NCBI GenBank assembly: GCA_013360565.1
Contig: JABWBI010000009.1
Location: 1 to 35,233 of the forward strand
Reading direction: 5' to 3'
Source of the DNA: Candidatus Sumerlaeia bacterium
Lineage (GTDB): Bacteria > Sumerlaeota > Sumerlaeia > JABWBI01
Length of the DNA: 35,233 bases
In this document: in pieces, positions 1 to 35,233 of the stretch
Layout of the letters: each line of letters begins with the position of its first letter
How positions within the stretch are numbered: position 1 is the first letter of the stretch
Made by a program: the position numbers and the translations under genes
The notes under the pieces: generated by a model
The model's input: only the letters and a program-made list of their open reading frames with translations
What the model was told of the DNA's origin: nothing
Database searches by the model: none

Positions 1-1179
1 GCCGTCGATCACCTGACCTGGCGCACCGCGCTCGGCCTGTCGCTCGCCGCCTGGGTGGTGCTTGCCAGCCTGCGCCTGCTTGCCCGCCGCCTCGGCGAAT
101 CCTGCAAGATCGTCGACGCCGGGCTGGCCGGCGCCGAGGAGAGTGGCCTCGTCGAGCTCGGCGCCGTCCCGGCGGAGAAAGGCGGTGATGAGGGGGGCGG
201 CGCGCTCGGCGATAAACTCCTGCGTGGCGACGCGGTGGAGAGTGCGCTCGATGTCGAGCTGCTCCTGGAGGGCGTCGGCGAGGTGGCGTGGCTGGCGGTG
301 GCGCTGGGCCGGGTCACCGCTCATCGCACGGAGAACGACGCGGGCGAGATCCTCGCGGAGGGCGGGGTTCTGCTCCTGGGGCAGGTGGAAGTCGTCGAGT
401 TCGCCGGGGCGGAGGTCGGGGCGGACGGCGCGCTTGAGAGCGACGCGGGCGTCGCGGTGGTGGGCGCTCCAGGCGTCTCCGTAGGCGAAGGGCTCACGGG
501 CGGTGAGGGCGAAGTGGCAGATGCAGCCGAGGCTGTAGACGTCGGTGCGGTCGTCCTGGGCCTCGCCGGCGAGAAGCTCGGGGGCGGAGTAGACTTGGTC
601 GCCGCCGGCGAAAGGGGCGTCGCCCTCGCCGGGTTCGCCGAGGCGCGCCATGCCGAAGTCGGTGACCGTCGGGCGGTCGTGTTCGTCGAAGAGAATGTTG
701 TCGTGCTTGAGGTCGCGGTGGAGGACGCCCTGGCCGTGGCAGAAGCCGACGGTGCGGCAGACGCGGATGAGAATCTCAAGCCAGTGGATGATGTGCTGGG
801 GGTCGGCGGGGATCGGATTCTTGCCCGAGGCGGGGCGGATGCGGCTGAGGATCGAACCGCCGGGCAGGAGGGTCATTGCGTGCCAGAGCCGGTCCTCGCC
901 GCGGCCGTAGTTGTAGACCTCGACGATGTGGTCGTGGCGCAGGCGGCCGCAGGCGCGGATCTCGGTGCGGTGTCGCTCTTCGATCTCCTCGCGGGAGATG
1001 CCCATCTCGCGCATGACCTTGGAGATGGCGATGACCTTGAGGGCGACCCAGCGGCCGAGGCCGGGCTCCCAGGCGCGGTGGACGACGCTGAAGCCGCCGG
1101 TGCCCAGGGGTTTGGGGTCGAGCTCGTAGTCGATCTCCGAGCGCAGGTGGAGGGCCGAAGCGGGGATTGCGTTGTCCAT
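1..1179 (-). CDS. Serine/threonine protein kinase (C-terminus beyond left edge)
   Basis: Hanks-type Ser/Thr kinase that would phosphorylate cellular proteins. This reading frame is not in the ORF track because it has no stop inside the window; I read it from the minus strand. Visible motifs are the glycine loop LGTGGFSVV (about residues 25-33), the ATP-binding lysine in VALKV (K48), the catalytic loop HRDLKHDN (154-161), DFG (174-176) and the APE-like SAPELL. The kinase domain ends near residue 300. The start at 1179 has AGGGG five bases upstream and lies 59 bases after the penicillin-binding protein stop, so the two may be co-transcribed. There are 393 codons to the edge with no transmembrane segment seen. 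The last ~40 codons look less like coding sequence in this frame. The long plus-strand ORF 55-1254 is its antisense shadow. Confidence 0.9.
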   Translation of the reverse strand, partial: MDNAIPASALHLRSEIDYELDPKPLGTGGFSVVHRAWEPGLGRWVALKVIAISKVMREMGISREEIEERHRTEIRACGRLRHDHIVEVYNYGRGEDRLWHAMTLLPGGSILSRIRPASGKNPIPADPQHIIHWLEILIRVCRTVGFCHGQGVLHRDLKHDNILFDEHDRPTVTDFGMARLGEPGEGDAPFAGGDQVYSAPELLAGEAQDDRTDVYSLGCICHFALTAREPFAYGDAWSAHHRDARVALKRAVRPDLRPGELDDFHLPQEQNPALREDLARVVLRAMSGDPAQRHRQPRHLADALQEQLDIERTLHRVATQEFIAERAAPLITAFLRRDGAELDEATLLGAGQPGVDDLAGFAEAAGKQAQAGKHHPGGERQAERGAPGQVIDG

Positions 1180-1238
1180 GATACCCCTTGTCCCTCTTTT
1201 CACGCCGGTCTTCAACCGGGGAGTTCGGCGCGGGCGCG

Positions 1239-3866
1239 TCAGAGAACGGGGTAGTCAGCCGGCGGCTGGATGGGCGGAGGCGGCTGTGGCACGGGCTCCG
1301 GGGGCGGGGGCGTCTGGCCGGACGGCGTGCTGCCGGGCAAGCGATAGCCGCTTCCGAAGGGATTGGGACCGGTGCCGGGGTAGACTCGCGTGCGCGGATC
1401 GCCCGGGGCGGCGTAGCTGCTGCCGTAGGTGTACGACGAGCCGCCGTGGTAGCCGCCGCCGCAGCTGGCCGTGGGTTCGGTGCCGGCGACGAACGGCACC
1501 TGGGGGTAGACTTGGCCGCTGCCGCAGGTGCTGGACCAGAGCAGACCGGACTCCGAGCAGATGTCGCGGAAGACCAGTCCCTCGGGGATGGAGAACTCCA
1601 TGGCGAGGGGTTCGTTGGGGTGCGTCTCGCGCCAGAGGGGGATGGCGCGCTCGATGAAGTCAGCCCAGATGGGGCCGGCGACCTTGCCGCCGGTCATCTC
1701 GGGGCCGAGGGGTGTGTTGTCGTCGAATCCGACGCGCACGATCACGGTCCAGTCGGGGGTCATGCCACCGAACCAGGCGTCGATGTTGTTGGTCGTGGTG
1801 CCGGTCTTTCCGGCGATCTGGGGCATGCCTTCCTGGCCGAGGAGGACGTTGCCGATGGTGGTCTGGCCGGTGCCGGTGCGGACGGCTTGGCGCATCATGT
1901 GGACGACCTGGTAGGCGTGCTGGGGGCTGAGGACATCGGGCCGGGCCTCGATGCGGTTGGAGCGTGAGCGCGTGTCACTTCCCCATCCAGCGCGGGTGTT
2001 GGGCGGCGTCAGCTCGGTCCAGGCCCGGGGCCGGATGGCGCGCCCGCCGTTGGCGATCGTGGCATAGCCGCAGGCCAGCGAGAGGGGCGAGACGTCATGG
2101 ACACCCAGGCCGAGGTTGATGAAGTTGGGCACCTGCCAGCGGCGGGTGCGGTCGGCGAAGTCGAAGCGCTGGACGTAGTCGCGCGTGCGACTGACGCCGA
2201 TGCGGCGGGTCATGAGAACGGTGACGACGTTGCGCGAGTGCTCGAGCGCCTCGATGAGCGTCGTGTCGCCGAAGTAGCGATTCTCGTAGTTGACGGGGAC
2301 ATAGGGCTCACGGCCGCCGGTGTTGAACTCGACGCGTTGGTCGGTGAAGACGGTGGCGGGCGTCATGCCGTTCTCCATCGCCGCGGCGAAGGCGAAGGGC
2401 TTGAAGCACGAGCCCGGCTGGCGGCCGTCCTGGACAGCGCGGTTGTACTCGCTGTGGCTCCAGTCGGTGCCGCCGACGAGCGCAAGGACTTCGCCGGTGT
2501 CGTTGTCGAGGACGACCATCGCGCCCTCAATGCGGGGCCAGTTGGGCAGGCGCGCAGTGAAGCGGCCCGTGGCGGCGTCGATCTCCTCGATGACGACGTC
2601 GATGAGCTCGCCCGCGCGCAGGATGCGCTCGGGGCGGAAGAAGGGGACGGGGCTGGTGTAGGCGCACTCGCCGGCCGCGTCGCCGTGGCGCAGACGCAGG
2701 AGGTCCTCCTCGACGGCGGTGATGCGGACGAGCCGGCGCTGACCCACGCGCAGGCGCCAGCCGAGGCCCTCATCCGGGTCGTTCTCGGCGACGAGGCGCT
2801 GCTCCTTGCGCGCGTGCCACATCGCCTCGGCTGTCGCGAGACCTCCGGTGAGCACCTGCTCGGCGAGGCGCTGGAGGGGGAGGTCCATCGTCGACCGAAT
2901 CGTCCACCCCTGGCCGGAGAAGCCGCCGCGGCCGAACTCGGGGTCCTCGCGGATCTGACGTCGGACGAGGTCGACGAAGTAGGGGGCGAGGTTCTGACGG
3001 TCGGGCAGCGAGCTGACCATCATCCCCTCCGCGCGGGCGCTGAGGTACTCCTCCTCGGTGATGTAGTTGAGGTCCCTCATGTTGCGCAGGACGAGATTGC
3101 GGCGCCATGTGGAGTCGTCGGGCCCGAGGGGCTGGCCATTGGCGTCGCGGTAATAGCGGCGCCCCTGTTCCGCCCGCTGGCGGGCGTCGATGGGATTGAA
3201 GCGCTCGGGGATCTGCGTGAGGCCGGCGATCGTCGCGCACTGGGCGAGGGAGAGGTCCTGGACGTCGACGCCGAAGTAGTAGCGCGCGGCGGCCTGGACC
3301 CCGTAGACGCCGTTGCCCATGGGGATTTGGTTCAGATAGAACTCGAGGATCTGGTCCTTGACGTAGCGCGACTCGATCTGGAGGGCGGCGAGAGCCTCGC
3401 GGATCTTGCGCTCGATGTTGCGGTCGGTGCCGACGTCCTCGAGCGTCTTGCGGGCGAGTTGCATGGTGATCGTCGAGGCTCCGCGGACGATGCCCGCGCT
3501 GCGGAAGTTCCAGTAGGCCGAGACGAGGACATCCCAGGGGCTCACGCCGACGTGGTCGTAGAAGCGCTCGTCCTCGGCGGCGCGGAAGGCGTCGATGAGG
3601 TGGGTGGGGACCTCCTCGATCGGGACGAAGTCGCGGCGCTCGACGGAGTAGAACTCGGCCACGAGCGTGGCGCCGGTGCGGTCGTAGACCCGGGTGATCA
3701 GGCGAGGGGAGTAGTGCTCGAACTCGGGGAGGGGGGGAGACTCGCCGATGAGTGCCAGCAGGACGCCGGTCGCTGCGCCGGCCCCAGCGGCGACGATCAG
3801 GAGGAGAAGAAGCGTCAACCGCCCGAGCCACAGCCAAGGGCGGGAAGGGAACAGAGGACCGAGCAT
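1239..3866 (-). CDS. mrcA: Penicillin-binding protein 1A, bifunctional transglycosylase/transpeptidase
   Basis: Class A penicillin-binding protein of about 875 residues, anchored in the inner membrane with its catalytic domains in the periplasm, polymerising and cross-linking peptidoglycan. The short N-terminal cytoplasmic part is followed by one transmembrane helix (about residues 14-40). The GT51 transglycosylase carries EDERFYDHVG (catalytic Glu near 98), GASTITMQLARK and a YLNQIPMGNGVYG block. The transpeptidase carries SCFK (Ser near 485), SRN (near 544) and KTGT (near 687). The tail is rich in Gly, Ser, Tyr and then Pro. I chose ATG 3866 over the longer TTG-type ORF start at 3974 because GGAG lies five bases upstream and the upstream 36 codons do not resemble the family. 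It precedes the Ser/Thr kinase on the same strand; PBP/kinase pairs are common in envelope control, but a link here is inference. Confidence 0.95.
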   Translation of the reverse strand: MLGPLFPSRPWLWLGRLTLLLLLIVAAGAGAATGVLLALIGESPPLPEFEHYSPRLITRVYDRTGATLVAEFYSVERRDFVPIEEVPTHLIDAFRAAEDERFYDHVGVSPWDVLVSAYWNFRSAGIVRGASTITMQLARKTLEDVGTDRNIERKIREALAALQIESRYVKDQILEFYLNQIPMGNGVYGVQAAARYYFGVDVQDLSLAQCATIAGLTQIPERFNPIDARQRAEQGRRYYRDANGQPLGPDDSTWRRNLVLRNMRDLNYITEEEYLSARAEGMMVSSLPDRQNLAPYFVDLVRRQIREDPEFGRGGFSGQGWTIRSTMDLPLQRLAEQVLTGGLATAEAMWHARKEQRLVAENDPDEGLGWRLRVGQRRLVRITAVEEDLLRLRHGDAAGECAYTSPVPFFRPERILRAGELIDVVIEEIDAATGRFTARLPNWPRIEGAMVVLDNDTGEVLALVGGTDWSHSEYNRAVQDGRQPGSCFKPFAFAAAMENGMTPATVFTDQRVEFNTGGREPYVPVNYENRYFGDTTLIEALEHSRNVVTVLMTRRIGVSRTRDYVQRFDFADRTRRWQVPNFINLGLGVHDVSPLSLACGYATIANGGRAIRPRAWTELTPPNTRAGWGSDTRSRSNRIEARPDVLSPQHAYQVVHMMRQAVRTGTGQTTIGNVLLGQEGMPQIAGKTGTTTNNIDAWFGGMTPDWTVIVRVGFDDNTPLGPEMTGGKVAGPIWADFIERAIPLWRETHPNEPLAMEFSIPEGLVFRDICSESGLLWSSTCGSGQVYPQVPFVAGTEPTASCGGGYHGGSSYTYGSSYAAPGDPRTRVYPGTGPNPFGSGYRLPGSTPSGQTPPPPEPVPQPPPPIQPPADYPVL

Positions 3867-4030
3867 TGTGACTCCAGCGGACCTCCGCCGCCAGCCCGGT
3901 GTCAAGCCCGGACACAGATCACAGTTGACGACGCGCCATTTCGACTCGATGAGTTGCTCCCGGCAAGTCGCCACAGATCAGAGCGCCACGAGTCACACGC
4001 CTGAATTCGAAGACTCCCTGACCCCGCGTC

Positions 4031-4513
4031 ATGTTTGATACCATCCATGACTTTCTGTGGCGCTATCCGTGGCTGCTCTTCGTCGCGCTTCACCTGACGC
4101 TGGGGCGCACGGCCTCCATCAGCCAGGCGATCATCTTCAAGCTGGATCTGTGGATTGCCGCGCCGTTCGCTTTCTTCTGGGACTGTGTGCAGGTGCCGCT
4201 CTGGTGGTGGCTCTACAATGCAGTGTCCCGGCGAACGCTCCGGACAAAGGCGATGACCCAGTGGATCGAGCGGCGCGAGCAGCGTGCCGAGCATCGCCGC
4301 CTCTGGCAGCGATTCGGCGCACTCGGCAATGGCGGCGTCGTGCTGCTGGCCGCCCTGCCGTTCTGGGGATGCGGGATGTGGACGGCGACTCTGCTGGCCT
4401 GGAGCATGGGCTCGCGCCTGAGCCGGGCGTTTTGGTATCTCGCGCTCGGGGGCCTGCTGGGGCTGATGGCGATGATTGCCCTTGGCCTGGGCGTCAAGTC
4501 GGTGGTCACTTGA
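4031..4513 (+). CDS. Small multi-pass membrane protein, COG2426 / Sm_multidrug_ex-like
   Basis: 160-residue inner-membrane protein with hydrophobic stretches near residues 10-25, 38-62, 98-123 and 131-157. The C-terminal half (ALPFWGCGMWTATLLAWSMG followed by another helix) has the shape of the PF06695 'putative small multidrug export' family, where a P-x-P-G-x-G-x-W/Y-T-G-A-x-x-A pattern precedes a leucine-rich helix. Here the pattern is degenerate: P-F-W-G-C-G-M-W. The family name is historical and transport has not been shown, so I assign no substrate. The charged middle segment (RREQRAEHRRLWQR) is likely cytoplasmic. The ATG at 4031 lacks a clear Shine-Dalgarno sequence. It lies just upstream of dsbD on the same strand, 67 bases apart. 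Confidence 0.7.
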   Translation: MFDTIHDFLWRYPWLLFVALHLTLGRTASISQAIIFKLDLWIAAPFAFFWDCVQVPLWWWLYNAVSRRTLRTKAMTQWIERREQRAEHRRLWQRFGALGNGGVVLLAALPFWGCGMWTATLLAWSMGSRLSRAFWYLALGGLLGLMAMIALGLGVKSVVT

Positions 4514-4580
4514 GGGGATGGGTTCGGTTCTTGCCGCACCTCTCTCCGCGAGTGCCACCTTGTCGCGCTTTTCCCCGCCC

Positions 4581-6431
4581 ATGCCCCGACGCCTTGCTCT
4601 CCTCACCGTGCTTCCCCTCTGTGCCGGGCAGGCCCTCGCGGCCAATGCCATCGTCACGCTGAGTGCTTCCGCCGAGCCGGCCGTGGTGCCTCCGGGCAGC
4701 ACGTTCACGGTGGAGGTCTCCATGTCGATCGAGGACCCATGGCACGTGTACGGTCTGTATGCGGCCGGAGGGCCCGTGCCCACGAGCGTCGCTCTGGACG
4801 AAAGCCCAGGATTCGCGGCAGCGGGAGCCCCGTCGGAGCCCGAGCCGCACATGATCTATGACAATGGGTTCCAACTCGTCCTGCCGATGCACCCGGGGCG
4901 GCCCGTCTTCCGGCTGCCTGTGACGGTGTCTCCGGAAGTCCCCCCGGGTCAGCACACGCTCAGTGTCGAGGTGCGCTATCAGGCATGCAACGACACCACG
5001 TGCCTCCGGCCGGCGCGCGAGACGCTGGCGGTCTCCGTGACGATCGACCCCGCGGCGCCGATGCCCGAGCCGCCGGTCCAACTCGGTGCGGCGGTGCCAC
5101 CGCCCCCCCCATCCGCTGGCGCGCTGTCGCCCGACGAGGTGCGCCTGCGCGCCGAAATGCAGAGCGTGATGGAGCGCGGTCTCGCGGCTTTTCTCGTCTC
5201 CGCGGGTCTGTTCGGGTTTCTCTCACTGCTGACGCCGTGCGTGTTCCCCATGATTCCGATCACCGTCTCGCTCTTCGCGAAGCGCGGTGAGCGGGGCCAG
5301 GGGCGCCCGGTCGTCTCCGCGCTCGTCTACGGCGCGTCGATCGTCGGGACGTACACACTGCTGGGCCTGATCCTCGCCGTGACCTGGGGCGCTTCGGGGG
5401 CGCGGCAGATCGCCGCCGACCCCTGGATGAACATGGCCCTGGGGCTGCTCTTCGTGGTCCTGGCGCTGAGTCTCTTTGGGCTGTTCGAGATCCGGATGCC
5501 GGCGTGGATGCTGAACTGGGCGGGCCGGGGGCAGCAGCGGGGCGGGTATCTCGGCGTGATGTTCATGGGCCTGGCGTTCACGCTGACTTCCTTCACGTGC
5601 ACGGTCGCTTTCGCGGGATTCCTCTTGGCCCAGGCCGCTCAGGGGCACTGGCTCTGGCCCGGTCTCGGAATGCTGGTGTTCTCGGCCTGCTTCGCGCTGC
5701 CGTTCTTCCTCCTCGCCCTTTTTCCCCACTGGATCTCGCGCCTGCCCTCTTCGGGCGGCTGGCTGCACATCACCAAGGTGCTGATGGGCTTTCTCGAGAT
5801 CGCCGCGGCGCTGAAGTTCTTCTCGAATGCGGACCTCGTGTGGGACTGGGGTGTCCTCCGCAATGGCAGCGTGCTGGCGATGTGGACACTCATCGCGCTC
5901 GCGATGACGATCTACCTCGTGAACGCCCTGCGCGAGCGCCTGGCTCTGGGACGTAGTGGACTGGCCCTGGCCAGCGGAGCGCTGACCGTCACCCTGGCTG
6001 TCGGCCTCACGGGGGGGCCACTGCCGCTGTGGGTGGCGACGTATCTGCCGGAGATCGGCCACGATGACCTGACGTGGCACGAAGACCTGGAGTCCGCCTA
6101 TGCCGAGGCGCGGGAGACGGGACGGAACATCTTCGTGGATTTCACCGGATACACCTGCACGAACTGCCGCCAGATGGAGATCGAGGCCTTTCCGCACCCG
6201 GCGGTGAAACCGCTCTTGGAGGAGTACATCCGCGTCCGGCTCTACACCGACGATCTCCAGGAGGGAGACCGGTGGGCTGCGATTCAGGAGGAGCGCTTCG
6301 GAACGTCGGCGCTGCCATTCTATGCGTTGATCACGCCCGCGGATGAGATTCTGGATGTGCGAGCGGGCATGGTGAGGCCGCCGGAGGCCTTTGCGGAGTT
6401 TCTCCGGGCGGGTGTCGCCTCGGCCCGCTGA
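4581..6431 (+). CDS. dsbD: Thiol:disulfide interchange protein DsbD
   Basis: Inner-membrane reductase that passes electrons from cytoplasmic thioredoxin to periplasmic thiol proteins. About 616 residues in the standard three-part layout. A Sec signal peptide (MPRRLALLTVLPLCAGQALA) leads into a periplasmic DsbD-alpha domain (about 22-155) with the reactive pair C136 and C141 (ACNDTTC). A proline-rich linker follows, then an eight-helix core (about 200-490) with LTPCVFPM and TSFTCTVAFAG supplying the membrane cysteines. The C-terminal thioredoxin domain has CTNC (about 525-528). I chose ATG 4581, not the track's 4476, because it starts the signal peptide and avoids overlapping the upstream gene. 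No strong Shine-Dalgarno is visible; an in-frame TTG at 4560 is an alternative. All key cysteines are present. It converges on the small minus-strand gene with eight bases between stops. Confidence 0.95.
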   Translation: MPRRLALLTVLPLCAGQALAANAIVTLSASAEPAVVPPGSTFTVEVSMSIEDPWHVYGLYAAGGPVPTSVALDESPGFAAAGAPSEPEPHMIYDNGFQLVLPMHPGRPVFRLPVTVSPEVPPGQHTLSVEVRYQACNDTTCLRPARETLAVSVTIDPAAPMPEPPVQLGAAVPPPPPSAGALSPDEVRLRAEMQSVMERGLAAFLVSAGLFGFLSLLTPCVFPMIPITVSLFAKRGERGQGRPVVSALVYGASIVGTYTLLGLILAVTWGASGARQIAADPWMNMALGLLFVVLALSLFGLFEIRMPAWMLNWAGRGQQRGGYLGVMFMGLAFTLTSFTCTVAFAGFLLAQAAQGHWLWPGLGMLVFSACFALPFFLLALFPHWISRLPSSGGWLHITKVLMGFLEIAAALKFFSNADLVWDWGVLRNGSVLAMWTLIALAMTIYLVNALRERLALGRSGLALASGALTVTLAVGLTGGPLPLWVATYLPEIGHDDLTWHEDLESAYAEARETGRNIFVDFTGYTCTNCRQMEIEAFPHPAVKPLLEEYIRVRLYTDDLQEGDRWAAIQEERFGTSALPFYALITPADEILDVRAGMVRPPEAFAEFLRAGVASAR

Positions 6432-6439
6432 GATCTCTC

Positions 6440-6727
6440 TCAGCGCTGGGGCTGTGACCGCTGCATGTTGAAGACGCGCAGGCAGTGCTCGTAGATGTCC
6501 GTCGGCTCACGGTCGCTGCCGGGGAAGAGAGCGAAGAGCTGGTCACGCGCGCGCTGTACGCGGGGGTGATCCCCTGCCCGGAGGCCGGTCATGATCTCCT
6601 GCTCGAGCACGGCGACCTGGGCATTGCGCTCGGCGACATCGGCGTCGCTGCTGCTCTTGATCAGCCACGGCACGGCCATGAAGAGGGCCGCGCAGACGCA
6701 GGCGATGATCATCACTGTGCGGAACAT
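6440..6727 (-). CDS. Small membrane-anchored protein of unknown function
   Basis: 95-residue protein with a single N-terminal helix (FRTVMIIACVCAALFMAVPWLI) followed by a hydrophilic, probably periplasmic, helical region. I recognise no family. The ORF track extends it to 7069, but that extension is antisense shadow of the kinase; the real start is ATG 6727, with a near-perfect AGGAGG seven bases upstream. The start overlaps the end of the histidine kinase gene by 16 bases, so it is probably translationally coupled and the last gene of the HD-GYP/histidine kinase operon. Most of the tail (AQVAVLEQEIMTGLRAGDHP...) reads as amphipathic helix and could bind a partner. Confidence 0.75.
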   Translation of the reverse strand: MFRTVMIIACVCAALFMAVPWLIKSSSDADVAERNAQVAVLEQEIMTGLRAGDHPRVQRARDQLFALFPGSDREPTDIYEHCLRVFNMQRSQPQR

Positions 6728-8025
6728 GGGGCTGCCTCCTGTGAGGGGGTGCCGGAGTCCGGGAGCTGCGGGAGAATGAACCGGATCGTCGTTCCCCGCC
6801 CGGGCTCCGAGTCGATTTCGAGCGTGCCTCCGTGCTCCTCGAGGATCTTCTTCGTCACGGGCATGCCCAGACCCGTCCCCTTCGAGCCCTTGGTCGAGTA
6901 GAACGGGTCGAAGATCTGATCGAGCAGATGCGGGGGGATGCCACAGCCTGTGTCGGCGATCTCCAGGACGGTGTAGTCGTGCACGCCGTCGGTTTTGAAC
7001 ATCCGGTAGGCCGTCTCGCCCCGGTAGAGATGGAGCGCGCGGACGGTGACGCTTCCGCCCATCATGCATGCGTCGATCCCGTTGCCGACGACATTGAGGA
7101 GGCAGCGGAAGAACTGATCGGGATCGGCGAGGACGGGGGGAATATCTGGGGGCAGGTCGACCTCGAGTGACACCTGTGCTTCGGCCGCGCGCGTGGCGAG
7201 GGTGTCGAAGACCTCTTGGATGAGACTGTGCAGTTCGACGCCAGAGCGGATCGGCTTGCGCGCCTTCGAGAAGTCGAGCATGTCAAGGACGAGGAGCGAG
7301 ATGCGGTTGATGTTGCGCTTGAGCATCTCCCATCCGCGGTCCCGCATGGAGATGTCGGCCTCCTCGAAGGCCATCTCCACGAGAGCCATGCCCCCCTTGA
7401 CCCCTGTGAGGATGTTCTTGATGCAGTGAGAGATGCCCGAGACGGTCTGGCCGAGCGTCGCCAGGCGCGCCGTGTTGACCAGCTCGCTGTGGAGGCGCGC
7501 GTTCTCGATGGCCACGGCGGCCTGGCTGGCCATGATCTGAAGAACGCTGAGGTCGTCCGCGGTGAAGTGCTCGCCCCCCTCGGGACGGGTGACGTTGATT
7601 GTCCCGATCACGCGACCCTTGGCCTGGAGCGGCACGCACATGGAGCTGCGCATCGCACGGCCGGTCACAATCGACTCGAAGCGCGGGTCCGAGACAACCT
7701 TGTCGTCGAGCAGCACGGGCTCGGCATGCTCGATGACCCACTCGGCGATGGAGCCCCTTCGGGGGATGTAGCCGCGCTCGACGACCTCGCGGGGGAGGCC
7801 GCGGGAGGCGAGCATCTTCAGCTCGTCGCTCTCACGATCGATGAGCAGGATTGACCCCTGAGGGGCTTCGAGCTCGCGCGTCGTGAGATCGAGGATCAGC
7901 TCGAGGAGGGGCTGGAGCTCGAGGGTCGAGCTGATCGCCTGGCAGATGGCGAAGAGCGACGCGTTGATGCCCTCGGCCGGGGGGGGCGAAGGCACTTGAA
8001 GGTTCGGACTGGGCAAGGTGGCCAT
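6712..8025 (-). CDS. Soluble GAF-domain sensor histidine kinase
   Basis: 437-residue cytoplasmic histidine kinase with no transmembrane segment. A GAF sensor domain spans about residues 25-180. The dimerisation helix carries the phospho-acceptor in GISHCIKNIL (H200), preceded by ATLGQT as in NtrB-like kinases. The HATPase domain shows the N box (NVVGNGIDA), G1 (DTGCGI), the F box (FDPFYSTKG) and G2 (GTGLGM). No receiver domain is fused and no response regulator gene is in the window, so its partner must be elsewhere. It starts six bases after the stop of the HD-GYP gene, whose last codons carry a GAGG that could serve as ribosome binding site. The operon order suggests it links an intracellular signal to c-di-GMP turnover; that is inference. 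Confidence 0.93.
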   Translation of the reverse strand: MATLPSPNLQVPSPPPAEGINASLFAICQAISSTLELQPLLELILDLTTRELEAPQGSILLIDRESDELKMLASRGLPREVVERGYIPRRGSIAEWVIEHAEPVLLDDKVVSDPRFESIVTGRAMRSSMCVPLQAKGRVIGTINVTRPEGGEHFTADDLSVLQIMASQAAVAIENARLHSELVNTARLATLGQTVSGISHCIKNILTGVKGGMALVEMAFEEADISMRDRGWEMLKRNINRISLLVLDMLDFSKARKPIRSGVELHSLIQEVFDTLATRAAEAQVSLEVDLPPDIPPVLADPDQFFRCLLNVVGNGIDACMMGGSVTVRALHLYRGETAYRMFKTDGVHDYTVLEIADTGCGIPPHLLDQIFDPFYSTKGSKGTGLGMPVTKKILEEHGGTLEIDSEPGRGTTIRFILPQLPDSGTPSQEAAPCSAQ

Positions 8026-8030
8026 CTCGC

Positions 8031-9251
8031 TCAGACCTCGAGGATGTGGGCTGCGGGGTTGACCCCAAAAGCATCGGGACTGAGGACCTCATCGACCTCG
8101 CGGAGAAACTTGCCGGACTCGTCGCGCTGGGCGAGATCCATGAGCTTGGGGGCCTTCATGCGCACTCCGTGCCGGTAGAGCGCGAGGACATGGGGGTGGA
8201 TCAGGTCGTCGTGCCTGATGCTGACCACGAGACCCACCTCGCCGGTGGTCAGGCGGACGAGGCTGCCCATGGGATAGACACCGACACACTCGATGAAGCG
8301 ATCGACGAAGAGAGGCTCGAAGTCCTTCCCGCGGAGGCTGTAGATGAGCGCCATCGCCCTGTAGGGCAGCTGCTCCTCCTTGTAGCACCGCTTCGAGGTG
8401 AGAGCGTCATAGACGTCGGCGACGGCAGTGATGCGGCCCCACTGCGTGATCTCTTCGCCCCGGAGACCGCGGGGATAGCCCGAGCCGTTGCAGCGCTCGT
8501 GGTGCTCGTGGGCGACGATGGGGATGTCACTGCGGTGCGGGAAGCTCTCCTGGAGGAACTCGACGCCGCGCGTCGTGTGAGTCTTCATGATCTCGAATTC
8601 GGCGGCGGTGAGCTTGCCGGGCTTGTTGAGAATCTCCGGGGGCACAAGCATCTTGCCGACGTCGTGGAGCAGAACCGACTCGCCGAAGCGCTGGAGCTCG
8701 TCGCGGTCGAGCCCGAGTGCCTTGCCGAGCGTGAGGGCGAAGACGGTCACATTGACGCTGTGGCTGAAGGTGTACTCGTCGAAGTTCATCAGCTTGGTCA
8801 GGCTCGCGAGCGCGTCGTCGTTGCGCATGCAGGAGTCGACGAGATCCTCGACGACCTCGCGGGTCTGCTCCTCGTGGAGCTGGCGCCCGGCACGGACGTC
8901 CGCGAAGATGTCGTGCATGGCGGTGACGGCGACTTTGTAGGCCTGCTTGGCGGCGGGGAGCTCTTCACGGAACTCGGCGTTGTAGGCCGACCGCATCTTG
9001 GGCTTGGGCGGTTCGAGAGCCGGCGGCGACCCGGGCTCGGGGGTCGCGACCGCCACCGCGACGCGGGAGTCGACGTCCGCGCCCCGGGCTGTGTCGATGT
9101 GGAGCTCCCGGACGAAGTACTTGCGCAGCTTCTCGATCTGGTCGCGGCTGGTGATCTGCTTCCGGAAAAAGGGCACCTCCAGCCAGCCGCGGTCGACTTT
9201 CTCCACGTACATTCCGACCCGGAGGTCATCGATGGTGATCTTTCGCAGCAT
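8031..9251 (-). CDS. HD-GYP cyclic-di-GMP phosphodiesterase with DUF3391 domain
   Basis: 406-residue protein predicted to hydrolyse c-di-GMP. The N-terminal DUF3391 domain (DLRVGMYV...RDQIEKLRKYFVRELHID, residues 1-53) is the usual partner of this HD-GYP subclass. A variable Pro-rich linker follows. The HD-GYP domain (about 150-330) keeps HSVNV, HDVGK (H197/D198), HTTRG, the HEHHE metal-binding block and GSGYPRGL, so it should be active. There is no receiver domain. The start is ATG 9251; the track's 9296 is a TTG extension without support. It is the first gene of a three-gene minus-strand operon with the GAF histidine kinase and the small membrane protein, and is divergent from sodA across 220 bases in which I see no convincing promoter. 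Confidence 0.93.
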   Translation of the reverse strand: MLRKITIDDLRVGMYVEKVDRGWLEVPFFRKQITSRDQIEKLRKYFVRELHIDTARGADVDSRVAVAVATPEPGSPPALEPPKPKMRSAYNAEFREELPAAKQAYKVAVTAMHDIFADVRAGRQLHEEQTREVVEDLVDSCMRNDDALASLTKLMNFDEYTFSHSVNVTVFALTLGKALGLDRDELQRFGESVLLHDVGKMLVPPEILNKPGKLTAAEFEIMKTHTTRGVEFLQESFPHRSDIPIVAHEHHERCNGSGYPRGLRGEEITQWGRITAVADVYDALTSKRCYKEEQLPYRAMALIYSLRGKDFEPLFVDRFIECVGVYPMGSLVRLTTGEVGLVVSIRHDDLIHPHVLALYRHGVRMKAPKLMDLAQRDESGKFLREVDEVLSPDAFGVNPAAHILEV

Positions 9252-9471
9252 GAGTGTCCGCGCGCGGGCCCTGAGAGGCCCGGTGCGCCCTCTCAACCGA
9301 TTGCATCGGCAAGACGGTCCGCCTTCTTGAGACGGGCGGCTGGTGAAAAGTCACGGAAAGTCAGCGCTCTGGCGGCGAGAGGCCGGGGAGGGCGTTCGCT
9401 CTTGACCCCGGTCCCCCGGGCCGCCCAATCTCGGAGGCCGAATCCGACTCAACACACGGGAGAACCGACCC

Positions 9472-10098
9472 ATGGCACACACGCTTCCGCCTCTTCCCTA
9501 TGCCGCCACCGCGCTCGAGCCGACGATCGACGCGCGGACCATGGAGATCCACCATGGCAAGCATCACAACGCCTACGTGACGAACCTGAACAACGCCATC
9601 GCGGGAAATGCCGCTCTGGAGGCCAAGTCCGTCGAGGCTCTCATCGCGGACTTGGCGGCCGTGCCCGAAAACATCCGTGGTGCGGTCCGGAACAACGGCG
9701 GGGGGCACGCCAATCATACGCTCTTCTGGCAGCTGATGAGCCCTGGCAAGGGCGGTGCACCTGCCGGGATCGCCGCGGACGCGATCAACAGCGCCTTCGG
9801 GAGCTTCGACAAATTCAAGGAGGAGTTCCAGAAGGCCGCGGTTGGGCGGTTCGGTTCGGGGTGGGCGTGGCTCGTCGTCGAGGGGGGCCAACTCGCCATC
9901 GGGTCCACCGCCAACCAGGACACCCCGCTGATGGGCAAAGCCGTGGCCGGACTCGGCGGGACGCCAATTCTTGCCCTCGATGTCTGGGAGCACGCTTACT
10001 ACTTGAACTACCAGAACCGTCGGCCGGACTATGTCGCCGCTTGGTGGAATGTCGTCAACTGGGACAAGGTCAACGAGCTCCTCGCCAAGGCGAAGTGA
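9472..10098 (+). CDS. sodA: Superoxide dismutase, Mn or cambialistic type
   Basis: 208-residue Fe/Mn-family superoxide dismutase converting superoxide to peroxide and oxygen. The four metal ligands are all visible: H27 (EIHHGKHH), H82 ([10 protein letters not shown]), D170 and H174 (DVWEHAYY). Gly77 next to the second ligand and Gln149 (TANQDTPL) match the manganese-type second sphere rather than the iron type, so I favour Mn or cambialistic use; metal choice cannot be proven from sequence. There is no signal peptide, so it is cytoplasmic. The ATG has GGGAG eight bases upstream. It is followed by an inverted repeat that may end transcription. Confidence 0.97.
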
Positions 10099-10156
10099 GC
10101 TGAGCGAGCACCTGGAGACCGGCCGGGGGCCTTCCCTGGCTGATTTGCTCCATGCC

Positions 10157-10180
10157 GGGCTGTGAGGGACCTCATAGCCC
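10157..10180 (+). terminator. Inverted repeat downstream of sodA, possible terminator
   Basis: GGGCTGTGAG-GGAC-CTCATAGCCC forms a ten-base-pair stem (one G-U pair) with a four-base loop, 58 bases after the sodA stop and 60 before the next start. There is no T-run after it, so it is not a textbook intrinsic terminator. It could instead stabilise a transcript end. Confidence 0.4.
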
Positions 10181-10240
10181 GCAAGAGTGGCATCTGGCCC
10201 GATGCCACGGATTTTCCATGAGGATAGTGAGGATTTCGCG

Positions 10241-11020
10241 ATGACACTTCCCTTCAGGCTCGCCACGTCGCTGCTCATGGCGATGCCGATGCTCGTCTCC
10301 GGTGCCCCAGCGACGGCGGAGGAGTTCGCCGGGGCGATCGAGCGAGCTCACGGAATCGATGCCTGGCGCAGCCACCGCGCCGTCGAGGCCTCGATCGAGG
10401 TCATCTTCGGCGGCGAGACGCGTCTGCACGGCGTCATGACCTTTGAGACGCAGTCGATGCGTGTCCGCATCGATCAGCACAGCGGCACTCGGCTCGTCTT
10501 CGACGGTGACCGCGCCTGGGTGTCCCCGGGCACCGCGGACTTCGACTCGGCGAGGTTTCATCTGCTGACCTGGCCATACTTTCTCGCGGTGCCCTTCAAG
10601 CTCCGTGACCCGGGCACGCACATCGAGCTGAGCGGAGAGCGTGACCTGGGCGGCGTCCCTCACCCGACGGCTCGGCTGACGTTCGACCCCGGGGTGGGGG
10701 ATGCCCCCGATGACTGGTATCTTCTGTACCGCGATCCGGGCAGCGACCTGCTCCACGCGATGGCTTACATTGTGACATACTACGGCCGCCCGGCGGAGGG
10801 CGAGGAGGAGGTCCACGCCATCGTCTACGACGGCTGTGTGGACTTCGAGGGAGTCACCTTGTCGACCCGCTGGCGTTTCCACGACTGGAGCGAGGCCGAG
10901 GGGATCCGCGGCGACCCCATCGGCCATGTGCGGATCACACGTCTCCGCTTCGTCGATCCGCCGGCCGGATTCTTCGACCGGCCAGCGGACGCGCGCGAGG
11001 ACCCGCTTCCGGCGCGCTGA
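10241..11020 (+). CDS. Exported protein, DUF6503-like
   Basis: 259-residue protein with a Sec-type signal (MTLPFRLATSLLMAMPMLVSGAPATA). The mature part begins with an A-x-x-x-AHGIDAW-like segment and continues as beta-rich sequence with VFDGDRAWV, PYFLAVPFKLRD, GERDLGGVPHPTARLTF and a D-W-Y-L-L-Y-RD block. That series matches my memory of the DUF6503 family of exported, probably LolA-like beta-sheet proteins, whose function is unknown. I chose ATG 10241 over the longer track start at 10187 because it begins the signal peptide and has GAGG about eight bases upstream. It stands between sodA and gatB without tight spacing, so context says little. I assign no activity. Confidence 0.75.
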   Translation: MTLPFRLATSLLMAMPMLVSGAPATAEEFAGAIERAHGIDAWRSHRAVEASIEVIFGGETRLHGVMTFETQSMRVRIDQHSGTRLVFDGDRAWVSPGTADFDSARFHLLTWPYFLAVPFKLRDPGTHIELSGERDLGGVPHPTARLTFDPGVGDAPDDWYLLYRDPGSDLLHAMAYIVTYYGRPAEGEEEVHAIVYDGCVDFEGVTLSTRWRFHDWSEAEGIRGDPIGHVRITRLRFVDPPAGFFDRPADAREDPLPAR

Positions 11021-11088
11021 ACCTTGACATCGCCCGCGCGGGTCGCGGAGCATCGGCGGCTCACCCGCTGACGTGAGGCGTCGATCGC

Positions 11089-12528
11089 GTGGACACGGAA
11101 CTCATCCTCGGCTTCGAGATACACACCGAGCTCAAGACGGCGTCGAAGATCTTCTGCGGCTGCCCGACGGTCTTCGGCGCGCCGCCGAACACGCAGGTCT
11201 GTCCGGTGTGTCTCGGCCTGCCGGGGGTGCTCCCCGTCCTCAACGAGCGGGCGGTGGAGTTCGCGCTGCGGACGGCACTGGCCCTGGGGTGCGACATCCC
11301 CGGGCGGGCCACGTTCGACCGGAAGAACTACCACTACCCAGACCTGCCGAAGAACTACCAGATCAGCCAGAACTACCACCCCTTCGGCACCGGCGGGGCG
11401 GTGGAGATCACGCTGCGCGACGGGACAGCCAAGCGCATCCGGATCAACAACATCCACCTCGAGGAAGATGCCGGCAAACTCCTTCACTCGGAGGTCCCCG
11501 GTGCCGACTGGTCCGTGGTCGACCTCAACCGTGCGGGTGTCCCCCTGATCGAGATCGTCACGGAACCCGACTTCCGGACGCCCGAGGAGGCGCAGGTCTT
11601 CATGCAGACCATGCGGTCGATTCTGCGCTACATCGACGTCTCCGACTGCAAGATGCAGGAGGGCAGCCTGCGCTTCGAGGCCAACATCAGTGTCCGGCGC
11701 CGGGGCGACACTGCCCTGGGGCCGAAGGTGGAGATCAAGAACCTGAACTCCACCAAGACCGTCCTGCGGTGCATCGAGCACGAGTTCGAGCGCCAGACGG
11801 AGATGCTCGAGCGCGGCGAGCGGGTGGCGCAGGAGACGAGGCTCTGGGACGAGGTGAGGGGCTGCACTGTCGCGATGCGATCGAAGGAGTTCGCGAACGA
11901 CTACCGCTACTTCCCCGATCCGGATCTCGTGCCCGTGCTGATCACGGCGGAGATGCGTGAACGTGTGGCGGCGTCTCTGCCGGAGCTCCCGGCGCCGCGG
12001 CGGCGGCGATTCGCGGAGGAGTTCGGGTTGCCTGAGTACGACGCGGCAATCCTGACGGTCGACCGGGCCGTGGCCGACTACTTCGAGGAGGCCGTGAGGA
12101 TCTGCGGCAAGGCCAAGCCGGTTTCGAACATCATCATGACGGACGTCTTGGCTCATCTCAACGACCATGGCCTCGACATGGAGGATTTTCCCGTCCCGGC
12201 GCGCTCGCTCGCGGCGCTCATCGGGCTGATGGAGGAGGGTGTCATCTCGACCAAGATCGCCAAGACGGTCCTCCGGAGGATGATCGAGACGGGCAAGGAG
12301 CCCCGCCAGATCGTCGAAGAGGAGGGGCTGATTCAGATCAGTGACACGCCGGCACTCGAGGCCATTGTCGATCAGGTGATCGCGGCGAACGCCGCGGCCG
12401 CGGAGGAGTACCGCGCAGGGAAAGACAAGGCCAAAGGCCGGCTGGTCGGGGAAATCATGAAGGCGTCCAGGGGGAAAGCAAACCCCGCACTCGTCAACGA
12501 GTTGATCGACCGCAGACTGCGCGGCTGA
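11089..12528 (+). CDS. gatB: Aspartyl/glutamyl-tRNA amidotransferase subunit B
   Basis: 479-residue GatB, the subunit that binds mischarged Glu-tRNA(Gln) or Asp-tRNA(Asn) and activates its side chain for amidation by GatA-derived ammonia. The N-terminus (LILGFEIHTELKT), the zinc-binding block FCGCPTVFG...CPVCLGLPG, KNYHYPDLPKNYQIS, the acid-rich HLEEDAGK and EIVTEPDFRTPEEA, and the C-terminal YqeY-like helices are all standard, and the length is normal. The start is GTG 11089, placed by alignment to the family N-terminus, with GAGG about ten bases upstream. No gatA or gatC is in the window. It ends six bases from the convergent minus-strand gene. Confidence 0.97.
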   Translation: MDTELILGFEIHTELKTASKIFCGCPTVFGAPPNTQVCPVCLGLPGVLPVLNERAVEFALRTALALGCDIPGRATFDRKNYHYPDLPKNYQISQNYHPFGTGGAVEITLRDGTAKRIRINNIHLEEDAGKLLHSEVPGADWSVVDLNRAGVPLIEIVTEPDFRTPEEAQVFMQTMRSILRYIDVSDCKMQEGSLRFEANISVRRRGDTALGPKVEIKNLNSTKTVLRCIEHEFERQTEMLERGERVAQETRLWDEVRGCTVAMRSKEFANDYRYFPDPDLVPVLITAEMRERVAASLPELPAPRRRRFAEEFGLPEYDAAILTVDRAVADYFEEAVRICGKAKPVSNIIMTDVLAHLNDHGLDMEDFPVPARSLAALIGLMEEGVISTKIAKTVLRRMIETGKEPRQIVEEEGLIQISDTPALEAIVDQVIAANAAAAEEYRAGKDKAKGRLVGEIMKASRGKANPALVNELIDRRLRG

Positions 12529-12534
12529 GATCCC

Positions 12535-12966
12535 TCAGGGGGTGATCGAGTGATCGTCGGCGGCATAGGTCGGCGTGCCGTGATTGCCGACGCCGCAGCT
12601 CACCGGGTCCACCATGCTTCCGAGGCGGTAGGCCTCCCCGGTCTCGGGGCAGACGAGGGTTGAGGCCCTCGTCCCCAGGCGCTGGGCGATGTCGTTGACC
12701 GTGACACCGCTGCGCCCAGGGCCTCCCTGCGCGAGAACGGCGCGCTTGGCCTGCTCCATCGACGTCATCTGATTCCGGCACTGCTGGGCGAGGGCGTCGA
12801 TCTGAGCTCCGCTGCGGGTGCCGCCTCCTCCCGAGCGGGACAGTGAGTAGCGTGCATTCTGGGCCGAGTCGTACCCGAAGCGGACCAGCTTGCGGAAGCC
12901 AGGGCTGACAAACCAGAGTGCAACCAGAGCCACCACGACGACGCCAGCGATGATCTTGCCCTTCAT
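12535..12966 (-). CDS. Membrane-anchored protein with pilin-like CP...C..H tail
   Basis: 143-residue protein with one N-terminal helix (residues 4-21, KIIAGVVVVALVALWFV), a Gly/Ser linker and a small Cys-containing domain. Its tail, C63-R-N-Q-M...EQAK...C106-P-E-T-G-E-A-Y...C124...H129, follows the pattern C-x-N-x(4)-E-x-A-K ... CP-x-x-G-x-x-Y ... C ... H that I associate with the C-termini of pseudopilin-like proteins in Planctomycetes, Verrucomicrobia and related phyla. There is no prepilin-peptidase motif, so it is a plain membrane anchor. The start is ATG 12966, preceded by GGGGAGG. The gene near 30.5 kb has the same tail with identical 18-residue C-to-C spacing. Function unknown. Confidence 0.7.
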   Translation of the reverse strand: MKGKIIAGVVVVALVALWFVSPGFRKLVRFGYDSAQNARYSLSRSGGGGTRSGAQIDALAQQCRNQMTSMEQAKRAVLAQGGPGRSGVTVNDIAQRLGTRASTLVCPETGEAYRLGSMVDPVSCGVGNHGTPTYAADDHSITP

Positions 12967-13068
12967 TCTCGAAGATCCTCCCCTCGGATCAGACTCCATT
13001 GTCCTCGGCCGCGGCCTCCCGTCAACGCCGGAGATTCAAGCCTCTCATCAGGCAAGACGATACCCTCG

Positions 13069-13599
13069 GTGAGGGCCCGCGGGCCCTCCGGACTCACCGT
13101 GCGCCGTGCCACATTCATCCTCGCCCTCACGATTCCCGCCGCCGGCCTGGGGGCTGCAGCGGCGACGCTCACCCAGCGGATGCTCGCGGAATCGGCTCCC
13201 CAGCCCAAGGCGGCGACCGCGCCCCAGGGGCCCTCGCAGCCTCGCCCCGCGCAGGGACCGCAGTTTCCCCTGCCTTCAAGTCTGGAAGAGGGAGACCGGC
13301 TCTATCCCCTGGAAATTCAGCGCATCACACTCTCTCCAGCGTCCCGGTCCCGCTACCTCCAGCTCAGCATACTCATCAACTGTGGGCAGGATTCGACCGT
13401 GCATGAGGCGCTGACGGCCTCGCGGGGCGAGTCGCTGGTCCGGGCTCTTCAGGAGCAGCTCGGGGCCACGCGCAGCGAGGAGCTCCTGAGCCCCTCGCGG
13501 AGAATGGACCTCCGCGAGCGGATGATTCTCCTCTTCAACCGCGTCCTCCGAACCACTTCGATCAAAGACATCTACTACGAGACCTTCATCATCAGCTGA
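13069..13599 (+). CDS. FliL-like membrane protein
   Basis: 176 residues. A single N-terminal transmembrane helix (about residues 14-34) and a Pro/Ala/Gln-rich spacer lead to a domain of ~100 residues: YPLEIQRITL, RYLQLSILINC, SLVRALQEQLG, DLRERMILLFNRVL and IKDIYYETFIIS. This order (beta strand, long amphipathic helix, L/I-N-R-x-L, then V/I-x-x-I/V-Y-F/Y-x-x-F-x-I/V) is that of FliL, the flagellar stator-associated protein. No other flagellar gene is in the window, so it may be a FliL paralogue with another role. The start is uncertain: GTG 13069 is used, GTG 13099 is possible, and neither has a clear Shine-Dalgarno. It is divergent from the gene ending at 12966. Confidence 0.7.
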   Translation: MRARGPSGLTVRRATFILALTIPAAGLGAAAATLTQRMLAESAPQPKAATAPQGPSQPRPAQGPQFPLPSSLEEGDRLYPLEIQRITLSPASRSRYLQLSILINCGQDSTVHEALTASRGESLVRALQEQLGATRSEELLSPSRRMDLRERMILLFNRVLRTTSIKDIYYETFIIS

Positions 13600-13678
13600 A
13601 CGGGCAGCTCGAGCTTGACCTTCGCGCGGCCCTCTGGTCGCCTGGGGCCCCTTTTCCCTCTCAGACAAGGAGTTCCCC

Positions 13679-14230
13679 ATGACACAGAAGGGCGTCACCA
13701 TCTGGTTCACCGGCCTCAGCGGGGCCGGCAAGTCCACAATTGCTCATGTTCTCGCCAACCGGTTCCACGAAGCGGGGCTGAGGTTCGAGATCCTCGACGG
13801 CGATGTCGTCCGCACAAATCTTTCGAAGGGACTCGGCTTCTCCAAAGAGGACCGCGACACGAACATCCGGCGGATCGGCTTCGTCGCTCATCTGCTGACG
13901 CGCAATGGTGTGATCGTGATCTGCGCCGCCATCAGCCCTTACCGGGCCATCCGCGACGAGGTGCGCGAGATGATCGGCGACTTCGTGGAAGTCTACGCTG
14001 CCGCTCCGCTCGAGACGTGTGAGGAGCGGGACGTCAAGGGCCTCTACAAGAAGGCGCGCGCCGGCGAGCTCAAGGAGTTCACGGGCATCAGCGACCCGTA
14101 CGAGGAGCCACTCCACGCGGAGGTCGTCTGCCACACGGACAAGGAGACGCCGCAGCAGAGCGCGCAGAAGATCCTCAACAGACTCGTGGAGCTGGGCTAT
14201 CTGCCCCCGATCTTCCGCGGCGAGGACTGA
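13679..14230 (+). CDS. cysC: Adenylyl-sulfate kinase (APS kinase)
   Basis: 183-residue kinase that phosphorylates APS to PAPS, the sulfate donor for sulfotransferases. The P-loop is GLSGAGKST (about 12-20). It is followed by [20 protein letters not shown], the NIRRIGFVA helix, [10 protein letters not shown] and the APS-binding block [19 protein letters not shown], all typical of CysC. The start has AAGGAG six bases upstream. It opens a five-gene operon whose next member resembles a pAp phosphatase, which fits PAPS use. Caution: some capsule-locus CysC homologues act on other substrates, for example the cytidine diphosphoramidate kinase of Campylobacter, so the assigned substrate rests on sequence motifs only. 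No sulfate adenylyltransferase is in the window. Confidence 0.93.
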
Positions 14231-14242
14231 GCGCGGGCTCCG

Positions 14243-15106
14243 ATGGATCGCCTTGTCGACCTCCACATGCACTCGACGGCCTCGGATGGCACCCTGACGC
14301 CAGGCGAGGTTGTCGCAATGGCGCGCGAGGAGGGCTTGGCCGCCATTGCGCTGACGGATCACGACACCACTGCGGGCCTGCCCGAGGCCATTGCGGCGGG
14401 CCGGCGGCTGGGTGTCGAAGTCGTCCCCGGCATCGAGATCAGCGCGAAGCGCGAGCGAGGTACGCTTCACATCGTGGGGCTGTTCATCGATCCCGAGGAC
14501 GGGCGGCTCGAGGAGCGGTGTCAGGCGCTCCAGGCGGAGCGGGGGCGGCGGAACGAGAGGATCGTCTCGCGCCTGTGCGAACTGGGAATGCCGGTCACGC
14601 TCGATGAGGTCCGTGGCAAGAGTGGAGGGGGTGTCATCGGCCGGCCGCACTTTGCGGCTGTCATGGTCGAGAAGGGCTACGTCGCGACCCGGGAGGAGGC
14701 GTTCGACCGGTGGCTGGCCAAGGGCCAGCCGGCCTACTTCCCGAAGGCGCTCCTCGACCCTGCGGAGTCGATCGCGATGATCCACGATGCTGGGGGAGTG
14801 GCTGTCTGCGCTCATCCATCGCAGCTGAGATGCGCCGGCGAGCACGAGCTGGAGGGTGCGATCGCCGAGCTCCGGCATCATGGGCTCGATGCGATCGAGA
14901 CACAGTGGTCAACGGCCACGGCGGAGGAGATGGCGCTGACGGAGCGGGTCGCCGGGCGCCAGGGCTTGCTGCGATCGGGCGGTTCAGACTTCCACGGGGG
15001 CAACAAGCCGGACATCCGGATGGGCGTGGCCCGTGGCCAGATCCGGGTCACGGCCGACGTGCTCGAGGCACTGCGCCGGGCCGCCCGGCCACGCGCCCGC
15101 ACCTGA
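14243..15106 (+). CDS. PHP-domain phosphatase, 3',5'-nucleoside bisphosphate phosphatase-like
   Basis: 287-residue metal-dependent phosphoesterase of the PHP family, TrpH/YciV subgroup. Metal-binding motifs in order are DLHMHSTASDG (7-17), LTDHDTT, GIEIS, GRPHFA, CAHPSQ and GSDFHG. Characterised relatives remove the 3' phosphate from pAp and act on short RNA 5' ends. It starts 12 bases after the cysC stop, and pAp is the by-product of PAPS-dependent sulfation, so a recycling role is a reasonable inference. It is of usual length with all six motifs intact and no signal peptide. Confidence 0.9.
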   Translation: MDRLVDLHMHSTASDGTLTPGEVVAMAREEGLAAIALTDHDTTAGLPEAIAAGRRLGVEVVPGIEISAKRERGTLHIVGLFIDPEDGRLEERCQALQAERGRRNERIVSRLCELGMPVTLDEVRGKSGGGVIGRPHFAAVMVEKGYVATREEAFDRWLAKGQPAYFPKALLDPAESIAMIHDAGGVAVCAHPSQLRCAGEHELEGAIAELRHHGLDAIETQWSTATAEEMALTERVAGRQGLLRSGGSDFHGGNKPDIRMGVARGQIRVTADVLEALRRAARPRART

Positions 15107-15109
15107 GGC

Positions 15110-16369
15110 ATGACCTGCCCCGCCGCCCCCACGCTGATGATCGTGACCGACGCGATCCGGGGCGACTACCTGAACCCGGACGACGCGCCTTTCCTGTGCG
15201 GGCTGCGGGAGACCTGCTCTCACGCGCGGCGCCTGCGGCCGAACTTCGGCTTCTGTGAGCGGTCGGAGATGTTCACGGGGACGCGTCCCGACGTGAACGG
15301 GTATTTCTGCGCCATCACGCTGGGCGAAGGCTCGGACTTTGCGCGATGGGACACCACGCTCTGGCGCCTGCTCGACTGGGACACCGCGTTTGGGCGCCGA
15401 TGCATCCGGCGTGCCATGCGCGAGTGGTTCCGCCGCGTCCGCGGCATCTCGCAGCCGATCTACGAGATCCCCGTGCGGCTCCTCCCGAAGGTGGTCCTGA
15501 CGGAGGATCGCTTCGATTTTCACGACGATCTGGGCCGCTTCAGCGTCGAGACGCTCTTCGACGTCCTGGCCCGCGAGGGGCGGACGACCTTCTTCGACGC
15601 CTTCCCTTCACTCCGCACACCGGCGCACTGGGACCACGAACGCGTGGAGATCATTCTGCGCGGATTCGACACTCCGAGCGATTACTACCCGATGTACCTC
15701 GGCAAGGGTGATCACATCGGCCATCTCCACGGTCCGCGAAGCCCCGAGCGGCGCGAGATGGTCCGGGCGGTCGACGGTGAGGTCGAGCAGATCCTCACAC
15801 GCTTCCGCGAGAAATGGCCCGAGGGGTGCTTTGTCATCTTCGGCGATCACGGGATGGTCGACGTCGAGCGCACGCTGTCGGTGATGCCCCTGCTGCGGCG
15901 CGCGGCGCGCGGTGCCGGGCTTCGCCCAGGGCGCGATTTCGAGGTCTGGCTCGACTCGACACTCGTGAGGCTCTGGTTCCGCCGGGAGCGAGCACGCGAG
16001 GCGCTGACACGCTGGATCTCCGCGGACGAGGAGATGAACCGCCGCGGCCAAGTCCTGACGCCTGAGCGCTGCCGCGAGCTCCACGTGCCCCCGCCGGGTG
16101 GAGCGTACGGCGATCTCTATTGGCTCGCGCATCCGGGGGTGCTTCTCTGGCCTGATCACTTTCACCACCACGTGAAGTACCGTGGAATGCACGGCTACGA
16201 GACGCACCACGACGGCCAGAAGGGCTACGCCATCTGGCACGACCCGCGGCGTCCCCGCATTCTCCTCGATGAGATCGAGGGAATTGACATCTGCCCGCTG
16301 ATCGCGAGTCTTCTCGATGTGCCCGCTCCCGCTCAGTGCCAGGGCACCGATCCCGGCCTGCGCGGCTGA
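15110..16369 (+). CDS. Alkaline-phosphatase-superfamily phosphodiesterase
   Basis: 419-residue protein of the type I phosphodiesterase/nucleotide pyrophosphatase group (PF01663-like). The metal ligands appear as VTDAIRGDYL (D14), a nucleophile region FCERSEMFTGTRP, GDHIGHLHGP, FGDHGM and a late GMHGYETHH histidine. The sulfatase signature C/S-x-P-x-R is absent, so it would not be matured by a formylglycine-generating enzyme. There is no signal peptide or membrane helix, so it is probably cytoplasmic. It starts four bases after the phosphatase stop (TGAGGCATG) and ends three bases before the glycosyltransferase. The substrate is unknown; in this context it may hydrolyse a nucleotide sugar or transfer a phospho-group on a glycan. 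Confidence 0.83.
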   Translation: MTCPAAPTLMIVTDAIRGDYLNPDDAPFLCGLRETCSHARRLRPNFGFCERSEMFTGTRPDVNGYFCAITLGEGSDFARWDTTLWRLLDWDTAFGRRCIRRAMREWFRRVRGISQPIYEIPVRLLPKVVLTEDRFDFHDDLGRFSVETLFDVLAREGRTTFFDAFPSLRTPAHWDHERVEIILRGFDTPSDYYPMYLGKGDHIGHLHGPRSPERREMVRAVDGEVEQILTRFREKWPEGCFVIFGDHGMVDVERTLSVMPLLRRAARGAGLRPGRDFEVWLDSTLVRLWFRRERAREALTRWISADEEMNRRGQVLTPERCRELHVPPPGGAYGDLYWLAHPGVLLWPDHFHHHVKYRGMHGYETHHDGQKGYAIWHDPRRPRILLDEIEGIDICPLIASLLDVPAPAQCQGTDPGLRG

Positions 16370-16371
16370 CC

Positions 16372-17325
16372 ATGTCCCGTGTCTCCATCATCCTGCGCGT
16401 GAAGAACGAAGGCCGAACTCTCGGCCAAGTGCTCGAGGGCGTTGGGTTGCAGCGGGGAGTCGAGCCGCCGGAGCTCGTCGTCGTCGATTCGGGCTCGACG
16501 GATGACACCCTCGCCATCGCCGAACGGCACGGCGCGGCCATCGTCCGGATACGTCCGGAGGACTTCACCTGGGGTGGCGCAATCAACAGGGGCATCGAGG
16601 CCTCGTCGGGGGATATCGCCGTGATGCTCTCTGGGCACTGTGTGCCGGTGGACGAGCATTGGCTCCGCGAGCTGATCGCGCCCTTTGGGGCGCCGGAGGT
16701 CGCGGCGACGGCCAGCCGGCACGTCCCGGACCTGTGTGTCGATCCGCTGGAGGCGGTGGAGCTCGCCGAGTGGTTTCCACCGGGCGAGGCGCCGGTGGAG
16801 GCGGGGATCTACTCCAACTCGGCGGGCGCCGTGCGCCGTGCCGTCTGGGAGGTTCACCGCTTCGACGAGGGCCTGATGCTGTGTGAGGACGGAGAGTGGG
16901 CCATGCGCGTCCGGGCGGCCGGCCACCGGACGCTCTACTGCCCGCGCAGCCAAGTCGTGCACAGCCACAGACCGGCTGTGGATGTCGTCTATCGGCGCTG
17001 GTTCTGGCGCGCGTTCACCGGGGTGGCGTTCATCGAGGGAGCGCGTGACGGCCAGATTCTCTACCTCGGCTACAAGACGGCCAAGTATCTCTGGCAAGAC
17101 CTGCGGATGCTCTGGCGCGACGGACGGCCCTGGGCTTGGTGGCGTGCTCCGTTCTACGAGCTGGCGCGGCAGTGGGGAGCCTTCGCAGGGGCACGGCTTT
17201 CCCGGTCGGGGCGCGTCGGCCTGCGCGGACACGACTACGCAATCCGTGTTCCACGCCCCATCGCGCTCGTCGACCCCATCCTGCGAGGGCTGGAGCGCCC
17301 GGGGCGAAGCCATGTCTGCGGATGA
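16372..17325 (+). CDS. Family 2 glycosyltransferase
   Basis: 317-residue inverting glycosyltransferase with a GT-A fold. It opens with VSIILRVKNEGRTLGQVL and has the nucleotide-binding VVVDSGSTDDT (about 37-46). DFTWGGAINRGI occupies the place of the F-x-HG-x-x-RN motif seen in rhamnosyltransferase-like members. CEDGEWAMRVRAAGH supplies the E-D base region. The C-terminus is Trp/Arg-rich and may sit on the membrane, but no clear transmembrane helix is seen. I use ATG 16372 because the upstream 12 codons of the track ORF overlap the preceding gene. It is the fourth gene of the operon. Donor and acceptor sugars cannot be told. Confidence 0.9.
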   Translation: MSRVSIILRVKNEGRTLGQVLEGVGLQRGVEPPELVVVDSGSTDDTLAIAERHGAAIVRIRPEDFTWGGAINRGIEASSGDIAVMLSGHCVPVDEHWLRELIAPFGAPEVAATASRHVPDLCVDPLEAVELAEWFPPGEAPVEAGIYSNSAGAVRRAVWEVHRFDEGLMLCEDGEWAMRVRAAGHRTLYCPRSQVVHSHRPAVDVVYRRWFWRAFTGVAFIEGARDGQILYLGYKTAKYLWQDLRMLWRDGRPWAWWRAPFYELARQWGAFAGARLSRSGRVGLRGHDYAIRVPRPIALVDPILRGLERPGRSHVCG

Positions 17326-18418
17326 CCTCGCGAGCCATCACTTCACCGTTCACCACGACCGTGAGATCGACGGCCAGGTGCGGACGGATGTCGAGCACAT
17401 CCGCGATGCCACTCTGGCCACCCACCCTGGGGCGGTGGGCCTCTTCCTCGTGGGAGGATTCGGCCGAGGCGAGGGCGGTGTCGTGCAACGGGACGGGCGC
17501 TGGCGGCCGGCAAACGACTACGACTTCGAACTCATCACGCGCGGACCCGTGGATCATGGGGCGCTCCGCGACCTCGGCGTGCGTCTCGCGCGGGAGTGCG
17601 GCGTGCCGATGGTGCACATCGAGCACTCGCTCGCCTGGAAACAGCGCCTGCGTGGCCCGACGGAGTACACGGTCGACCTCCGCCTCGGCAGTCTGGCGCT
17701 GCATGACCCGCACGACATGCGGACGCGGCTGTGGCGGTGCCAGGCGCCCCGCATTCCGCTCACGGATGCGATGCAGACGCTCTTCACCCGGACGGCGGCG
17801 CTGCTGTGGTGCTTCGAGTCGCCAAGAGATTGGCGTCGGGCCGGGATGCCGGCGCGCTTCGATCTGGCGATCCAGGTCTCGAAGGCTCTTCTGGCCATCG
17901 AGGATGCCAGGCTCATCCGGGTCCGACGCTATCATCCCCTGTATGCGAAGCGTCTTCAGCGATTCTTGACCCTCGGCGCCGGCGAGTCGCTCGTCTCGGC
18001 CATGCGCTGGGCCACGGAGTTCAAACTCCGTCCCGATGCGACTTCGATTCCGGAGGACCTCGAGGGGCTGTGGTTCCGGGCCAGAGACTGGCTCCTGGCC
18101 GAAGCGTTTCAGCACGCGGGCGCGATGACGGGGCGACGTGTCGAATCCTGGAGGGACTTCGGCCAAGCCACGCGCTGGCGAAGCCTGCGAGGGCGCGACC
18201 GATGGCGCCTGCTGCGGAGCCGGGCCGTTTGGGAGCGTCACCGCGAGCTGGCACTCGTGAACATGCTCGCCCTCGCGGCGCTGCAGCGTGACGGCTCCAG
18301 CGATCCCAAACTGTCGGCGAGTGCGCGGCGGATCTGTGAGGACCTCGGCGAAGCCGCTGGCCCTGGCTGGAACGGCCTGCGGCTCGCGCTCCTGCGCCTT
18401 TTCGAGCGCCTCTGGTGA
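17312..18418 (+). CDS. Pol-beta-fold nucleotidyltransferase-like protein
   Basis: 368-residue protein with a nucleotidyltransferase signature: LFLVGGFGRGEG (residues 45-55) followed by NDYDFELI with the metal-binding D69 and D71. A third acidic residue may be in the strand VDLRLGSL. The remaining ~250 residues are helical and match nothing I recognise. The start is ATG 17312, which overlaps the end of the glycosyltransferase gene by 14 bases; the track ORF's start at 16883 lies inside that gene and is spurious. As the last member of the operon it probably acts on a glycan intermediate or transfers a nucleotide to a small acceptor, but neither is shown. It ends one base before the convergent stop of the UDP-galactopyranose mutase-like gene. 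Confidence 0.72.
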   Translation: MSADDLASHHFTVHHDREIDGQVRTDVEHIRDATLATHPGAVGLFLVGGFGRGEGGVVQRDGRWRPANDYDFELITRGPVDHGALRDLGVRLARECGVPMVHIEHSLAWKQRLRGPTEYTVDLRLGSLALHDPHDMRTRLWRCQAPRIPLTDAMQTLFTRTAALLWCFESPRDWRRAGMPARFDLAIQVSKALLAIEDARLIRVRRYHPLYAKRLQRFLTLGAGESLVSAMRWATEFKLRPDATSIPEDLEGLWFRARDWLLAEAFQHAGAMTGRRVESWRDFGQATRWRSLRGRDRWRLLRSRAVWERHRELALVNMLALAALQRDGSSDPKLSASARRICEDLGEAAGPGWNGLRLALLRLFERLW

Positions 18419-18419
18419 C

Positions 18420-19844
18420 TCAGGTGCCAACTGCGGCGGAGTCGATCGAGCGCATCCTCGCCCCGCCCTGGTTGACGAAGTCCGGACGGTGAATCGTTTC
18501 CTCCTCGGCGCCGAGCAGCAGATGCTCGGCGCACTCGACGCCCTGCATGAAGCCGTGGTCCTGATTGGAGACCTCGTACTTCCAGGCGCCGAAGCGGCCC
18601 CGGGAGTGGATGCCCTTCGCCTCGAGGGCCGGCAACAGGGCTTCGAGCGCGGCGTCGCGCCCGAGGCTCGGTGTGGGGTACCCATAGGGAAGGCGGCGGA
18701 CGTAGACATTGTCGACGAGGTCCACCGAGTCGATCAGGCGCGTGTTGACCATGCCCTGCAAGACATCGTCGAGCACACGGCCGGGGTCCACCGGCTTGAC
18801 GGGCGACTCGCTGACCTCGGCCATGAGCGACCAGCAGCGCGCGATGTCCGGCACATTGTTGGGGGAGTAGTTCGAGAAGACGGTGACGCGGTAGAAGGGG
18901 CAGTTGGCCTCGGGGAAGTACATCCAACACTTGGTGCTGATGTGCGGACCCGGGGTCCCCTTCACTCCGACACCGACGACGTGGGTTGCGCTGTGGACGA
19001 GCCCCTGGGCGGCTGCGCGCCAGCTCTCGACGCCGGTGATCTCGGCGAGCATATCGAGAGGGATCGTCGAGACGAGCGCGTCGTACGGGCGATCCGAGCC
19101 GTCGCTGAAGTGCGCGACGCGGCGTTCGGTGTCGAGAGCAGTCAGCCGCGTGTGGAAGTGGATCCTGCCGGGCGGCAGGCGACGGCCGAGTTCGCGCCAG
19201 ATGGCGCCCGTCCCGCCGTGGAGAGGGAAGCGGAAGGTGGCATTGGGACCCCACGAGACATCGTCTCTTTCGAGGATAATGTTGCGGAGCACACGCGCGA
19301 GGTCGACGGGGGCGACGCGCTCGCCGACCCAGTCTGTCGCCAACTCACGGGGAGGATAGGCCCAGACCTTGAAATTGTACGGCGTCATGAAGTGCTTGGC
19401 GAGCCCCTCACCGAAGTAGTGCAGGATGAAGGTCTCGAAATCCCGTGGCCGCTCTCTCACCTCGGGTCTCTGAAGCAGCCCCTCGACACACTCCCAGAGC
19501 GCCTCCCGGGGCAGGCGCCGAATGTTGTTCTGGAAGGGGTAGGGGACGAATCTCCCGGCGATCCAGACCCACGACTCACGCTCGTGGCGGATCCACCCGT
19601 CCTCGCCGAGGAGCGAGTCCATCATGCGGTCGAAGTACTCATAGTGGGAGAACTGAACGTGCCCGCCGTGGTCCCAGGTGTAGCCCCCCGCGTCGGTGAC
19701 GGACCCGGCCAGTCCCCCGGCCTCGCCAGTGGCCTCCACCACGTGCCAGTCCTCGTGGCCGAGCTCATGGAGCCGCCATGCGGCGCCCAGACCGGTGGGG
19801 CCGGCGCCGATGATCAGAATCCGCTTGGGGGGATGGACTGCCAT
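18420..19844 (-). CDS. glf: Eukaryotic-type UDP-galactopyranose mutase-like flavoenzyme
   Basis: 474-residue FAD protein predicted to interconvert UDP-galactopyranose and UDP-galactofuranose. The Rossmann motif is [13 protein letters not shown]. Blocks I recall from fungal UDP-galactopyranose mutase occur in order: [87 protein letters not shown] and [14 protein letters not shown]. They include the arginine of PFYR that binds the UDP pyrophosphate in the fungal enzyme. Ordinary bacterial Glf is shorter and lacks most of these. The start is ATG 19844 (GTG 19853 is possible). It lies opposite the glycosyltransferase operon, which supports a role in glycan synthesis. An alternative is another amine-oxidase-like flavoenzyme with the same fold. 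Confidence 0.83.
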
Positions 19845-19874
19845 GACGCTCACAGGGACGGAGAGTGCCCCGGC

Positions 19875-19902
19875 ACCGTATCAGAGGCCGGGGCCCGGTC
19901 AA
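19875..19902 (-). promoter_or_regulatory. Candidate promoter of the mutase-like gene
   Basis: On the minus strand TTGACC is followed, after 16 bases, by TACGGT, about 30 bases before ATG 19844. The -35 is good and the -10 weak, so this is a tentative call. Confidence 0.3.
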
Positions 19903-19983
19903 GGGCTCTCTCCCGAAATGGTATGTTCGCCTCTGGACTTCTCGCGCCGGGGTGTGGAAAGGTGCTGGTCTCTGTGTCCCGCC

Positions 19984-21789
19984 ATGACCGCTGATCCGCT
20001 CATCCGCAACTTCTCCATCATCGCCCACATCGACCACGGCAAGTCGACGCTGGCCGACCGGCTGATCGAGATGACCGGGGCGCTGACGCGGCGGGAGATG
20101 CGCGAGCAGGTCCTGGACTCGATGGAGATCGAGCGCGAGCGGGGGATCACGATCAAGGCGCAGGCGGTCCGGCTCTGGCACGAGAAGGATGGCAGACGGT
20201 ACCAGCTCAACCTCATCGACACACCGGGACACGTCGACTTCGGATACGAGGTGAGCCGCTCGCTCTACGCCTGCGAGGGTGTCCTGCTGGTGGTGGACGC
20301 GGCGCAGGGCGTCGAGGCTCAGACCCTGGCCAACGTGTACCAGGCGATCGAGCACGACCTGGAGATCATCCCCGTGATCAACAAGGTCGACCTGCCGAGC
20401 GCCGACCCGGACGGTGTGATCGACCAGATCGAGTCTCACATCGGCCTCGATGCCCACGGGGCGGCCCGCATCAGCGCGAAGACGGGGCTCGGCTGCGAGG
20501 CGGTGCTCGACGCCGTCGTCACGCGGATCCCTCCTCCCCCAGCCGACCGGACCTCGCCGCTGCGGGCCCTCATCTTCGACTCCACGTTCGACTCGTATCG
20601 CGGCGTCATCGTGTACGTGCGGGTGAAGGAGGGCGAGATCCGCCCCGGGGACCGCATCCGCTTCATGGCGAGCGGCAGCGACTGGCTCGTCGACGAGGTG
20701 GGGCACTTCGGCCCGAAGATGACGCCGGATGCGACCCTCGGCGCGGGCGAAGTCGGTTACATCATCGCCGGCGTCAAAGACATCCGCGCCGTCAAAATCG
20801 GCGACACGGTGACCCACGCGAAGCGGCCCGCGGCGGAGCCCTTGCCGGGCTTCCGCGAGGCGCAGCCGATGGTGTTCGCCGGCTTCTACCCGGTGAACAG
20901 CGACGACTACGACGACCTGAAGAGCGCCATCGAGAAGCTGCAGCTCAACGACGCCTCCTTCCACGTGGAGGCCGAGTCGTCGACGGCGCTCGGCTTCGGC
21001 TTCCGCTGCGGCTTCCTCGGCCTGCTCCACATGGAGATCATCCGTGAGCGTCTCGAACGCGAGTACGACACCGAGATCCTGGTGACGGCGCCGAGCGTCC
21101 CGTACCGGGTTGTGCTGACGGACGGCACGGAGCTCATGATCGACAACCCGTCGAAGCTGCCGGACGTGTCGAAGATCGACCACATCGAGGAGCCATTCAT
21201 CGAGGCGCACGTCATCGCCCCGCCGCAGTACCTCGGGGGTCTGCTGACGCTGCTCGAGGGCCGCCACGGCGTTCAGAAGAAGATGGAGTACATCGCGACG
21301 ACGCGCGTGCTGCTCACCTACGAACTTCCGATGTCGCAGATCATCACGGACTTCTACGACAAGCTGAAGTCGGTCAGCTCCGGGTACGCCAGCTTCGACT
21401 ACCAGCTGATCGGCTACCGGCCCGACCCCCTGGTGAAGCTCGACATCCTGATCAACGGGCAGCCCGTCGATGCGCTCAGCGTGATCGTCCTCCGGGCCGA
21501 CGCCGAGCGGCGCGGGCGCCAGCTGGCGCAGAGGCTGCGCAAGATCGTCCCGAGGCAGCTCTTCGAAGTCGCGATTCAGGCCGCGATCGGAAGCAAGATC
21601 ATCGCGCGGGAGACCGTCAAAGCAATGCGCAAGGATGTCCTCGCCAAGTGCTACGGCGGCGATATCACCCGCAAGCGCAAGCTCCTCGAGAAACAGAAGG
21701 AGGGCAAGAAGCGCATGAAGTCGATCGGTCGCGTGGACATCCCCCAGGAGGCCTTCATGGCCGTCCTCAGCATTGGGGAGGATGAGTGA
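19984..21789 (+). CDS. lepA: Elongation factor 4 (LepA)
   Basis: 601-residue ribosome-associated GTPase that back-translocates or remodels stalled elongation complexes. The GTPase motifs are AHIDHGKST (G1), the switch [10 protein letters not shown] region, DTPGHVDF (G3), NKVDL (G4) and SAKTG (G5). The LepA-specific C-terminus is present, with [24 protein letters not shown] and a VDIPQEAF ending. The length is normal. I use ATG 19984; the 19696 start in the track is an extension over the divergent mutase-like gene. There is no strong Shine-Dalgarno within ten bases. Divergent from the mutase-like gene across 139 bases. Confidence 0.97.
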
Positions 21790-21892
21790 CGCGGGGCTCC
21801 CCGGGCCCGCCTTCCTCTCTGCCGGAGTGAAGCACTCCCACCGGGGCCATCGTCAACATTCTCTTCTCTGGCGCGTCTTCTGTTCCGAAGGC

Positions 21893-21918
21893 GGCCGCCG
21901 GTTTTCATCGCGGTGGCC
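21893..21918 (+). repeat. Intergenic hairpin in the leader of the sugar dehydrogenase gene
   Basis: GGCCGCCG pairs with CGGTGGCC (eight pairs, one G-U) around a ten-base loop. No T-run follows. It lies between lepA and the next gene, 15 bases upstream of a second set of inverted repeats. Confidence 0.45.
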
Positions 21919-21932
21919 TCGTCACCTGATCA

Positions 21933-21993
21933 GCGCCCAGCGCCACGGACAGCACGGGGACACATCTCGCGCCGGGCCGCTGGGCGTGTGTCC
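21933..21993 (+). promoter_or_regulatory. Structured leader with interleaved inverted repeats
   Basis: Two perfect pairings are interleaved: CGCCCAGCG (21934-21942) with CGCTGGGCG (21978-21986), and GGACACA (21958-21964) with TGTGTCC (21987-21993). The second stem's 5' arm lies inside the first stem's loop and its 3' arm abuts the first stem's 3' arm, so the RNA could form a pseudoknot or switch between two folds. The last arm ends two bases before the GAGGAG ribosome binding site at 21996, so pairing could affect translation. I recognise no known riboswitch; the regulatory role is inference. Confidence 0.4.
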
Positions 21994-22006
21994 ACGAGGA
22001 GAGGCC

Positions 22007-23866
22007 ATGGTCTCGTTTCGTCGCTGTCTGCGTTCGGTGGCTGCGCTGGCTGCGGCCACGGGGATCCCAGCCGCATCGGCAGAAGTCGCCGACCTCCGCA
22101 TCACGGAGGTGAGACCGGAGACCGACCAAGTGGAGGTCACGAACACCTCACGCCTCGGTTTCACGACGGTCTCCAATCTCCCATTCTCACACTCGCTCAA
22201 TGAGGCCACCTTCATTGCCGGGGGCACGTCCTTTGCCTCGGGCGAGTCGCGGGTGTTCACGGTGCCAGGGCTCAACGACACGGGGAGCGATCTCTGGCTC
22301 TACAGCGACGGCAACTTCACGAGCCCGGGCTCGATTGTCAGTGGACTGAAGTACGGGGCCGGCACGGTCTTCGGCCGGGAGGCAATCGCGGTGGCGGCGG
22401 GCATCTGGCCCTCCGATTCCGCCTTCGTCCCCGCCGGCGTCTCTCCGGAGTCGCTCCGAGCCGTCGCATACGACACAACGGATCCGGCCAGCTGGGCCGC
22501 GGGGGGTGCCACGCTGGGCGCCTTTTTCGGGACGGGGACGGTGATCACGGCCCCTCACCCTGACATCCCGCTGGGCACGGTCTCCATCGAGCTGGAAGTT
22601 GTCGCCTCCGGGCTGGTGGCGCCGATCGGGCTCGAGGAGCCGGACGACGGAACCGGGCGTCTGTTCATCTACGACCAGGCGGGATTCATCTGGGTGGTCG
22701 AGAGCGGTGCGCTCCTGCCCACGCCTCTGCTGGATGTCTCGGCCCGGCTGGTCACACTGGGCGTCGCGGGCCCCGGCACCTTCGACGAGCGGGGACTCAT
22801 CGGCTTCGCGCTTCATCCGGACTTCACCAGCAATCGGCGCTTCTACACATTCACGTCCGAGCCCGTGAGCGGGACGGCGGACTTTACGAATACCTCACCG
22901 ACTCAGAACTGCCAGACCGTGATCGCGGAGTGGCAGACCCAGCCGGGGAACCCGAACCTCGCTGACCTCGGCTCGCGGCGGGAGATCCTGCGAATCGACA
23001 AGCAGCAGTTCAATCACAACGGCGGGACCATGCGGTTCGGCCCGGACGGGATGCTCTACATCGCCATCGGGGACGGTGGCGGGGCTGACGATTCGAATGA
23101 CGGGACCCAGTTCGGCAATCCCATCCGGGGCCATGACTACCCCGGCAACGGGCAGGACACGGGGACCATCTACGGAAACATCCTGCGCATCGACGTCGAT
23201 GGCAGCGATGGCGTGAACGGACAGTATGGCATCCCCGCCGGCAACCCCTTCGTGGGAGGCCAGGGGCTCGACGAGATCTGGGTGTACGGCCTGCGCAACC
23301 CCTTCCTATTCAGCTTCGACTCTCTGACCGGGGATCTCTACATCGGCGACGTGGGCCAGAATCAGATCGAAGAGGTGCACATCGCCGGAGCGGGTGACAA
23401 CTGCGGGTGGCGCCACATGGAGGGGTCCTTCTTCTTTGACCCCAACGGGACGAGCCCGGGTCGCTTGGTGTCGATCCCGATCGAGCCGATCCCGCCGGAT
23501 CTGCTGGCCCCGGTCGCCGAGTACGACCACGGGGACGGCATCTCGATCATGGGCGGCTTCGTCTACCGCGGCACCGCCATCCCCGCGCTCGACGGGCTCT
23601 ATGTCACGGGGGATTTCACGCGCTCCTTTGCCACGCCCAGCGGCCGGCTCTTCCACCTCGACGGCGCGAACGAGTTTCACGAGCTGCGGATTGGAGATCC
23701 CGAGCGTCCTTTCGGGCTGTTCCTGAAGGGCTTCGGAGAGGATCGCAGCGGGGAGATCTACGCCTGCGGATCGACGGACATCGGCCCCTTCGGCACCAGC
23801 GGCGTCGTCCTCCGGCTCGTGCCGCTGCCGACCACCGCGGCCCGGCAGGCCTTGATCTACTTCTGA
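22007..23866 (+). CDS. Exported PQQ-type sugar dehydrogenase with N-terminal lamin-tail-like domain
   Basis: 619-residue exported protein. A signal peptide (about residues 1-25, ending in AASA) is followed by a ~150-residue region beginning ADLRITEVRPETDQVEVTNTS, which looks like a lamin-tail-like (LTD) beta domain. From about residue 195 it is a glucose/sorbosone dehydrogenase-type six-bladed propeller (PF07995-like): GLVAPIGLEEP, ERGLIGFALHPDF, FNHNGGTMRFGPDGMLYIAIGDGG, GNILRIDVDG, DEIWVYGLRNP and YIGDVGQNQIEE. Characterised relatives oxidise aldose sugars with PQQ; the substrate here is unknown. ATG 22007 has GAGGAG just upstream, whereas the track start at 21773 runs back into lepA. No membrane anchor or sorting tail is seen at the C-terminus. 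Confidence 0.88.
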   Translation: MVSFRRCLRSVAALAAATGIPAASAEVADLRITEVRPETDQVEVTNTSRLGFTTVSNLPFSHSLNEATFIAGGTSFASGESRVFTVPGLNDTGSDLWLYSDGNFTSPGSIVSGLKYGAGTVFGREAIAVAAGIWPSDSAFVPAGVSPESLRAVAYDTTDPASWAAGGATLGAFFGTGTVITAPHPDIPLGTVSIELEVVASGLVAPIGLEEPDDGTGRLFIYDQAGFIWVVESGALLPTPLLDVSARLVTLGVAGPGTFDERGLIGFALHPDFTSNRRFYTFTSEPVSGTADFTNTSPTQNCQTVIAEWQTQPGNPNLADLGSRREILRIDKQQFNHNGGTMRFGPDGMLYIAIGDGGGADDSNDGTQFGNPIRGHDYPGNGQDTGTIYGNILRIDVDGSDGVNGQYGIPAGNPFVGGQGLDEIWVYGLRNPFLFSFDSLTGDLYIGDVGQNQIEEVHIAGAGDNCGWRHMEGSFFFDPNGTSPGRLVSIPIEPIPPDLLAPVAEYDHGDGISIMGGFVYRGTAIPALDGLYVTGDFTRSFATPSGRLFHLDGANEFHELRIGDPERPFGLFLKGFGEDRSGEIYACGSTDIGPFGTSGVVLRLVPLPTTAARQALIYF

Positions 23867-23978
23867 GGGGCCTCGATTTGCGAGCCGGCCACGGGCATCG
23901 AGACGCCGTGAGCCGCGCCTCATCGGTCCCGTCGCATCATCTTGCCATGGCGAGTGCCGTGTCGTAAACTGGGGTGAG

Positions 23979-25961
23979 ATGTTTTCCATTCCAGGGAGCC
24001 ACCCCTTGACGCACAGCACCGTCCACTCACTCGCAGTGCTCTTGATCTTCGCCTCGGCGGTGCCGGCCGCCCCTGTCCGGCACGGGGACAGCCCGCGACT
24101 GGGCGGCGAACTGGCCCGCGTGGTGGCTCTCGCCGGCCAGGGATTGACCCTCGCCGCCATGCCTGCCGACGCCGCACCCGTTCTCACGCGAGGAGGGCGA
24201 GTTCAGGTGGAGTTGTCGCTCGCATCTTGGGACGATGACACGCCGCAGCGTCTCGCTGACGCGGGCCTCGAGGTGGAGACCTCATCCGCGCGCTGGCAGA
24301 TGGCGACGGGGTGGGTGGCGCCGCGCGATCTCCGAGCCGTCTCGGAGGTCGTCGAACTCGCGGTGATGAGGCCGTTTCAGGAGCCCGTGCTGAGTGTGGG
24401 GGCGACGACGTCGCAGGCCGATCTCTACACGGGATCGAACACAGCGAGACTCGACTACGGCGTGAATGGGGCCGGATACCAGGTCGGCGTGCTGAGCGAC
24501 AGCTTCTTCGCGACCATCGGGGGGACGCTGAGCGGGACCACCCTGACGGGCTCCTCCCCCCAGCTCACCGGCGACCTCCCGGCTCAGGTGACAGTGCTGG
24601 ACAACGGCACGGGGATCGCCGGGCTGACAGACGAGGGCGCCGCGATGGCGGAGCACGTCTATGATCTGGCGCCGGGGGCTGGCCTCGCGTTTCACACCGC
24701 ATTTCGAGGGCAGACAGACTTCGCCAACGGAATCCTGGAGCTCCGCAACGTCGCCGGATGCGACGTGATCGTCGATGACGTCTTCTACCTGTCAGAGCCA
24801 TTCTTCCAGGATGGGCCGATTGCCCAGGCCGTCGAGCAGGTGGTGGCCCTCGGCGTTCCGTACTTCTCCTCGGCGGGGAATCTTGGCCGTGTGGGCGTGC
24901 TGGACACGTACCGGGATGTCGTCCCGGGGTCGAACACGCCGGGCGTGGATCCTCCGAACGGCAACGAGCTGCACGACTGGACCGGGATGGGGCAGCCCTT
25001 TGCCCGCGTGACGATTCCCAGCGGACGGCGCGTGCGCTTCATCCTTCAGTGGAGCGAGCCATTCGCGGGGGCGCTGGGACCGGGTTCCCAGGGGGATTTC
25101 GACCTCGTGCTCTACCGCAGCGCCTCGGTGACGTCTCAGATCATCGCGTTCTCGACGAACGCCCAGGGCGTGGAGGGGGCGCCGAGCGGCGATCCCCTCG
25201 AGATCCTCGACTTCACGGCGAGCGCCTCGACAAACGGCGACTTCTTCCTGGCGATGAACTGGTTCCGCGGCCGGCGGGACAACGTGACGCTCCGCGTTGT
25301 ACCCGTGGTCAGCGGGAGCGGGGTCACCTTCGACGGGGCGATCTTCAACGACATGACGACCTTTGGCCACTCGGCGGCGGTCAATGCGAGCAGCGTGGCG
25401 GCGATCGACTACTTCGAGATCGAGCAGGGCGGCAACGTGTACGAGATCCCCGGCCGCTTCGACGTCGAGCCGTTCTCCTCGCTCGGCGGAAACCTGCCGT
25501 ACTTCTTCAGCCCGACAGGCACCGCCCTTCCCGGGGCACCTCAGCTCCGCTTCAAGCCCGACATCGCCGCGCCCGACGGCTGCAACACGACCTTCTTCGG
25601 GCAGGACCGCGGGGGAGACGCCGACAGCTTCCCCAACTTCTTCGGCACCTCGGCCGCTGCGCCGCACGCCGCGGCGGTCGCGACGCTCCTGCTGGACCGG
25701 ATGGACAATTTCGGGCTCAACCTGACACCGGCGCAGGTCTACACCGTTCTGAACTCGACATCGATCGACATCCAGGATCCCGGGCGAGATCCCCTCGGCG
25801 GCTTTGGCACGGTGTGGGCACCTTACGCTCTCGCGCCCCCGTCGAGTGTGATCGCGGATGACATCCTCGACGCGCTCCCGTCCCCCGCGGGAGCGGACGT
25901 GAACCGTGACGGCGTGGTGAACGCCGCGGACATCGTCGCCCGGCGCAATCAGGGAATCTGA
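23979..25961 (+). CDS. Exported subtilase-like (S8) protein with C-terminal dockerin half-repeat
   Basis: 660-residue exported protein. The N-terminus carries a signal peptide; TTG 24006, with AGGGAG seven bases upstream, is a real alternative to ATG 23979. The subtilase fold shows the Asp strand VGVLSDSF (about 174) and the Ser helix GTSAAAPHAAAVATLLL (Ser near 559). The canonical HGTH histidine motif is not found; its place is taken by DEGAAMAEHVYDLAPGA, a pattern I associate with a divergent subtilase group. A pre-peptidase-like beta domain is inserted near 340-430. The last ~20 residues (DVNRDGVVNAADIV) form one calcium-binding dockerin-like repeat, where a true dockerin has two. Protease activity is therefore unproven. 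It ends overlapping purD by 13 bases, convergent. Confidence 0.82.
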   Translation: MFSIPGSHPLTHSTVHSLAVLLIFASAVPAAPVRHGDSPRLGGELARVVALAGQGLTLAAMPADAAPVLTRGGRVQVELSLASWDDDTPQRLADAGLEVETSSARWQMATGWVAPRDLRAVSEVVELAVMRPFQEPVLSVGATTSQADLYTGSNTARLDYGVNGAGYQVGVLSDSFFATIGGTLSGTTLTGSSPQLTGDLPAQVTVLDNGTGIAGLTDEGAAMAEHVYDLAPGAGLAFHTAFRGQTDFANGILELRNVAGCDVIVDDVFYLSEPFFQDGPIAQAVEQVVALGVPYFSSAGNLGRVGVLDTYRDVVPGSNTPGVDPPNGNELHDWTGMGQPFARVTIPSGRRVRFILQWSEPFAGALGPGSQGDFDLVLYRSASVTSQIIAFSTNAQGVEGAPSGDPLEILDFTASASTNGDFFLAMNWFRGRRDNVTLRVVPVVSGSGVTFDGAIFNDMTTFGHSAAVNASSVAAIDYFEIEQGGNVYEIPGRFDVEPFSSLGGNLPYFFSPTGTALPGAPQLRFKPDIAAPDGCNTTFFGQDRGGDADSFPNFFGTSAAAPHAAAVATLLLDRMDNFGLNLTPAQVYTVLNSTSIDIQDPGRDPLGGFGTVWAPYALAPPSSVIADDILDALPSPAGADVNRDGVVNAADIVARRNQGI

Positions 25962-27229
25962 GTCCCCGCGCCGATGTCCGTGCGAAACTGCATGCCCTCG
26001 AACTGAATGGCCTCCAAGGCCGCGTAGGCTTTGCCACGGCACTCCTCGGCGTCCGGCGCCAGGGCCGTGACCGCGAGGACGCGGCCGCCGCTGGTCACCA
26101 CGTGCTCGCCCTCCGCTGCCGTGCCGGCATGGAACACGACGCCGTCTCCGCCGAGGATCCGCTCGGCGGCGGAGAGGCCGCGGATCACGTCACCGCGCCG
26201 GGGCGACTCGGGGTAGCCTGCCGAGGCAACGACGACTGTGACGGCTGCCCCCGGCTTGGCCAGAAGCTCGATCTCGTCGAGCCGGTCGTCGAGCATCGCC
26301 TCCACGACCTCGGCGAAATCGTTCTCGAGAAGCGGGAGCAACACCTGGGCCTCGGGATCGCCCAGGCGCACGTTGTACTCGAGCAGGCGCGGCCCCTCGG
26401 ACGTGAGAATGACACCGGCGTAGAGGATGCCCCGGTATTCGAGTCCGCGCGCATGGAGAGCGTCGAGTGTGGGGCGAAGAATCTCGCGCTCCACCTGCGC
26501 GAGCACGGGCGCGCCGGGCGGCAGGACCGGCGCGATGGCCCCCATGCCTCCGGTGTTGGGCCCTTGATCTCCGTCCCGGAGCCTCTTGTGATCGCGGCTG
26601 GGAGCGAGGAGGCGGATCGTCTCCCCGCTGACCAGTGCGATGACGGAGAGCTCAGGGCCGGTCAGCGGCTCCTCGATCACCACGCGGCGGCCCGCTTCGC
26701 CGAGAGCGCCCTCCCCGAGCCAGTCACCCAGCAGGCGGCATCCCGCCTCGATGGTCTCGGGCCTCACGGCTCCTTTGCCGGCGGCAAGTCCGTCGGCCTT
26801 GACCCACCATGGCTCGGACAGTGACTCGAAGAATCCGATGGCATCTCGCGGGTCATCGAAGCTCTTCCACCGGTGACTCGGCACGCCGGCCTCGCGGAGG
26901 AGCTGGCGCGTGAAGGCCTTGGAGCCTTCGAGGCGCGCGGCATCCTTGACCGCACCGAGAGTCGGGATGCCGGCTGCGAGGAGCGCATCGGCGAGCCCCG
27001 CAACGAGGGGCGCCTCAGGCCCGGCGATGACCACATCGATGCGGTGCTCGGTGCAGTGACGGATGGCCTCACGGAAGGGCGGCGCGAGCGGCATCTCGAC
27101 ACAGCGAGCCAGCCGCGCGATGCCCGCATTGCCGGGCGCACAGTGAATCCCGGTGACGCGGGGGCTGTGGCTCAGCTTCCAGACGATCGCGTGTTCGCGG
27201 CCGCCGCCACCGATGACGAGCACTCTCAT
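25949..27229 (-). CDS. purD: Phosphoribosylamine-glycine ligase
   Basis: 426-residue GAR synthetase, the second step of de novo purine synthesis, joining glycine to phosphoribosylamine with ATP. It has the N-terminal MRVLVIGGGGREHA, PGNAG, GPEAPLVAGL, the ATP-grasp loop KADGLAAGKGA, GPELSVIAL, SRDHKRLRDGDQGPNTGGMGA and EYNVRLGDPEAQ, and is of normal length. ATG 27229 has GAGGAG five bases upstream and overlaps the purN stop in an ATGA, so the two are translationally coupled. All usual motifs are intact. Confidence 0.97.
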   Translation of the reverse strand: MRVLVIGGGGREHAIVWKLSHSPRVTGIHCAPGNAGIARLARCVEMPLAPPFREAIRHCTEHRIDVVIAGPEAPLVAGLADALLAAGIPTLGAVKDAARLEGSKAFTRQLLREAGVPSHRWKSFDDPRDAIGFFESLSEPWWVKADGLAAGKGAVRPETIEAGCRLLGDWLGEGALGEAGRRVVIEEPLTGPELSVIALVSGETIRLLAPSRDHKRLRDGDQGPNTGGMGAIAPVLPPGAPVLAQVEREILRPTLDALHARGLEYRGILYAGVILTSEGPRLLEYNVRLGDPEAQVLLPLLENDFAEVVEAMLDDRLDEIELLAKPGAAVTVVVASAGYPESPRRGDVIRGLSAAERILGGDGVVFHAGTAAEGEHVVTSGGRVLAVTALAPDAEECRGKAYAALEAIQFEGMQFRTDIGAGTQIP

Positions 27230-27840
27230 GGCATCTCCTCGCTCACAATCACCCGGCGTCCCTCCACCCGGGTGCGACCCGCGGCGACGAGCTGCACGGC
27301 ATGGGGAAGCAGCCGGTGCTCGATCGCACGGAGGCGCGCGGCGAGCTGCTCGCGCGTCTCGCCCTCGGCGATGGCGAGGGCCTCTTGCAGGATGATGGGT
27401 CCCGTGTCCACACCCGCGTCGACGAAGTGCACCGTGACACCCGTGACTTTCACCCCGTGGGCGAGAGCATCGCCGACGCCGTCGGCCCCTGGGAAGCTCG
27501 GCAGCAGGGCCGGATGCAGATTGATGACCCGCTGCGGGAAGGCCTGGAGAAAAGCCGGGGTCAGCACTCTCATGAAGCCCGCCAGGACAACAAGCGCCGT
27601 GCCGCGCTCACGCAGGGCTGAGACCATGGCCTTCTCGAAGGCTTCGCGGGACGCGAAATCCCTGTGAGGAATCACCAGCGTCTCGACGCCTGCCGCGCGC
27701 GCCCGGTCGAGAACCCCGGCGCCGGGCACATTGCAGATCACGACGACGAGTTCCGCCGGCGCCAGCATTCCCTGACGATGGGCTTCGGCCAGCGCCTCGA
27801 AGTTCGTTCCACTGCCGGAGGCGAGAACGGCGGTGCGCAA
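27226..27840 (-). CDS. purN: Phosphoribosylglycinamide formyltransferase
   Basis: 204-residue GAR transformylase using 10-formyl-tetrahydrofolate, the step after PurD. Motifs are LASGSGTNFEAL at the N-terminus, the catalytic INLHPALLPSFPG and VHFVDAGVDTGPII with the key Asp. The start is TTG 27840, fixed by the family N-terminus (xxTAVLASGSGTN) and by AGGAG seven bases upstream. It is first in a two-gene operon with purD. The purine step order in the operon (purN then purD) is reversed relative to the pathway, which is unremarkable. Confidence 0.95.
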   Translation of the reverse strand: MRTAVLASGSGTNFEALAEAHRQGMLAPAELVVVICNVPGAGVLDRARAAGVETLVIPHRDFASREAFEKAMVSALRERGTALVVLAGFMRVLTPAFLQAFPQRVINLHPALLPSFPGADGVGDALAHGVKVTGVTVHFVDAGVDTGPIILQEALAIAEGETREQLAARLRAIEHRLLPHAVQLVAAGRTRVEGRRVIVSEEMP

Positions 27841-27898
27841 GGGCAGGCTCCTGGGCTATACTCTCTCAGGTTGGCGACGCGCTCGCCGACAGTGCGCC

Positions 27899-29542
27899 AT
27901 GCGACTGCGATTGGCAACCCTCACGCTGTGGATCACGGCGTCCGTCCGGGCCGCGCTGGTCGATCCCGTGGATCTCGCGCTCGCGGGCAGCCCCGAGGCT
28001 GTGAGACTTCGGGGGGCGCGGGCGGGCGATCAGACAGGCTACGCCGTGGCCGGTGCGGGGGACTGGAACGGCGATGGCCTGAGTGACTTTCTCATCGGCT
28101 CGCCCTTTGCGGCCAGCCCCGATGCCACGGCCAGTCCCGGGATCGTCCAGGTGGTCCTGGGACGCAGCGCACCGCCGGCGGTGATCGACCTGGCCGCGCC
28201 GGGCTCTGTGGGGACAGTGATCATCGGCGAGGCGGACGGGGACCAGTGCGGCCGTTCGGTTGCTGGGATCGGCGATTGGAATGGTGACGGGCGGGATGAC
28301 ATCGCGATCGGTGCGCCATTCAGTGAGGCGGGGCATGGCACGGAGACAGGCCGGGTCTATGTCCTCTTCGGCCGCTCTCCGGCCCCGCCGTCGATTCACT
28401 TGGCGGCGCTGGGTCCAACGGAGGGCGTCGTGATCACGGGTGCCGCCCGGGCGGACCAGACGGGCTTCGCTGTCGCAGCGGCCGGGGACTGGAACGCCGA
28501 CGGCCGGCCAGACCTGGCCATCGGCGCACCGAACGCCGATTTCGCGGCCACGGATGCTGGGCGCGTCTTCGTTCTCTTCGGGCGGGCCTCCCCCTCGCCG
28601 GCCATCGACTTGACAGTACCGCAGGCCGGATTGACCGTTATAGACGGAGCCGACGACAGCAACACCGTGCCCGTCATCAACCTCTTCGGGGACTCGGCGG
28701 GATTCGCGCTCGCCGGAGGTGCAGACCTGACGGGCGATGGCATCGACGACCTGATTGTCAATGCCCCGGCAGCCGACGCGCCGGCCCGTCCGAATGCGGG
28801 AATGACATACGTCTTGCCGGGATCGGCATCGCCCGAGCCCCTCATCGCGCTCGCCTCACCTCCCTCGGGCGTCCGCCGGATCGAAGGGGCGAGCACCGGC
28901 GATCAGGCGTTCGTGATCGTCAGCGGCACGTTCAATCCATTTTTCGGCGGTGCGGTGGCGTTGCCCGGGGACTTGGATGGGGACGGCCAGAGCGACCTGG
29001 CAGTGGCCTCCCAGTTCGCCGACGTGGCTGGGGACTCTTCGGGCTTGGTTCATGTCGTGCGAGGAGGCCTGGGCCTTCCCAGCGTGCTCTCGCTGAGCAC
29101 TCCCCGCCCCGAGGACATCTCGATCTGGGGCGAAGCCGCACAGGATCTGCTCGGGCGCGGGACCACCGGGGCGGGGGATTTCAATGGCGACGGCGCTCCG
29201 GACTTGGCCATCGGCGCCCCTCAGGCGAATGCACTGGGGCGACCGGACGCGGGCTCGGTCACGGTGCTGTTCGGCTCACCCCGGTGGCCCCCAGTCTTTC
29301 CGCTGCCGGACTTCGGCGAGTTCGGGCTGCGCTTGGCCGGAGGCTCGAGCGGTGATCTCGCGGGGCTGGCCGTCGCGGGAATCGGTGACTGGAACGGCGA
29401 TGGCTTCGATGACTTGGCCGTGTCTTCGCCCGGCGCGTCTGGTGGAATCGGCCGGGCGGGGGCTGGCGTTGTCACGGTGCTTCTGGGCGTCGATCATCCC
29501 ATCGATCTGACTGCCACGGAGGCCTGGGTGCTCTACCGATGA
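27899..29542 (+). CDS. Exported seven-repeat FG-GAP (integrin-alpha-like) beta-propeller protein
   Basis: 547-residue protein with a signal peptide (MRLRLATLTLWITASVRA) and seven FG-GAP repeats filling the rest. Each repeat reads like G-x-A-V-A-G-x-GDWNGDG-x-x-D-L-A-I-G-A-P. I count repeats at GDWNGDGLSD, GDWNGDGRDD, GDWNADGRPD, ADLTGDGIDD, GDLDGDGQSD, GDFNGDGAPD and GDWNGDGFDD. Seven copies fit one closed seven-bladed calcium-binding propeller, as in integrin alpha chains. The DxDxDG loops bind Ca2+ in that family. A role in surface adhesion or as a protein scaffold is inference. No anchor or dockerin is seen at the C-terminus. I chose ATG 27899 for the signal peptide; no strong Shine-Dalgarno. 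Divergent from purN. Confidence 0.88.
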   Translation: MRLRLATLTLWITASVRAALVDPVDLALAGSPEAVRLRGARAGDQTGYAVAGAGDWNGDGLSDFLIGSPFAASPDATASPGIVQVVLGRSAPPAVIDLAAPGSVGTVIIGEADGDQCGRSVAGIGDWNGDGRDDIAIGAPFSEAGHGTETGRVYVLFGRSPAPPSIHLAALGPTEGVVITGAARADQTGFAVAAAGDWNADGRPDLAIGAPNADFAATDAGRVFVLFGRASPSPAIDLTVPQAGLTVIDGADDSNTVPVINLFGDSAGFALAGGADLTGDGIDDLIVNAPAADAPARPNAGMTYVLPGSASPEPLIALASPPSGVRRIEGASTGDQAFVIVSGTFNPFFGGAVALPGDLDGDGQSDLAVASQFADVAGDSSGLVHVVRGGLGLPSVLSLSTPRPEDISIWGEAAQDLLGRGTTGAGDFNGDGAPDLAIGAPQANALGRPDAGSVTVLFGSPRWPPVFPLPDFGEFGLRLAGGSSGDLAGLAVAGIGDWNGDGFDDLAVSSPGASGGIGRAGAGVVTVLLGVDHPIDLTATEAWVLYR

Positions 29543-29548
29543 AGCATC

Positions 29549-30265
29549 TCAGCAGATGGACTGGCCACCGTCGACGGCGAGGATCTGGCCCGTGATGTAG
29601 TCACTCCTCGCGAGTGCCACCACGGCCTGCGCAACATCATCTGGCGTTCCCCACCGGACGAGGGGCACTCGCCGGACCGCGGCGTCTCGCTGTGAGCCCG
29701 AGTAATCGTCGGGCGGCAGGACGGCGCCCGGCGCGACCCCGACGACGCGGATCTCCGGGGCGAGTGCGCGGGCGAGGCTCTGCGTGAGCGCGGCGAGGCC
29801 CGCCTTCGAGACGCAGTAGGCAGTGTGCCGAGGCCAGCTGGGGCGAGACCAGACCGCATCGATGATGTTGACAACAACGCCGCGCTCGCGCTGAAGCCCC
29901 GGGGCGGCCGCGCGGATGAGGCGCATCGGAGCCGTCATGTGTATCGCCACGTTGCGTTCCCAGGCCTCGTCCGTCAGCGGCCAGGGAGATGGCTCGAAGA
30001 TGGAGGCCGAGTTGATGAGCACACGGAGATCGCCCAGCGACGAGGTGACCTCCCCCACGAGGCGCTCAATGTCTGCGGCATCCGTGAGGTCGGCCTGGAA
30101 GGGCAGCGCGTCGCCGATCTCACGCGCGGTCGCAGCGGCCTCCTCCGGCGACGAGCGGTGATGAACCGCCACCCGCATGCCCTCGGCGCCGAGAGCCAAC
30201 GCAATGCAGCGGCCGATGCGCTTGGCGCCTCCGGTGACCAGGGCCGTCTTTCCGCGGAGCTCCAC
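29549..30265 (-). CDS. Short-chain dehydrogenase, FolM / pteridine reductase-like
   Basis: 238-residue classical short-chain reductase using NAD(P)H. It has TGGAKRIGRCIA as cofactor loop, NSASIF, a VVNIIDAVW strand, YCVSK (catalytic Tyr/Lys) and IRVVGVAPGAV. The basic residues in the first loop and the I-I-D element resemble FolM and pteridine reductase rather than generic 3-oxoacyl reductases, so it may reduce dihydropteridines; the substrate is not proven. The start is GTG 30265, which gives a normal N-terminus, with no clear Shine-Dalgarno. It lies 32 bases downstream of the pilin-like gene on the same strand and ends six bases from the convergent FG-GAP gene. Confidence 0.85.
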   Translation of the reverse strand: MELRGKTALVTGGAKRIGRCIALALGAEGMRVAVHHRSSPEEAAATAREIGDALPFQADLTDAADIERLVGEVTSSLGDLRVLINSASIFEPSPWPLTDEAWERNVAIHMTAPMRLIRAAAPGLQRERGVVVNIIDAVWSRPSWPRHTAYCVSKAGLAALTQSLARALAPEIRVVGVAPGAVLPPDDYSGSQRDAAVRRVPLVRWGTPDDVAQAVVALARSDYITGQILAVDGGQSIC

Positions 30266-30297
30266 GCCAGGGAGAGTGGGGGAGAGGGGTCAAAACG

Positions 30298-30759
30298 TCA
30301 AGGCATCGGCGGGAGTCGCACGCCGGGGATGGGGTTGGGTCGACCGCCCTGCGTGGTTCCTGCCCCGCTGCTCAGGGCAGGTGGGGGAGACACGGGAGCC
30401 TGAGGAGCAGGGGCGACGGGTGGAAAGTGATCCGTGCAGTAGACTGTCCCATTGAGGTAGACGAACGTGCCTCCCGTCCGCGAATGCGGACATCGCGTGC
30501 TGACCCCTGACGCGCGCAGCAGGTCTCCGCTGATCTGGCCCCCGGAATGACTCACCAGCCACATCTCGATGTTGGCCTCGGCGGCTCGGCGACTGGCCTC
30601 GCAGCCGGTGGCCTGGGCCCGGTTGAGCGTGTTCGTGGCGGCGCCCGAGTCAGCGCTGTCGGCGAGGCCGCCGAACCAGCTGAAGCTACCGATCAGCAAG
30701 CCCAGGATCAGGAGGACGAACAGAATCTCGAGAAAGGCGAAGGCGCGACGCAAACGCAT
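30298..30759 (-). CDS. Type IV pilin-like protein
   Basis: 153-residue pseudopilin-like protein. The N-terminus, MRLRRA^FAFLEILFVLLILGLLIG, is a class III prepilin signal: two arginines, cleavage after A6 (Ala instead of the usual Gly), phenylalanine at +1 and Glu at +5, then a hydrophobic helix. The globular part has C53, C90-P, G-G-T-F-V-Y and C108-T-D-H, the same CP...C..H tail as the protein at 12.5-13.0 kb. The C-terminus is a Pro-rich tail. ATG 30759 is chosen because the track extension to 31071 runs through the tRNA gene; GAGG lies about nine bases upstream. No assembly genes (pilB/C/D) are in the window, so it may be a minor pilin or stand-alone secretion substrate. Confidence 0.8.
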   Translation of the reverse strand: MRLRRAFAFLEILFVLLILGLLIGSFSWFGGLADSADSGAATNTLNRAQATGCEASRRAAEANIEMWLVSHSGGQISGDLLRASGVSTRCPHSRTGGTFVYLNGTVYCTDHFPPVAPAPQAPVSPPPALSSGAGTTQGGRPNPIPGVRLPPMP

Positions 30760-30790
30760 GACAACATCCCTCAGATGGGCTGCTGATTGC

Positions 30791-30819
30791 ATTATCGTCC
30801 AGCGGGGGCGAGGCGACAA
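30791..30819 (-). promoter_or_regulatory. Promoter of the pilin-like gene
   Basis: On the minus strand TTGTCG, a 17-base spacer and GATAAT lie about 32 bases before ATG 30759. Spacing is ideal and both boxes are close to the sigma-70 consensus. Confidence 0.55.
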
Positions 30820-30840
30820 GCCGAGAGGGACCACCTCGCC

Positions 30841-30869
30841 TTGACACTGCATCTGAGGTGGAGGATTCA
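30841..30869 (+). promoter_or_regulatory. Promoter of the tRNA-Arg gene
   Basis: A perfect -35 TTGACA is followed after 17 bases by GATTCA, with the tRNA 5' end ten bases downstream. The -10 is weak but the geometry fits a short tRNA leader. It is back-to-back with the pilin promoter. Confidence 0.5.
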
Positions 30870-30879
30870 AGGAGCCGCC

Positions 30880-30956
30880 GCGCCAGTAGCTCAGCTGGAC
30901 AGAGCAGCGGACTTCTAATCCGCAGGTCGCAGGTTCGAGTCCTGCCTGGCGCGCCA
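30880..30956 (+). tRNA. tRNA-Arg (anticodon UCU)
   Basis: 77-base cloverleaf with an encoded CCA. The acceptor stem is GCGCCAG/CTGGCGC with discriminator G. The D arm is GCTCAGCTGGACAGAGC, the anticodon arm GCGGA-CTTCTAA-TCCGC with anticodon TCT, the variable loop short, and the T arm GCAGG-TTCGAGT-CCTGC. It reads AGA, a rare codon in GC-rich genes. No integrated element is seen at its 3' end. Confidence 0.97.
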
Positions 30957-31186
30957 GTCTGCTGCTGTGGGTGGGGTGGTTTTTGCTGGCACTTGGCCTC
31001 GAACTGAGACTATAGGAGTTCAAGAGGCGTGGAATGGACTGCGCAGCGCCCACCGCGAGAGTATCCCTCATGGAATTTCGCTCTCTCTGCGTGTTGGGGG
31101 GCCGTGCCAGACAGACCCGTTGGGGTTTGGCTGCGCGGTGGGAATGGGGTCCTCGCGTTTTTTCCTACAACTTGTTGGGGTGAACC

Positions 31187-32818
31187 GTGTCCTGTCCTGA
31201 GACCATTCCGATCGAGGCCGATTCCCCCGGACTCAGTGCCACGTCTGGCGTGTCAGATGCTGGACTGGTGGAACGTGCCCGGCAGGGGGATGCGGAGGCG
31301 TTCGGATTCCTGGTGGAGCGTCACTTCGAGGTGGTCCACCTGATCGCGTATTCGCGCGTGCGCGACCGCGATGCGGCAGAGGACATTGCACAGGACGTCT
31401 TTGTGAAGGCCTTTCTCTCCCTTGAGCACCTGCGGGATCCGGGAAAATTCCGGCCCTGGTTGAGCCAGATCGCCCGTCACTTGGCGCTCAATTGGCGGCG
31501 AGACCGCGGAACGGAGCGGGGGAGAGCGATCTCGCTCGAAGAGATACCGTCGGAGCACATGGACCGCGATGGGGCGCGGCCGGGGGATCAGATCGCGGCG
31601 AGCCAAGAATCGGTCGAAGTGGGCCGGGCCCTGAGGCGGCTGCCGGAGGACCTGCGCGAGGTGGTGGTTCTCCGCTTCGTGGGGGATCTCAGCAACGTGG
31701 AGATTGCGCGACAGCTCGACGTTCATCCCGCGACAGTGGGCAGACATCTCGAGCGAGCCATGAAGATGATGAAAGCCGGGCTCGAGCCGCTCTTGCGGGG
31801 GCAGCAGGCCGCGATCCGGCCGCGGGTGTCGGCCCTTGCCCGGACCACGGCGGCAATTGCCGCGATCTCTGCCCTGCCGCCGGCGGCCAGGGCCGCGGCG
31901 ACTCAACAGGCGATGGCCCTCACGGAGAGAATCCTGCCTTCCGCGGGGCGCGCGGCTGGCCGGAGCGGCGGCGTGGCTCTCCTCTGGCGCACGCTTTCGC
32001 TTCCGCGGCAAATCGCGGTGTTGGCCACCGGCGCGGCCCTGATCTTGTCGGCAGGCTTGCTCTCATTCAACGTCGTGCGATCTCCGGCGATCCTCACGAA
32101 CTCGATCGGGATGCGGCTGCGGCCAATTCCGGGGGGGAGTTTCCTCATGGGAAGCCCGGAATCAGAGCCTGGCCGGCGCGTGACGGAGGGGCCGGTCCAC
32201 CGGGTGACGGTGCGACCATTCTACATGGGGGAAACCGAGGTCACCGTCGAGCAGTACCAGCAGTTCTTGGCAGCCACGGGCTTCCGCACCCCCCAGTTCT
32301 GGGAAGTCGTACAACGCCCTCATCCCAAGCTTCCGGCCCTGTACATCCGCTGGGAAGATGCCAAGGCCTTCTGCGATTGGCTATCCCGTGTGGAGGGAGT
32401 CACCTACCGGTTGCCGACCGAGGCCGAGTGGGAGTATGCGTGCCGGGCAGGCTCGACGACCACCTTTCATTGGGGCGATGAGATCACGGCGGCGGAGGCG
32501 AACTTCGACCTCCTCGGCGGAGAGGACGAGCAGAATCCACCTGTCAATGTGGGGTCTTATCCGCCCAACGCCTTCGGCCTTCATGACATGGCTGGCAATG
32601 CCCGCGAGTGGTGTCTGGACCTGTGGCACGACAACTATGTCGGTGCCCCCGTCGATGGGAGCGCCTGGGTCGAGGGCGCGGAGGCCTCACTCCCGGTCTA
32701 CCGGGGAGGCTCGTTCTGGGGCGGGGCGGAGATGTGCCGGTCGGCGTTCCGCAACGTGTGTACCCACCCGGAAAGCCACTTCAATCAGGGATTCCGTGTC
32801 GTCCGTGCGCTCGACTGA
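31187..32818 (+). CDS. ECF sigma factor fused through a transmembrane helix to a formylglycine-generating-enzyme (SUMF1) domain
   Basis: One uninterrupted 543-residue ORF. Residues ~26-105 are sigma region 2 (LVERARQGDAEAFGFLVERH, RDRDAAEDIAQDVFVKAF). Residues ~145-200 are region 4 (LRRLPEDLREVVVLRF, then the helix-turn-helix NVEIARQLDVHPATVGRHLERA). An Ala-rich linker leads to one helix (about 276-298). Residues ~303-541 form an FGE-sulfatase/SUMF1 domain: IPGGSFLMGSPESEPGR, GETEVTVEQYQQFL, LPTEAEWEYACRAG, NAFGLHDMAGNAREW and YRGGSFWGGAEMCRSAFRN...GFRVVR. In true FGE the RGGS motif is followed by C-x4-C; here the first is G512 and only C517 remains, so catalysis is doubtful. It probably senses an envelope signal. 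The start is GTG 31187 behind GGGGTGA. No separate anti-sigma gene is adjacent. Confidence 0.92.
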   Translation: MSCPETIPIEADSPGLSATSGVSDAGLVERARQGDAEAFGFLVERHFEVVHLIAYSRVRDRDAAEDIAQDVFVKAFLSLEHLRDPGKFRPWLSQIARHLALNWRRDRGTERGRAISLEEIPSEHMDRDGARPGDQIAASQESVEVGRALRRLPEDLREVVVLRFVGDLSNVEIARQLDVHPATVGRHLERAMKMMKAGLEPLLRGQQAAIRPRVSALARTTAAIAAISALPPAARAAATQQAMALTERILPSAGRAAGRSGGVALLWRTLSLPRQIAVLATGAALILSAGLLSFNVVRSPAILTNSIGMRLRPIPGGSFLMGSPESEPGRRVTEGPVHRVTVRPFYMGETEVTVEQYQQFLAATGFRTPQFWEVVQRPHPKLPALYIRWEDAKAFCDWLSRVEGVTYRLPTEAEWEYACRAGSTTTFHWGDEITAAEANFDLLGGEDEQNPPVNVGSYPPNAFGLHDMAGNAREWCLDLWHDNYVGAPVDGSAWVEGAEASLPVYRGGSFWGGAEMCRSAFRNVCTHPESHFNQGFRVVRALD

Positions 32819-32884
32819 CCCTCGCAGCGCCCGCCCCTGATCGAAAAAAGCAGTCACCGTGCAATTCCCTTGGGGGGGCCGTGT

Positions 32885-32924
32885 CCGGTCATGTGGAGGG
32901 GGTGTGAGTCCCCCCCACTACCGG
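32885..32924 (+). promoter_or_regulatory. Leader hairpin before the zinc-ribbon gene
   Basis: Nested pairing CCGGT / GTGG / GGGGG with CCCCC / CCAC / ACCGG around the loop TGTGAGT, with small internal bulges. It ends one base before the GAGGAG ribosome binding site at 32926 of the downstream gene. There is no T-run, so it is more likely a 5' untranslated structure than a terminator of the sigma-factor gene. It matches no riboswitch I can name. Confidence 0.45.
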
Positions 32925-32938
32925 CGAGGAGGGCTGCC

Positions 32939-33244
32939 ATGCCCACGTGCGCGAGCTGCATGACCGAGAGCGACGATTGCCAGTTGGTGATGGCCGCGCT
33001 GAGCGAAGTGCCAGTCTGTCCCAGCTGCCTTGCTGGGATGGCCGTCTGCTCTGTCTGTGAGGAGAAGTTGCCTCCGGGCTTCGAGGTGGCGCGCAGGGGG
33101 AAGCGGGTGGTGTGTGAGAACTGCGAGAGCGCGGATCTGAGGTCGATGTCCACCGCCTTGGGGGACATTCTCAAGGGGCACCGGCGGCGGGGACGAGTGC
33201 ATGGGATGGCGAAGGCGAGGAAGAGCTCATGGGCCACCCGGTGA
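32939..33244 (+). CDS. LIM-like double zinc-ribbon protein
   Basis: 101-residue cytoplasmic protein with four CxxC knuckles: CASC, CPSC, CSVC and CENC, spaced 19, 6 and 18 residues apart. That spacing is the layout of a LIM domain or a pair of zinc ribbons, so it should bind two zinc ions. The C-terminus is basic ([18 protein letters not shown]) and may contact nucleic acid. I recognise no specific family. ATG 32939 has GAGGAG seven bases upstream; the track start at 32870 is not supported. It follows the sigma/FGE gene by 120 bases and overlaps the start of the next gene by 16 bases. Confidence 0.72.
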   Translation: MPTCASCMTESDDCQLVMAALSEVPVCPSCLAGMAVCSVCEEKLPPGFEVARRGKRVVCENCESADLRSMSTALGDILKGHRRRGRVHGMAKARKSSWATR

Positions 33245-34609
33245 GATCGTCGCGCGCGGCGGTGGCCATCCTGGCCTGCCTTGTGGCGGGCGCGGACTCC
33301 TCGGGGCCGGCCCCGGAGTCAAGTGTGGCGCAGGGACAGGGGCTGTCCGCAGGGGTGGATGCCTACCTGTGCGGCCGCACGGCTGAGGCGGAAGCCGTGT
33401 TTCGCGCGGTGCTGGCCGATCCCTCCCGGCACGCACCGATCGAGATCGAGCGGGCCCAGTTCTTCACTCTCAAGTGCCTGCACCGGAGGGGAGACTTGGC
33501 GGCGTTCGAGGTGGAGCTTGAGGCGCTGCGCGCGCGCAACCCACGGTCCCCCGCGCTCGACGACGCACTCTTTCTCTGGGCCACATTTTGCTATGAGCGG
33601 GGGGAGAGTGTGATGGCCGGCGCGATCTGCGATCTCTTCCGCGGGACGGCGGGGATCGAATGGTCCGAGTACGGAGAGCGGGCGGCTTTCCTGGCACTTC
33701 GGGCCTATCAGCGGGGCCAGGACCCGCTCTTCTTCGACGACGCGTACCGTCACTATGTTCGGACATATCCGAACTCGGTCAACCGGCCTCAGGCGGACTT
33801 CCTGCGGGCGAAGGTTGCCCTGGACCAGGAGCGCAACTACCCGCGGGCAGCCGGGCTCCTGCGTGACCTCGTTGCCGCTCACCCTGAGAGTGCCGTGACA
33901 GCTGATGCAGAAATCGACCTGCTCCACGCGCTGGCGCGCTGCCGCGACTGGCCGGCCATGGAGGAGCAGGGGGAGCATGTCACTACCGCGCTCGGTCGCA
34001 CCCATCCCCGTCATGCGGCGCGGGCGCTGGTCGAGCGGGGACTGTACCGGTGGATCCTGAACGGCGATGACGAGGGGGCGAGAGAGCTGTTCCAAGAAGC
34101 CGCGGACCGCTTTCCCGGGGTGACTGCGGCGATGGAAGCGCAGCGCTGGCTCCACGCCCTCGAGGATCCGGCCAGCCTCGATGCCCTGGACTTCCACTGG
34201 GAGGTGGCGTTGCGCTGCCGTCTGGTCGCGAGGGATCGGCTCGCTTCCATCCGGGCGCACCGTGCCGTCGCCCTGGCGGGCGTTGCCCGTGTGCTTCTGC
34301 TTGAACATCTTCTTCGTGTTGCCGCTCACGAAGTGACGTTCCTTCGTCTGCACGGTGCCGACGCGGGCATTGGCCTCGTACTGGATCACCGCGTCGCGCA
34401 GCACGACGGGGTGGAAGCCCCGCGACTCGCGGCGCGTCTTCGGCAGCAGCGTCGCCTCGTCGAGGGTCGCGGTGCCGGAGGCACCGGAGCCCGCGTCGAT
34501 CGTCTTGACCTCGGCCATGGGTTCCTCGTTGCTCTCGTCGTGGTTCGTTGGGGGCCGCCGTCGGTGCGACGCCCCTCGTGGGGTCCGCCGCGCCGGCGCC
34601 GGCCGGGGA

Positions 34610-34620
<11 letters not shown>
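33229..34620 (+). CDS. Exported repeat (TPR-like) protein, 3' end probably not native
   Basis: The first ~340 codons encode a helical-repeat protein: a short N-terminal hydrophobic segment ([12 protein letters not shown], possibly a lipoprotein signal) and helix pairs such as [28 protein letters not shown]-type units, [16 protein letters not shown] and [15 protein letters not shown], typical of TPR or outer-membrane assembly-type repeats. ATG 33229 overlaps the zinc-ribbon gene, with GAGG upstream. After about position 34,260 the frame runs antisense to rplD and rpsJ, and its sequence (Arg/Gly/Val-rich) stops resembling the repeats. I therefore think the true gene is cut near 34.26 kb and the last ~120 codons are an artefact of the junction. 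Function unknown. Confidence 0.6.
34267..34518 (-). CDS. rplD: Ribosomal protein L4, N-terminal fragment only
   Basis: The first ~84 residues are clearly L4: an acidic start, [45 protein letters not shown], of which [18 protein letters not shown] is the conserved rRNA-binding loop in the form seen in Planctomycetes-like bacteria. The expected continuation (R-R/S-P-x-x-x-GGG-x-x-F/A) is absent. From 34,266 leftward the open frame (to 33319) is antisense to the repeat-protein gene and has no L4 similarity. L4 needs ~200 residues, so this copy cannot be functional as assembled. The ATG has GAGG five bases upstream. rplC, normally between rpsJ and rplD, is missing. Confidence 0.8.
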
Positions 34621-34918
<298 letters not shown>

Positions 34919-35003
34919 GTCAGTTGGTCCGTTGAGGTTGGATTCGGTTGGGCGAAAAGGGGTCGGAGAAAGGGTGGAGGGATTTGCGAGCCGGGTCCGC
35001 CGC

Positions 35004-35233
35004 TCAGGCATACTGGGCGGTCATGCGCTCGACGATGGCGGCGGGCACCTCCTCGAAGCGGAGCGGCTCCATCGAGAAGCTGGCGCGCCCCTTGGAGAGG
35101 CTGCGCATGTCGGTGGCGTAGCCGAACATCTCGGCCATCGGCACCTCGGCCTTGATCTCGGTCGCGCCGCCCGAGGGCTCCATCCCCTGCGGGCGCCCGC
35201 GCCGCGAGTTGAGGTCGCCGATCACGTCGCCGA
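35004..35233 (-). CDS. fusA: Elongation factor G, C-terminal fragment (runs off right edge)
   Basis: The last 75 residues of [50 protein letters not shown], then FEEVP. This is domain V of the translocase, which contacts the decoding centre. The gene enters from the right edge, so the start is not in the window. The stop is at 35004-35006. Confidence 0.96.

Follow-up and report, generated by a model that had tools for sequence, protein, structure and literature searches.

The window analysed here is a stretch of 35,233 nucleotides of a Candidatus Sumerlaeia assembly (GCA_013360565.1, contig JABWBI010000009.1). It carries on its minus strand, at 18420..19853, an intact ORF of 477 codons for a UDP-galactopyranose mutase (UGM) of the eukaryotic type, recognised by phmmer and by predicted fold. 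The start codon is a GTG at 19853, with an in-frame ATG at codon 4 (19844) as the alternative. Codon-position composition of the ORF is coding-like (GC3 0.87, GC2 0.47) and G+C around the gene is flat at ~0.67. The UGM gene is divergent from lepA (likely start 19984) and convergent with a gene of an unknown family on the plus strand (17312-18418), which comes after a GT2 glycosyltransferase gene and encodes a nucleotidyltransferase-like VGGFGRGEGG motif; a longer frame overlapping this gene gave no Pfam match. The UGM gene is a singleton, with the GT2 gene ~1.1 kb past its end on the opposite strand. It lies outside any glycan operon, which we count against the functional reading given below. 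Elsewhere in the window, a single plus-strand frame (31187-32818) fuses an ECF-type sigma-70 factor to a formylglycine-generating-enzyme (FGE-sulfatase) domain, an unusual fusion.

In phmmer searches against the PDB, the top match was Trypanosoma cruzi UGM (4dsg, E = 3e-152, residues 10-462), followed by Aspergillus fumigatus UGM (AfUGM, E about 1e-137), and the nearest classical bacterial Glf was reached at E = 0.006 over residues 9-56 only. The motif blocks of UGM listed in an earlier, sequence-only reading of this DNA were present in the window protein ([27 protein letters not shown]). That reading placed the end of the gene at 19844, which is the in-frame ATG, and had also proposed a close match to the fungal form. 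The eukaryotic type was upheld, but by aligned identity the protein is nearer to the trypanosome enzyme (52%) than to that of Aspergillus (46%). Given that the latter two are 49% identical in the same alignment, the bacterial protein is as near to the eukaryotic UGMs as these are to each other. In reviews, prokaryotic and eukaryotic UGMs are treated as separate classes, with 14-18% identity between them (PMC3624792).

Profile searches placed the protein neither with ordinary Glf nor with another amine-oxidase-like family, the two outcomes against which the sequence-only reading was to be checked. Pfam returned only the superfamily model Amino_oxidase (PF01593) and general FAD/NAD-binding models. 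The GLF model (PF03275) had no match at E <= 1 in the protein and none in its genome, and TIGR00031 was absent from the best 25 NCBIfam matches. No NCBIfam model scored above its cut-off. The best were unnamed PRK07208 profiles at under half their cut-offs, a pattern repeated in relatives drawn from Bacteroidota, Pseudomonadota and one archaeal metagenome-assembled genome (MAG). The PRK07208-type FAD proteins (NF005547, NF005548) show detectable full-length similarity (E 1.6e-49), but score 169 bits where the cut-off is 380. Classical Glf proteins (PF03275, TIGR00031; Klebsiella 2bi7, Deinococcus 3hdq) belong to the same superfamily and presumably catalyse the same reaction, whereas the window protein lacks the PF03275 match, is reached by phmmer at the Rossmann start only and is ~100 residues longer. 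With the eukaryotic UGMs (T. cruzi 4dsg/4dsh; A. fumigatus 3uka and others) it has in common the key substrate, pyrophosphate and flavin residues, the Gly-Gly-His loop, the fold and a length of ~480 residues. It differs in its bacterial host and in being known from sequence and predicted fold. AfUGM also has a ~20-residue insert near 346-365 that is absent from both the window protein and T. cruzi UGM. A paralogue in the same genome (27-29% identical) lacks equivalents of AfUGM Gly62, Phe66, Gln107, Asn163, Asn207 and Tyr453.

The FAD-binding GxGxxG motif reads GAGPTG (residues 16-21; 19791..19808, minus strand) in sequence and alignment, and the histidine loop G63-G64-H65 (19659..19667, minus strand) maps onto AfUGM G61-G62-H63. 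This Gly-Gly-His loop has been described as unique to eukaryotic UGMs (PMC3624792). Twenty-two AfUGM positions, chosen as functionally important from general knowledge and reviews and numbered as in the crystallised chain corrected by one, were compared by alignment. Twenty-one were identical in the window protein (G61, G62, H63, F66, R91, Y104, Q107, F158, N163, W167, R182, N207, W315, Y317, R327, Y334, Y419, R447, Y453, N457 and D459), with only L395 differing, and each of the 21 was conserved in all, or all but one, of 105 bacterial rows. On the minus strand, the aligned equivalent of Arg182 is R179 (19317..19319), that of Arg327 is R322 (18888..18890), and those of Tyr453 and Asn457 fall within YEVSN (residues 426-430; 18564..18578). 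We take Arg182, in the 180s flap, and Arg327 to contact the pyrophosphate, and Gln107, which is Q108 here, to contact the uridine. The equivalent of Ser93 is also conserved (S94) and, together with R92 for Arg91, may bear on direct reduction by NADPH. The AlphaFold model, built from an input alignment of 20 rows, had a pLDDT of 88 and matched T. cruzi UGM (4dsh_B) with a TM score of 0.91-0.94 and an rmsd of 1.6 A, and the predicted overall fold includes the extra eukaryotic elements.

We consider it very probable that the gene encodes a working UGM flavoenzyme of the eukaryotic class that makes UDP-galactofuranose, and that its family is an old bacterial one, dispersed among phyla by transfer. 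The sequence family, the conserved active site, the predicted fold, the presence of GalE and a distribution complementary to that of Glf all support the UGM assignment. GalE (UDP-glucose 4-epimerase) was found above its curated cut-off in the same genome, through which a supply of UDP-galactose would be provided. The flavin-adduct chemistry has been worked out for the T. cruzi and Aspergillus enzymes (PMC3509576, PMC3624792), and all residues checked that serve it appear, by alignment, to be present in the window protein. What we infer for this enzyme, in catalytic activity, substrate preference, reductant and final glycan, is the following. NADPH would reduce the FAD, N5 of the reduced flavin would attack the anomeric carbon C1 of UDP-galactopyranose with departure of UDP, and the flavin-sugar adduct would open to an iminium. 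The flavin-bound sugar would then re-close as a five-membered furanose ring and be re-attacked by UDP, giving UDP-galactofuranose that glycosyltransferases would use for surface glycans. No report of mutase activity in a bacterial member of the eukaryotic class was found in the literature searched.

The same mechanism could instead serve the ring contraction of UDP-GalNAc, UDP-arabinopyranose, a dTDP/GDP-6-deoxysugar or some other nucleotide sugar, an alternative we regard as unlikely. A change of specificity would be compatible with the sequence alone, classical Glf proteins include known sugar-substrate variants, and two or three copies of the gene occur in some Verrucomicrobiota. However, the protein agrees fully with AfUGM at Gln107, in the Arg/Tyr pyrophosphate set and at the residues of the sugar site, and the distribution in Sumerlaeota is complementary to that of classical Glf. 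Far less probable still is that the protein only resembles UGM and is some other oxidoreductase of the FAD amine-oxidase type, such as a relative of protoporphyrinogen oxidases or desaturases. The Pfam superfamily match and the unnamed PRK07208 models would fit such a protein, but the UGM matches are full-length, the UGM active-site residues are conserved and the named oxidase models all fall under their cut-offs (TIGR00562, 13 bits versus 97.85; PRK11883 models, about 20 bits or fewer versus >400). Protoporphyrinogen oxidases, the first non-UGM fold matches, reach a TM score of only 0.67-0.77.

With each species represented by one genome, a scan recovered 80 loci at 52-73% identity to the window protein. 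Their hosts were Sumerlaeota, Acidobacteriota, Verrucomicrobiota, Bacteroidota, Pseudomonadota, Gemmatimonadota, Planctomycetota, Thermodesulfobacteriota, Myxococcota, Chloroflexota, Armatimonadota, Omnitrophota and one Woesearchaeota MAG. Full-length relatives thus occur in ~12 bacterial phyla and one archaeal MAG. Many carriers are MAGs, for which single phylum assignments may be wrong, and several are isolates, including Spirosoma, Flectobacillus and Pseudarcicella (Bacteroidota) and Thiocapsa marina (Pseudomonadota). The eukaryotic type was present in 27 of 40 Sumerlaeota genomes, compared with 2/198 in Bacteroidota, 5/150 in Gemmatimonadota and 10/195 in Verrucomicrobiota (presence thresholds 1e-40 and 1e-60; the tallies take in a few divergent members). 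It is therefore near-standard in Sumerlaeota and sporadic elsewhere (1-5%). Some Verrucomicrobiota genomes, such as G574 (L134, L143, L146) and G467 (L136, L144), carry two or three eukaryotic-type copies from different clades, and the two in G467 are ~1 kb apart.

Classical Glf (PF03275 above cut-off) was found in 7 of the 40 Sumerlaeota genomes, none of which carried the eukaryotic type. This mutual exclusion was significant (Fisher one-sided, P = 9e-5, relatedness ignored; P = 3e-4 once the two most divergent members are left out), though the genomes are related rather than independent and these values overstate the case. Twenty of the genomes had a completeness of 90% or more and a contamination of 5% or less. 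Of these, 16 had the eukaryotic type, two the classical type and two neither, so that exactly one UGM type was present in 18/20. Three families (f7, f11 and f12) each held genomes of both sorts, indicating that the switch occurred more than once. In Verrucomicrobiota (n = 195), ten genomes had the eukaryotic type, 43 the classical type and none both, an exclusivity that alone was not significant (P = 0.077). Outside Sumerlaeota, at least 4 of 69 eukaryotic-type carriers also had a strong full-length classical match, and two further carriers had weak partial ones. Exclusion is therefore a tendency and no rule. The complementary distribution suggests that both types do the same job, namely UDP-galactofuranose synthesis. 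Sumerlaeota loci carrying classical Glf had no gene order in common with those carrying the eukaryotic type, so the swap looks functional rather than in place.

The phylogeny comprised 90 rows with only two eukaryotic sequences, rooted on a sister family of 30-33% identity. In the best tree the two eukaryotic sequences joined a planctomycete and Gemmatimonadota (86/80), in a group nested within the bacterial radiation by several branches of good support (98/98, 95/89, 95/98). Long-branch attraction would be expected to draw the eukaryotes to the long outgroup, and they were placed elsewhere. Constraining the bacterial rows as a whole to be monophyletic cost only 10.5 log-likelihood units and was not rejected (AU test, P = 0.337). 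The phylogeny is thus compatible with a direction from bacteria to eukaryotes but falls short of proving it. A single clade of Sumerlaeota sequences, the group being set by taxonomy, was rejected (P = 0.0019), demonstrating that the gene moved between bacterial phyla. We find the case evenly poised for a broader, two-part proposal. In it, fungi and trypanosomes would have gained their 'eukaryotic' UGM from bacteria, as a branch of an old bacterial enzyme family, and in Sumerlaeota this form would be the standard galactofuranose enzyme, swapped one-for-one with classical Glf, with galactofuranose glycans predicted almost throughout this uncultured phylum.

It is highly improbable that this bacterium recently took up the gene from a fungus or a protist, or that the gene reached the assembly as eukaryotic contamination. 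The 'eukaryotic-type' name and the identity to eukaryotic enzymes would speak for such an origin, but the nearest relatives are all bacterial (73%, 62% and 59% identity), and the closest is a MAG titled Candidatus Sumerlaeota, which shares its family with the genome studied here. Furthermore, the gene is intron-free, has the local G+C and sits beside a lepA that shares 62-69% identity with its full-length counterparts elsewhere in Sumerlaeota, while eukaryotes nest within bacteria in the best tree. With its nearest relative in the same family and its neighbouring lepA of the Sumerlaeota type, the UGM gene is native to the bacterium's assembly rather than a fungal contaminant. Of the two origins offered by the sequence-only reading, an old bacterial lineage of the eukaryotic type is borne out by membership in a broad bacterial family. 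Horizontal transfer is detected between bacterial phyla, and a recent gain from fungi is not supported.

In other genomes, genes of one glycosyltransferase cluster directly adjoined the UGM gene in 38 of 73 loci, on the same strand in 37 of these 38, with Bacteroidota over-represented among them; all five cluster members checked in Pfam were PF00535 (GT2). We count this adjacency in favour of the UGM reading. None of the window neighbours (GT2, phosphodiesterase, PHP and APS kinase genes) was found beside the UGM gene in the other loci, and a conserved genomic position was rejected on these grounds. No GlfT2 or mycobacterial-type galactofuranosyltransferase (PF17994) was found in the 40 Sumerlaeota genomes, which also counts against the functional reading. 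As longest-ORF calling picks antisense ORFs in G+C-rich DNA, we make no detailed operon claims for the Sumerlaeota loci. In one further Sumerlaeota genome (G019; L163, 4650-7757) classical glf begins 46 bases downstream of lepA. It lies on the other side of lepA than the UGM gene in the window, and adjacency was seen in these two genomes only. In the single-contig genome G035, lepA and the UGM gene are far apart, and we therefore treat adjacency as coincidence.

The existence of a broad bacterial group within the 'eukaryotic' class means that the eukaryote/prokaryote split of this drug-target family fails. Its bacterial members would be convenient models for the fungal and trypanosome drug target, and the group offers a possible source of the eukaryotic UGM gene. 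We found no paper describing such a group in the open-licence literature searched. At least where it treats UGM, a study of algal genes in Ciona reports the enzyme in Ciona, algae and bacteria including cyanobacteria, with the two classes not separated there (PMC3494510). What is new here is an informative distribution of a known enzyme class; no new enzyme class is claimed. Since the family has no named NCBIfam model, and more distant plasmid-borne relatives in Streptomyces (38-40% identity) are recorded as "FAD-dependent oxidoreductase", counts of bacterial genomes able to make galactofuranose are probably too low.

More distant relatives were also seen. A divergent Sumerlaeota member (L029, genome G038; 38% identity to the window protein) has F66 changed to C, N207 to Y, Y334 to F, Y419 to N and the second loop glycine to T, and from these replacements its substrate may be altered or its function may be in the course of being lost. 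Sequences from Sumerlaeota (L031, G039), Bacteroidota (L126, G229) and Gemmatimonadota (L132, G311) form a third family, which is the sister group of the eukaryotic-type UGMs and shares ~30-33% identity with them. L031, the one member checked residue by residue, retains equivalents of Q107, N163, W167, R182, N207, R327, Y453 and N457 and is without the first loop glycine and Tyr334; by sequence this family is possibly another nucleotide-sugar mutase. Phage carriage was considered and set aside, as two faecal phage records match at 25-27% only and are too distant. Two IMG/VR contigs (L147 and L148) encode UGMs that are 55-56% identical.
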